From Salinicoccus halitifaciens (GTDB lineage: Bacteria; Bacillota; Bacilli; Staphylococcales; Salinicoccaceae): 64,000 nucleotides of DNA. The notes under the pieces were generated by a model. The model was not told the origin of the DNA and searched no databases. It saw nothing but the letters and a program-made list of their open reading frames with translations. The number at the start of each line of letters is the position of its first letter. Positions within the stretch are counted from its first letter, which is position 1. The stretch covers positions 248,001 to 312,000 of the forward strand of contig NZ_JAJNCU010000003.1 in NCBI RefSeq assembly GCF_021026095.1, read 5' to 3'. The translations under genes were made by a program, and so were the position numbers. Positions 1 through 64,000 of the stretch are shown here, in pieces.

Positions 1-1
1 T

Positions 2-445
2 TACGAAGACACCGCCGGATATGCGCACGTCAAACAGTTCGCAGGCAGCACCTACATCGCGGGTGGCGAGCAGCATGAAGGCCTGGATGAATTCAGGCAC
101 CTGATCGAACGCAATGCCCTCGATATCGCACAGCCCGACGCTGCAACGACCGGCGGCATCACTGACTGGATGAAGATATATAATTTCGCGACGATGCACA
201 ACATACCCGTCGCTCCGTGGAACCTCCAGCAGGTCCATATCCATATGGCCGTCGGCCTGCCGAATGTACAGTGGATCGAGTACTTCACGCCGGACCGCGG
301 CTTCTTCCAGAACAGGCTGTTCGACGGCCCTGCGCTGAAGGAAGTCAGGAAAGCGGACGGCATATACTTTGAAGCGCCGGACGTGACCGGTCTCGGCATG
401 GAATTGAATGAGGCAGTGGCGGAAGAGACGCTGCTCGACGAATAA
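2..445 (+). CDS. Enolase-superfamily (mandelate racemase/muconate lactonizing type) enzyme, 3' part only
   Basis: The reading frame is open from the window edge, so the start lies outside; the last 147 residues are visible. The C-terminal barrel of mandelate racemase/muconate lactonizing enzymes is recognisable from a W-x-K-I-x-x-x-A motif, then MHNIPVAPWN and VHIHMAVGLPN, followed by an EYF motif. These match the end of the barrel in acid-sugar dehydratases and racemases. It probably acts on a hydroxy- or sugar acid in the cytoplasm, but the substrate cannot be read from this fragment. It lies 46 nt upstream of a tricarboxylate-type transporter operon on the same strand, which suggests that the transported carboxylate is its substrate or product. 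A small amidohydrolase closes the same cluster. The superfamily is fairly certain; the subgroup is not. Confidence 0.8.
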   Translation, partial: YEDTAGYAHVKQFAGSTYIAGGEQHEGLDEFRHLIERNALDIAQPDAATTGGITDWMKIYNFATMHNIPVAPWNLQQVHIHMAVGLPNVQWIEYFTPDRGFFQNRLFDGPALKEVRKADGIYFEAPDVTGLGMELNEAVAEETLLDE

Positions 446-491
446 ACACCAATAAAATGCCCATGGGGCATAAATGAAAAGGAAGAGGTAA

Positions 492-1502
492 ATGAAGAAG
501 AACCATATACTATTTTCGGCACTTATATTTTTGTCGGTGATTTTCCTGCAGGCCTGCGGCAACGGCGGCGGGGAAGAGGCATCAAACGGGGAAAACGGTG
601 ATGCCGGCGGTGAAGCGGCGAACTACCCTGAGCGTACGATCGAGCTTGTCGTCGGATACGGCGAAGGCGGCGGTACGGACAACTTCGCACGCCTTGTCGG
701 CCAGAAGATGAGTGAAAAACTCGGCGAAAACGTCAACGTCGTCAACCAGCCGGGTTCACGCGGTGCAATCGCGGAGGAATATGTACAGAATCAGCCGGCG
801 GACGGCTATACGATCTGGGTGGCGACACCGGATATACTCGTCAACATAGCAACGGATTCAACGCCGTATCCTCTGGAGGACTACACACCGCTCGGACGCG
901 GCCAGCTGGATACATACACCATCCAGACAAGCTCGGACAGTGAATTCGATGATATCGATGCAGTGATTGAAGCGGCCGAGGAAAACCCGGGCACCATCAC
1001 CATCGGCGGCACTTCCGCCGACGGTTTCGATGAACTGAGTGCCAACAGGGTCATGGAGGACCTCGGTGTTGAACTGAGATATGTGCCATATGACGAAGCA
1101 GGCATGATGCACAGTGATGTGCTCGGCGGACACACCGACCTGATGCTTGAAGAGATCGGTCCGGCAAAAGCGACGATCGAGTCAGGAGACCTGGATGTCC
1201 TTGCGATCTTCATCGATGACGAGGAAGTCGAAGGCTTTGAAGATGTACCGACCAACCCTGAGAGGGGCTGGGAATTCACCGACGGCAACGCCAGGAGCTT
1301 CTACGTGAAGTCGGATACACCTGAAGAGATCATCAATGTACTGGAAGAAGCGTATGCGGAAGTCATCCTTGAAGATGAGGAGTACCTGCAGTATGAAGAG
1401 GACAACTACCTCCATATCAGAGAAGACGGCTACCTGCCGCGCGAAGAATATGAGCAGCTCAACGAACAACTTCTGGAAGAATATGAAGAAACCCTGAACT
1501 AA
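492..1502 (+). CDS. tctC: Tripartite tricarboxylate transporter substrate-binding lipoprotein (TctC family)
   Basis: The 336-residue protein starts with a lipoprotein signal peptide whose lipobox is LQAC, followed by a Gly/Glu-rich linker (residues about 23-43). The mature part begins YPERTIELVVGYGEGGGTD, the usual TctC/Bug start: the substrate loop that contacts the carboxylate, with the G-G-G-T-D element. NVVNQPGSRGAIAEEYV and the A-D-G-Y-T strand are also typical. It is exported, anchored to the outer face of the membrane, and delivers a carboxylate to TctA/TctB. The protein is very acidic, fitting a halotolerant host. A strong ribosome-binding site (GGAAGAGG) precedes the ATG. It is first of the three transporter genes, with tctB and tctA downstream. 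The actual ligand is unknown. Confidence 0.92.
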   Translation: MKKNHILFSALIFLSVIFLQACGNGGGEEASNGENGDAGGEAANYPERTIELVVGYGEGGGTDNFARLVGQKMSEKLGENVNVVNQPGSRGAIAEEYVQNQPADGYTIWVATPDILVNIATDSTPYPLEDYTPLGRGQLDTYTIQTSSDSEFDDIDAVIEAAEENPGTITIGGTSADGFDELSANRVMEDLGVELRYVPYDEAGMMHSDVLGGHTDLMLEEIGPAKATIESGDLDVLAIFIDDEEVEGFEDVPTNPERGWEFTDGNARSFYVKSDTPEEIINVLEEAYAEVILEDEEYLQYEEDNYLHIREDGYLPREEYEQLNEQLLEEYEETLN

Positions 1503-1516
1503 AGATCACACACCAC

Positions 1517-1555
1517 TTGAAAAGAGAGCGGCCGTCACGGCTGCCCTCTTTTCAA
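1517..1555 (+). terminator. Stem-loop between tctC and tctB, probable attenuator or mRNA stabiliser
   Basis: A perfect 10-bp outer stem (1517-1526 with 1546-1555) and an inner GC-rich stem (1528-1533 with 1539-1544) enclose a five-base loop. The T-run lies within the right arm and only AATTT follows, so termination would be partial. Such hairpins after the binding-protein gene often raise binding-protein output relative to membrane subunits. Confidence 0.6.
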
Positions 1556-1579
1556 AATTTATACATGGAGGTCGACCCG

Positions 1580-2053
1580 ATGCGGAATATAGGCATTTCC
1601 ATTATCATCATTTTGTTATCCGTCTTTTTATTTTATGACACTTTCAGCATTGAGGTTGCAGAGAGTGAGGAAATCGGCCCGGTGATGTGGCCGCGCATAC
1701 TGCTGATATCACTCTTTGTATTCGGCTTCACCCTGCTGGTCCAGTCCCTGTACCGTCTGAAGAAGGAGTCGGCGGAAAAATCCGGGGACCGGTTCGATGC
1801 CGTGAAGTTCTGGGGTTTCCTGATACTCATCATCCTGTACATCCCCGCACTCACATATATCGGCTTCATCATCGCAACACCGATCTGGATCTTCATACTC
1901 GCATTCATCGCCGGCATGCGGAAGGTGCTGCCGCTGATACTCACGCCTTTGATCGGCACGGCAGTGGTGACATTCCTCTTCCCCGTGCTGCTCAGGATTT
2001 CCATGCCGCGGGGTGTCGGAATCATGCGGGAAGTTTCATACTTTTTCTATTAA
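1580..2053 (+). CDS. tctB: Tripartite tricarboxylate transporter small membrane subunit (TctB family)
   Basis: The protein has 157 residues and four predicted membrane helices: residues 3-21, 37-57, about 80-100 and 105-140. The element GPVMWPRILL after helix 1 is the usual TctB signature. The reading frame is open from 1517, but that start lies inside the preceding hairpin. The ATG at 1580 has GGAGGT eight bases upstream and directly begins the first helix, so it is preferred. TctB is the small integral membrane partner of TctA, and its exact role is poorly understood. It is followed 49 nt later by tctA. Sequence conservation in this family is low, so identification leans on topology and position. 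Confidence 0.88.
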   Translation: MRNIGISIIIILLSVFLFYDTFSIEVAESEEIGPVMWPRILLISLFVFGFTLLVQSLYRLKKESAEKSGDRFDAVKFWGFLILIILYIPALTYIGFIIATPIWIFILAFIAGMRKVLPLILTPLIGTAVVTFLFPVLLRISMPRGVGIMREVSYFFY

Positions 2054-2102
2054 GCAATTTTTTAATAAAATTCATCGTTCTGAATAAAAGGAGGGAAAAA
2101 TC

Positions 2103-3611
2103 ATGTTCGAAGATCTGTTGAGTGGTTTTGCGAATGTATTCACACCGATCCATATCATCATGCTGTTTGCGGGGGTCTTCATCGGCATCCTCGGCGGAGC
2201 CATACCCGGAATCAGCGGCACCATGCTGGTCGTCATACTGCTCCCGGTGGCATACGGCCTCGACCCGATCCCGGCTCTTTTGCTCCTGACCGCGGTCTAT
2301 ACGACGTCCGTGTTCTCGGGTTCCATCAGTGCCATACTCTTCAATACGCCGGGGACGCCGGAGGCTGTTGCGACCGTATTCGACGGGTACGAAATGACAA
2401 AGAAAGGGAAGGCAGGCGAAGCACTCGGTGTCGCCATCTTCAGTTCCGCAATAGGCGGACTGATCGGATGTCTGTTCCTGATCTTACTCACGCCCGTGCT
2501 CGCTTCCTTCGCGCTGAACTTTTCCTCCCCTGAATACTTTGCACTGATATTCCTGGCCCTCGTCATCGTGAGCGTCCTCGGCGGAGGGAGCTTCGTCAAG
2601 GGGATGATCGGTGTACTTATCGGGCTGCTGATTGCGACCGTCGGCCTCGACAGCAGCTCGGGCGTTGCACGATTCACGTTCGATGTCACCGGGCTCCGCT
2701 CCGGAATCGACTTCGTTGCGGTCATCATCGGTCTGTTCGCACTCGCGGAAGTGCTGCGTAAAGTGCAGGAAGATTACTTTACGAAAGATAAGACGGCCAG
2801 CCCGAAGACGAAATTCCCGGGGCTCGGCCTTTTGAACAGGCTGAAGCGCACCATCGGCCAGTCGTCCCTGCTCGGCTTCTTCATCGGCGTCCTGCCGGGT
2901 GTCGGTGCAACGACCGCATCCTTGGTGAGCTACAGCATGAGTTCGAGCTTCGCAAAAAATTCGAAGGAGTTCGGTACGGGCATACCTGAAGGCGTCGCAG
3001 CACCGGAATCCGCCAATAACTCTGCAGCCATGGGCGCCATCGTCCCGCTGCTTGCACTCGGGATACCCGGAAGTGCAACGACCGCCGTCATACTGGGCGC
3101 ATTCATCATGAACGGCATCCAGCCGGGCCCTTTATTGATCGAACAGCAGGGCATGCTCGTCTACACCATCATCGGCGGCCTGCTGCTGGCGAACCTGTCG
3201 GTCATCATCTTCAGCAAGCCGTTCATCCGCATCTTTTCGTATGTACTGAAGGCGCCGTACTACATCATCGGACCGATGATCGTCATCTTCTGTTTCATCG
3301 GTACATATGCAGTTCGCAACTCGATGATCGACCTCGTCGTCATGGTCATTGCCGGCATCGTCGGCTACAATCTGACGAAGGCGAAATTCCCGCTTGCCCC
3401 TATGATACTCGGACTCGTCCTCGGCACCATGATCGAGGACCATTTCAGAAGGGCACTCATCATCTCCGGCGGCGACTTCAGCATCTTCTTCACCCGCCCG
3501 ATCAGCGCCGTGCTGCTCGCCCTTGCATTCCTGAGCCTGCTCATCCCGGTGTTCAAGTGGTACCGGAGACGGATCATGGAGAAGAAGGATAAGGCCCTAC
3601 CGGGTCAGTAA
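2103..3611 (+). CDS. tctA: Tripartite tricarboxylate transporter large permease (TctA family)
   Basis: The 502-residue protein has about 12 membrane segments and the diagnostic motifs of TctA: GGAIPGISGTM near residue 33, GVLPGVGATTASLVSY near residue 262 and EGVAAPESANNSAA near residue 298, followed by GIPGSATTAVILGA. The two G-x-P-G repeats form the ion and substrate path in the two inverted halves. It is the secondary transporter core that imports the carboxylate bound by TctC, using the proton or sodium gradient. A strong AAAGGAGGG ribosome-binding site precedes the ATG. Length is typical for the family. The C-terminus ends in a basic stretch on the cytoplasmic side. Confidence 0.95.
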   Translation: MFEDLLSGFANVFTPIHIIMLFAGVFIGILGGAIPGISGTMLVVILLPVAYGLDPIPALLLLTAVYTTSVFSGSISAILFNTPGTPEAVATVFDGYEMTKKGKAGEALGVAIFSSAIGGLIGCLFLILLTPVLASFALNFSSPEYFALIFLALVIVSVLGGGSFVKGMIGVLIGLLIATVGLDSSSGVARFTFDVTGLRSGIDFVAVIIGLFALAEVLRKVQEDYFTKDKTASPKTKFPGLGLLNRLKRTIGQSSLLGFFIGVLPGVGATTASLVSYSMSSSFAKNSKEFGTGIPEGVAAPESANNSAAMGAIVPLLALGIPGSATTAVILGAFIMNGIQPGPLLIEQQGMLVYTIIGGLLLANLSVIIFSKPFIRIFSYVLKAPYYIIGPMIVIFCFIGTYAVRNSMIDLVVMVIAGIVGYNLTKAKFPLAPMILGLVLGTMIEDHFRRALIISGGDFSIFFTRPISAVLLALAFLSLLIPVFKWYRRRIMEKKDKALPGQ

Positions 3612-3644
3612 CGGAACTTAAGTCTCATCAAAGGATGGTTTTAT

Positions 3645-4820
3645 ATGTTGGATCAGGAAATAAAAACAGTCGGACCCGAAGTCATCGAATGGCGCCGCAC
3701 CATGCACAGGCACCCGGAGCTCTCCTACCAGGAACACTGGACGAGCAGCTATATCGAAGAACAATTAAAAGAGATGGACGGCATCGAAATCAGCCGTCCG
3801 ACAAAAACCAGCGTGCTCGGCATCATCAGGGGAGCGCACCCCGGAAGGAAAGTGGGCTTACGCGCCGATATCGATGCACTGCCGATCCAGGAAGACCGTA
3901 ACGACCTCGACTTCACTTCCGAAATCGACGGCAGGATGCACGCGTGCGCCCACGATGCCCATGCGGCGATGCTCTTAGGTGCCGCCAAAGTGCTTTCTCA
4001 AAATAAAGATCATATCCACGGTGAAATCTACCTAATTTTCCAGCATGCCGAAGAAATGCCGCCGGGCGGTGCACGGGAAATGGTTGCGACGGGTCAGTTT
4101 GACGACCTGGATGTCGTCTTCGCCCAGCACATCATGACCACCCTGCCCGTCGGTGAGATCCATATCAAGTCGGGACCCGTGACTGCAAACTCGGATATAT
4201 TCAACCTCACCATCACCGGCAAGGGCGGCCACTCCTCCCAGCCGGAGAACTCGATCGATCCTGTACTCATCGGCTCCCGCATCGTCTCACAGGTGCAGGA
4301 CATCGTCTCGCGCCTGGCAAGCCCCTTGGATAACCTTGTCGTGTCAGTCACGAACTTCCATGCCGGCACCGGTGCGGAAAACGTCATTCCGCAAACCGCG
4401 AAGATCAGCGGCAGCGTCCGCTCCGCGAGCAAAGAGATGCGCGAACTTGCAAAAGAGAAAATCGAAGCCATAACAAAAGCCAACTGTGAAATCTACGGTG
4501 CTGCATATGACCTTGATTACACGTACGGTGTCACCTCAGTCATCAATGATGAAGCGGAAACTACAAAAGTAAAGGAGACACTGACCGAAACCTTCGGAGC
4601 TGAGAGAGTGAAGGAAATGATCATGATGATGGGCGGCGAAGACTTCGGCGCATTCACTGAAAACCTCCCCGGCGTCTACATCATGATTGGCACGTATAAT
4701 GAAGAAAAAGGCTGCATCTACCCACACCATCACCCTAAGTTCAAGATTGATGAGGATGTCTTGATTGATGGGGTCAGGACACATGTGAATGTGGCGTTGG
4801 GGTTAGGGAGAGATAGATAG
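3645..4820 (+). CDS. M20-family amidohydrolase (N-acyl amino acid / hippurate hydrolase-like)
   Basis: The 391-residue protein shows the complete M20D layout: RRTMHRHPELSYQE at the N-terminus, GLRADIDALPIQE with the first metal-ligand region, HACAHDAHAAMLLGAAK with the Cys-His-x-His site, IFQHAEEMPPGGA containing the catalytic and metal Glu pair, and MGGEDFGAF near the C-terminus. It should hydrolyse an N-acyl or related amide bond in the cytoplasm using a dimetal centre. The small dimerisation domain lies at about residues 185-300. It starts 33 nt after tctA and is followed by a strong terminator, so it closes the transporter operon and may process the imported substrate. The physiological substrate is not readable from sequence. 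Confidence 0.9.
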   Translation: MLDQEIKTVGPEVIEWRRTMHRHPELSYQEHWTSSYIEEQLKEMDGIEISRPTKTSVLGIIRGAHPGRKVGLRADIDALPIQEDRNDLDFTSEIDGRMHACAHDAHAAMLLGAAKVLSQNKDHIHGEIYLIFQHAEEMPPGGAREMVATGQFDDLDVVFAQHIMTTLPVGEIHIKSGPVTANSDIFNLTITGKGGHSSQPENSIDPVLIGSRIVSQVQDIVSRLASPLDNLVVSVTNFHAGTGAENVIPQTAKISGSVRSASKEMRELAKEKIEAITKANCEIYGAAYDLDYTYGVTSVINDEAETTKVKETLTETFGAERVKEMIMMMGGEDFGAFTENLPGVYIMIGTYNEEKGCIYPHHHPKFKIDEDVLIDGVRTHVNVALGLGRDR

Positions 4821-4850
4821 GAGATAGAAAATAATATTATGAATATGGTT

Positions 4851-4913
4851 AAACCCCTGAAGTGAACTGTACTTCCTAAGTTTGAAGGTACAGTTCACTT
4901 CAGGGGTTTTTTA
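4851..4913 (+). terminator. Strong intrinsic terminator ending the tct-amidohydrolase operon
   Basis: A perfect 22-bp stem (4851-4872 with 4888-4909) is followed by a run of T. By eye it also marks the left boundary between the GC-rich chromosome and the AT-rich cluster that follows. The A-rich start of the left arm means that it could also work for leftward transcripts from the nuclease gene. Confidence 0.92.
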
Positions 4914-4950
4914 ACTATTTATAATTCGACTATCTAGAACTGTCTATTTT

Positions 4951-6147
4951 TTATAACATGTATTCATTTAATAATATCTTTTCGACATCTTTCACTTCAT
5001 TATCAAAAATCTTATCCAATCTTAATTCCAATGTAGTTTTTAAATTTTCATAATCAACTTCATGAGTTTCATCGTACACAATTACTCTCTTCGAATAGAG
5101 TGAAGTGTATACAGGTTTAAATTGTCTGTTCCGGCCTTTGAACACTGAAGGATTGCGTGTGGCTATTTCATAGATATGCTTTCTAATAGACTCTTCGCCT
5201 GGTCCTATAATAAATTTAAGAGCCAGTTTATCTCCGCGATTCTGGAATTCGAAAAGTGGGATTCTATGTGATTTTGTCCACCCTTGACCCTTCTGTTCTA
5301 CTATTTGGTCTATGACTTCAGTAGTAAAGCGTATGTAGGTTTTATTGCTTCCATCAAGTATGAACCCTGGCTTGTTTCGAATAATTTCTTGAAGGATTTC
5401 TGCTACCTCTGAATAAATATCCGGTTTAAACTCAAATATGAGATCTAAGGCTCTTTTATGCTTAAAATATATATCCCTACATGCCTTTTCAAGTTCATAA
5501 TCTCCCACAACATACCTCCTCAATGTCTCAATATATTGTTGAATGAATAATTTAACACTTGTCTCCATCACATTTGCTTTAAGATTTAGAGAGGATTCTA
5601 TCATTTCAATAATTTGAGTGTAACTTAAACTTTTCCATAAATCTGGATTACTAGCTTCATCTCCAAAAGGAGTAAGATAAATAAATAACTTCTGATAGTC
5701 AGGGAATTCACTCTGTATGATTTCTTGGTATTTCTTCAACTGATGTTTAGACTCTTTGCTCCATACCTTATTCTCTATAACAACGATAAACTTATTCGAT
5801 TCGGAAATAGCCAGTAGATCTATATTGCGCCATTCTCTTCTTACTGTCAGGTCATGATAGTCCCATAATAATAATTGTAAGGGATCATGACCAATCAAAG
5901 TATCTCCATAGATTTTAGTTATCTCTTGGAGCATCTTTTTAACGAAAGCTTCTCCCAAGCCATGTTGTTCATTAGGTGTCATCAACCATCCAAGTACATT
6001 ACTGTGACGTATTTCCTTATTGACGATCCCTAAAGTTTCAAAAGCATTGAATGTAGAAGTCCTCTCTTCTATCTGATCCAGTTCATCTGTATCCATTAAA
6101 AATTTTTGGAGTGCTTCCCTTTCTTCTTTACTAATCATTACACTCAC
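4951..6147 (-). CDS. PD-(D/E)XK nuclease family protein
   Basis: The 398-residue protein carries a recognisable PD-(D/E)XK core: a conserved entry motif GWLMTPNEQHGLG (about residue 53), WRNIDLLAI with the catalytic Asp, then FIVVIENKVWSKE with the E-x-K pair, and a following QLKKYQEII helix. This resembles the PDDEXK_4-type families common in defence islands. The remaining C-terminal 230 residues have no motif I recognise and may be a DNA-binding or partner domain. Predicted role: metal-dependent DNA cleavage. A good ribosome-binding site (AAGGGTGAG) precedes the ATG. It is the last gene of the leftward AT-rich cluster, 130 nt behind the GmrSD-like gene, and could have its own promoter. Confidence 0.8.
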   Translation of the reverse strand: MSVMISKEEREALQKFLMDTDELDQIEERTSTFNAFETLGIVNKEIRHSNVLGWLMTPNEQHGLGEAFVKKMLQEITKIYGDTLIGHDPLQLLLWDYHDLTVRREWRNIDLLAISESNKFIVVIENKVWSKESKHQLKKYQEIIQSEFPDYQKLFIYLTPFGDEASNPDLWKSLSYTQIIEMIESSLNLKANVMETSVKLFIQQYIETLRRYVVGDYELEKACRDIYFKHKRALDLIFEFKPDIYSEVAEILQEIIRNKPGFILDGSNKTYIRFTTEVIDQIVEQKGQGWTKSHRIPLFEFQNRGDKLALKFIIGPGEESIRKHIYEIATRNPSVFKGRNRQFKPVYTSLYSKRVIVYDETHEVDYENLKTTLELRLDKIFDNEVKDVEKILLNEYML

Positions 6148-6277
6148 CCTTTTTGTACGTAAAGTAAAAAGTATGTGCTTTAGAAAATTTAGATGAGAAT
6201 ACTACTTTAGGAGAATGTTAAAATTACACAAACAATCTTTACTTTCAAATAAATAGTTGTAGGAAGTTAATAAATAA

Positions 6278-8092
6278 TTAGAATGACTTCGATAAATTTT
6301 CCTTTAAGTTTGTAATAACTTTCTTAGACCTATTTTCAATTTCCTTCTTCACTTTTTCCAGGTCTTTTTCCCTTAAGTCATCACTAAGAGAACTTAAAAC
6401 ATTAGTATTAGGGTATTCATGTATCTCTATGAAATCTTTTTTTAATTCGCTTATATTAACTAAATTACCTAGAATATGGTTGTCTTTTTTTGATCTATTA
6501 ATACCCTTCTCCAATAACATGATATTACCTAAGCTTCCTAAAGGAATTCTAAAGTCTTTATAGTACTTATCGAATCTAGCTTTTGGAAAAATATGTTCGT
6601 AATCATAGCTGTTTTCATTGTGATTATTTATATAGAAAGATAAATAGATTATATATAATGTTTTAGCAATATTGTCATGTCTGATAGAGCTTTTATTCAA
6701 TTGCTCTTCATTCCAATTCATTATTTCTATTTCCAAATCTTCTAACTCTATAGGGTATAAATATCTTTCATTGTTATTGATGTAAATGTCATTTAATTTT
6801 TTATCACCAGTCCCTGACCATCTATAAATAACCAAATCATGGATGAAATATAATAGGAAGTTTTTAAGGTTCTCATCAAATTTTTTCTTATATCCCTGTT
6901 TCTCTGTTACAATGCCACTTTCTTCATCATAATTATACTTAGTCACCCAGAGAGCAGCAAAATAAGATAATACTTGGAAATTAGAAGCTACTTTTGCCTC
7001 ATATTTTTCAGCAGCCCCCGGGACTCGCAAATATTTTTTGAAATGATTATTTATATTTTCAAAGATACTTAATGCACTACTTACTAATACTTCAATTTTA
7101 TACGGATCACTGAAAAAATTTCTTCTACTTGGGATTGCATGTAATTTATTATTACTGACAGAGAGTATTATCCCTAACGAAGAATATCCAATTTCATTTG
7201 CAATATCTTCAAGATTGGAAGAATTTTTAGACCAAAAAACATTCATTTTCTCAATAATTAAAATGCCTAGTGCATAACAAAACTCAGACAGATTAATCTC
7301 TCTTTTGGTTCTCATTTCACTTTCATCAAAATCATGTATATCAACGTTTCTGTTCTCTGTGAGTTCTGTATATCTATTTATTACAATTTCTAGTATTTTA
7401 TTATTATATTTATCTTTACTTAATTGTGACGTATAATTACTCCATTGTGCTGAAAAGACTTGATATTTAGAAAGTTTCTTACCTCCTCTATTCAAATTTT
7501 GGAAAACATTCGCTAACTCTGTTTCATCTCCTGTAAATTCGATACATGGGATCTTAATATCATTTACATTTAAATATTCATCTACATGATTCAATATTTT
7601 ATCTTGTTGTTCATATATAAACTCTTTGTACGGCACGATATTTTCTCTTATTAATGAATCGTTGGATAAAATATTATATAATGTATTGTATTTCCTTTCT
7701 TTTACCTCATACTTTTCGAACAATTTATTAACAGCATCGCTAATATGTTTTTTATAATTATTTTTAGTATTTGCGCTAATCCCGTCATCTACAATTCGAT
7801 TATTAATATCATCAATGAATTTATCGATATCTCGAATATACTTATGTGGATTTTCATTAAAATCTTCCATAGTAGTGTACCTTTGTAAACCATCAATTAT
7901 GCTAAACTTTTCTTCTCTATTATCATTTGGATATTTATAAATAAGAATAGATCCAAATGGATAACCTTTTTTTAAGGTTTCAATAAAAGCTATTTTTTCT
8001 TTCTCAGACCATACTAAGCGTCTTTGAAATTTGTTTACTGTAGCTTTTTCTTGAAGCTCACTAAAGTTAACCATGTCAGTTCTATACTTCAT
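6278..8092 (-). CDS. GmrSD-like DUF262 / HNH (DUF1524-type) nuclease
   Basis: The 604-residue protein has an N-terminal DUF262 (GmrS-like) domain: KFQRRLVWSEKEK, then PFGSILIYK and the nucleotide-site motif FSIIDGLQRYTT near residue 64, matching D-G-x-Q-R. The C-terminal region has the HNH signature YDYEHIFPKARFD followed by LGSLGNIMLLEKGINRSK, typical of the GmrD/DUF1524 fold. Single-chain DUF262-DUF1524 proteins are known from type IV restriction of modified phage DNA (GmrSD, BrxU) and from SspE. Here the predicted role is NTP-stimulated cleavage of foreign, perhaps modified, DNA. The ATG overlaps the helicase stop codon (ATGA) and has AAAGGAGG six bases upstream, so the two genes are translationally coupled. 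The gene is very AT-rich compared with flanking chromosome. Confidence 0.85.
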   Translation of the reverse strand: MKYRTDMVNFSELQEKATVNKFQRRLVWSEKEKIAFIETLKKGYPFGSILIYKYPNDNREEKFSIIDGLQRYTTMEDFNENPHKYIRDIDKFIDDINNRIVDDGISANTKNNYKKHISDAVNKLFEKYEVKERKYNTLYNILSNDSLIRENIVPYKEFIYEQQDKILNHVDEYLNVNDIKIPCIEFTGDETELANVFQNLNRGGKKLSKYQVFSAQWSNYTSQLSKDKYNNKILEIVINRYTELTENRNVDIHDFDESEMRTKREINLSEFCYALGILIIEKMNVFWSKNSSNLEDIANEIGYSSLGIILSVSNNKLHAIPSRRNFFSDPYKIEVLVSSALSIFENINNHFKKYLRVPGAAEKYEAKVASNFQVLSYFAALWVTKYNYDEESGIVTEKQGYKKKFDENLKNFLLYFIHDLVIYRWSGTGDKKLNDIYINNNERYLYPIELEDLEIEIMNWNEEQLNKSSIRHDNIAKTLYIIYLSFYINNHNENSYDYEHIFPKARFDKYYKDFRIPLGSLGNIMLLEKGINRSKKDNHILGNLVNISELKKDFIEIHEYPNTNVLSSLSDDLREKDLEKVKKEIENRSKKVITNLKENLSKSF

Positions 8093-10995
8093 TTTTCTTC
8101 CTCCTTTGATTTTTTATTCTCAAAATATCTATATATCCCATACTCTACTGGCTGCTCTAATATAAGGTTCATCTTCGCCACTTTATGCTGCCCGTTCCCT
8201 ATCCCATCCTCGACATTCTCGACTGAATTCAAATCGATATCTACTTCCCCTAAATAATAATGTTCCGCTTCTGCCTCATCTTTTTTCACAAAAAGATGCA
8301 ACGTCACTTCATCATTTTTATAATCCTCTATAATCTCTTTGTTAATCTTCGAGTTTAAATCCGTGCCTTTTCTGGTAAACCATTGGAACACATGTGAGTC
8401 TAAGAAACGATCATCATATTTAACTGATTCATCGATCTTTTCACTCTTGTTGTAGTTAATGAATATCGGCACTGTATTATGCTTATTTTTATAACCATAC
8501 ATCACGCTCGACTCGTCCTTATCCCAGTTTAGTACTCGGCAGACGTCTTTCCTGCTGTATTTTTCATTCAGCGTCAGCGGCTCGCTCTGGTCATAGTCTT
8601 CGGACTGCAATACTGCGAGGGCTAAAACGTCTTCCACATAAGCCTTGAAATACCCATCTTTCAAAGCATCATTAAATTCTTTACTCAAGGTAATTTTATT
8701 ACCCTCTACTTTAATTAACGGATATTTATATTTGTTAACTGACTGACTTGTATAAAACTCTAATGTTAACATTCTTAAAATAGAGCGCATTGTACGGTCA
8801 GTCATATAGTATCCTTTTTCATGCATCTCCAATTGAAAATCGGTTTTATGGATATGACCATTTACGAGCAAGTCTTGCAACAAAAGTACTTCTTGCACTC
8901 TTTTACCATCCACGACTTCTTTCGATAAAAATGTCAGGATCTTATCCTGCCCATTTGTCAGCGCTTCTACAGGCTCTTTCAATTTCTTTAAAAATGCAGG
9001 ATAGTGATTATACTTATTCAACACAAGCATCGGACTCATAGCGTCCTGGTCATTATATAAATCGACAAGTGATGGTATATGACCTAGCTTATCTTTTGTA
9101 TAAGCATACATCTTCCTCAGATTAGAAAGATCGCTCGCACGGTTTTTGGAAATCGACTTAAATATCCGTTCTTGTGCAATTCTTTCAAAATTAATTGTCG
9201 ATTCTCCGGAGATCATATTGCGATTCATTAAGTTTCGACGTAAATTATCTTTGTTAAATGACTTATCACCTGTTAAAGCGACTGGGATCAAATAGTTATT
9301 TTTGTAGTTACCGATAAAATCGATCACAGTAAGGAACTCTTTACTTTCATGTCTTCTTAAGCCCCGGCCAAGTTGTTGAACAAAGATTATGCTCGATTCC
9401 GTCTGTCTTAACATTACCACCTGATTGACTGAAGGGATATCAATGCCTTCATTAAAAATATCTACGGTAATCAAATAATCCAGCTGGTTTTTCTCAAGCT
9501 GTTTTACCGCCTTATCCCGATCCTCTTGTGAATCCAACCCGGTTAGTGATTTTGTTTTAAACCCTCTCGCGTTTAGTAACCGGGATAGTTCTGCTGCTTC
9601 TTTTCTGTTAGAGACGAACATTAATCCTCTGACTTTTTCACCAGCATGGGAATAATAGTAGAGCTTATCTATAATATGGTCGATCCGATCCTCATGGATC
9701 AGATCTGTTAGCACACTATCATCAGTAATTGTTTCTCCATTACTTTCAAAATCAGTAACACCAAAGTAATGGAACGGTGCGAGTATTTCCGCTTCCAATG
9801 CTTTCTGCAGTCGGATTTCATAAGCAATATTGTAATCAAACAAACTGAATATCTCTGTGTTATCCGTTCTTTCCGGTGTTGCTGTCATACCCAGCAAAAA
9901 CTTTGGAGTAAAGTAATTAATAATTTTATGGTATGAATCTGCCCCACTTCTATGCGCTTCGTCTATCACAATATAATCAAAATCATCTTTGTTAAATTGG
10001 TACAGATGATCTTCTCTTGATAATGTCTGGACCGTCGCAAAAAGATATTTTGCACTCTTATCTCTGGCAGTCCCACTGTAAATTCCAAAGTTTTGAGGTT
10101 CAGAATCAATTAAATCCCGATAGTCCTGTAATGACTTCTGTAGAATTTGCTCACGATGTGCAATGAATAATACCCGTTCGGGGTTGAACTGTTTTACATC
10201 AAAAGCAGATAAGTACGTTTTACCGGTACCTGTCGCAGAAACAATGAGTCCTTTATCTTCTCCCCTTAACCTCAAACCCTTTAACGATTCCAATGCTTCT
10301 TTCTGCATTATATTTGGCGTAACTTCTTTCGGATCATTGTTTGTATAGCGGTACGGTTGTTTATTCTCGATTAAATGTAGTACTTTATCGTCATGCTTCA
10401 ATTCTTTATATAGATCTTGATAATCTCTAATCCACTCATCAGAAAGCGCTGTAGAATTTTCCCAAAGTACTTCAAACTGTTCTTTAAAATTATGTATGAC
10501 TTCCCCGTTATCCAAAGAAGTGAGCTTCAAGTTATACTCATAATTCTTCTTTAAAGCCGAATCCGTTAAATTCGAGCTGCCGATAAACATGGTGGAATAT
10601 CTGCTGTTATCAAATATATAACCCTTCGCATGAAAGCCTGCCTGGTGGGTAATCCGTACATCGATATTGGGTATTTTAAGCAGCTCTTTAAACACTGTCG
10701 GTTTGTTGAAATTTAAATATGTAGACGTAATAATTCTTCCGCTGACACCGCGTTTGTTTAACTCGTAAAGTGCCGTTTTTAAAGAAGCAATGCCACCTTC
10801 AGTGATAAAAGCCACAGAAATCACAAAAGACTCACATGACTCCAGTGCATCCAACATAGGTGAGAGCACATTTTCTTCTTTTGAATTGATGATCAACTCC
10901 GGCGGATGATGAGACACTTTACCGGTATAGCGATCAATAAAGCCCCGTTCGTATGCATTCAATAAATTGTTTTGTAAATGCTCCATATAGTTCAC
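8089..10995 (-). CDS. PLD-nuclease / DEAH-box superfamily 2 helicase (DUF3427-type)
   Basis: The 968-residue protein has an N-terminal phospholipase D-like nuclease domain with one HKD motif (FHAKGYIFDN at residue 121, then FIGSSNLTDSALKKN). It is followed by a complete SF2 helicase: Walker A SATGTGKT (253-260), DEAH box VIDEAHRS (343-350), GMTATPERTD, and motif VI QQLGRGLRRHE. The long C-terminus resembles DUF3427. One HKD per chain implies a dimeric active site. The annotated start is a GTG; an ATG three codons later is equally possible and neither has a good ribosome-binding site. It lies 40 nt behind the lipoprotein gene and overlaps the GmrSD-like gene by 4 nt. Likely role: ATP-driven DNA translocation coupled to cleavage in defence. 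No methyltransferase accompanies it. Confidence 0.88.
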   Translation of the reverse strand: MNYMEHLQNNLLNAYERGFIDRYTGKVSHHPPELIINSKEENVLSPMLDALESCESFVISVAFITEGGIASLKTALYELNKRGVSGRIITSTYLNFNKPTVFKELLKIPNIDVRITHQAGFHAKGYIFDNSRYSTMFIGSSNLTDSALKKNYEYNLKLTSLDNGEVIHNFKEQFEVLWENSTALSDEWIRDYQDLYKELKHDDKVLHLIENKQPYRYTNNDPKEVTPNIMQKEALESLKGLRLRGEDKGLIVSATGTGKTYLSAFDVKQFNPERVLFIAHREQILQKSLQDYRDLIDSEPQNFGIYSGTARDKSAKYLFATVQTLSREDHLYQFNKDDFDYIVIDEAHRSGADSYHKIINYFTPKFLLGMTATPERTDNTEIFSLFDYNIAYEIRLQKALEAEILAPFHYFGVTDFESNGETITDDSVLTDLIHEDRIDHIIDKLYYYSHAGEKVRGLMFVSNRKEAAELSRLLNARGFKTKSLTGLDSQEDRDKAVKQLEKNQLDYLITVDIFNEGIDIPSVNQVVMLRQTESSIIFVQQLGRGLRRHESKEFLTVIDFIGNYKNNYLIPVALTGDKSFNKDNLRRNLMNRNMISGESTINFERIAQERIFKSISKNRASDLSNLRKMYAYTKDKLGHIPSLVDLYNDQDAMSPMLVLNKYNHYPAFLKKLKEPVEALTNGQDKILTFLSKEVVDGKRVQEVLLLQDLLVNGHIHKTDFQLEMHEKGYYMTDRTMRSILRMLTLEFYTSQSVNKYKYPLIKVEGNKITLSKEFNDALKDGYFKAYVEDVLALAVLQSEDYDQSEPLTLNEKYSRKDVCRVLNWDKDESSVMYGYKNKHNTVPIFINYNKSEKIDESVKYDDRFLDSHVFQWFTRKGTDLNSKINKEIIEDYKNDEVTLHLFVKKDEAEAEHYYLGEVDIDLNSVENVEDGIGNGQHKVAKMNLILEQPVEYGIYRYFENKKSKEEEK

Positions 10996-11035
10996 ACCCG
11001 CACTTTAACTTACTATAATTATTCTTTTGCAAAAC

Positions 11036-11686
11036 TCACTCGAATTCTTCTTCATAGTACCTATAAGCATTTTCATAGTTTCTTTTGGAGTTTGAAATAT
11101 ATAAATCTGTATTATTTAAGTCCGTATCATATATGTCTAAATATCTGAAAGCATTAGCCAAGTTACTACAACTCGAAGATACACTAGTCATAAAAGCACT
11201 ATCTCCAATATTAGTAGCTAAAGAGTCTTCTAAAAACAAAGTGTCACATTTCTCATCAAGCTCGAAATATAATAGCTTAGATTTTTTGTGAACTATCTCA
11301 TAGTCCTCTGAACTCTGAAATTCTTCATTAATAGTATCCAGGTGATTATTCTCTAGTTCTTTATATTGTTCAAAATAGTGATCAAAATCTGTCTCTAAAT
11401 ATTCTATTGTATTATCCATTCTATACATGAATTCTTCTTCGGACATCTCACCATAGTAATAATTTGCAATATCTTTTGGTTTTTCAAACTCTAATATATC
11501 AATCCCCGCTGTAGTATATGTAACGTCACTTTTCTCTTCGACTATAGTTTCTAAGTCACTGATTTCTTCTCTGAGTTTGTTATTCGTTGTTTGTAAGTTT
11601 TCGTATTCTTCAATCGAAACTTTCTCTTCATTATTACAAGCAGCCAAAGAAAATAAACCTAAAAATATAATTAAATATTTTTTCAA
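11036..11686 (-). CDS. Predicted lipoprotein of unknown function, head of the AT-rich cluster
   Basis: The protein has 216 residues from a TTG start at 11686: MKKYLIIFLGLFSLAACNN is a textbook lipoprotein signal peptide (LAAC lipobox). An AAGGGGG ribosome-binding site lies 11 nt upstream. The frame is open seven codons further back, to a TTG at 11707, but that has no ribosome-binding site and would spoil the signal. After the signal comes a heptad-like coiled coil (about residues 24-55), then an acidic, helix-rich domain without a recognised family. The gene is AT-rich and points the same way as the helicase, 40 nt ahead of it, so it may be the first gene of the putative defence operon or simply a neighbour. 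Role unknown. Confidence 0.7.
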   Translation of the reverse strand: MKKYLIIFLGLFSLAACNNEEKVSIEEYENLQTTNNKLREEISDLETIVEEKSDVTYTTAGIDILEFEKPKDIANYYYGEMSEEEFMYRMDNTIEYLETDFDHYFEQYKELENNHLDTINEEFQSSEDYEIVHKKSKLLYFELDEKCDTLFLEDSLATNIGDSAFMTSVSSSCSNLANAFRYLDIYDTDLNNTDLYISNSKRNYENAYRYYEEEFE

Positions 11687-11909
11687 TTTATTAAAATCCC
11701 CCTTCAAGCTCTATGAATTGAAATTAATTCCGTATATTAATGAATTTAGATGTTACTAGAAAACATATTTCCTATATTTTACCATAGCTCTTTTTTCTTT
11801 TCAGGATATCATTTTATTTTCCATTGTTTATCTGGTACCCTAAAAGTGTCTATTGTCACTTCCAATGAACAAACAGCGCGGGCAGTAAAAATCCATGGGA
11901 GGTATATGA

Positions 11910-12089
11910 ATGGCCACCAGGGAAACGGGAAACGCAAAGCACAGGATCAACTATGTAGGCATCTGCATAGTCACAGGCACGGCTTTTGGCATCTCACTCG
12001 GCGGCATGTTCGACAGTACGATACTCGGCATGGTGACGGGTTCCGGACTCGGCACTGTAGTCGGTTATCTCTACAACAGTAAAAACTGA
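11910..12089 (+). CDS. 59-residue glycine-zipper membrane protein
   Basis: The short ORF starts with ATG at 11910, preceded by GGGAGGT at the right distance, and reads MATRETGNAKHRINYVG. One hydrophobic glycine-rich segment follows with the pattern G-T-A-F-G-I-S-L-G-G-M-F and later GMVTGSGLGTVVGYLY. Glycines spaced every four residues suggest a glycine-zipper helix pair in the membrane. A terminator follows within 12 nt, supporting a monocistronic expressed gene. It resembles the 69-residue protein at 15398-15607 in architecture. The function is not recognised. It is the first GC-rich gene after the AT-rich cluster. Confidence 0.7.
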   Translation: MATRETGNAKHRINYVGICIVTGTAFGISLGGMFDSTILGMVTGSGLGTVVGYLYNSKN

Positions 12090-12099
12090 CTTCCACGTC

Positions 12100-12131
12100 A
12101 AAAAGTGCAGGCCTCCGGTCCGCACTTTTTC
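12100..12131 (+). terminator. Intrinsic terminator after the 59-residue protein
   Basis: A nine-base stem (AAAAAGTGC, 12100-12108, with GCACTTTTT, 12122-12130) encloses a GC-rich loop. The poly-A left arm and poly-T right arm make it a possible bidirectional terminator, also serving the leftward FGE gene, which ends at 12157. Confidence 0.8.
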
Positions 12132-12156
12132 TCGTTTTAGAGCAGGATTATTAATC

Positions 12157-13053
12157 CTATTTATCCCTCACCGTCCTGAATCCCATGTTCCCGGTCGAGC
12201 TGTCCACCGTGTTGGACGATCTTGCTGCGACCCTGTAGCGGTTACAGTAGGAGTGATGGCAGAGGTATGAGCCGCCCCTTATGGCCTTCGTCTGCCGGGT
12301 CTCATCAAACCAGTTGCCGCACCACTCCCATACGTTGCCTGAAGTGTTGTAAAGCCCGTAGCCGTTCGGTTCGAAAGAATCGACCGGTGCTGTGCCGATA
12401 TAGCCGTCATCTTTTGTGTTATCCATCGGGAACTCGCCCTGCCAGATGTTGCACATATGTCTGCCCGGTTCGAGGTCGTTCCCCCAGGGGAACCGCTTCT
12501 GTTCAAGCCCGCCGCGTGCGGCATACTCCCACTCCGCCTCAGTCGGCAGCCGTCCTCCGGCCCACTTGGCATAGCTTTCCGCGTCATTCCATGATACATG
12601 GACGACCGGGTGATCCATGATGTCTTCAATAGTGGAGGATGGGCCGTAGGGGTGTTTCCACGACGCGCCTTCCACCGCAAGCCACCACGGGGTGTTCGGC
12701 AGCTGCCCCTTCACATGTTTATCATCCGCTTCCGCAAGCAGCATATGGAATACGAACGACCATCCGAACCGCTCCGCATCGGTTACGTAGCCCGTCTCAT
12801 CGATGAAGGCCTTGAATTTCCGGTTGCTCACCTGGTACTTGTCGATATGGAAGCCTGCGACTTCGACCTCCCTTACCGGGCCTTCGTTGTCCCCCTCGTT
12901 CGCATCCGCATCTTCCGAACCCATGAGGAAGGTGCCGCCCGGGATGAATGTCATATCTTCCGTATTTTGGTTTTCTTTATCTTTAATTTCCTGTATCTCC
13001 CTGATTTCATCCGCACCCCTCGACGGGGCGCAGCAGCTTTTATGTTCTTTCAT
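12157..13053 (-). CDS. Formylglycine-generating enzyme family protein (sulfatase maturase)
   Basis: The 298-residue protein has the SUMF1/FGE fold: FIPGGTFLMGSEDADANEG at the start, then VSWNDAESYAKWAGGRLPTEAEWEYAARGG, GNVWEWCGNW and the C-terminal GGSYLCHHSYCNRYRVAAR. The two cysteines in LCHHSYC (C-x4-C) are the copper/thiol pair used by true FGEs to oxidise a sulfatase cysteine to formylglycine, so this is likely a real maturase and not just an FGE-fold protein. The start at 13053 has GAGGAGG six bases upstream; the GTG at 13068 overlaps that site and is rejected. It is divergent from a sulfatase with a cysteine-type site, 111 nt away, which is its obvious client. An N-terminal KSCCAPSR element resembles that of other bacterial FGEs. 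Confidence 0.93.
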   Translation of the reverse strand: MKEHKSCCAPSRGADEIREIQEIKDKENQNTEDMTFIPGGTFLMGSEDADANEGDNEGPVREVEVAGFHIDKYQVSNRKFKAFIDETGYVTDAERFGWSFVFHMLLAEADDKHVKGQLPNTPWWLAVEGASWKHPYGPSSTIEDIMDHPVVHVSWNDAESYAKWAGGRLPTEAEWEYAARGGLEQKRFPWGNDLEPGRHMCNIWQGEFPMDNTKDDGYIGTAPVDSFEPNGYGLYNTSGNVWEWCGNWFDETRQTKAIRGGSYLCHHSYCNRYRVAARSSNTVDSSTGNMGFRTVRDK

Positions 13054-13164
13054 GCTTTTCCTCCTCACCCGTTATAAGGGGTTCTGCTTCATAAGATTTC
13101 CAGCTTCCTTTATAATCATAATTGTATGATAACAGAATATATCAAAAATTTAAGGAGTGTAGAC

Positions 13165-14781
13165 ATGTCTGAAAAGAAACCGAACATAGTACTGATTTTT
13201 GCGGATGATCTCGGGTATGGGGACGTCTCCTGTTTCAATGAAAATTCAAAAGTGAAGACGAAGCATCTGGAGGGCCTGGCGGAGTCCGGGATGATCTTCA
13301 CGAATACGCACGCAACCTCCGCCCTGTGTACGCCGTCCCGCTACGGCCTGCTCACCGGGCGCTACAACTGGCGTTCAAAGCTGAAGAGCTACGTGCTGCC
13401 CGGCGATTCGATGCCTTTGATCGAGGAGGACCGCCGGACGCTTGCGCATATGCTCAAAGACGAAGGCTACCAGACCGCAGCCATCGGGAAATGGCACCTG
13501 GGGCTCGGATGGCAGCTGACGGATGAGCCGGACTTTGAGAAATACGGCCTCGATCCTGAAGATTTCCCGCGCATGGAGAAGCGCCACGGACGGGCCGGCA
13601 TATTCGACATCCGGGCGGGGCTTGCGGATTTTGAAGGTCTCGACATCGACTACTCCAAGCCGATCACTTTCGGCCCGAATGAGCTCGGATTCGATTATTT
13701 CTTCGGCACACCGGCTTCCCTCGACCAGCCGCCGTTCGTCTACATCGAAAACGACCGTGTGACTGCGGAACCGAATGGCACGACGGGCGTGTCGAACCTC
13801 GACCGCCTCGGTCCGAACAACCAGACGCAGTGGCAGAACGGCGTCATCGCACCGGACTTCGTCCATGAAGAGGTGCCGGACGTCATGCAGGAAAAGGCGC
13901 TTGAGACGATCGATAAATTCACTGAGGGTGATGATCCATTCTTCCTCTACTATCCGAACCATCTCGTCCACGGGCCTTTATTGCCGAATAAGGAATTCAA
14001 AGGGAAATCCGGCATCGGCTTATACGGCGACTTCATCCTGCAGCTCGACCACTACGTCGGGGAGATCATCGACAAGCTTAAAGAGAAGGATATATTCGAC
14101 GATACAATCTTCATCTTCACAAGCGATAACGGGGCTTCCGGCGTTGCCGGCTTTGAGGCATTACATGCCAAGGGGCACTACCCGAACCATGTATTCAAGG
14201 GCGCAAAAGGCGATATATGGGAAGGCGGCCACCGGGAGCCGACGATCATCTCATATCCGTCGGCGATCGAGGCAGGCGGGGTGTCGAACCACCTGATCAG
14301 CTTATCCGACCTGTACCGCACGATCGCCGAACTGATCGATGCGGATGTGCCGGATGATGCGGCGGAGGATTCCTACTCACTGTCGCCGATATTCGAAGGC
14401 CGGACGGAGGAGGTCCGGGAGGACGTCGTCCATTCCTCGGCCAACGGCGGGCTCGCCATACGCCGCGGGAAATGGAAGCTCGACCTCGTTGAAGACGGCG
14501 GCGGCATGGAAGTGACGCAGAGGCAGATGCAACGCGGCGAACAGCCTTCCTTCAAGCCGACCGAGCTGTATGACCTGGAAGCGGATATCCGGGAGCAGAA
14601 CAACCTGATTGATGAACATCCGGATTTGGTTGAAGATATGGTCGGCTCGCTTGCAGAATACATCCGCCTCGGCCGTTCGACGCCGGGTGAACCGCAGGAG
14701 AATGAGGGCGGCAACGACTGGCCGCAGTTCGGATGGATCGAAGAGTACAGGCAGTACGTCGATCATTTCCAGTATGACTGA
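13165..14781 (+). CDS. Arylsulfatase-family hydrolase (cysteine-type sulfatase)
   Basis: The 538-residue protein begins KKPNIVLIFADDLGYGD, with the metal-binding Asp pair at residues 14-15, and carries the sulfatase signature CTPSRYGLLTGR with C55 to be converted to formylglycine. Later it shows GKWHLGLGW and FTSDNGA (third metal site). There is no signal peptide, so it appears cytoplasmic. It should hydrolyse sulfate esters to release sulfate. The ATG at 13165 has AAGGAG seven bases upstream; an upstream ATG at 13126 is in frame but lacks a site and would add an unrelated extension. It is divergent from the FGE gene, and a SAM riboswitch follows, hinting at sulfur metabolism in this neighbourhood. 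Substrate unknown. Confidence 0.93.
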   Translation: MSEKKPNIVLIFADDLGYGDVSCFNENSKVKTKHLEGLAESGMIFTNTHATSALCTPSRYGLLTGRYNWRSKLKSYVLPGDSMPLIEEDRRTLAHMLKDEGYQTAAIGKWHLGLGWQLTDEPDFEKYGLDPEDFPRMEKRHGRAGIFDIRAGLADFEGLDIDYSKPITFGPNELGFDYFFGTPASLDQPPFVYIENDRVTAEPNGTTGVSNLDRLGPNNQTQWQNGVIAPDFVHEEVPDVMQEKALETIDKFTEGDDPFFLYYPNHLVHGPLLPNKEFKGKSGIGLYGDFILQLDHYVGEIIDKLKEKDIFDDTIFIFTSDNGASGVAGFEALHAKGHYPNHVFKGAKGDIWEGGHREPTIISYPSAIEAGGVSNHLISLSDLYRTIAELIDADVPDDAAEDSYSLSPIFEGRTEEVREDVVHSSANGGLAIRRGKWKLDLVEDGGGMEVTQRQMQRGEQPSFKPTELYDLEADIREQNNLIDEHPDLVEDMVGSLAEYIRLGRSTPGEPQENEGGNDWPQFGWIEEYRQYVDHFQYD

Positions 14782-14801
14782 TCATCAAATGAACAAATAA
14801 G

Positions 14802-14830
14802 ATGAAATAATTAAAGCCAGGCAGTATAAT
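14802..14830 (+). promoter_or_regulatory. Promoter for the SAM riboswitch transcript
   Basis: A perfect -10 TATAAT (14825-14830) lies 17 bp after ATGAAA (14802-14807), a weak -35. Transcription would start about 14838, shortly before the riboswitch. Confidence 0.6.
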
Positions 14831-14849
14831 ACAATTAAATAAAATAGTT

Positions 14850-14955
14850 CTCTTATTAAGAGTGAGTGAAGGGACTTGGCCCTGTGAAGCTCCGGCAACA
14901 GCTTGTAAAAGCGATGTGCCAAATCCAACAGTTTCTATAAACTGGATGATAAGAA
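14850..14955 (+). promoter_or_regulatory. SAM-I (S-box) riboswitch aptamer
   Basis: The conserved S-box core is present: AGTGAAGGGACTTGGCCCTG, then TGAAGCTCCGGCAACA, then ATGTGCCAAATCC and the closing GGATGATAAGAAG. P1 pairs TCTTAT (14851-14856) with ATAAGA (14949-14954). The 3' P1 strand TAAGAAG (14950-14956) is also complementary to CTTCTTA (14970-14976) in the left arm of the downstream terminator. That gives the mutually exclusive antiterminator expected of this class: SAM binding stabilises P1 and allows termination. The only gene downstream before the next terminator is a 61-codon ORF. Confidence 0.93.
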
Positions 14956-14965
14956 GTCGTGTTAA

Positions 14966-14999
14966 AGCTCTTCTTAATTCAGGAAGAGCTATTTTATTT
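14966..14999 (+). terminator. Terminator of the SAM riboswitch expression platform
   Basis: AGCTCTTC (14966-14973) pairs with GAAGAGCT (14983-14990), followed by ATTTTATTT. Its left arm overlaps the antiterminator-pairing bases 14970-14976, making it the regulated terminator. Confidence 0.88.
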
Positions 15000-15024
15000 G
15001 AAAAAATAAAAAGGTGGTAATCAA

Positions 15025-15210
15025 ATGAAAAACGTACGCGAACTATTTTCAGAATTGGACGATTGGAAGGCCTACAAACCGGCCAGCACGATGAGCAGCA
15101 TAGCGAAGTCGAATCATATCAGCAGTCTGGAGCGGGAAATCAAAGAGCGCATCGACATTGAAGATTACAAAGATTATATATTATCCAAAGAAGGAAGCCG
15201 GTCGCTTTAG
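15025..15210 (+). CDS. 61-residue protein under SAM riboswitch control
   Basis: The ATG at 15025 has AAGGTGG seven bases upstream. The product begins MKNVRELFSELDDWKAY and contains SSLEREIKERIDIEDYKDYI, a charged, probably helical soluble protein without signal peptide, membrane segment or cysteine. I do not recognise the family. It sits alone between the riboswitch terminator and its own terminator, so the riboswitch controls this gene and nothing else in the transcript. S-box control predicts expression when SAM is low, so a role in methionine, SAM or sulfur balance is inferred, not shown. It could be a genuine small regulator or the remnant of a replaced methionine gene, although the intact start, ribosome-binding site and terminator argue for use. 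Confidence 0.75.
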   Translation: MKNVRELFSELDDWKAYKPASTMSSIAKSNHISSLEREIKERIDIEDYKDYILSKEGSRSL

Positions 15211-15249
15211 AGCTTAGGAAAATCCGGATATCGCTATCCATCCTGTTCA

Positions 15250-15296
15250 AACCGGCCTGGACATCTTAAATCAGGATGACCGGGCCGGTTCTTTTA
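15250..15296 (+). terminator. Terminator after the 61-residue ORF
   Basis: AACCGGCC (15250-15257) pairs with GGCCGGTT (15283-15290), with further pairing inside, followed by CTTTTACTG. Confidence 0.8.
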
Positions 15297-15397
15297 CTGC
15301 TTCAAGGCTTTTGTCCCGGCTTCTTTTTTATATATTCTTATATAGAGATTTCTGCTATAATTTAAGTGAATATTCTGTCATTCAAGGGGATGAGGCA

Positions 15398-15607
15398 ATG
15401 GCGAATGAAAAAGATGAACGGCATGAAGATCAGGCAGGCACCGGGGAGGTGGATGCAAAATATCTTGCCATCGGGCTCGCACTCGGTCCTGCTTTCGGAA
15501 TGGTGATCGGCATGCTCGCCGGCAACGTCGGAATAGGGATTTCGCTCGGGATGAGTTTCGGTCTGCTTTTCGGCACGGCGCTTGGCGCAATGAAAAATAA
15601 CAATTGA
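15398..15607 (+). CDS. 69-residue glycine-zipper membrane protein
   Basis: The start at 15398 (MANEKDERHEDQ) follows a purine-rich GGGGATGAGG. The upstream open frame back to 15311 has no plausible ribosome-binding site. A hydrophilic N-terminus of about 25 residues is followed by a glycine-rich segment, IGLALGPAFGMVIGMLAG, then GIGISLGMSFGLLFGTALGA, with G every four residues, suggesting two packed membrane helices. It shares this plan with the 59-residue protein at 11910-12089, so the two may be distant paralogs. It precedes a membrane-anchored coiled-coil gene by 13 nt and probably forms an operon with it. Function unknown; glycine zippers occur in channel-forming, toxin-like and envelope-stress proteins. 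Confidence 0.75.
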   Translation: MANEKDERHEDQAGTGEVDAKYLAIGLALGPAFGMVIGMLAGNVGIGISLGMSFGLLFGTALGAMKNNN

Positions 15608-15620
15608 ATGGACTGATATT

Positions 15621-15899
15621 ATGTGGATACTCGTCATCGTACTTGCAGGCATACTCGCAAGCGTCATCAGTGAATACTTGAAGCACCGCAGGAAAATGGA
15701 GCAGATGCGGCTTGACCACATCGATAAGGAAATCGAGCTGGAGCGGATGAAGCAGGAGAACTACCTGCTTGAAAATGAGGAGATGCGCACCGTCCTCGAC
15801 CGCATCAAGGCGGACAATAAACGCCTCGAAGCCCAGAAGGACTCCAAATGGCTGATTCAGGAAACACGCGAACGGCAGCTTGAGGAACGGGACGCGTAA
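15621..15899 (+). CDS. Membrane-anchored coiled-coil protein of unknown function
   Basis: The 92-residue protein has one N-terminal transmembrane helix (WILVIVLAGILASVISEYL) followed by a continuous charged coiled coil from about residue 22 to 90, rich in E, K, R and Q. The topology is short outside and long in the cytoplasm. No family is recognised; similar small proteins accompany PspC or stress genes in Bacillota. It is 13 nt after the glycine-zipper gene and 75 nt before a YflT-type stress gene, with a common terminator at 16631, so an envelope-stress operon is a reasonable but unproven reading. Confidence 0.75.
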   Translation: MWILVIVLAGILASVISEYLKHRRKMEQMRLDHIDKEIELERMKQENYLLENEEMRTVLDRIKADNKRLEAQKDSKWLIQETRERQLEERDA

Positions 15900-15973
15900 A
15901 GACGTCCACCCAGTTTATATGCTGCCGGAATGGGTACTGAAAATTGAATGGATCAAAGACGGGAGGGATGATC

Positions 15974-16630
15974 ATGAGCCGTTTTGAAAAGTTTGCCGCT
16001 GAACGGGATGTCATTGAAAGGATAGAAGCGCTCCGGGACGATGGTTTCCGGGATGATGAGATCACGGTGATTTCAAGGCAGAAGCTGGAATACGCCTATA
16101 TGAAGTTCAGGGATGTCAATTTCAGGGATTCCGAAGGTACGACATGGGATAAGTTCATCTCCATGTTCTCCGATGGCGGCCCTGAAGATAAAGTGCTCGG
16201 TGACCTGGACATCTCCGAAACCGAAAAGGAGCACTTCAAAGAAGCGCTCGACAGAGGCGAGATACTGCTGCTGAAGGACGAGTACGGTGTACGTGAAGAA
16301 GGCTACGTCCGGAATGAGACCCGGGACTTCCATGAAACCCAGCGACAGGATGCGCAGGGTCTTGAATCCGAAGCGATGCGGGATGAAAGGCTGGAAATCC
16401 AGAAGGAAATGCGCCGACGGTATGATGATGCGTCGTATGACTATCCGGATGCATCACGCGCTGCCGGGAAGGAAGAGAAGACCGCCGTCTACCGCAAAGT
16501 GGACGATGGAGAGTACGGCTACAGTTCGAAGCCGTATAAGCAGAAAGACCGCCGGTACGGCAATCTCGACGAAAGCGAGTACGGGTATAAAAAAGTGCCG
16601 GGCAGTGAATACGGTTATAAGAAAAAATAA
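15974..16630 (+). CDS. YflT-type general stress protein with C-terminal EYGY repeats
   Basis: The 218-residue protein has an N-terminal domain (about 1-105) resembling the general stress protein 17M/YflT family: RFEKFAAERDVIERIEAL, then DEITVISR and a late GEILLLKDE strand. The second half is a hydrophilic, charged tail with four copies of a short tyrosine motif: DGEYGYSSKPY, RRYGN, ESEYGYKKV and GSEYGYKKK. I do not know a function for the tail. The start at 15974 has GGGAGG seven bases upstream; the open frame back to 15944 lacks one. In other Bacillota this family belongs to the SigB regulon; no SigB promoter was convincingly seen here. A perfect terminator follows immediately. Confidence 0.82.
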   Translation: MSRFEKFAAERDVIERIEALRDDGFRDDEITVISRQKLEYAYMKFRDVNFRDSEGTTWDKFISMFSDGGPEDKVLGDLDISETEKEHFKEALDRGEILLLKDEYGVREEGYVRNETRDFHETQRQDAQGLESEAMRDERLEIQKEMRRRYDDASYDYPDASRAAGKEEKTAVYRKVDDGEYGYSSKPYKQKDRRYGNLDESEYGYKKVPGSEYGYKKK

Positions 16631-16662
16631 GAACACCGGAAGGCTTCCGGTGTTCTTACTTT
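16631..16662 (+). terminator. Terminator after the YflT-type gene
   Basis: GAACACCGGAAG (16631-16642) pairs with its reverse complement CTTCCGGTGTTC (16644-16655), followed by TTACTTTTA. Confidence 0.88.
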
Positions 16663-16684
16663 TACCCTTGAGGATGTGTGAAGA

Positions 16685-17530
16685 TTGAACCTCGATGCGA
16701 TAGATGTGCTGTTTATGCATTACATCACCGGCAGGACGCCGGATGAAGTGAACAAATATGATTTCTGGCAGCTGCAGTACGGCAGGAGACCGGATGATCT
16801 GCTCAGGCGGCTGATGGAAGCGGGCGTCATATACGAAGACGACAGCCTGCCGGCGACCCTCCCGAAGCTGAGGGTCTTCGAGCTGAAATTCATCCTGAAG
16901 CGGGCCGGCCTGAAGATTTCGGGCAACAAGCCGGAACTGGTGAAAAGAATACTGCAGCATGCCGGGACGATCGATTTCACGGATGTGCCGCTGAAGAATG
17001 TGTATGTCCTCTCAGACAGCCATGCAGACTTTTATTCCGCCACGGGATTTATGAACTTCTTCCACTTCAACGGCAATTTCGACCTGCATGAAGTGTATGA
17101 TTTTTATCTCGAGTCCGGTGAGCCGGATCCCCACCGGACCGCTGTCTCGTTTTTGGAAGGGAAGGCGGCGCGTCATTTACACGATGCCAATAAATACACC
17201 GCAATCAAGGCATATTTCCTCTTGTCGAATTATGCCCTGGAAGAAATGCGGGATATGGAGGCATCCATATATCACCTCAACCATTTCGTGATGCTCATCG
17301 TCCTCCAGACGATGGAGGGCGGAGGCGGTGACGGTTCCGAGCCGCACTTCTATATCGATGCGTACACGCGGTCGCGCTACAGGGCGTATATGGAGGCTGA
17401 AGGGATTGATGCTGGTGATCTGGTCCAGTACCTCACCGTATCCACCGGAGATCTGCCCTACCCGGAAGAGTCCCGCAGAGAGGCGGCGGCACTCATCGCA
17501 AGCTTTATAGAAGCGCCTGATTTTTATTAA
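16685..17530 (+). CDS. SAP domain-containing protein of unknown function
   Basis: The 281-residue protein starts with TTG at 16685 behind GAGGATGTG. Residues about 60-92 form a SAP-like helix-extension-helix (LRVFELKFILKRAGLKISG, then KPELVKRIL), a motif usually involved in DNA binding or protein scaffolding. The N-terminal 55 residues contain YDFWQLQYGRRPDDLLRRLM, seen in related firmicute proteins. The C-terminal two thirds look all-helical and are not recognised. It is probably soluble. Its stop overlaps the stop of the convergent czcD by four bases, so there is no room for a terminator between them and the ends of the two transcripts must overlap. Confidence 0.8.
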   Translation: MNLDAIDVLFMHYITGRTPDEVNKYDFWQLQYGRRPDDLLRRLMEAGVIYEDDSLPATLPKLRVFELKFILKRAGLKISGNKPELVKRILQHAGTIDFTDVPLKNVYVLSDSHADFYSATGFMNFFHFNGNFDLHEVYDFYLESGEPDPHRTAVSFLEGKAARHLHDANKYTAIKAYFLLSNYALEEMRDMEASIYHLNHFVMLIVLQTMEGGGGDGSEPHFYIDAYTRSRYRAYMEAEGIDAGDLVQYLTVSTGDLPYPEESRREAAALIASFIEAPDFY

Positions 17531-18468
17531 TGGACGTGGCCGTGGTGGGAAGTCTCGGTCTGGAAAGCCATGTCGCAGATGATGTCCTCCCCGTGGGCGT
17601 GGTCCCCGCATTCGATCTGGATCGTCACATGGCCGATGTTGTGTTTTTCGAGGCCGTCCTCGATTTTTTCAAGCAGATGCTGGGACTCGTACACCGTCAT
17701 ATCACCGTCCACGACGACGTGGGCGGATAAGGCGTTCATGCCGCTTGTGATCGTCCAGGCATGGAGGTCGTGGATGCCCTTCACTTCATCGATTGCTTTG
17801 ATCCTGGAGACGATCTCATCAAGGTCGACATCGGCGGGTGTGCCTTCCATCAGTACATGGAGCGAATCTCTCGTCACCCGCCAGCCGCTGATCAGGATGA
17901 GCACGGCTACGATGACGCTCGCCAGCGGATCGGCGATGCCCCAGCCGAAGAATATCATAAGGAGTGCGGCAACGATCGCCCCGACCGAGCCGAGCATGTC
18001 GCCGATGACGTGCAGGAACGCCGCCCTCATATTGAGGTTGTCGCCCGTGCTCCCGCTACGCATCAGCATCCATGCGACGAGTATATTGACCGCGAGGCCG
18101 ACCGTGGCAATGGCGAGCATACCGTAGGAAGCGACTTCCGGCGGGTCCTGGAACCTGCCGGCGGCCTCGTAGAATATAAAGCCGGAAATCAAGATGAGCG
18201 TCACCCCGTTGAAGACAGCTGCGAGTATTTCAAACCGTTTATAGCCGTACGTCTTGCTGTAGTTCGCGGCCCGCTCCCCGAGTGTCAGGGCTACGACCGC
18301 CACCCCGAGGGAGATCGCATCACTCAGCATATGCCCCGCATCCGCAAGGAGCGCCAGGCTGTTGGTGAGGAAGCCCCCCACCGCCTCAACGACCATGAAG
18401 AAAGTGATGATCAGGAATGCTATGAAGAGCGTCTTTTTATTTTTATCGTGTGAATGATCATGGCTCAT
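17527..18468 (-). CDS. czcD: CzcD-type cation diffusion facilitator (Zn/Co/Cd efflux)
   Basis: The 313-residue protein has a His-rich N-terminus (MSHDHSHDKNKK), six membrane helices and the CDF zinc site: ALLADAGHMLSDAISLG in helix 2 (D-x3-D; the usual H-x3-D is on helix 5 as H-V-I-G-D). The cytoplasmic C-terminal domain has DLHAWTITSGMNALSAHV and ends in a His-rich tail. It exports zinc, and probably cobalt or cadmium, in exchange for protons. It lies 12 nt behind the CzrA-type regulator gene, forming a czrA-czcD operon repressed in the absence of metal. The gene end overlaps the convergent SAP gene. Confidence 0.95.
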   Translation of the reverse strand: MSHDHSHDKNKKTLFIAFLIITFFMVVEAVGGFLTNSLALLADAGHMLSDAISLGVAVVALTLGERAANYSKTYGYKRFEILAAVFNGVTLILISGFIFYEAAGRFQDPPEVASYGMLAIATVGLAVNILVAWMLMRSGSTGDNLNMRAAFLHVIGDMLGSVGAIVAALLMIFFGWGIADPLASVIVAVLILISGWRVTRDSLHVLMEGTPADVDLDEIVSRIKAIDEVKGIHDLHAWTITSGMNALSAHVVVDGDMTVYESQHLLEKIEDGLEKHNIGHVTIQIECGDHAHGEDIICDMAFQTETSHHGHVH

Positions 18469-18480
18469 TGTGAGTCCTCC

Positions 18481-18780
18481 TTAATCGTGTTTCACGTGGC
18501 TGATCATCTGATCGAGCATCGTCATCACGTGCGCATCATCGTGGGAATAGTAGATCGTCGTCCCTTCCCGCCTCGATTTGACGAGCCTCAAGTTTTTCAG
18601 CGTCTTCAGCTGATGCGACACCGTCGACTGTTTCAAGCCGAGCGTCTCAGAAATGTCGCCGACCGAATGCTCATTATTGAAAAGATAAGTGAGTATCCGC
18701 ATCCGCGTCGGATCCCCGAGTGCCTTGAAAGTCTGCGTCACCCGTTCCATCGTATCGTCATCCAATGTTTTGTAATCCAT
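18481..18780 (-). CDS. czrA: CzrA-type zinc-sensing ArsR/SmtB repressor
   Basis: The 99-residue winged-helix protein shows the ArsR/SmtB fold ([16 protein letters not shown], then [17 protein letters not shown]). Its last helix carries the alpha-5 zinc site in exactly the CzrA spacing: D-x-H, ten residues, H-x2-H (DAH, then HVKH at the C-terminus). That predicts release from DNA on zinc or cobalt binding, not arsenic sensing. The start at 18780 has AGAGGTG five bases upstream; an open frame to 18813 adds an unlikely extension. It precedes czcD in the same direction, and a near-palindromic operator lies just upstream. Confidence 0.93.
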
Positions 18781-18813
18781 CTGGTCACCTCTGGTTTTTA
18801 TTATGTATATCAT

Positions 18814-18835
18814 TATATTAACATATGTTCATATA
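18814..18835. promoter_or_regulatory. Candidate CzrA operator
   Basis: TATTAACATATGTTCATA is an inverted repeat with one mismatched pair, placed 35-55 bp upstream of the czrA start. The half-site TGAACA matches ArsR/SmtB operator half-sites, fitting autoregulation of czrA-czcD. Confidence 0.65.
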
Positions 18836-18880
18836 AGAATGAAGCAGGACGGCAGGAAGGTCCACCCTCCCTGCCGTCAA

Positions 18881-20113
18881 TCACGCCTGGTTCCGGAACT
18901 GTGCGTTCTCTTTCAGATGGAACAGCGTCCAAAAGAATGCGAGCAGTAATAAAATGACGGAACCGCCGATATAAAGGTAGGAGAACCCGTATTCCATGCC
19001 GATGATCATAAAGCTCACAAACGGCCCGATGGAGGCACCGACGTCCTGGATGATCGTATAACCCGTCAAAAAGTTCATCGATGTTTTCTCATCATCGATC
19101 GCAATGGCATCATTCAGTGTCGTCATGACGGTGGCACCCGCCATGACAAGCAGTGTGATGGCAATCCAAAAGATGATCGGCAGATCAAAGGCGATCAGCC
19201 CGTACAGCACGCCGGTGAAGACGAGTGAGCAGATGAACAGCGGCACCCTGCCGATCCTGCCGTCCGACCATATGCCGATCTGCCTCGCCAGGAAAGGTTC
19301 CCAGAGCCACCTGCATGATTGAAGGAGGCCGGACAGGAAGGCCGCGCTCACCACCACCTGGAACAGTGAAACGAACTCGCCCCGGCTGCTTTCGATCACC
19401 GAGCTCAATGTGGAGGCGAGGACACCCTGGATCAGCATCGTCATGAAGAATCCGGTGATGCAGACGAGCAGCAGTTTATTCCTGACATGCACCGTTTCGG
19501 CGGCGGTGAATGAAATCCCCGGCATAGGGCCGGCGGTGACCGCCTTCCCGCTGTCTCTTTCCATGTAGATGAGGATGATGAACAGACCGCACAGAGTCAG
19601 GATGCCGAAAGTAACAGCCACCGCCTTCAAACCGATGATCGGGACGAAAATCCCGCCCAGCAGCATGCCGAATAAACTGCCCAGCCGGTGCAGCCCGTTG
19701 TATGTACCCATGGATTTTCCCAGTTCATCCTTTTTTGAATAAACGGAGACGCTCGCCAGGCCGCCGATCCTGAAAAACGACCAGGCGACGCCCCACAGGC
19801 TCCGTAGGATGACCCATGCGATGAAGCCGCTGAAGAGTCCGTATCCCAGAGTGGTGAATGCACCGAGCAGGGTCGCGATGATGAGACCCGTCTTCAGTGA
19901 GATCCGCTTATACAGCCAGCCGACGAAGGGGGCGACGGGCAGTCTGACGAAACGGTTGATCGACAGAAGCACACCCACCTGCCACAGTGACTCAAGCCCC
20001 GCCTGCTCCCAGTAGATCGGCAGGGCGATATACAGCATGGAGTCACCGAGCAGGCTGAGCGCGGTCACCAGCGCGACGACTTTTATCGTGTTCGGGTTTT
20101 TATTCTCCTTCAT
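18881..20113 (-). CDS. Major facilitator superfamily transporter
   Basis: The 410-residue protein has 12 predicted membrane helices in two halves and a central loop around residues 190-210. The MFS motif between helices 2 and 3 is degenerate (VGWLYKRISLKTG). The N-terminus (MKENKNPNTIKVVALVTAL) is cytoplasmic. Its ATG overlaps the stop of the upstream ArsR-family gene (ATGA) with only a weak ribosome-binding site, indicating translational coupling. Control by an ArsR regulator suggests efflux of a toxic metal, metalloid or an organic derivative, but the substrate cannot be assigned. No arsenate reductase or ArsB gene is present nearby. Confidence 0.88.
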   Translation of the reverse strand: MKENKNPNTIKVVALVTALSLLGDSMLYIALPIYWEQAGLESLWQVGVLLSINRFVRLPVAPFVGWLYKRISLKTGLIIATLLGAFTTLGYGLFSGFIAWVILRSLWGVAWSFFRIGGLASVSVYSKKDELGKSMGTYNGLHRLGSLFGMLLGGIFVPIIGLKAVAVTFGILTLCGLFIILIYMERDSGKAVTAGPMPGISFTAAETVHVRNKLLLVCITGFFMTMLIQGVLASTLSSVIESSRGEFVSLFQVVVSAAFLSGLLQSCRWLWEPFLARQIGIWSDGRIGRVPLFICSLVFTGVLYGLIAFDLPIIFWIAITLLVMAGATVMTTLNDAIAIDDEKTSMNFLTGYTIIQDVGASIGPFVSFMIIGMEYGFSYLYIGGSVILLLLAFFWTLFHLKENAQFRNQA

Positions 20114-20466
20114 TTTCCGGCGGAACTTCTTTTTATCCGGGGATTTTGGAAAATGCCGTCTGAAAGCACCGCGCTGATGTTTTCATCATTCAAGGAGTAA
20201 TAATGCCATGTCCCCTTTTTGGTCTGGTTGATCAGACCTGCCCTGAGGAGTATCTTCAGATGATAGGAGAGCTTCGATTGCGCCATCTCCATATCCTCCG
20301 TCAAATCACATACGCATTGTGATTCCAGTGGTGAATCTGCCAGCAGATGAAGTATCTTCAGCCGCTTTTCATCCGCAAGCGCTTTGAATATCTGCTCATA
20401 TTCTTTTAAAGGGTCGCTTTTGACCATATCCTTCTGCATGCTGCATCGCCCGCTTTCCATATCCAT
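20110..20466 (-). CDS. ArsR-family repressor with partial arsenic-type cysteine motif
   Basis: The 118-residue protein has the ArsR winged helix: FKALADEKRLKILHLLADS, then the alpha-3 element QCVCDLTED and MAQSKLSYHLKIL. CVCDL corresponds to the As(III)/Sb(III) site C-V-C-D-L-C of classical ArsR, but the third cysteine is Thr here; a further Cys occurs in the N-terminal extension (GRCSMQ). It therefore may sense a trivalent arsenical, including methylated forms that need two thiols. The start is uncertain: ATGs at 20466, 20460, 20439 and 20427 are all in frame and none has a convincing site. It forms a coupled operon with the MFS gene, behind a palindromic operator. Confidence 0.85.
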   Translation of the reverse strand: MDMESGRCSMQKDMVKSDPLKEYEQIFKALADEKRLKILHLLADSPLESQCVCDLTEDMEMAQSKLSYHLKILLRAGLINQTKKGTWHYYSLNDENISAVLSDGIFQNPRIKRSSAGK

Positions 20467-20489
20467 TCATTCTGATGTGTTCAGTATAT

Positions 20490-20505
20490 ATCAAAAATAT
20501 TTGAT
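20490..20505. promoter_or_regulatory. Candidate ArsR operator
   Basis: ATCAAAAATATTTGAT is a near-perfect palindrome with ATCAA/TTGAT arms, the half-site used by many ArsR repressors. It lies 24-39 bp upstream of the furthest possible arsR start. Confidence 0.65.
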
Positions 20506-20525
20506 GTACAAAGACGGGCCCTTTG

Positions 20526-20540
20526 ATGAAAGCGCTTAAC
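20526..20540 (+). promoter_or_regulatory. cre-like CcpA site upstream of rocA
   Basis: ATGAAAGCGCTTAAC matches the cre consensus WTGNAANCGNWNNCW at 13 of 15 positions by eye and lies 90 bp upstream of rocA. The same core, ATGAAAGCGCT, occurs at the hut promoter, suggesting shared catabolite repression. Confidence 0.5.
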
Positions 20541-20629
20541 TATATGTTTTGCATAATTTACTTTATATGGGGTAGAATAAATGTATGAGCTTACAAAGCG
20601 ATATTTTCATTCAATAGGAGGAATTTTCA

Positions 20630-22174
20630 ATGGTAACGCCTTATAAAGCAGAGCCTGCAACCGATTTCACGGTGGAATCAAACAAGCAGGCATTTCAGCA
20701 AGCCCTGAAACAGGTCAAGGAACAATTTGGTGGAGATTATCCACTCATCATCGGCGGTGAAGAAGTGATGACGGATGATAAGACGACCGTGATCAACCCC
20801 GCCAATAAAGAACAGGTCCTCGGAAATGTTTCAAAATCGAAGCCTGAGCATATAGAGCAGGCATTCGAAGCCGGCGAAGCGGCTTTTGAATCATGGAGCA
20901 CCTGGTCAGCGAAGGAACGTGCCGATCTTCTTTTAAGAATCGCGGCGATCATCCGCCGGCGCAAGCATGAATTTTCAGCACTGATGGTTTATGAAGCCGG
21001 CAAGCCTTGGAACGAAGCTGACGGTGATACGAACGAAGCGATCGACTTCATCGAGTATTATGCGCGTTCATGGATGGATCTTGCGGATGGCAAGCCGACA
21101 ATGGATCGTGAAGGTGAATCCAATAAATATTTCTATCAGCCGATGGGCGTCGGGGTGACGATCTCACCTTGGAACTTCCCGTTCGCCATCATGGCGGGCA
21201 CGACGATTGCACCTGTGGTCGCAGGAAACTCCGTACTTTTGAAGCCTTCCAGCGATACGCCGATCATTGCGTATAAATTCATGGAAGTCCTTAAAGAAGC
21301 AGGGCTCCCTGACGGTGTGGTCAACTTTGTGCCAGGTTCTTCAAGGGACATCGGCGACTATATGGTCGAGCACCACAAGAATCACTTCATCACGTTCACA
21401 GGTTCGAAATCAGTCGGCCTCCACATCACGGAGATAGCGGCCAAAGTCAAGGAAGGACAGCACTTCCTGAGACGCACGATTTCCGAGATGGGCGGCAAGG
21501 ACACGATCATCGTCGATAAGGATGCAGACATCGAAGTTGCAGCCGAGTCGATCGTCCATTCTGCGTTCGGTTTCTCCGGCCAGAAATGTTCAGCCTGCTC
21601 GCGTGCCGTCGTTCATGAGGATGTGCATGATGAGGTGCTCGCAAGATCGATCGAACTCGCGAAGGAACTGACAGTCGGTGACACGACGGAAAACACTTAT
21701 ATGGGACCTGTCGTCAACCAGAAGCAGTTCGACCGCATCAAGGACTATATCGAAACCGGCAAGAAGGAAGGCAAGCTTGAATTCGGCGGTGAAACGGATG
21801 ATTCCACAGGATTCTTCATTCATCCGACGATCTTCTCAGACCTCGACCCTGAAGCGGTCATCATGCAGGAAGAGATTTTCGGACCTGTCGTCGGCTTCAC
21901 TAAAGTGAAGGACTTCGACGAGGCACTGGAAGTTGCGAACAACACCGAGTACGGCCTGACCGGTGCAGTCATCACCAATACGCGTGAGCACTGGCACCTC
22001 GCATGCCGCAAATTCGATGTCGGCAACCTTTACCTGAACCGCGGCTGTACCGCAGCGGTCGTCGGATACCACCCGTTCGGCGGATTCAAACTTTCAGGTA
22101 CCGACCAGAAGACAGGCAGCCCGGACTACCTTCTGAACTTCGTCAACCAGAAAGTCGTTTCAGAAATGTTTTAG
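20630..22174 (+). CDS. rocA: 1-pyrroline-5-carboxylate dehydrogenase
   Basis: The 514-residue length equals that of staphylococcal and bacillar RocA. It is an aldehyde dehydrogenase with [18 protein letters not shown] (active-site Asn), [11 protein letters not shown] (NAD-binding G-S), [11 protein letters not shown] (general base Glu) and [13 protein letters not shown] (catalytic Cys). It oxidises glutamate semialdehyde/P5C to glutamate with NAD in proline and arginine breakdown. The ATG follows AGGAGG with good spacing. It is monocistronic: it has its own leader with a cre-like site and its own terminator. Its product, glutamate, is also the end product of the hut genes found 36 kb away, which carry a similar cre. 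Confidence 0.96.
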
Positions 22175-22196
22175 GATGTTTTAGGATTTGGAAGCG

Positions 22197-22235
22197 GGAA
22201 CCCCCTTATATCCATGGATATGAGGGGGTTTTTAT
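22197..22235 (+). terminator. rocA terminator
   Basis: AACCCCCT and TATCC pair with GGATA and AGGGGGTT around a CATGG centre (about 22199-22230), followed by TTTTATTTTTC. Confidence 0.9.
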
Positions 22236-22332
22236 TTTTCTTTTTAAATTGAGTTGGGAGCGGGGGGGCGGAGGACGGCTTGTGACATAAGTCATCGCCT
22301 GGGACTGAAGTTGTGTCATTCGGGAACTTGCT

Positions 22333-22585
22333 GTGACACGAAACGCCCGTCACAGACCATCTCATGGCACAAAACACGCTCCCGTGACACGAAATACCTC
22401 CCACAGACCATCTCATGGCACAAAACATGCTTCCGTGACACGAAACACCCTCCAGAGACCGCTTCACGCCACAAAGCACGCTCCCGTGACACGAAATACC
22501 TCCCACAGACCATCTCATGGCAAAAAGCACGCTCCCGTGACACGAAACGTCCACAACAGACCACTTCACGCCACACACAAAAAAC
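22333..22585. repeat. Tandem array, 5 units of exactly 51 bp (array 1)
   Basis: Units begin with GTGACACGAAA at 22333, 22384, 22435, 22486 and 22537, an exact 51-bp period, and the last is partly degenerate. Each unit consists of two related half-units about 25 bp apart (TGACACGAAA and TGGCACAAAA). Degenerate sequence containing GACATAAGTCA and GTGTCATTCGGG extends upstream to about 22280. The array fills most of the 453-bp gap between rocA and a convergent peptidase-fold gene; no credible gene is present. Open frames across it exist only because 51 is a multiple of three. Confidence 0.92.
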
Positions 22586-22627
22586 CCGGACGAGCAGCAC
22601 ACGCTCATCCGGGCATAATTATGAAGT

Positions 22628-23794
22628 TTATTTTCCAACGATCAGGTCGTTATGGTCTTTTGTGAACGGCGTTAGATATTCAAAGCCGTCTTCTGTGACG
22701 AGGATGCTGTCGCCGACCTGGGTGCGGTAGTCTTCAGAGTCCGTACCGCCGTCGACGGCAAATACCATGCCTTCTTCAAGAACGGCTTCGCTGTCCTTGG
22801 CGAGTTCGGGATAGGCGGTGTATGAGAAGCCGAGGGAACGGCCGGCCCTGAATGGTACAGGGTAGCCGTTGTCTTCAATGACGTCTGCATATGCCTTGAA
22901 CACATCTTTGGCGTATGCCCCGGGCTTGATTTCGGATAAGGCCGCTTTCTGTGCTTCTTCCGCAATATCCAGCATCTTTTCGACTTCTTTGTTGATGTCG
23001 CCGACGAATAAAGTGCGGTCGAAGCCGACGAAGAAGTTCTTGAACTCTGCAGTGCCGCAGTGGCAGATGAAGAGCGGCTCACCGTGCTCGAGCTTCGTCA
23101 TGCTGCTTCTGTGATGGGTCATCGTGATGTCGTGGCCGGAGCCCATGATCAGCTTATTGCCGATGCCGGGGTAGTTGAACGGGTCGGCCTCCTGGTAATG
23201 TTCTTCCATCAGTTTTGCGGCGTGGCGGGTACCTGCCTGTTTTGAAGCGAGTTCCACTTCATATTCATATACACCCGGTGCTGCGACTTTCATCGCACCT
23301 TTCAGCATCTCCACGGCCACTTCGCCGGCATGCCGTGCAATCTGTATTTCCTGCGGATCCTTGACGCTCCTCAGCCTGTCGATCTCCTGGCCGATATCGG
23401 ATATACGGTCTTTTGGAATCACTTCACCGATGTAGTCCCAGACGATTCTCGGGAACGACATGTAGTCGACGGCGACTTTATCATTTTTATATTTCTCCAG
23501 ATATTTCTTCAGAGGCGGGCGCCATTCTCCGTCTGTGCCGTCGGTCCACGGGATCACCGTGGCGACATCAGTCTGGCGCTCTGCCATCTCCTCTTCCATG
23601 GAGGGTACGATGAGCACCGATTCCCCGTCCACGGTCTGGATGAAGATGTTCGGCCTGCCCCAATCGATGCCGAGGGCGGCGTGATAGCCTGTCAGGTAGT
23701 ATACGTAGTTCGGGTCCATCACAATTGCGACGGCATCACCCTGCTCCTGAAGTTTGTCGATGACGCGTGACCTTCTCGATTTGAAATCAAACAT
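22628..23794 (-). CDS. M24-family, creatinase-fold hydrolase with altered metal site
   Basis: The 388-residue protein has the creatinase N-terminal domain (residues 1-130, with YVYYLTGYHA) and the pita-bread C-terminal domain (GSGHDITMTHHRSS; FFVGFDRTLFVGD; GMVFAVDGGT; TQVGDSILVTEDG). In metallo-members the ligands are D, D, H, E, E; here the first Asp lies in ICHCGTAEF and is replaced, the first Glu is Asp (VDGG) and the second is Gln (YRTQ). This resembles the non-metal creatinase branch more than Xaa-Pro peptidases. It may hydrolyse a small amidine, amide or ectoine-like compatible solute. It is the last gene of a symporter operon, which could supply its substrate. Confidence 0.82.
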   Translation of the reverse strand: MFDFKSRRSRVIDKLQEQGDAVAIVMDPNYVYYLTGYHAALGIDWGRPNIFIQTVDGESVLIVPSMEEEMAERQTDVATVIPWTDGTDGEWRPPLKKYLEKYKNDKVAVDYMSFPRIVWDYIGEVIPKDRISDIGQEIDRLRSVKDPQEIQIARHAGEVAVEMLKGAMKVAAPGVYEYEVELASKQAGTRHAAKLMEEHYQEADPFNYPGIGNKLIMGSGHDITMTHHRSSMTKLEHGEPLFICHCGTAEFKNFFVGFDRTLFVGDINKEVEKMLDIAEEAQKAALSEIKPGAYAKDVFKAYADVIEDNGYPVPFRAGRSLGFSYTAYPELAKDSEAVLEEGMVFAVDGGTDSEDYRTQVGDSILVTEDGFEYLTPFTKDHNDLIVGK

Positions 23795-23817
23795 TATAAC
23801 CCTGCTTTCGTTTGGAA

Positions 23818-24264
23818 TTATAAGTCCTCGCCCGTCAGTCCTTTGACGGTGTCGACGAGGATTTCCCTGCCGTCCGCTTCAGCAAAGAAAAACGCTTTAT
23901 GGACTGCCTGCTCCTTCACGATTTCAATTTCGGGATTCTTAAATGCATGGAACTTGAACATCACCCATCTCAGCACCAGCTTGCGGGCTTTTTTGATCGC
24001 CTCTTCATGTGAGACGACGGCCGGCACAAGTGCCGATGGTTTGATATTGATGTCCACCGTTTCCGGGAATATGTTCGAACGCAGCGGCACACCTTTGACA
24101 AGGTCCACCGTGATGACCGTCCATGCGATCCTCGGTTTCATGAACATCCGGGGCATGGACACTTTACAGAGTACGATAAGATAAGGATAACAAACCAGTT
24201 CTCTTCCATTCAAGTCCATCGGTGTCTCTATCAGGGAGACTGATTCATATTCTGCGTTATCCAT
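23818..24264 (-). CDS. Conserved protein of unknown function in the symporter operon
   Basis: The 148-residue protein begins MDNAEYESVSLIETPMDLNG and has no signal peptide or membrane segment. It looks alpha/beta, with a basic amphipathic helix around HEEAIKKARKLVLRWVMFKF. No family or active-site motif is recognised. It lies 14 nt behind the symporter gene and 23 nt before the M24-fold gene, so it is co-transcribed with both and probably acts on or regulates use of the same solute. The start has a plausible purine-rich site (AAAGGATG) in the upstream gap. Confidence 0.75.
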   Translation of the reverse strand: MDNAEYESVSLIETPMDLNGRELVCYPYLIVLCKVSMPRMFMKPRIAWTVITVDLVKGVPLRSNIFPETVDINIKPSALVPAVVSHEEAIKKARKLVLRWVMFKFHAFKNPEIEIVKEQAVHKAFFFAEADGREILVDTVKGLTGEDL

Positions 24265-24278
24265 ACCGCTTCATCCTT

Positions 24279-25901
24279 TTATCCATTAGTCTGAAATGTG
24301 CTGGCCGACTTGAAGTCACGGTCGATCAGCTCCATGATGATTTCCTTCTCCGTCTTGTTATCGAGATTGCTCGATTTCAGGTTCCTGATGACTTCTTCAT
24401 CCGAAGGCAGGAATGAGAATCTGCCGAGCTCGTTCTTCTCGGAATACTTATCCCACAGGCGTTCGAAGTCATCACCTTCAGGCGGCTTCGTCATCAGGCT
24501 GACGATCACGATCGTAAGCATCGCCGCGATGAACGCCGGTCCGCCTTCATAAATGTCGACCGGCGACCAGAAATACCAGATGACGGTGACTAGAGGACCC
24601 ACGATCATGCCGGCGATTGCGCCTGCCTTCGTGACCCTTTTCCAGAACAGGGAAAGGATGATCGGCGGGCCGAAACATGTCGCAAGCCCCGCCCATGCGA
24701 AGACCGCAAGCCAGAACACCGTATCCAGCGGGTTCAGGGCGATGATGATCGCCAATACACCGAGGGCCGCCGTTGCGATTCTTGAGATGAGGATCGTCTT
24801 GTCTTCCCTCAGTTCACCTTTTTTGAGTATTTTATTCCACAGGTCTTCTGCGATCGTCGACGATGCGATCAAAAGCATCGAGTCGATCGAAGACATCATC
24901 GCCGACAGTGCGCCTGCGATGATGATGCCTGCAAGCCACCATGGGAACAGTTCCACGGCCATCGTCGGGAAGATGTGCTCAGGATCTGCAAGGTTCGGGA
25001 ATAAAGCAAGCCCCGACAGGCCGATGAGCACCGCACCGTAGTATGCGATCATCATCCATACGATGCCGATCATCGCGATGCGCTTCACGTCGCGCGTATT
25101 GCGCAGTGCCATATAACGCACGAGGACGTGCGGGGAACCGTTGAAACCGATACCGATGAATAAGTAACTGATGATTGCGATGAGACCCGCCCATGTCAGT
25201 GCAGAACTGCCGAAGAACGGTGCCAGGAACTCCTGACCCATCATATCGGTGAGCTGATAACCCAGTTCGTTGAATCCGCCGAGCTCGGTGATCGCGAGGA
25301 TCGGCAGCACCAGGAATGCGAACGCCATCAGCAGGCCCTGGATGAAGTCGGTCAGTGACACCGCAAAGAAACCGCCCATGATCGTGTAGATGATCGTGAC
25401 GATACCGCCGACGACCACACCTGTCGCAAAGTTGACGCCGAGGACGACTTCAAATAAAACACCGAACGCGACAAACTGGGCACAGACGTAGACGGTCATG
25501 AAAACCGTCATGACGATGATGGAGACCCATCTCATTATATGTGTATCATCTTTGTAACGTGCCGACAGGAAATCCGGCACCGTGATTGAATTCTGAATTT
25601 CCGATAAGCGTCTGATCCTCTTCGCAAAGAACAGCCAGTTGAAGATCGAGAAGACACTTGATACGGCGTTCCACGCCGCACTCATACCCGTCGAATATGC
25701 CTCACCCGGCAGCCCCACGGTCATGAAACCGCTCGACTCGGATGCTTTCTCACTCATGGATAAAACCCATGGCCCGAGTTTCCTCCCGCCGAGGAAATAT
25801 GCGGCGGAACCCTGTGAACTGATCCTCGCCGACCAGATGCCGAGGGCGAGAAGTAATATCATGTATATGATCACTATGCTTAATATGCCAATACCACCCA
25901 T
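24279..25901 (-). CDS. Sodium:solute symporter (SSS family, PutP-like)
   Basis: The 540-residue protein has about 13 membrane helices with SSS-family motifs: GGRKLGPWVLSMSEKASESS near residue 40, containing the sodium-site region, IVTIIYTIMGGFFAVSLTDF, and GALSAMMSSIDSMLLIASS near residue 330. It uses the sodium gradient to import a solute, typical for a salt-adapted host. The charged C-terminal tail is cytoplasmic. Its ATG is 3 nt after the stop of a 51-residue small membrane gene, with AAGGGG upstream, so the two are coupled. The substrate is unknown; the creatinase-fold enzyme downstream suggests a nitrogenous compatible solute or amide. Confidence 0.93.
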   Translation of the reverse strand: MGGIGILSIVIIYMILLLALGIWSARISSQGSAAYFLGGRKLGPWVLSMSEKASESSGFMTVGLPGEAYSTGMSAAWNAVSSVFSIFNWLFFAKRIRRLSEIQNSITVPDFLSARYKDDTHIMRWVSIIVMTVFMTVYVCAQFVAFGVLFEVVLGVNFATGVVVGGIVTIIYTIMGGFFAVSLTDFIQGLLMAFAFLVLPILAITELGGFNELGYQLTDMMGQEFLAPFFGSSALTWAGLIAIISYLFIGIGFNGSPHVLVRYMALRNTRDVKRIAMIGIVWMMIAYYGAVLIGLSGLALFPNLADPEHIFPTMAVELFPWWLAGIIIAGALSAMMSSIDSMLLIASSTIAEDLWNKILKKGELREDKTILISRIATAALGVLAIIIALNPLDTVFWLAVFAWAGLATCFGPPIILSLFWKRVTKAGAIAGMIVGPLVTVIWYFWSPVDIYEGGPAFIAAMLTIVIVSLMTKPPEGDDFERLWDKYSEKNELGRFSFLPSDEEVIRNLKSSNLDNKTEKEIIMELIDRDFKSASTFQTNG

Positions 25902-25904
25902 ACC

Positions 25905-26060
25905 CTACAACCCCTTGTCATCATATTTTTTTCTGAATAAATCATTTTCCAGTTTTTCCATCTTCACTTCACGTGCATACCATATGGCTACGGAACCTAT
26001 CATAAGAATAGGCGGCAGAATCAAAATCAGCCACCCGGATATTGGAAAAGCGTCCATCAT
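25905..26060 (-). CDS. Symporter small accessory membrane protein (51 residues)
   Basis: The short ORF begins MMDAFPISGWLILILPPILM with AGGGG upstream. It has one transmembrane helix ending IGSVAIWYAREVK, and then a charged cytoplasmic tail (KLENDLFRKKYDDKGL). Small single-helix partners of this kind are encoded directly ahead of many SSS-family symporters and are thought to assist them. The stop is separated from the symporter ATG by three bases. It is the first gene of the four-gene operon. A -35-like TTGACA (reverse strand, 26109-26114) lies about 50 bp upstream, with an AT-rich -10 region. Confidence 0.8.
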   Translation of the reverse strand: MMDAFPISGWLILILPPILMIGSVAIWYAREVKMEKLENDLFRKKYDDKGL

Positions 26061-26202
26061 GAACATCCCCTTTCCTCTATATTTTTAATGTTGAATCCCA
26101 CGGTAAGCTGTCAAGCGAATACACCGGATACTTCTGATAATTATAAAAATCGTAGCACATTGAGCGGCCTTAGTAAACCGCGGGATGGATTATTATGCAG
26201 TC

Positions 26203-26247
26203 AAAAAACAGTCCTATGCCATATATTTATTGGCACAGGACTGTTTT
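26203..26247 (-). terminator. Terminator after the MecA-like PBP gene
   Basis: On the minus strand AAAACAGTCCT-TGCCA pairs across one mismatch (26205-26221 with 26231-26247), followed by a T-run. The two arms are A/T-ended, so it might also stop rightward transcription. Confidence 0.85.
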
Positions 26248-26255
26248 AAATTTTA

Positions 26256-28265
26256 TCATTCCAGGTCCCTGTAAGCATCGTGGATATCTGCAAATTTCTG
26301 TGCAGAGTATTCACTCATGCCGCGGTCCTCGACATCCTCGACATAGAGGGCGAGCATCATATCCTTCTCATCCTGGTCATAGCCGATGAACCAGCCGGTC
26401 TCCGATCCTCTAGTATCCTGGGACATTTTATTCTCGCTTGTCCCCGTCTTGCCGGCAAAGGATGCATAATCCCGTTCCATATCATCTGCATGGTAATCGG
26501 TGACGACACTTCTCATCGCATCTTCCAGATATGCAAGGTCATCCGCTTCCGCGATGCCTTCCACCTGGATTTCGGCCTCAGAATCTGCGAGTATTCTCGG
26601 GACGTAGACGTCCCCGCCGTTGACCACCCCTGAATAGATGGCGGTGATCTGAAGCGGCGAGATCAGGAGCTCACCCTGCCCGTATGCACTGTCTGCAAGC
26701 AGTATTTCGCTTTCGATGGTGCCGTCGTTCGACACCTGGCTCGTGTAGATCGGATAGTCGCTGTCGTACTCCTCACCGATGCCGAGTGCCTCCATCCCTT
26801 CGACGAAGCGGTCTGCACCAAGGTCAAGCATGGTCTGGGCGAAGTAGATGTTGTCGGAACTCGTGATCGCCCGGGCGAGGTCGAATTCACCGTCTTCCAC
26901 ATGGTAGCGGTTCACGGTATACCCGCCCCATGATTCATCCGCCTGCCAGCTGCTTCCGGTGATCGTCCGCGTCGCATCACGGTCGAAACCTTCCGTATTC
27001 AAAGCCACGAGTGCGGAGAGGATCTTCTGGGTGGAGCCGGGTGAAGTCGCCCGGTTGAATTTGCCGAGCAGCGGGTTTTCTTCATCCTCCTCGAGCGCAT
27101 CCAGTTCCTCCTGCGTGATGCCGAACATGAAGTCATACGGGCTCGGGGCCGGATAGCTCGCTGCGGCAAGGATATCCCCGTTGTCAGGCGCAAGGGCGAC
27201 ACTTGCACCTGAATCCTCTTCAAGCTCGCCGTGGATGATTTCCTGGAGGTCCCCATCAATGGTGAGCACCACATCCGAACCGTCCTCGGCCTCTTCGCTG
27301 AACAACGTGTCGACGGCATCACCGTTCACATCCGCGATTGTTATTTCATATCCGCCTGACGGCTGCAGGCGCTCATCGTATAATGATTCAAGCCCCCGCT
27401 TGCCGGTCACATCACCGGCAGCCAGGTAATCCGACGCCTCGATCTCCTCGGCACTCGCCGCCCCGACGTAGCCGATCAGATGGAAGGCTGCCTCATCCAG
27501 TGGATATTCACGTGACGGCTGTTCCTGGACCTGAAGACCCTCATAGCTGAATTCTGATTTTTCCTTATCGGAGAAGCGGTGGGCTTCCTTCACAGGCACG
27601 AACATGCCCTCACCGATCCATTCCTGGTTGAATGTGTTCTCGAGTGATGCCTCGCTGACTTCCAGCACATCGGCAAGGTCGGTCAATTCCTCTTCGGTCA
27701 TTTCACCCGCCGTGAAACCGACCACTTCCTTACGGCCGTTGAAGGCGAGCGGCTCGCCGGACTGGTCCTGGATCTCACCGCGCACGCCGCTCGTGAAATT
27801 GAAATCAAGCGTGCGGTTGCCGTTCAGGCCGGGGATGATCATATCCGGCGTCCATTCCACATGCCACGCATTTTCCGCTTCATCGTAAAGCAGGCTGATC
27901 ACAATGTCCCGCGTCAGCTCGCCGTACGCTGTCTCCACCGTCCAGTCGCCTTCATAGAGCTTATTCTGCTCCGTCGATTCTTCCTCATTCAATTCAAGGT
28001 TGTCGATGGACCGTGACTCGACCCCGAGGTCCTCATACAGCTTCTCATATCTTTCGGTGACCTCTTCAGGCCCATATCTCTCCTGCCTGTCGATGTGCAG
28101 CGATTCATATATCTCTTCGTAGTTCCCGGCTTCATACTGCGATACATAATCATCCAGCGCCGCTTCCTCGCCCGCCTGGAATATGTTCGTGTAATTGATC
28201 AGCAGAAATGCGGCCGCTGCGAGGAGGACGATGCCCCCGATGATGATTCCAATCCATTTTTTCAT
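26256..28265 (-). CDS. MecA-like (PBP2a-type) penicillin-binding transpeptidase
   Basis: The 669-residue class B PBP has an N-terminal anchor helix (4-23), an NTF2-like MecA_N domain (about 30-145), a PBP dimerisation domain and a transpeptidase domain. The catalytic motifs are S-T-Q-K (S411/K414, within RATSPGSTQKIL), S-S-D-N (470-472) and K-T-G-T (606-609). Stretches such as SWGGYTVNRY, ALGIGEEYDSDYPIY and EILLADSAYGQGELLISP read like MecA almost position for position, and MecA has 668 residues. It crosslinks peptidoglycan outside the membrane. GC content matches its surroundings, and no mecR1, mecI or ccr genes are near, so it looks like a native gene and not a cassette. Beta-lactam affinity cannot be judged from sequence. 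Confidence 0.92.
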   Translation of the reverse strand: MKKWIGIIIGGIVLLAAAAFLLINYTNIFQAGEEAALDDYVSQYEAGNYEEIYESLHIDRQERYGPEEVTERYEKLYEDLGVESRSIDNLELNEEESTEQNKLYEGDWTVETAYGELTRDIVISLLYDEAENAWHVEWTPDMIIPGLNGNRTLDFNFTSGVRGEIQDQSGEPLAFNGRKEVVGFTAGEMTEEELTDLADVLEVSEASLENTFNQEWIGEGMFVPVKEAHRFSDKEKSEFSYEGLQVQEQPSREYPLDEAAFHLIGYVGAASAEEIEASDYLAAGDVTGKRGLESLYDERLQPSGGYEITIADVNGDAVDTLFSEEAEDGSDVVLTIDGDLQEIIHGELEEDSGASVALAPDNGDILAAASYPAPSPYDFMFGITQEELDALEEDEENPLLGKFNRATSPGSTQKILSALVALNTEGFDRDATRTITGSSWQADESWGGYTVNRYHVEDGEFDLARAITSSDNIYFAQTMLDLGADRFVEGMEALGIGEEYDSDYPIYTSQVSNDGTIESEILLADSAYGQGELLISPLQITAIYSGVVNGGDVYVPRILADSEAEIQVEGIAEADDLAYLEDAMRSVVTDYHADDMERDYASFAGKTGTSENKMSQDTRGSETGWFIGYDQDEKDMMLALYVEDVEDRGMSEYSAQKFADIHDAYRDLE

Positions 28266-28301
28266 TTTAACACCTGCAATCTTCCGTTATAAATTAATAA
28301 A

Positions 28302-28338
28302 CGAACAATGACCAGCCATGCGGCTGAGCCATCGTTCG
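28302..28338 (-). terminator. Terminator after the capA-like gene
   Basis: CGAACGATG (28338-28330 on the minus strand) pairs with CATTGTTCG (28310-28302) with one G-T pair and additional internal pairing, followed by TTTATTAATTT. It separates the capA/vanY operon from the PBP gene. Confidence 0.75.
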
Positions 28339-28351
28339 TCCGTGTTCATTT

Positions 28352-29613
28352 TTACTCCAGGTTCAGTCTTGAATGTGTGCGTTCAAGCGAGCGGTCCAGA
28401 CGCTCACGTATATCTGCGGGCAGGTTTTCATCATCCTGGAAATCCTCCACCGGCAGTATTTCATAATCGAACGGTGTGTCGTTCGTATCGCTGTGGCGGT
28501 ACACCCACGTCGGTGTATAGTGCACATCAGCGATGACCGTCTCACCGGACTCGTGGTCTTTCTCAATATCAAAATTCAATATGACGCCGTCCTCATTCGG
28601 CTCGAAGTCCGGGCCGATCGTCTCCAGACGCTGGTTGGAGATGAAGTTGCCGAGGGAATAAACGACGAATGACTCGCTTTCCCCGTCGGCTGATTCAAGG
28701 TATTCCGCCCGTTGGATGACATGCGGGTGGGAACCGATGATCAGATCCACGCCCTGATCCGCCAGGAACTGTGCATATTCCTTCTGGTAGTCGCTCGGCT
28801 CCTCGACGTACTCAGGACCCCAGTGCATGTACGTCAATATGATGTCCGGATCGTCCGCCTTCGCCGCATCGATCGCTTCCGTGAGATTCTCCTCGGAAAT
28901 GACATCGATCATATTGTACACTTCCTCATCGGTGTAAGGTCCTTCCATGCCGTTCAGCATCTCCGTGAATGCAAGCATGGCGACTTTGATGCCGTCAATC
29001 TCCCTGATCACGTGCCGCTCTTCCGGTGCGCCGTCATATGTACCGACCACATCAAGGTCTGCGTCCTCCAGCATCTGCACCGTGCGTTCAAGGCCCTGTG
29101 CGCCCATATCGAGGCTGTGGTTGTTCGAAGTGACCAGGGCATCGAACCCTGCATACTTCACATCCTCAACAATCTCATCCGGCGTGTTGAACAGCGGATA
29201 GCCTGTGTAGCCGCGGTCTTCACCTGCGACCGTCGTCTCGAAGTTGCCGATCGCAAGATCCGCTTCCTCTAGATAAGGCTTCACATGCTCAAACCATGGC
29301 TTGAAGTTATATGAATCCGTCTCTTCGACATAAGCACCCCAGTACTGCTCATCATGCACCATGATGTCGCCGACGGTTGAAATAGTGATTTCACTCGTTC
29401 CTTCCTCAGCCGCCGCTTCTGCATTCCCTTCCGTATCATCCGCCGCACCACTGTCCGCCCGCCCTCTTCTGAATCTTCCACTGTTTCTTCCTCTCCAGCC
29501 GTCTCTTCCACTGCCGCCTCCTCTTCAGATCCATCATCTGAAAAGCTGAAAGCCATAAAGACTGCACCGGCTGCAATGATCAGCAACAGTATCGGCACCA
29601 GTATCTTCAACAT
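28352..29613 (-). CDS. CapA-family (PGA_cap) metallophosphatase-fold protein, frameshifted
   Basis: The body (28352 to about 29465) is a CapA/PgsA-like protein: TVGDIMVHDE, then AIGNFETTVAG, TSNNHSLDMGAQGLERT, YMHWGPEYVEEP and IGSHPHVIQ. These are the metal-binding motifs of this calcineurin-like fold, associated with poly-gamma-glutamate or capsule handling. The signal anchor (MLKILVPILLLIIAAGAVF) and acidic linker lie in another frame from ATG 29611-29613. The frames meet in a GGGCGGGCGG run near 29455-29466; one extra G there would give a continuous linker. So it is either a recent one-base deletion, a sequencing error or, less likely, programmed frameshifting. The downstream frame alone can begin only at an internal ATG and would lack export. 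It follows the VanY-like gene by 13 nt. Confidence 0.8.
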
Positions 29614-29626
29614 CGATCTGTTTCCG

Positions 29627-30424
29627 TTATTCTCCGTCCTCTTCAATATCCATCCCACTCTCCCTGATATATTCTTCGTACGTGAGACCGCTTTCGTAAA
29701 TATCGGAAGCGAGTTCCGCCCCGAGATACCGCAGATGCCACGGCTCATATAAATAACCCGTTATTTCTTCCTTACCTTCAGGATACCGGATGATGAAGCC
29801 GTGTTCATGTGCATTTTCACGCACCCATATCCCTTCATCCGTCTCCCCGAAAGCTTCAAGCAGCTCGTAGTTCACGCTTTCTGCCGTCACATCCATCGCA
29901 AGGCCCGTCTGATGCTCGCTCGCACCCGGCGGGGCGCTGAAACGGTTGGCCGCTTCCTCACCGTGCGCCGCCCTGTAGCCGTCATAGAGGCTTGCCTGCG
30001 TATTGTAGGAACGGTAGCCCGACCGGGCATATAAAGTGATGCCTTCTGCGAGCGCCGCATCGAACATCTCCGTCAGGGCATCCGACGCCTCCTGCCTCAG
30101 CTGGTTGATCTCCGGGCTCTCGAGCACGGTCGGCACTTCGACGGGGACGAGGTCCTCCGGCACATAATCCGCACTCAGATGATGCTCTTTATTGACGAGG
30201 GCCTGGATGCTTCCCTCATCGGCGATATCCTCCTCATCGATGAACGGTTCCGGCTCCTCGGAATTCATTTCCTCGGATTCCGCTTCCTCATCCGGTGATT
30301 CATCCGCCTCCGATTCCGTCTGTTCCTCTTCCGGCACGGCTTCCTCTTCCGTCCCGCCGCAGCCGGCAAGGAGCAGAATCAGGAGGAGTGCACCGGATAT
30401 TTTTCCATATATGGTATATTTCAT
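29627..30424 (-). CDS. VanY-like D-alanyl-D-alanine carboxypeptidase (M15B) lipoprotein
   Basis: The 265-residue protein has a lipoprotein signal (lipobox LAGC), a very acidic linker of about 50 residues and an M15 domain. SGYRSYNTQASLYDGY, then FSAPPGASEHQTGLAMDV carries the S-x-H-x6-D zinc site, and EPWHLRYLG holds the third zinc His. It trims terminal D-Ala from peptidoglycan stem peptides outside the cell. ATG 30424 has AAGGTG six bases upstream; the GTG at 30433 is rejected. It is followed by the capA-like gene and, past a terminator, the MecA-like PBP: a cell-wall cluster. The acidic linker fits a salt-adapted surface protein. No VanR/S-type regulators are present. Confidence 0.9.
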   Translation of the reverse strand: MKYTIYGKISGALLLILLLAGCGGTEEEAVPEEEQTESEADESPDEEAESEEMNSEEPEPFIDEEDIADEGSIQALVNKEHHLSADYVPEDLVPVEVPTVLESPEINQLRQEASDALTEMFDAALAEGITLYARSGYRSYNTQASLYDGYRAAHGEEAANRFSAPPGASEHQTGLAMDVTAESVNYELLEAFGETDEGIWVRENAHEHGFIIRYPEGKEEITGYLYEPWHLRYLGAELASDIYESGLTYEEYIRESGMDIEEDGE

Positions 30425-30500
30425 CAGATTCACCTTAATATTTTTTACTTATCCCCATTTAACCACAGCACAGCGCCCGATACCACAACCAATACGAAAA

Positions 30501-30523
30501 AAAGACCCGGCAGCCGGGTCTTT
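30501..30523 (-). terminator. Terminator after the DUF421 gene
   Basis: AAAGACCCGG pairs with CCGGGTCTTT around a three-base loop, followed on the minus strand by a T-run. Confidence 0.88.
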
Positions 30524-30526
30524 ATA

Positions 30527-31213
30527 TCAGTCAAGATCATATGAATTGTTGTCGTAATCCTGGATATGCCAGCCGATCTCAGGGTTCCATTCGGCGAAAT
30601 AAACATCTTCAATGCGTTTGCCTGTCTCTTCCAGGGATTCCTCGACCCAGCTCTTGTCCCGGTCCAGCTCCTTCAGTTCATAGTCGATGATCTTACCGTC
30701 GGCGACCAGTGTATAGGAGGGCACATCAACGACCTGGTCCTGTTCCGACCGTTTTTTAAGTACCGTAAGCTGTCCGCTGTTTTCAAACATGGCGTAGTTC
30801 ACTTCCCTGAAGGAGAATATGCCCTGCTCCCTGAGCAGCTCACTGAGTTCCTCCAGCTCCAGGTTCAGCCGCTGCATCTGATCACGGCGCAATTTTCCAT
30901 CTTTGACGAGGGTGATGGGCTTGCCTTTGATGACATGGCGCAGCACGCCCGACTTCTGGGTGAGTTTCTCGAATATATAAATGAGCGCACTCCAGACGGC
31001 GAGGACGAAGAGCATCTGCGGTATCGTCACCGCCGGGTCATACATCGCATCCTTGATGACGCCGCCGAGCACCAGTGCATAGACGAAGTCAAGCAGCGTC
31101 ACCTGCGCCATCTCTTTTTTGCCGAGCAGGCGGATGACGATGATGACGCCGATCAGACCGACGATGAGTTTTGATGCCATATGAAGATATTCCGTCATTA
31201 CATCCATCAGCAT
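30527..31213 (-). CDS. DUF421 (YetF/YcaP-type) membrane protein
   Basis: The 228-residue protein has three N-terminal membrane helices (about 10-30, 40-60, 62-85; VIIVIRLLGKKEMAQVTLLDFV in part, with LGKKEMAQ the family hallmark). A cytoplasmic region follows with the paired YetF fold: GKPITLVKDGKLRRDQM, LELEELSELLREQGIFS and VNYAMFENSGQLTVLKK. The function of the family is unclear; the spore-former homologs affect membrane and stress properties. A ribosome-binding site (AAAGGA) precedes the ATG closely. The gene stands between two terminator regions and is probably transcribed alone or after the STAS/SEC14 gene 31 nt upstream. Confidence 0.88.
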   Translation of the reverse strand: MLMDVMTEYLHMASKLIVGLIGVIIVIRLLGKKEMAQVTLLDFVYALVLGGVIKDAMYDPAVTIPQMLFVLAVWSALIYIFEKLTQKSGVLRHVIKGKPITLVKDGKLRRDQMQRLNLELEELSELLREQGIFSFREVNYAMFENSGQLTVLKKRSEQDQVVDVPSYTLVADGKIIDYELKELDRDKSWVEESLEETGKRIEDVYFAEWNPEIGWHIQDYDNNSYDLD

Positions 31214-31244
31214 TCATTCCTTTACTTTGTCATATCATGATGAC

Positions 31245-31601
31245 TTATTCTGCAACCCAGCGCCAGGCGTCATCGATTTCCGTCTTATTGAACGATTTGA
31301 CGCTGATGCCCGGCAGCATGTCCGCAAAAGAACCGATTTTCTTGAGCATTTCATCATCCGCCACCACCGCAAACTTGTTGAACTGGTTCCAGTGCTGGAC
31401 ATCGACCGGTATGCCCCGGAGCGCACCCCCGGGTGTCACACCTTCCAGCTTTTTGACGTAGATGAGCGCGTTCAGTTCCGCATCCTCACCGTAATGCTCT
31501 TTTATGAAGGCTTCTGATTTTTTGGCATCTATATCCATCACGTTGCCGTCGACCTCCACATGGACGACGTTTGGAAATTCACTTTCCGATAATTTCAGCA
31601 T
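31245..31601 (-). CDS. STAS/SEC14 (SpoIIAA-like) domain protein
   Basis: The 118-residue protein matches the SpoIIAA-like/STAS-SEC14 family in length and pattern: an N-terminal beta strand pair, YVKKLEGVTPGGALRGIPVD in the middle, and the closing KTEIDDAWRWVAE helix that is characteristic. It is cytoplasmic. Family members fold like lipid-binding SEC14/CRAL-TRIO and STAS proteins, but a biochemical role is not established. It lies 31 nt upstream of the DUF421 membrane protein in the same direction, so the pair may act together at the membrane. Confidence 0.8.
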   Translation of the reverse strand: MLKLSESEFPNVVHVEVDGNVMDIDAKKSEAFIKEHYGEDAELNALIYVKKLEGVTPGGALRGIPVDVQHWNQFNKFAVVADDEMLKKIGSFADMLPGISVKSFNKTEIDDAWRWVAE

Positions 31602-31676
31602 GTGATCACTACTCCCTTATCAGTTGTTATATAAACGCTACCCCTTAATTTCCCGGGAGAAACATGCCATGAGAAA

Positions 31677-31695
31677 AGCACCCCCGCGGGTGCTC
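31677..31695 (-). terminator. Terminator after the VOC gene
   Basis: AGCACCC pairs with GGGTGCT (31678-31684 with 31688-31694), followed on the minus strand by TTTTCTC. The stem is short but GC-rich. Confidence 0.75.
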
Positions 31696-31698
31696 CAC

Positions 31699-32589
31699 TC
31701 AGCCTCGATATGCCGCTTCCAATTCTTCGATGTCGAATTTCTTCATCTTAAGGAAAGCTTCGGTGACACGCTGCAGTTGCTCTCTTGAACCGTCCCTGAC
31801 CATGTCGTCCATCACTTTGGGAATGATCTGCCATGATACGCCGTACTTGTCTTTCAGCCAGCCGCATATCTCCGCTTCCGGCACATGGGAGAGTTTACCC
31901 CAATAATAGTCGATTTCATCCTGGTCATCGCATTTGACGATCAATGATACTCCTTCGGAGAAGTCGAAATCATGCTTTTCCGCTGAATCCATGAAGGCGA
32001 ATGACAGTTTTTCGAGCCTGACTTGGCCGTGCATGACATGCTGCTTTGAATCAGGCCCATCATTTCCCGGGTAATAATGGATGCCTTCTATTTCAGCATC
32101 ATGGAAAATCTCCATATAGAACCTCATCGCCGCTTCGGCCTTCCCAAGGTTGTCATTGATGAACATGAGTGTCGGGATGATCCTGGCCTCAGGCTTTTCC
32201 TCCGACAAATAAAACTGCCACGACACCCCATATTTGTCATCCAGCCATCCGTACAGCTCACTGAAATCGTACCTTTTGAAAGGCATCCGGATTTCAGCTT
32301 CATGAGTGAGCGTTTCCCATATCCTTTCGAATTTTCCCCGCTCTTCCGCAGTGAAGAGGATCATGAAGGAGATTGACGGGTTTTTAGTGATTTCCGGGCC
32401 GGCACTGATGGCCATGAACTGATGCCCCATGATTTCAAAATCCACCTGATCGGCATCCCCCGACGGGGTACCTTCCAGGGCGTTGGTGTAATGCACCTTT
32501 GAGTCCGGAAACAAATCTGCGTAAAATTCAGCGGCTGCGGCAGCTTCCGTATCAAACCATAAATGCGGGACTATTTTCTGATAGGTCAC
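31699..32589 (-). CDS. Double VOC-domain protein (PhnB-like)
   Basis: The 296-residue protein is a tandem of two PhnB/3-demethylubiquinone methyltransferase-like domains: PHLWFDTEAAAAAEFYADLF at the start and PTLMFINDNLGKAEAAMRFY at residue about 140, each ending in a G-W-L-x-D-K-Y-G-V-S-W-Q motif (twice present). Such VOC proteins fold like glyoxalase/bleomycin-resistance proteins; this subgroup has no confirmed substrate. The start is GTG at 32589 with GGAGGGG eight bases upstream. The GTG at 32598 overlaps that site and is rejected. It stands alone with its own terminator. Confidence 0.88.
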   Translation of the reverse strand: MTYQKIVPHLWFDTEAAAAAEFYADLFPDSKVHYTNALEGTPSGDADQVDFEIMGHQFMAISAGPEITKNPSISFMILFTAEERGKFERIWETLTHEAEIRMPFKRYDFSELYGWLDDKYGVSWQFYLSEEKPEARIIPTLMFINDNLGKAEAAMRFYMEIFHDAEIEGIHYYPGNDGPDSKQHVMHGQVRLEKLSFAFMDSAEKHDFDFSEGVSLIVKCDDQDEIDYYWGKLSHVPEAEICGWLKDKYGVSWQIIPKVMDDMVRDGSREQLQRVTEAFLKMKKFDIEELEAAYRG

Positions 32590-32687
32590 AATAAACACCC
32601 CTCCAATATTGATAGTATAATTTTACACTATAAGTTCATGGAGGGGTAGTGATGTCATCCGGGTAATATCATACGCTTTGAATCTTT

Positions 32688-33542
32688 TTATTCATCATCG
32701 ACGTACTTGCCCTTCTTGGGCTTTGCGATCTCGTCGAAATTCTGGACCAGCTCACCCAGCTGGTCGCCGAGCGCCTTACCGGTGAGCGGCGGGCCGTGGC
32801 CGGTGATGGCATATTTCGGTGTGAGGTCATGCAGTTTCTTGACGGATTCATATGCAAGGTCCCAATCCGTCGTCAAATATCTTGGCGGACCGTAGATGCT
32901 CTCCTTCTGCGAGAGGACGTTGTAAAGGGCGTCCTGTTTGACCGTGACGAATGCATCGCCTGAAATCAGTGCACCGTCCTCTTCCCTGAACAGCGAAACG
33001 TGTCCGGCTGAATGCCCCGGTGTATGGATCCATTCAAATCCGGGCATATGCGGTACACTGCCGTCTTCAGGCAGTGCCTCGACATTGTCACCGAGATCGA
33101 TCGCCTTGCGCGGGAAGGCAGGCGCCATTTTCGGCACCATACCGCCGTCCACGGAAGGATCCGGCTTCGGATAGTCCTCTTTCCCCGTCAGGTAGGGCAG
33201 TTCTTCTTTATGGGCGTAGACCGGCACATTCCAATGCTCGACAAGCTCTATCACGGCGCCGACATGGTCGAAATGGCCATGTGTCAGGATGATCGCCTTC
33301 GGTTTGCTTTCGGTGCCGAACCTCTTTTCCGCTTCTTCAATGATGTCTTCGGATGATTTCGGCATGCCGGCATCGATGATGACGTAGTCTCCGTCTCCTG
33401 ATTCCGGTTTGCCGTAAAAGGCCATGTTCACGATCTGCACCGTATACTGATACAGATCCGGGAGCACCTCCACACCTTTGCCGCTGTTGACGGATGTCAC
33501 CGGCAGCTTTTTGTAGTCATCGCCATATTTCATCTTGTCCAT
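32688..33542 (-). CDS. MBL-fold metallo-hydrolase
   Basis: The 284-residue protein contains the metallo-beta-lactamase dinuclear zinc motif LTHGHFDHVGAV (H-x-H-x-D-H), IIDAGMPKS on the preceding strand, HTPGHSAGHVSLF with the third His, GDAFV with the bridging Asp and ITGHGPPL with the last His. It is cytoplasmic. The subgroup resembles general MBL hydrolases related to glyoxalase II and lactonases and not secreted beta-lactamases, since there is no signal peptide. The ATG follows AGGAGGATCAAT. It lies 75 nt downstream of the manganese catalase gene, beyond that gene's terminator, so it is probably transcribed separately. Confidence 0.9.
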   Translation of the reverse strand: MDKMKYGDDYKKLPVTSVNSGKGVEVLPDLYQYTVQIVNMAFYGKPESGDGDYVIIDAGMPKSSEDIIEEAEKRFGTESKPKAIILTHGHFDHVGAVIELVEHWNVPVYAHKEELPYLTGKEDYPKPDPSVDGGMVPKMAPAFPRKAIDLGDNVEALPEDGSVPHMPGFEWIHTPGHSAGHVSLFREEDGALISGDAFVTVKQDALYNVLSQKESIYGPPRYLTTDWDLAYESVKKLHDLTPKYAITGHGPPLTGKALGDQLGELVQNFDEIAKPKKGKYVDDE

Positions 33543-33559
33543 ATTGATCCTCCTAAAAA

Positions 33560-33585
33560 CAAAACACCGGTTCCCCGATGTTTTG
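33560..33585 (-). terminator. Terminator after the manganese catalase gene
   Basis: CAAAACATCGG pairs with CCGGTGTTTTG on the minus strand across a four-base loop, followed by TTTTTAGGAGG. The T-run is directly before the ribosome-binding site of the next gene. Confidence 0.8.
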
Positions 33586-33617
33586 TTGTATTTATTTTAT
33601 TTGTATATTTGCCGATA

Positions 33618-34451
33618 TTAGAGTTTATCTTCAGGCAGCGTATTGTGTACGGATTTCGGTGAAGGCTGGATGGCCGGAATTTCACCCTCGAACGGCGGTT
33701 TCTCGACATAGCTGAAGTGGCCGTCGCCTGCAGGGGTCTCCCCTTCGGCCCAGCTGCCTTCCTTGCTTTCTTCAGACTGCGAATGGTTGTACAGGCTGAA
33801 TGCGATATCCTCACGCTGCTGTGCACGGTCGAATGTGGTCGGTACAATCTTGCTGCCTTCTTTTTCTTCCAGTTCCTTGATTGCCTGCATCCACAGGTTC
33901 TGGTGGTAGGAATCGCGGGCAATCAGGACTGCCAGCATGTCTCTCAGTCCAGGGTCATTCGTCATTTCATAAAGGCGCACTGCCTGGATGCGTCCCTGTG
34001 ATTCCGCGCTCAAGTTTGAACGGAAATCGGCAAGGAGGTTCCCGCTTGAAATGATGTAGTTGCCCTGCCACGGATTGCCGATGCTGTCCGCAGGACGTGC
34101 GTTCAGGCCGGAGACGATTGCGTGCTGCGGGTTCATGCCGCTGAGGACCGCTGCCGTTGCAGGGTCTTTCATCGCTTCTTCCTGATGGTCGAGGGAAGTG
34201 CCCTCAAGGAGTCTCGCCACCATTGTCGCGAGCATCTCGATATGGCCGAGTTCCTCGGTACCGATATCAAGGAGCAGGTCCTTATATTTCTCGTTTCCTG
34301 CACGTACACCCCATCCCTGGAATAAGTATTGCATCGCAACCGTCATCTCTCCGTACTGTCCGCCGATGAGCTCCTGTACTTTTTTCGCCATTAATGGATC
34401 CGGATTGACCGGCTTTGCTTCGAACTGTAGATGTTTATCATGTAAAAACAT
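33618..34451 (-). CDS. Manganese (dimanganese) catalase
   Basis: The 277-residue protein is a non-haem catalase with ferritin-like four-helix core: GGQYGEMTVAMQYLFQGW with the first Glu, TEELGHIEMLATMVARLL with the E-x2-H pair, ESQGRIQAVRLYEMT and IARDSYHQNLW with the second Glu/His set. It decomposes hydrogen peroxide in the cytoplasm through a dimanganese centre. The C-terminus is an extended proline-rich strap typical of the family. The ATG at 34451 has GGAGGGG four bases upstream; the open frame to 34484 lacks a site. Staphylococci usually rely on haem catalase, so this type is a mark of the salt-lake relatives and bacilli. Confidence 0.93.
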   Translation of the reverse strand: MFLHDKHLQFEAKPVNPDPLMAKKVQELIGGQYGEMTVAMQYLFQGWGVRAGNEKYKDLLLDIGTEELGHIEMLATMVARLLEGTSLDHQEEAMKDPATAAVLSGMNPQHAIVSGLNARPADSIGNPWQGNYIISSGNLLADFRSNLSAESQGRIQAVRLYEMTNDPGLRDMLAVLIARDSYHQNLWMQAIKELEEKEGSKIVPTTFDRAQQREDIAFSLYNHSQSEESKEGSWAEGETPAGDGHFSYVEKPPFEGEIPAIQPSPKSVHNTLPEDKL

Positions 34452-34561
34452 GTTACCCCTCCATTTATTTAATGATTCAAACATTATTTATATACCCGGC
34501 GCATATATATATAAACAGGGAATCTGAAAATCATGGAAGCGGGGGCGGATTTCCGGTGCAT

Positions 34562-34600
34562 AAAAAAACCGTGACAGGAAAGATTCCCTTGTCACGGACC
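34562..34600 (-). terminator. panD terminator
   Basis: CCGTGACA (34569-34576) and TGTCACGG (34590-34597) form an 8-bp stem with a further AAGG/CCTT pairing inside, followed on the minus strand by TTTTTTT. Confidence 0.88.
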
Positions 34601-34612
34601 ACTGCCGACACC

Positions 34613-34990
34613 TTATCCCCAGTGGAGTTCGTGTGATTCAACATGTGTGATTTGGTTTTTTTCATCGACGAAGACGACATGCGGCTCTAACGCCTCCACC
34701 TCTTCTTCGGACATCTGCGCCATGCTCAGTATGATGACAAGGTCCCCCTCTGAAAAAAGATGGGCCGGCGGGCCGTTCAGGCAGATTTTCCCCGACTCCG
34801 CTTCGGCGGGCAGTGCATATGTCTTCCATCTTGTGGCATTCCTCAAGTTCGTGATCTGCACCATTTCATACGGCCGTATGTCCGCCGCCTTCATCAGCTT
34901 CGAGTCGATCGTGATACTGCCCACATAATCCAGATCCGCCTCCGTCACGGTCGCACGGTGGATCTTCCCTTTGCACATCAGTCTTAACAT
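34613..34990 (-). CDS. panD: Aspartate 1-decarboxylase
   Basis: The 125-residue pro-enzyme carries the self-cleavage site YVGSIT (G24-S25), where Ser25 becomes the pyruvoyl cofactor. RATVTEADLDYVGSITID, then NATRWKTYA, CLNGPPAHLF and GDLVIILSMAQM are all conserved. It makes beta-alanine from aspartate for pantothenate and coenzyme A. There are no panB or panC genes beside it, unlike in many Bacillota, so the pathway is split. A GGGGAGAATGG site precedes the ATG. Confidence 0.95.
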   Translation of the reverse strand: MLRLMCKGKIHRATVTEADLDYVGSITIDSKLMKAADIRPYEMVQITNLRNATRWKTYALPAEAESGKICLNGPPAHLFSEGDLVIILSMAQMSEEEVEALEPHVVFVDEKNQITHVESHELHWG

Positions 34991-35097
34991 TCCATTCTCC
35001 CCTTTATTTGGAGTCCGGGATATATCCCGAACCGGATGATATTCAATGTCACATTACCATAAATAGTACTGTATGTGATAATCATATTATCCTGCAA

Positions 35098-35131
35098 ATA
35101 AAAAAATCCCGCGGAATATATCCACGGGATT
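35098..35131 (-). terminator. Terminator downstream of ssb
   Basis: AATCCCG (35131-35125 on the minus strand) pairs with CGGGATT (35111-35105), followed by seven T. The 108 nt between the ssb stop and this stem contain four TGTGTG elements and a GGACAT/ATGTCC hairpin, but no rpsR gene. Confidence 0.85.
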
Positions 35132-35239
35132 CACACACATATTGGACATCCACACACTTGAATGTCCTTTATTTTACACACACAGTTCACACACGTAATT
35201 CGAAATCATTTCTATATCATTGAATATCTTCGCTGCATC

Positions 35240-35782
35240 TTAGAACGGAAGATCGTCATCACTGATATCCACCGGGCCGTCCGCATTCGCAAACGGGTTC
35301 TCCTCGGTTCTGTTCTGTCCCTGTGATGACTGCGCTGGTCTTGAACCGGTGGACTGGTTTCCGAAGCTTGCCGCTCCACCAGCCGCGCCGCCTCCGCCAT
35401 AAGCGTTCGCATAATTATCTGCTGAGTTATAGTTGCTTTGAGATTGATTACTGCCCTGTTGACCTTTCGGCTCCAAAAACTGCACGCTGTCGCACACCAC
35501 TTCGGTCACGTAAACTCTCTGGCCATCTTTGTTCTCGTAGTTCCGCGTCTGAATCCTGCCGTCAATGCCGACAAGACTGCCTTTTTTAACATACTGATTG
35601 ACGTTTTCCGCCTGTTTGCGGAAAGTCACACAGTTGATGAAATCCGCACCACGTTCACCATTCTGTCCTGTGAAAGGACGATTGACCGCCAGGTTGAAAG
35701 TTGTGACAGATACATTATTCTGACTGACTCTAAGTTCCGGATCGCGGGTGAGGCGACCGACCAGTACAACACGGTTTATCAT
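35240..35782 (-). CDS. ssb: Single-stranded DNA-binding protein
   Basis: The 180-residue protein has the SSB OB-fold: [48 protein letters not shown] and [16 protein letters not shown], followed by a Gly/Gln/Asn-rich linker and the acidic tip DISDDDLPF that docks partner proteins. It covers single-stranded DNA in replication and repair. It is the second gene after rpsF (31 nt apart) as in other Bacillota, but the usual third gene, rpsR, is absent; a terminator follows instead. Confidence 0.96.
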
Positions 35783-35813
35783 GCAATCAACTCCATGTCA
35801 TTATTTGACTAAC

Positions 35814-36131
35814 TTATTTTTGCTTGTTTTCTTCTGCCTGCTCATCACGGACAACGATATGACGAATGATATCGTTGCTGATTTTTGCGAGACGTTCGAA
35901 TTCCTGAGTAGCTGTTCCATCATCATTCACTTTGATGATGTGGTAAAAACCATCTTTGAAATCATTGATTTCATAAGCTAAACGACGTTTACCCCACTCT
36001 TTTGATTCGACGATTTCCGCACCGTTTGAAGTCAACAGGTCGTCAAAACGCTCTACTAAAGCTGTTTTTTCATCCTCTTCAATGTTTGGGCGGATAACAT
36101 ATAAAATTTCATATGCTCTCATCTTCTGCAC
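35814..36131 (-). CDS. rpsF: 30S ribosomal protein S6
   Basis: The 105-residue protein begins [20 protein letters not shown] (some annotations may start at MRAYE) and has [20 protein letters not shown], the conserved S6 core; it ends [14 protein letters not shown]. It binds with S18 to the 30S platform. The ATG has AAGGAGG upstream. A strong promoter (36205-36233) and a hairpin followed by CCGCC lie in the leader, suggesting S6:S18 autoregulation. Confidence 0.96.
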
Positions 36132-36146
36132 CTCCTTATGGACTTT

Positions 36147-36173
36147 GGCGGCTGATGACCATAGGCCATCAGC
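36147..36173 (-). promoter_or_regulatory. Candidate S6:S18-binding leader hairpin of rpsF
   Basis: On the minus strand GCTGATGGCC pairs with GGTCATCAGC around a TAT loop, directly followed by CCGCC and, 12 nt later, the rpsF ribosome-binding site. A stem with an adjacent CCG is the hallmark of the S6:S18 leader found in many bacteria. I judged this by eye only. Confidence 0.5.
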
Positions 36174-36204
36174 AAGGAATAATTTTCATTACTCACAATC
36201 AGTT

Positions 36205-36233
36205 ATTATATCAGTAAAGAGGAGTTATTACAA
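36205..36233 (-). promoter_or_regulatory. rpsF-ssb promoter
   Basis: On the minus strand TTGTAA (36233-36228), 17 bp, TATAAT (36210-36205). Confidence 0.8.
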
Positions 36234-36314
36234 TATTTTTATCGCATTTAATTGCGATTTCAATATGGTGAATTTATTAGCCGTCTTGCCGGGGAATTGT
36301 ATCGGAGGGGAGGT

Positions 36315-36561
36315 GGCATAACTTGATGTCATATGCCTGACTTATGTCGTTTTGAGGCCTTTTACGGCATAACTTGCAGTTCCAAACCTGACTTATGTCG
36401 TTTGAAAGCCATTTCCGGCATAACTTGCAGTTCCAGGTCTGACTTATGTCGTTTCGAGGCGATTTGCGACATAACTTGCCGCTTCAAACCCAAGTTATGT
36501 CGTTTGAAAGCCATTTCCGGCATAACTTGTCTCTCTCGCCATGACTTATGCCGCTCCCGCA
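36315..36561. repeat. Tandem array, 5 units of exactly 51 bp (array 2)
   Basis: Units start with GGCATAACTTG (or GACATAACTTG) at 36315, 36366, 36417, 36468 and 36519, an exact 51-bp period. Inside each unit an inverted partner TGACTTATGTCG follows about 16 bp later. In the fourth unit the dyad is perfect: CGACATAACTTG with CAAGTTATGTCG. The array occupies the 487-bp gap between the ychF terminator and the rpsF promoter. Apart from the array, promoter and leader, the gap holds an AT-rich stretch with an ATCGCATTTAATTGCGAT palindrome at 36239-36256. Confidence 0.93.
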
Positions 36562-36583
36562 AAAAATACATCACGAAATAAAA

Positions 36584-36613
36584 ATCACCGCAGCTCACAA
36601 GGGCCGCGGTGAT
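36584..36613 (-). terminator. ychF terminator
   Basis: ATCACCGC pairs with GCGGTGAT (minus strand, 36613-36606 with 36591-36584), followed by TTTTATTTC. The 51-bp array starts beyond it. Confidence 0.88.
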
Positions 36614-36618
36614 CTTTA

Positions 36619-37719
36619 TTATACGTTGAACCTGAAATGGACGACGTCGCCGTCCTTCATGATGTAATCTTTGCCTTCAAGGCGGACTTTCCCCGCTTCT
36701 TTGGCTTTCTGCTCGCTGCCTGCTGCGACGAGGTCGTCATAGGCCACGGTTTCTGCACGGATGAATCCTTTCTGGAAGTCCGTATGGATGATGCCGGCGC
36801 ATTCCGGTGCGGTCATCCCTTTTTTGAATGTCCATGCGCGGACTTCCTGCTCACCTGCAGTGAAGTAAGTTGCGAGGCCGAGCAGGTCGTAGGAGGCGCG
36901 GATCAGTTTATCCAGACCCGACTCTTCGAGGCCCAGCTCTTCCAGGAACATATCTTTCTCATCATCGTCCAGCACGGCGATTTCCTCTTCGACTTTCGCC
37001 GAGATGACGATGACCTGGGAGCCTTCCTTTTCGGCATACTCATTGATTGCGGCCAGATACTCATTGCCGGAGAGGTCCATCAGATCGTCTTCCGAGACGT
37101 TCGCCACATACAGCATCGGTTTAGCCGTCAGGAGATGGAAGTGTTTCACTGCAGCCTGCTCCTCCTTGGAAAATTCCAAAGCACGGACCGGCAGCACCTC
37201 TTCCAGGCCTTCCTTGATCCTTGTGAGCACGGCGTGCTCCGCCATTGAATCCTTGTCCTTCTGCTTCGCCATCTTCTCGAGCCTCGGCAGCCTTTTCTCC
37301 ACACTTTCAAGGTCCGCGAGGATCAGTTCCATATTGATGACTTCAATATCCTCGATCGGATCGACTTTCCCCGACACATGGGTGACGTTCTCATCGTCGA
37401 ATGCACGGACGACCTGGGTGATCGCATCCACTTCGCGGATGTTTGCGAGGAATTTATTCCCGAGGCCTTCTCCTTTTGACGCACCCTTGACGATGCCTGC
37501 GATATCCGTGAATTCGAATGCCGTCGGCACCGTCTTCTTCGGTTTCACGAGTTCGGTCAGTTTTTCAAGACGCGCATCCGGCACTTCGACGATGCCGACG
37601 TTCGGATCGATTGTTGCGAAAGGATAGTTTGCAGCCAGTGCACCCGCCTTTGTGATTGCATTGAATAATGTGGACTTGCCGACGTTCGGCAATCCAACGA
37701 TGCCTGCTGTTAAAGCCAT
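36619..37719 (-). CDS. ychF: YchF/OLA1-type ribosome-binding ATPase
   Basis: The 366-residue P-loop protein starts [20 protein letters not shown] (G1), has [20 protein letters not shown] (G3 region) and the C-terminal TGS domain ending [17 protein letters not shown]. The G4 motif is the NxxE form typical of this ATP-preferring Obg-family member. It associates with ribosomes and stress responses. It lies 19 nt downstream of the DUF951 gene in the usual firmicute order mscS-DUF951-ychF, and has its own terminator. Confidence 0.96.
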
Positions 37720-37738
37720 AATTTTTCTCCTTTAATTG

Positions 37739-37930
37739 TCATTGTTTTTTTTTGATGATACGTTTCATGCGTTTCTCGAAGTCGCGCCTTGTCATCATGA
37801 TGGTGCGCGCGCACTCTGTACATTTTATCTTTATGTCCGCACCCATCCTGGTGATCTGGAAATTACTGTTGCCGCATGGGTGCTGCTTCTTCATCTCGAC
37901 TATATCATTTAATTCGTATTCTTTTTTCAT
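37739..37930 (-). CDS. DUF951 family zinc-ribbon-like protein
   Basis: The 63-residue protein reads MKKEYELNDIVEMKKQHPCG, then WxxxR-like NFQITRMGADIKIKCTECAR and ends RRDFEKRMKRIIKKKQ. The Cys/His pattern (H-P-C-G, then C-T-E-C) could bind a metal. The family is nearly universal in Bacillota between mscS and ychF, with no known function. AAGGTG precedes ATG 37930 by seven bases; that ATG overlaps the stop codon of mscS (TGATG). Confidence 0.92.
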   Translation of the reverse strand: MKKEYELNDIVEMKKQHPCGNSNFQITRMGADIKIKCTECARTIMMTRRDFEKRMKRIIKKKQ

Positions 37931-38910
37931 CACTCTTCACCTTTTCTCGCCGTCTCATCAAAATCCTGGATGTCCATGGTCGGTACGGAAATCTGAACGC
38001 CGTTCTTCTCAAGGTGTTTCTTGATTTCTTTCCTGACCCGTCTCGTCGCCCCGAAATGCTCCATCGGTTGTGTGACGATCATCACCCTCATGATCGCTTC
38101 ACCGTTGACAATGCCGTTCAGGCCGAGCACCTGCGGTTTCTCGACAAGCGTCTCCTCAAGCGCCATGGCAGTTTCAGCAAATCCGTTGAGCAGGTCTTCG
38201 ACATGGTCCAGATCTTCATTCAGCGAAAGATTGATATCCAAAAATGAGATTGAATTGTATTTCGAAAAGTTGATCACTTCATTGATGGTACCGTTCGGGA
38301 TGATGAACAACTCACCTTCGTACCCTTGAATTTTGGAGATGCGCAGCCCCATGGACAGCACTTCACCTTCAGCAACCGTCGTCCCCGACGTATTGATGCG
38401 TACAAAGTCACCGGTGTCGAACTGGTTTTCCAGTAAAATGAAGAACCCGGTCAGCATATCCTTGACGAGACTCTGTGCACCGAAACCGATGGCAAGGCCC
38501 ACGACACCGGCACCGGCGAGCAGTGTGGCGACCGGCACGCCGAACGTTTCCAGAATCATGACGAATACGATGAACCATACGACGATGCTCACTGCATTCT
38601 GGAGCACATTGATCAGTGTCCTGTTGCGCTTTTCATTATTTTTTCCGTTCTTGCCGTTCTTACGTTTTCCATTGGCTTTCAGAGCCGCTTTGGATTTGAA
38701 TGTAAAATAATTTTCGATGATGCGGTTGACTACTTTGATGATGATGCCTGCGACCGTAATCAGAACGACGGCAAACAGTACACTCATGCCGATATTCATC
38801 CACAGCTCCGGGTCACTCATCTCCTCAGCGATTTCCTGGAAGAATGTCAGCGATTCATCCACCCCGCTCTGCGCGGTACTTAATATATTGAATAAAAACG
38901 ATAAAACCAA
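37930..38910 (-). CDS. MscS-family small-conductance mechanosensitive channel
   Basis: The 326-residue protein has three N-terminal membrane segments (about 35-60, 105-125, 130-150) and the pore-lining MscS helix with its hallmark GAGVVGLAIGFGAQSLVKDM, followed by FILLENQFDTGDFVRI and the beta-barrel vestibule (IIPNGTINEVINFSK). A basic, Lys/Asn-rich loop (KANGKRKNGKNGKNNEKRN) lies before the pore helix. It releases solutes when membrane tension rises after osmotic downshock, important for a halotolerant cell. It overlaps the DUF951 start and follows parB by 12 nt. Confidence 0.94.
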   Translation of the reverse strand: MVLSFLFNILSTAQSGVDESLTFFQEIAEEMSDPELWMNIGMSVLFAVVLITVAGIIIKVVNRIIENYFTFKSKAALKANGKRKNGKNGKNNEKRNRTLINVLQNAVSIVVWFIVFVMILETFGVPVATLLAGAGVVGLAIGFGAQSLVKDMLTGFFILLENQFDTGDFVRINTSGTTVAEGEVLSMGLRISKIQGYEGELFIIPNGTINEVINFSKYNSISFLDINLSLNEDLDHVEDLLNGFAETAMALEETLVEKPQVLGLNGIVNGEAIMRVMIVTQPMEHFGATRRVRKEIKKHLEKNGVQISVPTMDIQDFDETARKGEE

Positions 38911-38922
38911 TACTAAGCCTCC

Positions 38923-39768
38923 CTATGATTCTTCAAACAATTTCATCAATCGGTTGAATTCTTCTTCATTTTTAAATTCAAAGGCTATCTGGCCCTTGTT
39001 GCGGGTCTTTTTTATTTCGACGGCTGTCCCGAACTTCTCCTTCAGGCTGCTCTCATGCCTGAGCAGGAATTTCGGTTTATCCTTTGGCGCCTGCTTCTTT
39101 TTCATCGTCTGCATGCTTCTCACATACTCTTCCAGTGCACGGACGCTCATATCTTCCGCAACGGCTTTTTTAGCCGCCGCTTCCTGTGAAACTGGATCTT
39201 TCAGGCCGAGCAGCGTCCTGCCGTGTGCACCGGACAATTTCTTTTCATTGATCAATTTTTTGACCGCTGCCGGGAGGTTGAGTATGCGCAGCATATTGGC
39301 AATGTAGGGCCTGGATTTGCCCAGACGTTCAGCGGTCTCAGCCTGTGTAAGGCTGCGCTTCTCCATCAATTGCTTATAGCTCATCGCTTCCTCCAGCGGA
39401 TTCAAATCTTCACGCTGCAGATTCTCAATGATGGCAAGCTCCATCATGTCGTCATCCGACAAATCCTTCACTATTGCCGGGAGGGTCTCCATTTCTGCAA
39501 GTCCGGCTGCGCGGTATCTTCTCTCCCCGGCGACGATGTCGTAGCCTTTGACCGATTTCCTGAGTATCACCGGCTGCAGGACCCCATGGGTGCGGATGGA
39601 GTCCGCAAGCTCTTCCAGCTTTGCCGGATCGAATTCGACCCTCGGCTGATACGGGTTTTTGCGGATTTCCGAAAGCTTCACCTCGGTCACCGCTTCCGTA
39701 TCGGCTGTATCCGTATTGAACAGGGCATCGAGCCCTCTGCCGAGCCTTTTTTTACCTGCCACGTGCAA
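38923..39768 (-). CDS. parB: Chromosome-partitioning protein ParB/Spo0J
   Basis: The 281-residue protein starts MHVAGKKRLGRGLDALF, the ParA-activating N-terminal peptide, then IRKNPYQPRVEFD, VAGERRYRAAGL (CTP-binding/hydrolysis region), a helix-turn-helix (SLTQAETAERLGKSRPYIAN) for parS, and GAHGRTLLGL. It loads on parS sites as a CTP-dependent clamp and recruits condensin near the origin. It overlaps the parA gene end by 17 nt. No full parS was seen in the window by eye. Confidence 0.96.
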   Translation of the reverse strand: MHVAGKKRLGRGLDALFNTDTADTEAVTEVKLSEIRKNPYQPRVEFDPAKLEELADSIRTHGVLQPVILRKSVKGYDIVAGERRYRAAGLAEMETLPAIVKDLSDDDMMELAIIENLQREDLNPLEEAMSYKQLMEKRSLTQAETAERLGKSRPYIANMLRILNLPAAVKKLINEKKLSGAHGRTLLGLKDPVSQEAAAKKAVAEDMSVRALEEYVRSMQTMKKKQAPKDKPKFLLRHESSLKEKFGTAVEIKKTRNKGQIAFEFKNEEEFNRLMKLFEES

Positions 39769-40510
39769 TCACCTCTTCGGCCAGACGTGAATAGTTTTCA
39801 GCACCCTGGGATTTCGGGTCGTACACGGTGATCGGCTGGCCGTAGCTCGGCGCCTCGCCGAGACGGACATTCCTCAGGATGACCGTATCATAGACCTTCT
39901 CCCCGAAGTGGTGCCGAACTTCTTCGGAAACCTGGGCACCGAGGTTCGTCCGGGAATCGAGCATCGTGAGGAGGACCCCTTCAATTTCAAGGTCCGTATT
40001 CAGATGGCGCCGGACCAGTTCGATCGTATTGATCAGCTGGCTCAAACCTTCAAGTGCATAGTACTCCGCCTGCACAGGGATGATGATGCTGTCTGCAGCC
40101 GTGAAGGCGTTGATCGTCAGCAGGCTGAGTGACGGCGGGCAGTCGATGATGCAGTAGTCATACCCGGTGAGCTTTTCAAATGCCTTCTTCAGCCGCAGTT
40201 CCCTGCTCATCGCCGACACGAGCTCGATCTCGGCACCGGCAAGCGAAATGTTCGCCGGGATGAGGTCGAGGTTTTCATTCGGTGTCGAAAGCAGGACATC
40301 ATCCACGTCCGCCTCATCCATCAGTACATCATATATGGACTGCCCGAGGTCATTCTTTTCGATGCCGAGCCCGCTTGTCGCGTTGCCCTGGGGATCCGCA
40401 TCGACGAGCAGCACCTTTTTTCCGCAATCCGTTAAAGCGGCGCTTAAATTCACCGCTGTTGTAGTTTTCCCTACGCCGCCCTTCTGGTTGGCAATCGCAA
40501 AAGTCTTCAT
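39752..40510 (-). CDS. parA: Chromosome-partitioning ATPase ParA/Soj
   Basis: The 252-residue protein begins MKTFAIANQKGGVGKTTTAV, a deviant Walker A of the ParA/MinD family, with DADPQGNATSGLG (A') and IIDCPPSLSLLTINAF (Walker B). It regulates DnaA and acts with ParB in origin segregation. ATG 40510 has AAGGAG nine bases upstream; the frame is open to 40594 but without a start signal. Confidence 0.96.
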   Translation of the reverse strand: MKTFAIANQKGGVGKTTTAVNLSAALTDCGKKVLLVDADPQGNATSGLGIEKNDLGQSIYDVLMDEADVDDVLLSTPNENLDLIPANISLAGAEIELVSAMSRELRLKKAFEKLTGYDYCIIDCPPSLSLLTINAFTAADSIIIPVQAEYYALEGLSQLINTIELVRRHLNTDLEIEGVLLTMLDSRTNLGAQVSEEVRHHFGEKVYDTVILRNVRLGEAPSYGQPITVYDPKSQGAENYSRLAEEVIARGR

Positions 40511-40609
40511 GGGATGTCGCTCCTTATCAAAATCACATATGCACATTATAGCAAGCAGGCCGTCAAAAGTAACACAAAACATGAAAGCACCCAACGGGAG
40601 TTGAGTGCA

Positions 40610-41425
40610 TCACTTGTAGATCTTTATCGACACTTCGACATGGTCCTCTTTGTCGGCACTCGCATAGGCGAGCGCATGCCCTTTTTCCTTGAGTTTTTCG
40701 ATCTGGGCCATTATATCGTTGACGACGAAGGAGGCATCATTGTTGAAGTCGATCTGCTGTATATCCTTATCCGACCGCTTCCTGACCACTTCCTCGGTCT
40801 CCTTGACGGTCAGCTTCTTCTCCCTGATATCGCCGAGCACCTCGCCCTGTTCCGCATCTTCCAGGCTGAGGAGGCTCCTTGCATGCCGCTCCGTGATCTC
40901 CCCCGAACCGAGCGCTTCGATCACGCTGTCGGACAGCTTCAAAAGGCGCAGTTTATTGGCGATGAAGGACTGGGACTTGCCGAGGTTCTGCGCAAGGTCC
41001 TTCTGGGTGATGTCCTCCATCTCCAAAAGCTTACGGTAGGCGCGGGCTTCCTCGATGCTTGATAAGTTCTCACGCTGGATGTTCTCTATCAGGGCGACCG
41101 CCGCCGTTTCCTGGTCCGTCAGGTAGCGGATCAATGCATCCGTCTCCTCGATGTGCAGAAGCTTCATCGCCCGAAAACGCCGTTCGCCTGCGATGATCTC
41201 GTACATGTTCTCTTCTATCGGACGGACGGTGATCGGCTGCAGGAGGCCGTGTTCCTGAATCGAGTCGGCCAGTTCCTGGATCCGTTCATGATTGAACACG
41301 GTCCGCGGCTGATAGCGGTTCGGAACAATATTTTCAAGCGGCAGCTTCTGCAGGCTTTCCGTATCGGGCTTCGCCTCGCTGCTTTTATCAATTAAATTAA
41401 ATAACTTTGAAAATGGCTTCTTCAT
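40610..41425 (-). CDS. noc: Nucleoid occlusion protein Noc (ParB-like)
   Basis: The 271-residue ParB paralog has an N-terminal amphipathic helix (KKPFSKLFNLIDKSSE) that in Noc binds the membrane, LPLENIVPNRYQPRTVF, IIAGERRFRAMKLL and a helix-turn-helix (ITQKDLAQNLGKSQSFIANK). Noc binds NBS sites and prevents septum assembly over DNA. It is between rsmG and parA, its standard position. The ATG follows GGAGGCGGTGGGACA, a good site. Confidence 0.95.
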   Translation of the reverse strand: MKKPFSKLFNLIDKSSEAKPDTESLQKLPLENIVPNRYQPRTVFNHERIQELADSIQEHGLLQPITVRPIEENMYEIIAGERRFRAMKLLHIEETDALIRYLTDQETAAVALIENIQRENLSSIEEARAYRKLLEMEDITQKDLAQNLGKSQSFIANKLRLLKLSDSVIEALGSGEITERHARSLLSLEDAEQGEVLGDIREKKLTVKETEEVVRKRSDKDIQQIDFNNDASFVVNDIMAQIEKLKEKGHALAYASADKEDHVEVSIKIYK

Positions 41426-41446
41426 TGTCCCACCGCCTCCCTGATT

Positions 41447-42160
41447 TTATTTTAATGGTGATTTGTTCGGGGTGCCAGGTTTCCTTGGATACTTCTTGGG
41501 TGTCTTATGCACCTTTTTGATATCCAGTATATAACGTTCGCTGTCTTCTTCGGGCAGGGTGAAGCGGTGCGTTTCAACCACCTCACCGCCGAGCAGGTCG
41601 AGGGCAAAGTCGCTTTCAGCGAGCTCCTCAAGGCCCTTCTTCCCTTTCAGGACAAGGAATCTGCCGCCTGTCCGTGCCAACGGCAGGCACAGCTCGAGCA
41701 GTGTGTTCATATTGGCGACCGCCCTTGCCGTCACCATGTCGAACATATGCCTGCCCTTATGCTGCCCGAAAGTCTCCGCCCGGTCATGGACGAGGTGCAT
41801 GTCTGTAATCGACAGTTCCGCCGTCAGCTCGTTCAAAAAAGTGATCCGTTTATTCAAAGAATCCACAATCGTGACTTTAAGGTCGGGCCGCACGATCTTC
41901 ATCGGGATGCTCGGGAATCCTGCACCCGCCCCGACGTCACAGAGGCGCGTGCCTTCCGGAATATCCGTATAGAACAGCGGTGTGAGCGAATCATAGAAAT
42001 GCTTCAAATAAACTTCCTCTTCATCCGTCACAGCCGTCAGGTTGATTTTTTCATTCCAGTCGATCAGCATTTCATAGTACTTTTCGAACTGTGCAATCTG
42101 TTCATCATTCAGCTGGATGCCGTGGTTTTTAAGTTCTTCTGTGAATTGCTGCCGGTTCAT
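41447..42160 (-). CDS. rsmG: 16S rRNA (guanine527-N7) methyltransferase RsmG
   Basis: The 237-residue Rossmann methyltransferase shows [37 protein letters not shown] (SAM-binding loop) and [20 protein letters not shown]. It methylates G527 of 16S rRNA. Its ATG overlaps the stop of mnmG (ATGA). The basic C-terminal tail ([17 protein letters not shown]) is a little longer than usual. Confidence 0.96.
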
Positions 42161-44040
42161 GCTTCCACTCTTTTCACATTCCCCTGTTCGATGTAGACGA
42201 GGAGTATTGAAACGTCCGCCGGGTTCACGCCGGAAATCCTGGATGCCTGGGCGATGTCGAGCGGCTTCACTTTCTTCAGTTTGTCACGGGCTTCGGTCGC
42301 AAGTGAATTCACCGCATCATAGTCGATGTCTTCAGGTATCTTCTTCTTCTCCATGCGCTTCATCTTATCGACCTGCACAAGGGATTTTTGTATATAACCT
42401 TCGTATTTCGTCTTGATTTCAATCTGCTCATATTCAAGCTGATCCATATTGTTTTCTTCACCGAGTATTTCCAGTATGGACATGTAGTCCATTTCAGGGC
42501 GGCGCAGCAGGTCGAGTGCAAGTATCCCGTCTTTCAGCGGCGTGCCGCCGCGGGATTTGATGATGCCCTGCGTGTGCTCATCCGGTTTGATGCGGATCTT
42601 GGACAGACGCTCCATCTCCGCTTCTATATTATCGCGTTTCCGGTTGAACCTTGCGTAGCGCTCCTCTGAAATCAGGCCGTTCTTATAACCGATATCTGTA
42701 AGCCTCATATCCGCGTTGTCATGCCTTAAGAGCAGACGGTGTTCCGCGCGGGAAGTCAGCAGACGGTACGGTTCATTCGTACCTTTGGTCACAAGGTCGT
42801 CGATCAGTACGCCGATGTACGCATCCGAACGGCTCAGGATGAGTGGCTCTTCGCCGAGGATCTTGTTTGCGGCATTGATGCCTGCAATGATGCCCTGGCC
42901 TGCCGCTTCTTCATAGCCGCTTGTGCCGTTGATCTGTCCTGCAGTGAAGAGATTTTCGATTTTTTTCGTCTCGAGCGTCGGCCACAGCTGGGTCGGGTCG
43001 AGTGCATCATATTCAATCGCGTAACCTGCACGCATCATGCGCGCATTTTCAAGGCCCGGGATGGTTGCGAGCATTTCACGCTGCACATCCTCCGGCAGAC
43101 TTGTAGACAGTCCCTGTACATAAACTTCCTTTGTATTGCGGCCTTCCGGCTCAAGGAAGATCTGATGGCGCGGCTTATCATTGAAGCGCACGATCTTATC
43201 CTCGATGGACGGGCAGTATCTCGGACCTGTGCCCATCTGCATCCCCGAATACATCGGTGACAAATGCAGGTTTTCATTGATCACTTCGTGTGTATCTTCT
43301 GAAGTGTATGTCAGCCAGCACGGCAGCTGATCCATGATGAAGTCGGTCGTATCAAAGCTGAAGGCACGTGGAACATCATCCCCCGGCTGTATTTCAGTTT
43401 TTGAGTAATCGATCGAGTCGGCGTTCACACGCGGTGGTGTACCCGTCTTGAACCTCACGATATCGAATCCGAGGTCCCGGATCTGGTCTGCGAGTGCAAT
43501 CGACGGCATCTGATGGTTCGGGCCGCTTGAATATTTCAAAGGTCCGAGGACGATTTCACCGCGCAGGAACGTGCCGGTCGTGATGATGACGGATTTTGCG
43601 TTGTAGACCACACCGATATTCGTGCGGACCCCAGTCACCCGACCGTCTTCAATGATCAGTTCATCGACCATGCCCTGTAATATATCAAGATTCTCCTGAT
43701 TTTCGAGTATGCTCTTCATTTCCTGCTGGTAAAGCACTTTATCGGACTGTGCACGGAGTGCCCTGACAGCCGGTCCTTTACCTGTATTCAACATGCGCAT
43801 CTGGATATGTGTCTTGTCCGTCACTTTGGCCATGACACCGCCGAGTGCATCGACTTCACGCACCACTATGCCTTTTGCAGGGCCGCCGACGGACGGGTTG
43901 CAGGGCATGAATGCGATATTATCCAGATTTATGGTCAGCATCAGCGTCTTCAGGCCTTTACGGCTTGCGGCAAGTCCCGCTTCAACGCCTGCATGGCCTG
44001 CGCCGATGACGACGACATCGTAATTCATTTCGTTCATCAT
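42157..44040 (-). CDS. mnmG: tRNA uridine-5-carboxymethylaminomethyl modification enzyme MnmG
   Basis: The 627-residue FAD protein starts with [20 protein letters not shown], and has [38 protein letters not shown] and [20 protein letters not shown]. With MnmE it modifies the wobble uridine of several tRNAs. There are two adjacent possible ATGs (44040 or 44037). It is 14 nt after mnmE and overlaps rsmG. Confidence 0.97.
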
Positions 44041-44054
44041 TTTCCTCCTAATTA

Positions 44055-45431
44055 CTATTTACCGAGACAGAACTGGCTGAACAGCTGATCGATGAGCTGC
44101 TCACTCACATCTTCTCCGATCACTTCACCCAGCAATTCCCAGGTTTTCACTAAATCTATCTGCACGATATCAATCGGCACGTCCATTTGCGCCGAGTCGA
44201 TTGCATCGTTGATTGCGCTGTTGGCCTGTTCAAGCAGTCCGATATGGCGGTTGTTCGAGAGATATGTCGAATCCGCACTTGTGACGGCACCGCCGAAGAA
44301 CAGTTCTGCGATTTTATCTTCAAGGTCATCGACGCCGGTGCCTTCGATGATGGATGTTTTGACGATCGGGAACTCATATCTCTCTTCCAGTTCGCCGATA
44401 TCCAGGTTGTTTTCAAGATCCAGCTTGTTGATAATGAGGATGACATTGTCATCCTTCACGGAATCGAGAATCTCGATGTCGCCTTCGGTCAATTCTTCAT
44501 TATTATTCAGTACATAAAGGATGAGTTCGGCCTGTTCGAGTGCCTGGCGGCTCCGCTCCACGCCGATTTTCTCCACGATGTCATCCGTATCGCGGATGCC
44601 TGCGGTATCGACGAGTTTCAGCGGGATGCCGTTAACGTTGACGTATTCCTCGAGGATATCCCGGGTCGTCCCCGCAACTTCGGTGACGATCGCTTTATTG
44701 TCCTGGATGAGGTAGTTCAGCAGTGAACTCTTACCGACGTTCGGCTTGCCGACGATGACCGTCCCGAGCCCCTCCCGCATGATACGGCCCTGGCGGCTCG
44801 ACTTCAGCAGGCTTTCGATCTCACTCTTCACCTTTTCAGCTTCTTCAAGCAGGAATTCCGTCGTCGCTTCCTCGACGTCGTCATACTCCGGATAGTCGAT
44901 GTTGACTTCCACCTGTGCGAGTATATTTAAAATCTGCTGCCTGAGGCCCTCTATATAGACTTTCAGGCGGCCCTGCATCTGGTTGCTTGCGACTTTCGAC
45001 GCTTCGGTCGTCTTCGAACGGATGAAATCCATCACGCCTTCGGCCTGTGACAGGTCGATCCGTCCGTTCAGGAATGCACGTTTTGTGAATTCACCCGGTT
45101 CCGCCATGCGTGCGCCGTGCTTCAATGTCAGCTGCAGTATGCGGTTGATCGTGTTGATGCCACCGTGGCAATTGATCTCAACGATATCTTCACGCGTATA
45201 TGTCTTCGGTGCACGCATCACAGCGGCCATCACTTCCTCCACCACCTCTTCGGTGTCCGGGTCGATGATATGGCCGTAGTTGATGGTGTGGGATTCCACT
45301 TCGTCCAGCGTCTGTTTCCCCCGGTACAATTTATCGGCAATGTCCAATGCATCGATGCCCGACAGCCTGACGATGGCGATCGCCCCTTCCCCGACAGGGG
45401 TGGAGATACTGGAAATCGTTTCTAATTGCAT
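44055..45431 (-). CDS. mnmE: tRNA modification GTPase MnmE
   Basis: The 458-residue protein has the N-terminal formyl-THF-binding domain ([17 protein letters not shown]), a helical domain, and an inserted G domain: [16 protein letters not shown] (G1), [18 protein letters not shown] (G3) and IINKLDLE (G4). It ends in the catalytic C-x-G-K (CLGK). Partner of MnmG in making cmnm5U34. The two genes are adjacent, as in most bacteria. Confidence 0.97.
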
Positions 45432-45446
45432 GATGGCATGACTCCT

Positions 45447-46301
45447 TTACTTCTTTTCTATCACTAAATAACGGTTCGGTTCGCTGCCTTCCGAATATGT
45501 GTTGATGTCATCTCGCCCGCTCAGCACATTATGCATGATCTTCCGCTCAAAGGAAGGCATCGGTTCAAGCCTGACCGGCTGATTCGTCCGGAGCGCCTTC
45601 TTCGCCATGTTGACCGCAAGATTCTCAAGTGTCTCACGCCGCTTTTCGCGGTAGTTTTCCACATCGAGGATGATCATGCCGTAGCTTCTGTAAATGGTAT
45701 TTAAATAATTCTGCGCGATTTCCTGGAGGGCGTTCAAAGTCTGGCCCCGTTTGCCGATCAGTTTGGCGGCAAGGTCCGACTCCAGTTCGATGTATGCACG
45801 GTTATTATCTATCTTATATGTGGCTGCGTTATCTATGTTCATATCGCTGATGACATCCTGGATGTACCTGGCCGTACGGGCTGCCGCCTCATCGAATGAC
45901 AGGCGGTCATCCGCTGCCCCGACGGAAACTTCGTCATCAGACACTTCCGTTTCAGCTTCCGGCTGTGCAGCATCCTGAAGCACTGCATCTTCTTCCTGCA
46001 CGTCATCTTCTGTTTCAGGGTGAGGTGCGGCTCCGCTGTCCGTTTCTGCCTCTTCGGCCGAGGACGCCGCAGCTCTTTCCGGCTGTCCGCGGTTGATGAC
46101 TTCTTCGATGCTCCCGTAGGTTTTGAGTTCAGGGTTTATGATGGTGAGCTTCACTTCGGCATCTTTTTTCCCGAAGCCGAGGAAACCTTTGGATCCGCCT
46201 TCCAATACGTCGATCCTGACATCCTCTTCAGCAACTTTCAGTTCTTCAAGCCCGAGTGCGATTGCATGGTCGACTGTTCCTGCTCTGTAAATTCTCTCCA
46301 T
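45447..46301 (-). CDS. jag: RNA-binding protein Jag/KhpB
   Basis: The 284-residue protein has an N-terminal Jag_N domain (DVLEGGSKGFLGFGKKDAEV), an acidic, low-complexity linker (about 75-130, rich in E, D and A), a KH domain (AAKLIGKRGQTLNALQ) and an R3H domain (YREKRRETLENLAVNMAKKA). It binds many RNAs with KhpA and affects cell elongation. The usual yidC gene between rnpA and jag is missing here; jag follows rnpA directly, 16 nt apart. The linker is more acidic than in mesophilic relatives, in keeping with halotolerance. Confidence 0.94.
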   Translation of the reverse strand: MERIYRAGTVDHAIALGLEELKVAEEDVRIDVLEGGSKGFLGFGKKDAEVKLTIINPELKTYGSIEEVINRGQPERAAASSAEEAETDSGAAPHPETEDDVQEEDAVLQDAAQPEAETEVSDDEVSVGAADDRLSFDEAAARTARYIQDVISDMNIDNAATYKIDNNRAYIELESDLAAKLIGKRGQTLNALQEIAQNYLNTIYRSYGMIILDVENYREKRRETLENLAVNMAKKALRTNQPVRLEPMPSFERKIMHNVLSGRDDINTYSEGSEPNRYLVIEKK

Positions 46302-46317
46302 TGAAAGTACCTCCGCG

Positions 46318-46656
46318 TCATTTTATACATTTCGCTATCTTCAACACGTGTAATAATGACTTCTCCATCTGGTGGTAGTCCATATCGCTGACCGGATTCC
46401 TCGCTATGACGATATATTCCTTCGGTTTGAGTTCGTCCTTGTGCTGCTGGAAAAACGCCCTGATGCGCCTTTTGATCTTATTTCTTTTGACAGCATTCCC
46501 GAGCCGCTTCGAGACACTTATGCCCAGCCTTAAATGAGCGACTTCCGGATGGTCACTTAAATAAACGACAAACTGCCTGTTTGCGTATGATTTCCCTTTT
46601 TTGAAGACAAGCTTGAAATCCTGTTCCTTTTTGATCCTGAACCGTTTTTTCATCAT
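46318..46656 (-). CDS. rnpA: Ribonuclease P protein component
   Basis: The 112-residue basic protein has FRIKKEQDFKLVFKKGKSYA, the conserved RNR segment LGISVSKRLGNAVKRNKIKR and a late YIVIARNPVSDMDYH. It assists the RNase P RNA in tRNA 5' maturation. It begins with ATG at 46656 or 46653. It follows rpmH after a terminator-like hairpin that can lower its output relative to L34. Confidence 0.95.
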   Translation of the reverse strand: MMKKRFRIKKEQDFKLVFKKGKSYANRQFVVYLSDHPEVAHLRLGISVSKRLGNAVKRNKIKRRIRAFFQQHKDELKPKEYIVIARNPVSDMDYHQMEKSLLHVLKIAKCIK

Positions 46657-46733
46657 TATTACGCTCTTTCACAGTATGATATATTATTATAGCAAAATTT
46701 ACACCAATCAAAAAATCATCCACTTTAGGCCAT

Positions 46734-46771
46734 AAAAAAAGATCACCTATTCTTGACATAGATGATCTTTG
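46734..46771 (-). terminator. Terminator/attenuator between rpmH and rnpA
   Basis: AAAGATCATCTATG and the imperfect partner ATAGGTGATCTTT form a hairpin on the minus strand, followed by a T-run. Partial termination here would keep rnpA below rpmH expression. Confidence 0.8.
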
Positions 46772-46776
46772 GATGA

Positions 46777-46914
46777 TTATGCGGAAAGTACTTTTCTTCC
46801 TCTTCTTCTGCGGCGCGCTAAAATCTTGCGGCCGTTTTTAGTGCTCATTCTCTTACGGAATCCGTGCACTTTGCTGTGTTTACGTTTATTTGGTTGGTAA
46901 GTACGTTTTGTCAT
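46777..46914 (-). CDS. rpmH: 50S ribosomal protein L34
   Basis: The ORF of 45 residues reads [19 protein letters not shown], continues with [20 protein letters not shown] and ends RKVLSA. This is a canonical L34, at its standard place opposite dnaA. GGAGGTG precedes the ATG with good spacing. Confidence 0.97.
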
Positions 46915-47059
46915 CTCTAAACACCTCCATAGACCATTTCTCACTTACATACATATTCTTCTCTTTGATTGCAACTATTAAAGGATAACAGAAACAGCTC
47001 CCCATTTCAATATTTTTTTCATGATTATCAAGCCTGCTCCTGTGGAACATTTAATAAAG

Positions 47060-47331
47060 TGTGGATAACTTTTCAGGCCTTTTTAAGTTATCAACATGTG
47101 GATAACGGGGTTATTCAGGTTATTCACAGGTGTGGATGCGCAAATTGTGGATAATTGTGGTTTATGTGAATAACTTTAGAGAAATTGCATGGGAATCATT
47201 GTTTTTCACCCTGACTTTAGGTAGAATTTGAATATATCTCTGTGGACAACCGTATTTAACAGCACAGTTATCCACAGACTGTGCGTAACTTGTGGATAGT
47301 TTTCCAGAGGTGTGGAATTGTCTTATCCACA
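47060..47331. other. oriC, DnaA-box cluster upstream of dnaA
   Basis: The 449-bp gap between rpmH and dnaA contains about ten DnaA boxes in both orientations. Consensus TTATCCACA or its complement lies at 47060-47068, 47097-47105, 47146-47154, 47268-47276 and 47323-47331. One-mismatch variants lie at 47120-47128 (TTATTCACA), 47165-47173, 47241-47249 and 47291-47299, plus a weaker one at 47131-47139. The dnaA promoter is embedded among them, so autoregulation by DnaA is expected. The AT-rich stretch 46915-47050 holds the rpmH leader. Confidence 0.93.
47199..47227 (+). promoter_or_regulatory. dnaA promoter
   Basis: TTGTTT (47199-47204), 17 bp, TAGAAT (47222-47227). A DnaA box starts 14 bp downstream, covering the likely start site. 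Confidence 0.65.
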
Positions 47332-47363
47332 GGGTGTGATTTTTGTGAAGAGAGAGGATAAAT

Positions 47364-48698
47364 ATGAGTTCTATTAATGACATTTGGCAAAAAACACTGG
47401 ATGCGATCCAGGAGGAAATACCGATCACGAGCTTCAAGACATGGTTCAACGACACGACTTTGATCCATCTGGACAATAAAACCGCCGTCATCAAGGCGGA
47501 GACCAATTTCCAGCGGGACTGGCTGGAAAATCACTATACGGACATGATCAAGCAGAAGATTTACGAATCCATCGGCGAACAGCCGTCCATACAGATCACG
47601 ATCGGCGATGCACCGGGGGATGCGCCTGCTGCTGAAAGTGCTGATAATACCGCCGCATCTCCCGTGGACGTCCCGCTCCCGCCGCAGCTGAACATGAACA
47701 ATACATTTGAAACTTTCGTCATCGGCAGCGGCAACCGCTTCAGCCATGCCGCTTCCCTTGCGGTCGCGGAAGCCCCGGCAAAAGCCTACAACCCGCTGTT
47801 CATATACGGGGGCGTCGGTCTCGGCAAGACCCATCTGATGCATGCGATCGGACATTACGTGCTCGAGCACAAGCCCAACGCAAAAGTCGCTTATTTATCC
47901 AGCGAAAAGTTCACGAATGAATTCATCAACTCCATACGGGACAACAAGACTGAGGAATTCCGCAACAGATACCGGAATGTCGATGTCCTTCTGATCGACG
48001 ACATCCAGTTCCTGGCAGGCAAGGAATCCACACAGGAGGAGTTCTTCCATACATTCAACGCCCTGCATGAGGACAATAAACAGATCGTCATCTCAAGCGA
48101 CCGCACACCGAAGGAGATCCCGACGCTTGAGGACCGCTTACGCTCGCGCTTCGAATGGGGGCTGATCACAGACATCACCCCGCCGGACCTCGAGACGCGG
48201 ATCGCCATACTGCGGAAGAAATGCGAAGAGGAGAAAGTTGAGATCCCGAACGAGGCGATGATCTACATCGCAAGCAACATCCAGACGAACATCCGTGAGC
48301 TGGAAGGCGCACTGACGCGCGTTGCGGCGTATTCCAAACTGTCCAACCAGCCGCTGACTTCGGATGTCGTCGCTGAGGCGCTGAAGGACATCGTCTCCCA
48401 GAAGAAACCCAAGAAAATCACCATCCAGGACATCCAGGACGTCGTCGCTGCCTACTACGGGGTGCAGACCGAGGAATTTCTATCGAAGAAAAGGACCAAA
48501 TCCATCGCTTTTCCAAGGCATGTTGCAATGTACCTTGCACGCGAGCTGACGGATAATTCACTGCCTAAAATAGGAGAGGTGTTCGGCGGCCGTGACCATA
48601 CGACCGTCATCCATGCGCATGAAAAAATCTCCAAGCTCGTCAATGAAGATTCGCTCTTCAAAGACGAATTGGATGAAATAGAGAAAAAGCTCAATTAA
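47364..48698 (+). CDS. dnaA: Chromosomal replication initiator DnaA
   Basis: The 444-residue protein has domain I ([20 protein letters not shown]), a short domain II linker (about 82-105), an AAA+ domain III ([20 protein letters not shown] Walker [15 protein letters not shown] Walker B) and domain IV with the DnaA signature [15 protein letters not shown]. It binds DnaA boxes and unwinds oriC. The ATG follows GAGAGAGGA. DnaA-box clusters lie on both sides of the gene. Confidence 0.98.
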
Positions 48699-48735
48699 TC
48701 GGCCGGGATTTGATAGAATAGGAAGATGTGTACAG

Positions 48736-48868
48736 TGTGGATAAATGATACACTTGAGCCAACAGTTTATGCACATGTGGATAACTCGGTGTCATTGAGC
48801 TCATTGGAGTTATCCACATATTCACAGGCCTTATTACTATTATTACTATCTTTTAATTAATTAATTAA
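48736..48868. other. oriC, DnaA boxes, DnaA-trios and AT-rich unwinding element upstream of dnaN
   Basis: Boxes lie at 48736-48744, 48776-48784 and 48810-48818 (TTATCCACA), with a weaker one at 48818-48826 (ATATTCACA). After a short GGCC spacer comes ATTACTATTATTACTATC (48833-48850), whose complement reads as repeated 3'-(G/A)AT trios. A TTAATTAATTAATTAATATA unwinding element follows. This box-spacer-trio-AT order is the basal unwinding system known from Bacillus subtilis, so strand opening probably happens here. Confidence 0.88.
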
Positions 48869-48888
48869 TATATAAGGAGTTATGAATC

Positions 48889-50022
48889 ATGAAAATTAAC
48901 ATCAACCGCCAATATTTCATCGAACAATTAAATCATTGCCTGAAAGCAATTTCCCCAAGAACGACCCTGCCGATTCTGACAGGCATTAAAATTGATGTAA
49001 AAGATGATCATATGATTCTGACAGGCAGTGATTCCGAAGTATCCATCGAAATCACCGTTCCTTTGGAAGTGGACAATGAAGAAGTCCTGGAAATAGAAAG
49101 ATCAGGTGCCGTCGTGCTCTCCGGCCGTTTCTTCGTCGATATCATCAAAAAACTTTCAGGGGAATTCGTCCAGCTGGAAACGAATGATGCCTACCAGACG
49201 AAGATCACCGCGTCAAAATCGGAATTCAACCTAAGCGGCAACAACCCGGATCAATACCCTTTACTGCCTGAAGTGAGCGATGAGGAAAGCCTCGTCATTT
49301 CTGCATCGGTATTGAAGGATGTCATCAACCAGACGAACTTCGCCGTTTCATTATCGGAGACGAGACCGGTGCTCACCGGGGTCCACTGGCAGTTCGACAA
49401 CGATGAGATCACATTTACCGCGACCGACTCGCACAGGCTCGCCCTGCGCAAATTAAGGGGCGGACAGTTCAACAGCGACCTCGGCAATGCGATCATCCCG
49501 GGCAAATCTTTGTCAGAACTGAACAAGATCATCAATGATACGGATGAGGAAGTGGAAATCCACCTTTCCCAAAACCAGGTCCTCTTCAGCTACAGCAACA
49601 TGCGCTTCATTTCAAGACTGCTTGAGGGCAACTATCCTGACACATCAAGGCTGTTCCCTGAAAACTATGAAACGAAAGTGACCGTGAAGAACGCCGAGTT
49701 CTTCCATGCGATCGACCGCGTCTCGCTGCTTGCAAGGGAAGGCGGCAACAATGTCATCCGCATGAACGTCAACAGCAGCAGTGTCGAACTGTCTTCAAAC
49801 TCGCCTGAAGTCGGCACCGTGAATGAAGACATCAGCACCGGGGAGATCGAAGGCGAAGGCCTGAAGATTTCATTCAACTCGAAATATATGATGGATGCGC
49901 TCAGGGCGATCAACAACGAAGATGTCACGATAGAATTCTACGGCACGATGCGCCCGTTCACCCTGAAATCGAGCGAGTCGGATGAAGTCGTCCAGCTCAT
50001 CCTGCCGATCAGGACTTACTGA
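48889..50022 (+). CDS. dnaN: DNA polymerase III beta sliding clamp
   Basis: The 377-residue protein has the usual firmicute DnaN length and landmarks: RTTLPILTGIKIDVKDDHM, GSDSEVSIEI, TGVHWQFDNDEITFTATDSH and the C-terminal VVQLILPIRTY. The three-domain protein forms a ring around DNA that tethers polymerases. A strong AAGGAG precedes the ATG. A terminator follows, before the yaaA promoter. Confidence 0.97.
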   Translation: MKININRQYFIEQLNHCLKAISPRTTLPILTGIKIDVKDDHMILTGSDSEVSIEITVPLEVDNEEVLEIERSGAVVLSGRFFVDIIKKLSGEFVQLETNDAYQTKITASKSEFNLSGNNPDQYPLLPEVSDEESLVISASVLKDVINQTNFAVSLSETRPVLTGVHWQFDNDEITFTATDSHRLALRKLRGGQFNSDLGNAIIPGKSLSELNKIINDTDEEVEIHLSQNQVLFSYSNMRFISRLLEGNYPDTSRLFPENYETKVTVKNAEFFHAIDRVSLLAREGGNNVIRMNVNSSSVELSSNSPEVGTVNEDISTGEIEGEGLKISFNSKYMMDALRAINNEDVTIEFYGTMRPFTLKSSESDEVVQLILPIRTY

Positions 50023-50048
50023 TCCTTTTTAAAAAACCGAATAACGGC

Positions 50049-50096
50049 AGACTGTCCTAGATTTTGCAATAAAAACTATGGACGGTCTTTTTTTGT
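50049..50096 (+). terminator. dnaN terminator
   Basis: AGACTGTCCTAG and CTATGGACGGTCT pair imperfectly (50049-50060 with 50076-50088), followed by seven T. Confidence 0.8.
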
Positions 50097-50160
50097 TTAT
50101 AAGTAGGTTGATACCAATTGGGCCTAAAAACGCTATAAGCGCCAAATTTGGGCTTTTAAA

Positions 50161-50189
50161 GTGAATTTTGCCTCAAAATGGTGTATAAT
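50161..50189 (+). promoter_or_regulatory. Probable promoter of yaaA-recF-gyrBA
   Basis: A perfect -10 TATAAT (50184-50189), 33 bp before yaaA; the -35 (GTGAAT at 50161-50166, 17-bp spacing) is poor. Confidence 0.5.
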
Positions 50190-50221
50190 ATAATAGTGTG
50201 AAGTTTTAGGAGGCTGCGTAT

Positions 50222-50433
50222 ATGGAAACTAAAATTTTCGACGATATCATCACTTTGGGCCAGTTTTTGAAACATGAAGGCATCATCGGAAGCGGTGGAG
50301 AAGCGAAGTGGTTTTTGAGTGAGAATGAAGTCCGTTTGAATGAAGAAATTGAAGATCGCCGCGGTAAGAAGCTGCAGCATGGAGATGTACTCGATCTGGG
50401 TGAATTCGGCCGGTACAAAATAGAGTATGAACA

Positions 50434-50437
<4 letters not shown>
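50222..50437 (+). CDS. yaaA: S4-domain protein YaaA (RlbA-like)
   Basis: The 71-residue protein is a minimal S4 RNA-binding domain: ITLGQFLKHEGIIGSGGEAK, then FLSENEVRLNEEIEDRRGKK and GDVLDLGEFGRYKI. It lies between dnaN and recF in most Bacillota and is thought to act in ribosome assembly. Its stop overlaps the recF start codon (ATGA). Confidence 0.94.
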
Positions 50438-53465
<3,028 letters not shown>

Positions 53466-53483
53466 TGATGGAGGTCAGTATCA

Positions 53484-56075
<2,592 letters not shown>

Positions 56076-56086
56076 TGATTGATGAC

Positions 56087-56118
56087 AGGGCGTCAATGAA
56101 ATGACGCCCTGCTTTTTT
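56087..56118 (+). terminator. gyrA terminator
   Basis: CAGGGCGTCA (56087-56096) pairs with TGACGCCCTG (56103-56112), followed by CTTTTTTG. Confidence 0.92.
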
Positions 56119-56226
56119 GTGGGAAAGGGATTTTTATTCTGATTGTGAAATAATTATCATTTACAAAATTTGTCTGGTCTGCTATCTTTCAATAGGTTGG
56201 ACCATTTAACTTCAAGGAGGTTTCTT

Positions 56227-57564
56227 ATGGAATTCAGTATTTGGGATGTCTTGATCGACTTCTCCATCATTTCAGGGTTACTGCTTGTGGGTGTGCTTCT
56301 GAGGGCGAAATTCGTCATCATTCAAAAGTCATTCATGCCGGCAAGCATCATCGCAGGGCTTCTCGGTCTGATACTTGGGCCGTTTGCACTTGATGTTCTG
56401 CCATTTTCGGAACTGATCGGTACATACCCGGGCATGCTGATCGCCTTCGTCTTTGCGGCACTGCCTTTTGCGACGGGTAAATTCAAAGTCAAGGAAGTCA
56501 TAAACAAAGTCGGCGGGCTGTGGTCCTATTCGCAGACGATCATGATACTTTTCTACAGTCTCGGGCTGTTGTTTGCACTTGTTGTCCTGTCCCCTTTCTT
56601 CACCGATTTACATAACGGCTTCGGTCTCCTGCTTGCAGCAGGTTTTGTCGGCGGCCATGGTACTGCCGCTGCGGTCGGTGAAGCTTTCGCACTGCAGGGC
56701 TGGGAGGATGCGACTTCCATCGCGATGACGTCGGCAACGGTCGGGGCGCTGACGGCGATCACCGTCGGCCTGCTGCTGATCAAGCGGGCTGCGTCCAAAG
56801 GTCAGACGAATTATATCGAGGATTTCAAAAATCTGCCGAACGGTCTGCGCACCGGCCTGCTGCCTGAGGATGAATGGAAATCGGCGGGTGAAAGCAAAAT
56901 TTCATCCATCGTGGTCGATCCGCTTGTATATCATCTGATGTTCATCGTCATTGCAACAGGCATCGGATATTACTTGAGTGTGCTCGGTGAACAGCTCCTT
57001 CCGGATGTTGCGATACCGGCATTCTCCCTTGCATTCATCGTCGCCCTCCTCATCAGGCTGGCGACGGAGGCGACGGGTGCGGACAAGTATCTGGATAAGG
57101 AGATTTTCTCCAAGATCAGCGGCGGAGCGACGGATTACCTGGTCGCTTTCGGTATCGCATCCATCAACTTGACGATCGTTGCACAGAACCTTGTGCCGTT
57201 CATCCTTCTGATGGTTTTCGGCATCCTGCTTGCGATCGTTTTCTACCGTTTCCTTTCCGGATACTATTTCCAGGAAAACTGGTTTGAAAAAGGGATCTTC
57301 ACATTCGGATGGATCACAGGCGCTGTGGCGATGGCCATCGCACTCATCCGGGTGGCGGACCCGAAACAGGAAAGTGAGACGCTTGAGGACTTCGGCCTCG
57401 CCTACGTGCCGATCGCACCGGTCGAGATCGCCCTGATCACATTCGGGCCGCTCTTCATCGCGGCCGGACAGCACTGGCTGTTCATAGGCATATCACTCGT
57501 CTTTGTACTGATGATTTTATTCTTCTCATATTCCCAAGGATGGGTCAAAAAATCACGGACATGA
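56227..57564 (+). CDS. GltS-type sodium/glutamate symporter
   Basis: The 445-residue protein has 11 or so membrane helices in two inverted halves. It carries the GltS signature GFVGGHGTAAAVGEAF near residue 155, and a second-half counterpart with SGGATDYLVAFGIASINL. It should import glutamate (or a close analogue) with sodium; glutamate is also a compatible solute precursor. ATG 56227 has AAGGAGG six bases upstream; the open frame to 56170 adds an implausible basic extension. It has its own terminator, and the hut genes, which produce glutamate, follow. Confidence 0.88.
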   Translation: MEFSIWDVLIDFSIISGLLLVGVLLRAKFVIIQKSFMPASIIAGLLGLILGPFALDVLPFSELIGTYPGMLIAFVFAALPFATGKFKVKEVINKVGGLWSYSQTIMILFYSLGLLFALVVLSPFFTDLHNGFGLLLAAGFVGGHGTAAAVGEAFALQGWEDATSIAMTSATVGALTAITVGLLLIKRAASKGQTNYIEDFKNLPNGLRTGLLPEDEWKSAGESKISSIVVDPLVYHLMFIVIATGIGYYLSVLGEQLLPDVAIPAFSLAFIVALLIRLATEATGADKYLDKEIFSKISGGATDYLVAFGIASINLTIVAQNLVPFILLMVFGILLAIVFYRFLSGYYFQENWFEKGIFTFGWITGAVAMAIALIRVADPKQESETLEDFGLAYVPIAPVEIALITFGPLFIAAGQHWLFIGISLVFVLMILFFSYSQGWVKKSRT

Positions 57565-57573
57565 TGAATACTG

Positions 57574-57601
57574 GAAGGACAGCTGCGGCTGTCCTTCTTT
57601 T
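57574..57601 (+). terminator. Terminator after the GltS-type gene
   Basis: GAAGGACAGC (57574-57583) pairs with GCTGTCCTTC (57588-57597) around TGCG, followed by TTTT. Confidence 0.9.
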
Positions 57602-57602
57602 A

Positions 57603-57631
57603 TTGATAACTTTTCATGAAAGCGCTATAAT
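57603..57631 (+). promoter_or_regulatory. hut promoter with overlapping cre (CcpA) site
   Basis: TTGATA (57603-57608), 17 bp, TATAAT (57626-57631). The cre-like ATGAAAGCGCTATAA (57616-57630) runs into the -10 and matches WTGNAANCGNWNNCW at all but one position by eye. CcpA binding would block RNA polymerase directly. Confidence 0.75.
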
Positions 57632-57669
57632 TAAGACAGTCAATAGTGGATAGAAGAGGTAAGCAGACA

Positions 57670-58113
57670 ATGGGGAATGGACAGATGAATGATATCGGCA
57701 GGCTCGCGGCACTTGTGGTGCTGACGGATGAAAAGACGGCCCGGGGCATCGCGCCGCAATTGACGGAGTATGAAGTGGTGACGGGCAGGGTCGGATCGAT
57801 GGAACTGAAGAAAGTGATCGCGTCTGTTGAAACCGCGGCAAAGCGCGGCAGTCTGATCGACGGGGACATCTACCGGGAGACGCACGCATTGTATCATGCC
57901 ATCATCGAAGCGGCTGAAGGTGTCACAAGGGGAAAACTCAGTGTGGGCGAAATCATGCGCACGGTGGGACTGTCATTTTCAGTGGTCAGGGGCAGACCCT
58001 ACGGGGACGAACGTGAAGGCGAATGGCTCGCCGTCTGTTTTTACGGGACAATCGGTGCGCCGATAAAAGGCAAGGAACACGAGACACTCGGTCTCGGCAT
58101 CAATCATATATAA
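57670..58113 (+). CDS. hutP: Hut operon antiterminator HutP
   Basis: The 147-residue protein aligns by eye with Bacillus subtilis HutP: NDIGRLAALVVL, GRVGSMELKKVIASVETAAK, RETHALYHAIIEAAEGVTRG, the SVVRGRPYGDEREGEWLAV segment and GTIGAPIKGKEHET near the C-terminus, ending GLGINHI. HutP needs L-histidine and a divalent metal to bind NAG-repeat RNA and open a terminator. The start at 57670 follows GAAGAGGT; the frame is open from 57646. Directly downstream lie the NAG repeat and terminator it is expected to act on, then hutH. I do not expect this gene next to gyrA in typical staphylococci. Confidence 0.93.
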   Translation: MGNGQMNDIGRLAALVVLTDEKTARGIAPQLTEYEVVTGRVGSMELKKVIASVETAAKRGSLIDGDIYRETHALYHAIIEAAEGVTRGKLSVGEIMRTVGLSFSVVRGRPYGDEREGEWLAVCFYGTIGAPIKGKEHETLGLGINHI

Positions 58114-58124
58114 AATCATTGTCA

Positions 58125-58177
58125 TAGATATCAGTTAACAGGGACATCGTTACCAGGGGGTAACCATGTCTTTTTTT
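58125..58177 (+). promoter_or_regulatory. HutP-binding NAG repeat and regulated terminator
   Basis: TAG-ATAT-CAG-TTAA-CAG (58125-58141) is three NAG triplets with exact four-base spacers, the HutP site pattern. It abuts a terminator: GACAT-C-GTTACC (58143-58154) pairs with GGTAAC-C-ATGTC (58159-58170), followed by seven T. Histidine-bound HutP should prevent the terminator from forming and so switch on hutH, hutU and hutI. Confidence 0.88.
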
Positions 58178-58200
58178 AATGGAGAAAAGGAGGGGAAGAC

Positions 58201-59691
58201 ATGACTGTTTTGGAGTTGACGGGTGAAGACCTGACGATTGAAGATATCAAAGATTTCCTGGGAAATAGTGACGCCGTGGTGGAAATCACGGAAGAAGGCT
58301 ACAGGAAAATAAACGCCTCAAGAAAAATCGTCGAAAACATCATCCGTGAAGGGAAGACGATCTACGGTATCACGACGGGGTTCGGGCTGTTCTGCGATGT
58401 CCTGATCTCAAAGGAGAAAGCGACCGACCTGCAGGCGAACCTGATCCGCTCCCACTGCTGCGGTGTGGGCAGGCCGTTTTCTGAGGATGCGGTGCTCGTC
58501 ATGATGATACTGAGGTTAAATACGCTGGTCAAAGGCCATTCGGGCGTCACGGCGGATCTTGCGGACCAGCTGAAGACCTACATCAACGAAAGGATCATAC
58601 CGAAGGTGCCGGAGCAGGGGTCGCTCGGCGCATCGGGTGATCTCGCCCCACTCGCCCATATCGCGATCACGCTGATGGGCGAAGGGGAAGTATATTACGA
58701 AGGGGAACTGAGGCAGACGGCGGACGTGCTTGAAATGCTTGGGATCACACCGCTCACGCTCCGGGAAAAGGAGGGTCTCGCACTGATCAACGGCACACAG
58801 CCGATGACGGCCCAGGGGGTGCTGAACTACATTGAAGCGGAACACCTGATGGAGGCATCGCTCTGGATCGCCGCCCTCACCCACCAGGCACTGAACGGCA
58901 TCACCGATGCCTATAACGAAAAAATCCACGCATCCCGGGGATATGCAGCACAGATCTACGTGGCGGAGAGGATGCGCAGGTTTTTGGAAGGGTCGCGCCT
59001 CACCACACGCCAGGGGGAAGTGCGTGTGCAGGACGCCTACTCCATCCGCTGCATCCCGCAGGTCCACGGGGCTTCATTCCAGACGCTCGAGTATGTGAAG
59101 GACAAGCTTGAGACCGAGATGAATGCGGCAAACGACAACCCGCTCATATTCAGCGAGGAGGAAGTGTTCTCTGGCGGGAATTTCCACGGGCAGCCGATTG
59201 CGATCGCAATGGACTTGCTTAAGATCGGCGCAGCAGAAATCGCCAACATATCGGAGCGGCGCATTGAGCGGCTGGTCAACCCCGCTTTGAACGGGGATCT
59301 GCCGGCGTTTCTGAGCCCGGAGGAAGGGTTCCAGTCGGGTGCGATGATCCTGCAGTATGCGGCGGCGAGCCTGGTGTCTGAGAATAAAACCCTCGCCCAC
59401 CCTGCAAGCGTCGACTCGATTCCATCGTCGGCGAACCAGGAGGATCATGTGTCGATGGGGACGATCGGTGCGCGGCATGCGCGGGACATCATAGACAATA
59501 TGCGGAATGTGCTCGCGATTGAACTGCTGATCGCGCTCACCGCCGTCGAATTGAAGGGGAAGGAAAAACTGTCGCCGAAGACAAGGGAGAAATTCGAGGA
59601 ATACCGACTGGTTGCGGATTTTATTGAAAAAGACCGTGTATACAGCACGGATATTGAAAATTTAAGTCTGGCACTGAGTGCCGTAAAATAA
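58201..59691 (+). CDS. hutH: Histidine ammonia-lyase
   Basis: The 496-residue protein has the MIO-forming triad A144-S145-G146 within [22 protein letters not shown] with the catalytic Tyr region, and the QDAYS-like motif [16 protein letters not shown]. It removes ammonia from histidine to give urocanate. AGGAGGGG precedes the ATG. It is first after the HutP-controlled terminator. It is the same gene found between gyrA and serS in staphylococci, but here it comes with the whole pathway. Confidence 0.97.
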
Positions 59692-59702
59692 GGGGTGTTG
59701 GT

Positions 59703-61359
<1,657 letters not shown>

Positions 61360-61367
<8 letters not shown>

Positions 61368-62595
61368 TCTGATCATAAAGAACATAAAGTCACTGATACT
61401 GCCGAAGAAATCCGATGGGCCATTGAAGGGCGCTGAGATGGATGATCTTGAAATCATTGATGATGCGATGATCGTCGTGGATGACGGCAAAGTCGTCTAC
61501 GCCGGGGAGGCGTCGGATGAATACGAGTCGTCCGAAGTGGTCGATGCCGGGGGCAGGATCGCCTCCCCCGCCCTCGTCGAACCGCATACGCATGTCGTCC
61601 ACGGGGGATCGCGCGAACATGAGATGGCACTGAAGCGGCAGGGCGTCGACTACTTGAAGATACTGGAACAGGGCGGCGGCATTTTGAACACCGTCGAACA
61701 GACTCGGAAGGCGACGTTCGATGAGCTGCTTGAGAAGGCGTCTGTCAACATCACACGCATGATTCAGCACGGTGTGCTGACGGTCGAAAGCAAGAGCGGC
61801 TACGGCCTGGACCGTGAAACTGAACTGAAGCAGCTGAAAGTGTCGAAGGAACTGGAAGAGAAGTTCCCGGTCGTGATGCGACACACTTACCTCGGGCCGC
61901 ATGCGATACCTAAGGGCCGGGACGCGGATGAATTCATGGATGAGATGATTGCCCTCCTGGATGAAGCAAAGGAATATGCGGATTTTGCGGATGTGTTCAC
62001 CGAAACCGGCGTGTTCACGGTCGAACAGTCGAGGAAATACATGGAAGCGGCGCGTGAGAAGGGTTTCCGCGTGAAGATCCATGCTGATGAAATCGACCCG
62101 CTCGGCGGGCTGGAGCTTGCGATCGAGCAGGATGCGGTGAGCGCAGACCATCTCGTTGCGGCAAGCGAGGCAGGGAAAAAGCAGCTCGCGGAGTCGGACA
62201 CCGTCGCCGTGCTGCTGCCCGGCACGACATTTTACCTGGGGAAAGAGAAGTACGCCGATGCGCGTGGCATGATCGACGGCGGTGGCGCGGTCAGCCTTGC
62301 CACCGACTACAATCCGGGCAGCTGTGTGACCGACAACCTGCAGATGATCATGGCGATCGCCGCCTTGAAGCTCAAGATGACGCCGAACGAGATTTGGAAT
62401 GCGGTCACCGTCAATGCCGCGCACGCAATCGACGCGCCCGACCGCGGGACGCTCGAGGCCGGGGATGATGCCGACATCGTCATCTGGGATGCGCCGAACC
62501 ATGAGTACATCCCCTACCACTACGGCGTGAACCATGCCTATCAGGTTTTCGCCGGCGGACGCCTGCTGTATGAGCGACCGGGGCTGAAGTTTTGA
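61360..62595 (+). CDS. hutI: Imidazolonepropionase
   Basis: The 411-residue amidohydrolase has [20 protein letters not shown] (metal-binding H-x-H), [37 protein letters not shown] and LATDYNPGS with the late metal Asp. It opens the imidazolone ring to formiminoglutamate. The start at 61360 has GGAGGAG seven bases upstream; the ATG at 61354 is too close to it. It overlaps the hutU stop. No hutG (formiminoglutamase) is in the window; the pathway's last step must be encoded elsewhere. Confidence 0.95.
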
Positions 62596-62620
62596 TAATG
62601 AAGATATCTTTTGGGGGGAA

Positions 62621-62984
62621 TCCGCAAGGTTGGCCTGGAAACCCACACAGGGTTGCGAAAACCATGTCCAGATTCGTAAGGTTGGCTTGAAAATCCACAC
62701 AAGGTTGCGAAAACCATGTCCGGATCCGCAAGGTTGGCCTGAAAACCCACACAGGGTTTCGAAAACCGGGGTCGGATCCGCAAGACTGGTCTGAAAACCC
62801 ACACAGGGTTGCGAAAACCATGTCCGGATCCGCAAGATTGGCCTGAAAACCCACACAGGGTTGAGAAAACCATGTCCGGATCCGCAAGATTGGCCTGAAA
62901 ACCCGCGCAGAGTTGCGAAAAGCGGGGCCGGATTCGCAAAGTTGGAACAGAACCTCACCTAGAGTTGCGAAAAATGACCGGCAT
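62621..62984. repeat. Tandem array, 7 units of exactly 52 bp (array 3)
   Basis: Units begin with TCCGCAAG (or TTCGTAAG/TTCGCAAA) at 62621, 62673, 62725, 62777, 62829, 62881 and 62933, an exact 52-bp period with the last unit diverged. Each unit contains an inverted pair, CCGCAAG and GGGTTGCGAAAA, about 26 bp apart. The array begins 25 bp after the hutI stop, without a preceding terminator, and ends before the serS promoter. It occupies half of the 723-bp gap between hutI and serS. Long open frames across it on the minus strand are by-products of the period. Confidence 0.94.
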
Positions 62985-63018
62985 ACAGCCCAAAACCCAC
63001 CACCCTCCCCTATCAGGC

Positions 63019-63045
63019 TTGCATTTTCCGGCGCCGCGTTATAAA
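63019..63045 (+). promoter_or_regulatory. Probable serS promoter
   Basis: TTGCAT (63019-63024) and TATAAA (63040-63045) are separated by a short 15-bp spacer. Placement just upstream of the T-box leader supports it. Confidence 0.5.
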
Positions 63046-63051
63046 ATGGCA

Positions 63052-63286
63052 CCAAGTCAATCGAATATTCACTGCTTTGAAGGAAACAGTAGCATGATCC
63101 AATTTCAGAGAGGCCATGGTCGGTGGGAATGGTCAGCGGACAATGTGAATTTCCATCCTTCGCACAAAAAGCAGTCGGCATTTCCAAGTGCCGTTAAACG
63201 AATGAGATGGTGCCGAGACGGCGCTAATTAGGGTGGCAACGCGTAATCCAAACCACGTCCCTTGCATAAGGGATGTGGTTTTTTAT
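63052..63286 (+). promoter_or_regulatory. T-box leader of serS
   Basis: Stem I base is GAAGG near 63080 with CCTTC near 63159, with an AGTA element and a GGTG/AGAG distal part. A TCC at 63152-63154 is the likely serine specifier. The T-box AGGGTGGCAACGCG lies at 63230-63243; the variable base is C, which pairs with discriminator G73 of tRNA-Ser. The terminator is AACCACGTCCCTT (63251-63263) with AAGGGATGTGGTT (63268-63280), then T. Uncharged tRNA-Ser should stabilise the antiterminator and raise serS expression. Confidence 0.93.
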
Positions 63287-63318
63287 TTTACAAATAAAAA
63301 TCGCAGGAGGCGGATATT

Positions 63319-64000
63319 ATGCTGGATATAAAATTGATCAGACAGGATACCGAAATGGTGAAGGAGAAAGTGACGAAACGGGGCATGGATGCGGGCGTGA
63401 TCGACGAGATACTGAAGCTCGACGCAGAACGCAGGGATCTCATCCAGAAGACCGAGGAGCTGAAGAGCCGGAGGAATAAAGTATCCGGCGAGATCGCGCA
63501 GAAGAAAAAGAACAAGGAAGATGCCGAAGATGTGATCAAGGAGATGCGTGACGTCGGTGAGGAGATCAAGCAGATCGACAACCGGCTGAACGAGGTCGAA
63601 GACAAGTTCCATGACCTCATGAGCGGCATCCCGAACCTGATCCACGACGATGTGCCGGAAGGTGCGGACGACTCTGAAAACGTCGAAGTGAGGCGCAGCG
63701 GTGAAACGCGGACGTTCGATTTCGAACCGAAGCCGCACTGGGATATACTCGAAGACCTCGAGCTTGCCGATTTCGAGCGTGCGGCGAAGGTGTCCGGGGC
63801 ACGTTTCGTCTATCAGACCGGTGACGGCGCGAGGCTTGAGCGCGCGTTGATGAACTTCATGCTCGATGTGCACAATAAAAATGATTACCGCGAAATGATG
63901 ACGCCGCAGATTGTAAGGGCGGGTGCCATGTACTCGACCGGCCAGCTGCCGAAGTTCGCAGAAGACCTGTTCAAACTCGAAGACACGGACATGTATACAA
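63319..64000 (+). CDS. serS: Seryl-tRNA synthetase, 5' part
   Basis: The frame is open from ATG 63319 (CAGGAGG upstream) to the window end, giving 227 residues. MLDIKLIRQDTEMVKEKV is the classic SerRS start. A long antiparallel coiled coil (about residues 27-100) forms the arm that recognises the long variable loop of tRNA-Ser, and GIPNLIHDDVPEG follows. Class II motif 1 begins near ALMNFMLDVH and the reading ends in MYSTGQLPKFAEDLFK. The remainder of the catalytic domain lies outside the window. Controlled by the T-box upstream. Confidence 0.97.
   Translation, partial: MLDIKLIRQDTEMVKEKVTKRGMDAGVIDEILKLDAERRDLIQKTEELKSRRNKVSGEIAQKKKNKEDAEDVIKEMRDVGEEIKQIDNRLNEVEDKFHDLMSGIPNLIHDDVPEGADDSENVEVRRSGETRTFDFEPKPHWDILEDLELADFERAAKVSGARFVYQTGDGARLERALMNFMLDVHNKNDYREMMTPQIVRAGAMYSTGQLPKFAEDLFKLEDTDMYT

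Follow-up and report, generated by a model that had tools for sequence, protein, structure and literature searches.

A SAM-I riboswitch with a predicted added helix precedes a conserved small protein of no named family in Salinicoccus and related bacteria

Introduction

In Salinicoccus halitifaciens a SAM-I (S-box) riboswitch stands ahead of a single gene of 61 codons, and all strong matches to the product of this gene within its order lie in S-box transcription units. Regulation by the S-box is well supported from sequence, and the molecular action of the protein is inferred. A riboswitch of this type implies expression at low SAM. The product is probably an unrecognised part of the control of methionine and SAM, as inferred from its regulation and context; a factor of this kind had been suggested in the first-pass annotation of the window (the whole stretch of 64,000 nucleotides analysed here). 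The aptamer itself is of the ordinary SAM-I kind; what is unusual is its target and an added helix, called P0 in the following.

SAM riboswitches mark genes of methionine and SAM metabolism well enough for their targets to serve as a parts list. Of 157 genomes in the order 72 have strong matches, all of which lie in S-box units, and among 261 genomes of a second order 16 carry the protein behind SAM-I; together these offer a strong clue to a component still missing from the picture of methionine/SAM control. Because genome searches and dN/dS values agree on it, the arrangement in the window is more than chance.

The riboswitch and its transcription unit

A search with Rfam (cmscan) placed a SAM-I riboswitch (RF00162) at 14850-14955 on the forward strand with 76.7 bits and an E-value of 3e-16, the gathering score being 44.4. 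The alignment is full length (model positions 1-108), and with Rfam nothing else in the 64-kb window exceeds a gathering score. Together with direct reading this match confirms what had been noticed from the letters alone, namely an aptamer with P1, a terminator and a mutually exclusive antiterminator. The predicted elements are as follows.

14802..14830, + strand: sigma-70-like promoter ATGAAA, 17 nt, TATAAT (consensus scan, 10/12 matches)
14835..14849, + strand: putative P0 5' strand TTAAATAAAATAGTT, at or near the transcript 5' end (complementarity; covariation over 46 leaders)
14850..14955, + strand: SAM-I (S-box) aptamer including P1, RF00162 (cmscan)
14948-14955, + strand: P1 3' strand, overlapped by the antiterminator 5' strand (direct reading)
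14950..14956, + strand: antiterminator 5' strand TAAGAAG, common to P1 (direct reading)
14966..14999, + strand: intrinsic terminator, hairpin AGCTCTTCTT/AGGAAGAGCT at 14966-14990 and U-rich tail ATTTTATTT (direct reading, terminator scan)
14970..14976, + strand: antiterminator 3' strand CTTCTTA, common to the terminator (direct reading, leader alignment, RNAalifold)
14987..15001, + strand: putative P0 3' strand AGCTATTTTATTTGA, base of the terminator 3' arm and U-tract (complementarity, covariation, RNAalifold, duplex energy)
15011..15017, + strand: ribosome-binding site AAGGTGG, 7 nt upstream of the ATG (direct reading)
15025..15210, + strand: 61-aa ORF with ATG start, product P0001, a predicted helical protein (ORF list, profile search, dN/dS)
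15250..15294, + strand: terminator-like hairpin after the ORF, AACCGGCC (15250-15257) with GGCCGGTT (15283-15290), then CTTTT (direct reading)

TAAGAAG and CTTCTTA form a perfect antiterminator of 7 bp which overlaps both the P1 3' strand and the terminator 5' arm (14966-14975). The window leader thereby has the kind of platform expected of a SAM-I riboswitch, in which antiterminator and terminator exclude each other. In an alignment of 46 leaders the antiterminator is nearly invariant with 97.4% of cells paired, and the terminator hairpin has 93.3% of cells paired and no covarying pair. P1, terminator and antiterminator give no covariation signal because they are too invariant. This anatomy can be read directly, and the binding of SAM and the direction of switching are inferred.

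The promoter and terminator scans are weak if taken alone, with three promoter-like sites against 2.5 expected in the region scanned and four terminators against 2.3 expected by shuffles. A TATAAT-like sequence is present at the equivalent place in most of the first-order leaders displayed; the transcript start in the window is unmapped. The ribosome-binding site, already judged to be good in the first-pass annotation, has counterparts in the homologs, which carry a similar G-rich site ahead of their ATG. By direct reading the ORF is, as had been claimed, the sole gene ahead of the next terminator-like hairpin, within which the terminator scan marks a smaller hairpin at 15278-15290. The next ORF beyond it has its likely ATG at 15398 (direct reading).

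The source genome (11 contigs, 2.68 Mb) contains 11 SAM-I riboswitches. Judged by reading the proteins, the first genes behind the other ten encode MetK, two MetN-type ABC transporters, two MetY-like PLP enzymes, three LLM-type monooxygenases, a thiolase and an enolase-superfamily enzyme. The small ORF alone among these 11 targets is neither an enzyme nor a transporter.

Distribution within the order

In an initial search covering 33 genomes of the family the ORF turned up in 12, and all 11 copies besides the one in the window were behind SAM-I. Among these relatives are Salinicoccus kekensis, Lacicoccus alkaliphilus, Jeotgalicoccus nanhaiensis and J. halotolerans. Widening profiles raised the number in 157 genomes of the order to 62 and then 71 genomes at E <= 0.01, and to 74 at E <= 0.05. 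Seventy-seven places in 72 genomes match at E <= 2.2e-8, separated by a wide gap from six rows at E >= 0.003. These six (E > 0.001: G058, G022 and the second rows of G072, G101, G136 and G052) are not claimed, and no SAM-I is present near the row of G058 or the second rows of G072 and G101.

All 77 strong matches of the order profile search belong to S-box transcription units, although the S-box played no part in selecting the protein matches. The ORF had been described as the dedicated target of its riboswitch, with the proviso that a lack of conservation behind S-boxes in relatives would refute the suggested role. The proviso is answered by the 77 units and by 16 of 20 loci examined in a second order. 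The description as dedicated holds for 69 of the matches, which lie directly behind a SAM-I over the gathering score (the window and sets of 11, 18, 19, 11 and 9 loci), and fails for seven, which are later genes of S-box operons. The remaining match, in G097 (L129, C17:23733-24032), is a dedicated copy too, but its ORF and S-box have both decayed, and the S-box scores 38.7 bits, less than the gathering score. One of the 69, L055 in G129, has an ORF broken by in-frame stops; it was counted among the S-box units and excluded from the protein profiles and from leader alignments A6 and A8.

SAM-I was found in 155 of the 157 genomes with 1 to 11 copies each, so that a constant association by chance is not plausible. 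Since 85 genomes have no strong match, though all but two of the 157 possess SAM-I, the protein is dispensable.

Two forms of operon are seen, and in both the genes ahead of the small ORF are read as methionine or sulfur genes. In the first the order is SAM-I, metY and small ORF (G087, G108 and G073); G102 has the metY form too, and there the small ORF begins within 10 nt of the metY stop. In the second form (G141, G088 and G130) SAM-I is followed by genes for an LLM monooxygenase, a sodium symporter and a tautomerase and then by the small ORF; G088 and G130 have a dedicated copy in addition. Gene names were given by reading, and G073, G088 and G130 were assigned by clustering with three operons that were read. 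The operon-type loci L117-L122 are weak matches without an S-box within about 1 kb, and the S-box was seen in larger stretches. As these relatives were detected by protein sequence alone, divergent relatives are in S-box units too.

Three further candidates (L028-L030) were dropped: L028 and L030 match within LysR-type regulators, L029 was recognised by a similar short match only, and none of the three has SAM-I. In G101 a short partial copy of the ORF without an S-box (L068) is situated about 6 kb from the intact copy; it was excluded from the profiles. In L051, L052, L054, L056 and L057 matches to the sRNA family sau-13 occur about 1 kb upstream of SAM-I, and from these five loci matching a Staphylococcus sRNA family we infer that genus g14 is Staphylococcus.

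A second order

In a sample of the class the protein was matched in 19 of 398 genomes, of which G401 alone is outside the first order. Among 261 genomes of the order of G401, 21 gave a match at E <= 0.01; 20 of these rows were counted and G571 was left out. Of the 20 loci examined, 16 are directly behind SAM-I, and they are the best 16 (E 2.8e-13 to 7.3e-4). The other four (L191-L194, E from 7.8e-4, without a gap in E-value) were rejected, three being another conserved protein and one junk, and none is behind SAM-I.

Eleven aligned members of the second order comprise 92-95 aa with an extra, helix-rich C-terminal part; a further peculiarity is an early stop in L181. Profile A3, which contains no row of the second order, detects G401 at E 3.8e-5. 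Profile A5, built from the second order only, detects the gene of G053 at E 4.2e-4, and this reverse direction is weak because two long coiled-coil-like frames (G374, G157) score slightly better.

The protein

Ten homologs of the family gave dN/dS values of 0.05-0.23 in the 18 pairs reported, and the sequences of a 19th pair are identical. When all 45 pairs are taken together, the substitutions at codon positions 1, 2 and 3 are 318:305:803. As judged from these sequence comparisons, selection acts on the protein; its translation is inferred. The conserved core follows approximately the motif ELxxLxxWxxYxPxNxxSSMxKxxxIxxxKxxI, and the tails are variable; W14, P19, S24 and S25 of P0001 are among its conserved residues. 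AlphaFold, applied with five sequences, predicts helices at residues 4-16, 22-42 and 45-60 (mean pLDDT 82, pTM 0.59). P0001 has no hydrophobic stretch and, with 11 K/R and 12 D/E by hand count, is not basic, which favours contact with protein over contact with RNA.

The family carries no name in the libraries searched. The first-pass annotation had spoken of an unknown family, and indeed P0001 passes no curated family cut-off in Pfam-A or NCBIfam. The same was found for longer or operon-type members (five in Pfam, three of these in NCBIfam), and for 32 members of profile A2 the best values were E 0.0046 in Pfam and 0.017 in NCBIfam, one member each (cut-offs not shown). A match of one second-order member to the small subunit of exodeoxyribonuclease VII (NF002137, E 0.00065) was discarded with 19.5 bits against a cut-off of 94. 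In PHROGs the best E-value was 0.031, and a search of solved structures by sequence gave nothing usable. Fold searches of the PDB yielded matches such as small helical hairpins commonly produce, both with a first model (Foldseek, best E 2.3) and with a second (VIA, best Z 6.5).

The best viral fold match is A0A6J5MCN7, an uncharacterised protein of 75 aa from an uncultured tailed phage (E 0.033, 36% identity over 55 columns). Against phages, tblastn with one longer member gave a single weak match (E 0.07 over 39 residues) to a small gene of Escherichia phage PhiKM that is flanked by tail genes; with P0001 and the L126 member nothing appeared at E <= 1. Neither one Staphylococcus-type member against plasmids (tblastn) nor profile A1 against viral contigs produced a match. 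A distant phage relative is not excluded.

Helix P0

In the window the nucleotides just 5' of P1 (14835-14849), predicted to be at or near the start of the transcript, are complementary to 14987-15001 over 15 uninterrupted pairs, G-T pairs allowed. Over the 46 leaders of alignments A6 and A8, hand-chosen from the loci then known, 89.1% of P0 cells are paired (13 pairs counted). Cells changed on both sides number 29, against 12.3 +- 2.6 in shuffled alignments (0/500 as high) and 6-21 in slid ones, and P0 scores 0.178 for covariation, where shuffled alignments give 0.077 +- 0.011 and slid ones no more than 0.051. Two measures do not exceed the shuffles, namely pairs changed on both sides (4; 242/500 as high) and pair types (13; 141/500 as high). 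Relatedness among the leaders can inflate the remaining statistics. RNAalifold, run on the 46 leaders, selects six P0 pairs and the antiterminator.

A broader set of 60 leaders consisted of all first-order leaders with an Rfam-placed aptamer in the window and the first four locus sets, and the controls were 40 S-box leaders from ten genomes of one family. With the whole platform offered, a duplex of <= -8 kcal/mol is predicted for 59 of 60 small-ORF leaders in the first order and 15 of 16 in the second, against one of six operon-type leaders and two of the 40 other S-box leaders; P0 is in this sense an extra helix compared with other SAM-I riboswitches. Unbroken runs of at least 12 pairs occur in 46/60, 0/16, 0/6 and 2/40, respectively. 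The longest unbroken run is 8-10 pairs in the second order and 5-13 in the controls, so only the energy of the bulged duplex differs there. On these predictions P0 is clear in the first order and merely an interrupted helix in the second. A cruder control, taking the first TTTT after the aptamer (whereby the real tail may be missed), gave 44/46 against 1/40.

When the window leader is folded up to 14999, the best predicted structure (-49.6 kcal/mol) has the 5' strand on the terminator, and the enforced form with P1 and terminator reaches -44.8 kcal/mol; removal of 14837-14849 makes the latter form the best. If the start of the ORF is included, P1 and the terminator form in the best fold, where the 5' strand is taken up by the ORF start, and for this reason the role of P0 is uncertain. 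Complementarity and covariation are seen in the leaders; from them we infer that P0 may act as a second antiterminator strand. Alternatively it might merely seal or protect the RNA ends. If P0 works as proposed, this would be a transcription riboswitch whose own 5' end serves as a further antiterminator strand, an idea that is testable in vitro.

Proposed action and alternative explanations

We lean towards a single-gene unit repressed by SAM whose helical product would not be an enzyme but would work, through protein contact, as a regulator or adaptor in the methionine/SAM economy. When SAM is plentiful the aptamer would close P1 and transcription would stop at the terminator. At low SAM P1 would open and its 3' strand would pair with the 5' arm of the terminator. 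The P0 strand at the start of the transcript could pair with the base of the terminator 3' arm and the U-tract, so that both sides of the terminator would be engaged and transcription would run on into the small ORF. The 61-aa helical protein, made in a shortage of methionine or SAM, would then, as a 'SAM-sparing' effector, bind and adjust some protein involved in supplying methionine or in using SAM. Its part in the methionine/SAM economy is inferred. Action through protein-protein contact is a guess, for which the best partner candidates are MetY and the YxjG-type core methionine synthase; the protein is small enough for immediate expression, tagging and pull-down. The wider idea, that a SAM-I variant with P0 as second antiterminator has been kept for one gene and that this gene founds a new family of SAM-controlled small regulators in two orders of Bacilli, a 'SAM-sparing' layer over the S-box regulon, can be put forward only tentatively.

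The target itself has no known function, and relatives share S-box operons with metY. The main rival explanation is that the protein is no free regulator and serves a single enzyme of methionine synthesis as its small subunit or activity partner, for instance MetY (O-acetylhomoserine sulfhydrylase) or a YxjG-type core methionine synthase. The ORF follows metY immediately under one S-box in four genomes, and by coordinates a YxjG-type gene is located about 0.5-2 kb downstream of the small ORF in eight genomes, in five of which (L069, L070, L133, L134 and L136) a T-box leader is also found downstream of the ORF. In g14, furthermore, YxjG is present in 31 of 34 genomes with a dedicated ORF (two decayed copies included) and in 11 of 50 without. 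The opposite tendency is seen in family f1, where one S-box-type YxjG subtype occurs in 2 of 12 genomes with the ORF and 14 of 21 without (p 0.01). A clean replacement of one gene by the other seemed to hold in ten genomes and was given up, as the pattern over 157 genomes is mixed with opposite directions in two clades. The co-occurrence counts are not corrected for shared ancestry, and the link to YxjG is kept only as a weak lead. It also speaks against an enzyme partner that most members are alone in their unit and that three operons have neither metY nor YxjG between S-box and ORF. Neighbour genes differ between clades, and not being conserved they indicate no partner. With these differing neighbours and the mixed links to YxjG, a role as partner of one such enzyme appears unlikely to us and the small regulator or adaptor is preferred.

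The number of S-boxes per genome in g14 averages 6.5 with the dedicated gene (its own included) and 4.7 without. Among the YxjG-type genes themselves (L261-L290) those of the 72-96% subtype mostly have an S-box motif upstream. The 51-56% subtype of g12 and g14 has no S-box motif in the 13 loci read; most of these 13 show upstream a sequence that we take to resemble a CodY box.

A second rival gives the main role to the RNA, either the terminated leader or a P0-sealed transcript, which would act as a stable RNA regulator, the protein being of secondary importance. SreA and SreB are SAM riboswitch RNAs which are reported to act in Listeria as regulatory RNAs in trans. In two between-genus genome pairs the platform of the small-ORF leader is 91.5 and 92.9% identical, compared with 56.7-70.7% for the platforms of metK, two metN and metY (seven comparisons), and P0 would join the 5' end to the 3' tail. 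However, antitermination alone could explain such a conserved platform: over 20 between-genus pairs the terminator hairpin and the stretch from hairpin to ATG are each about 89% identical, against an average of 66% for third codon positions. The ORF is, moreover, under purifying selection, and the leaders of the relatives in S-box operons mostly lack P0, so that the protein is retained where the small-ORF leader is absent. An RNA as the principal product is therefore quite improbable.

That the ORF arose by chance, or is what remains, as the first-pass annotation had allowed, of a methionine gene since lost from behind an old S-box, could draw on its small size, the lack of a named family and the two decayed copies in the order (G097, G129), yet conservation in two orders, the constant S-box association and purifying selection (dN/dS about 0.05-0.23) leave this scarcely credible, and it is rejected. 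A leader peptide controlling a downstream gene by attenuation would suit a short ORF early in a transcript, but is rejected just as firmly given the terminator-like hairpin after the ORF, the downstream genes varying between clades and the seven cases in which the ORF is a later operon gene.

Relation to known systems

The window leader agrees with the transcription-terminating riboswitches of the SAM-I class (RF00162) in its full-length aptamer and in the arrangement of P1, antiterminator and terminator. It differs from the usual SAM-I in having a small protein of no named family as sole target. Small starvation-induced regulators of Firmicutes include the Fur-controlled FbpA/B/C and the kinase inhibitor Sda. 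The likeness consists in a tiny protein made upon shortage of one nutrient, or in a helical hairpin of similar size; unlike FbpA/B/C, control is by a SAM riboswitch instead of a repressor protein and P0001 is not basic. Neither FbpA/B/C nor Sda emerged in the family searches.

For a core methionine synthase working with a partner protein there is a precedent, the pair MesD and MesX, and MesX belongs to a different, larger family than the small ORF product. The likeness is confined to the idea of a partner, as there is no evidence of a complex for the small ORF product. Such a synthase with its partner is treated in one article (PMC7857596). In the open-licence literature, as far as the parts available extend (including PMC13340242, PMC6848492, PMC3053349, PMC9686682 and PMC7857596), neither the protein nor a P0-like helix is described. 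One of these sources (PMC13340242) lists three RNAs of Staphylococcus aureus, teg1, teg25 and teg75, as SAM riboswitches.

Genes around the locus and a related S-box

Behind one of the other SAM-I riboswitches of the source genome a thiolase-like gene is found (L003). G015 has an S-box (L231) with a downstream start resembling L003, and no ORF of at least 50 codons begins there within 450 nt.

Immediately 5' of the riboswitch in the window two divergent genes were recognised by protein reading, one for a protein like the formylglycine-generating enzyme (12157-13068, - strand) and one for a sulfatase (13126-14781, + strand). It is possible that they form a sulfate-scavenging pair. The sulfatase locus is flanked by two similar small, glycine-rich, membrane-like proteins, encoded at 15398-15607 and 11910-12089 (protein reading).
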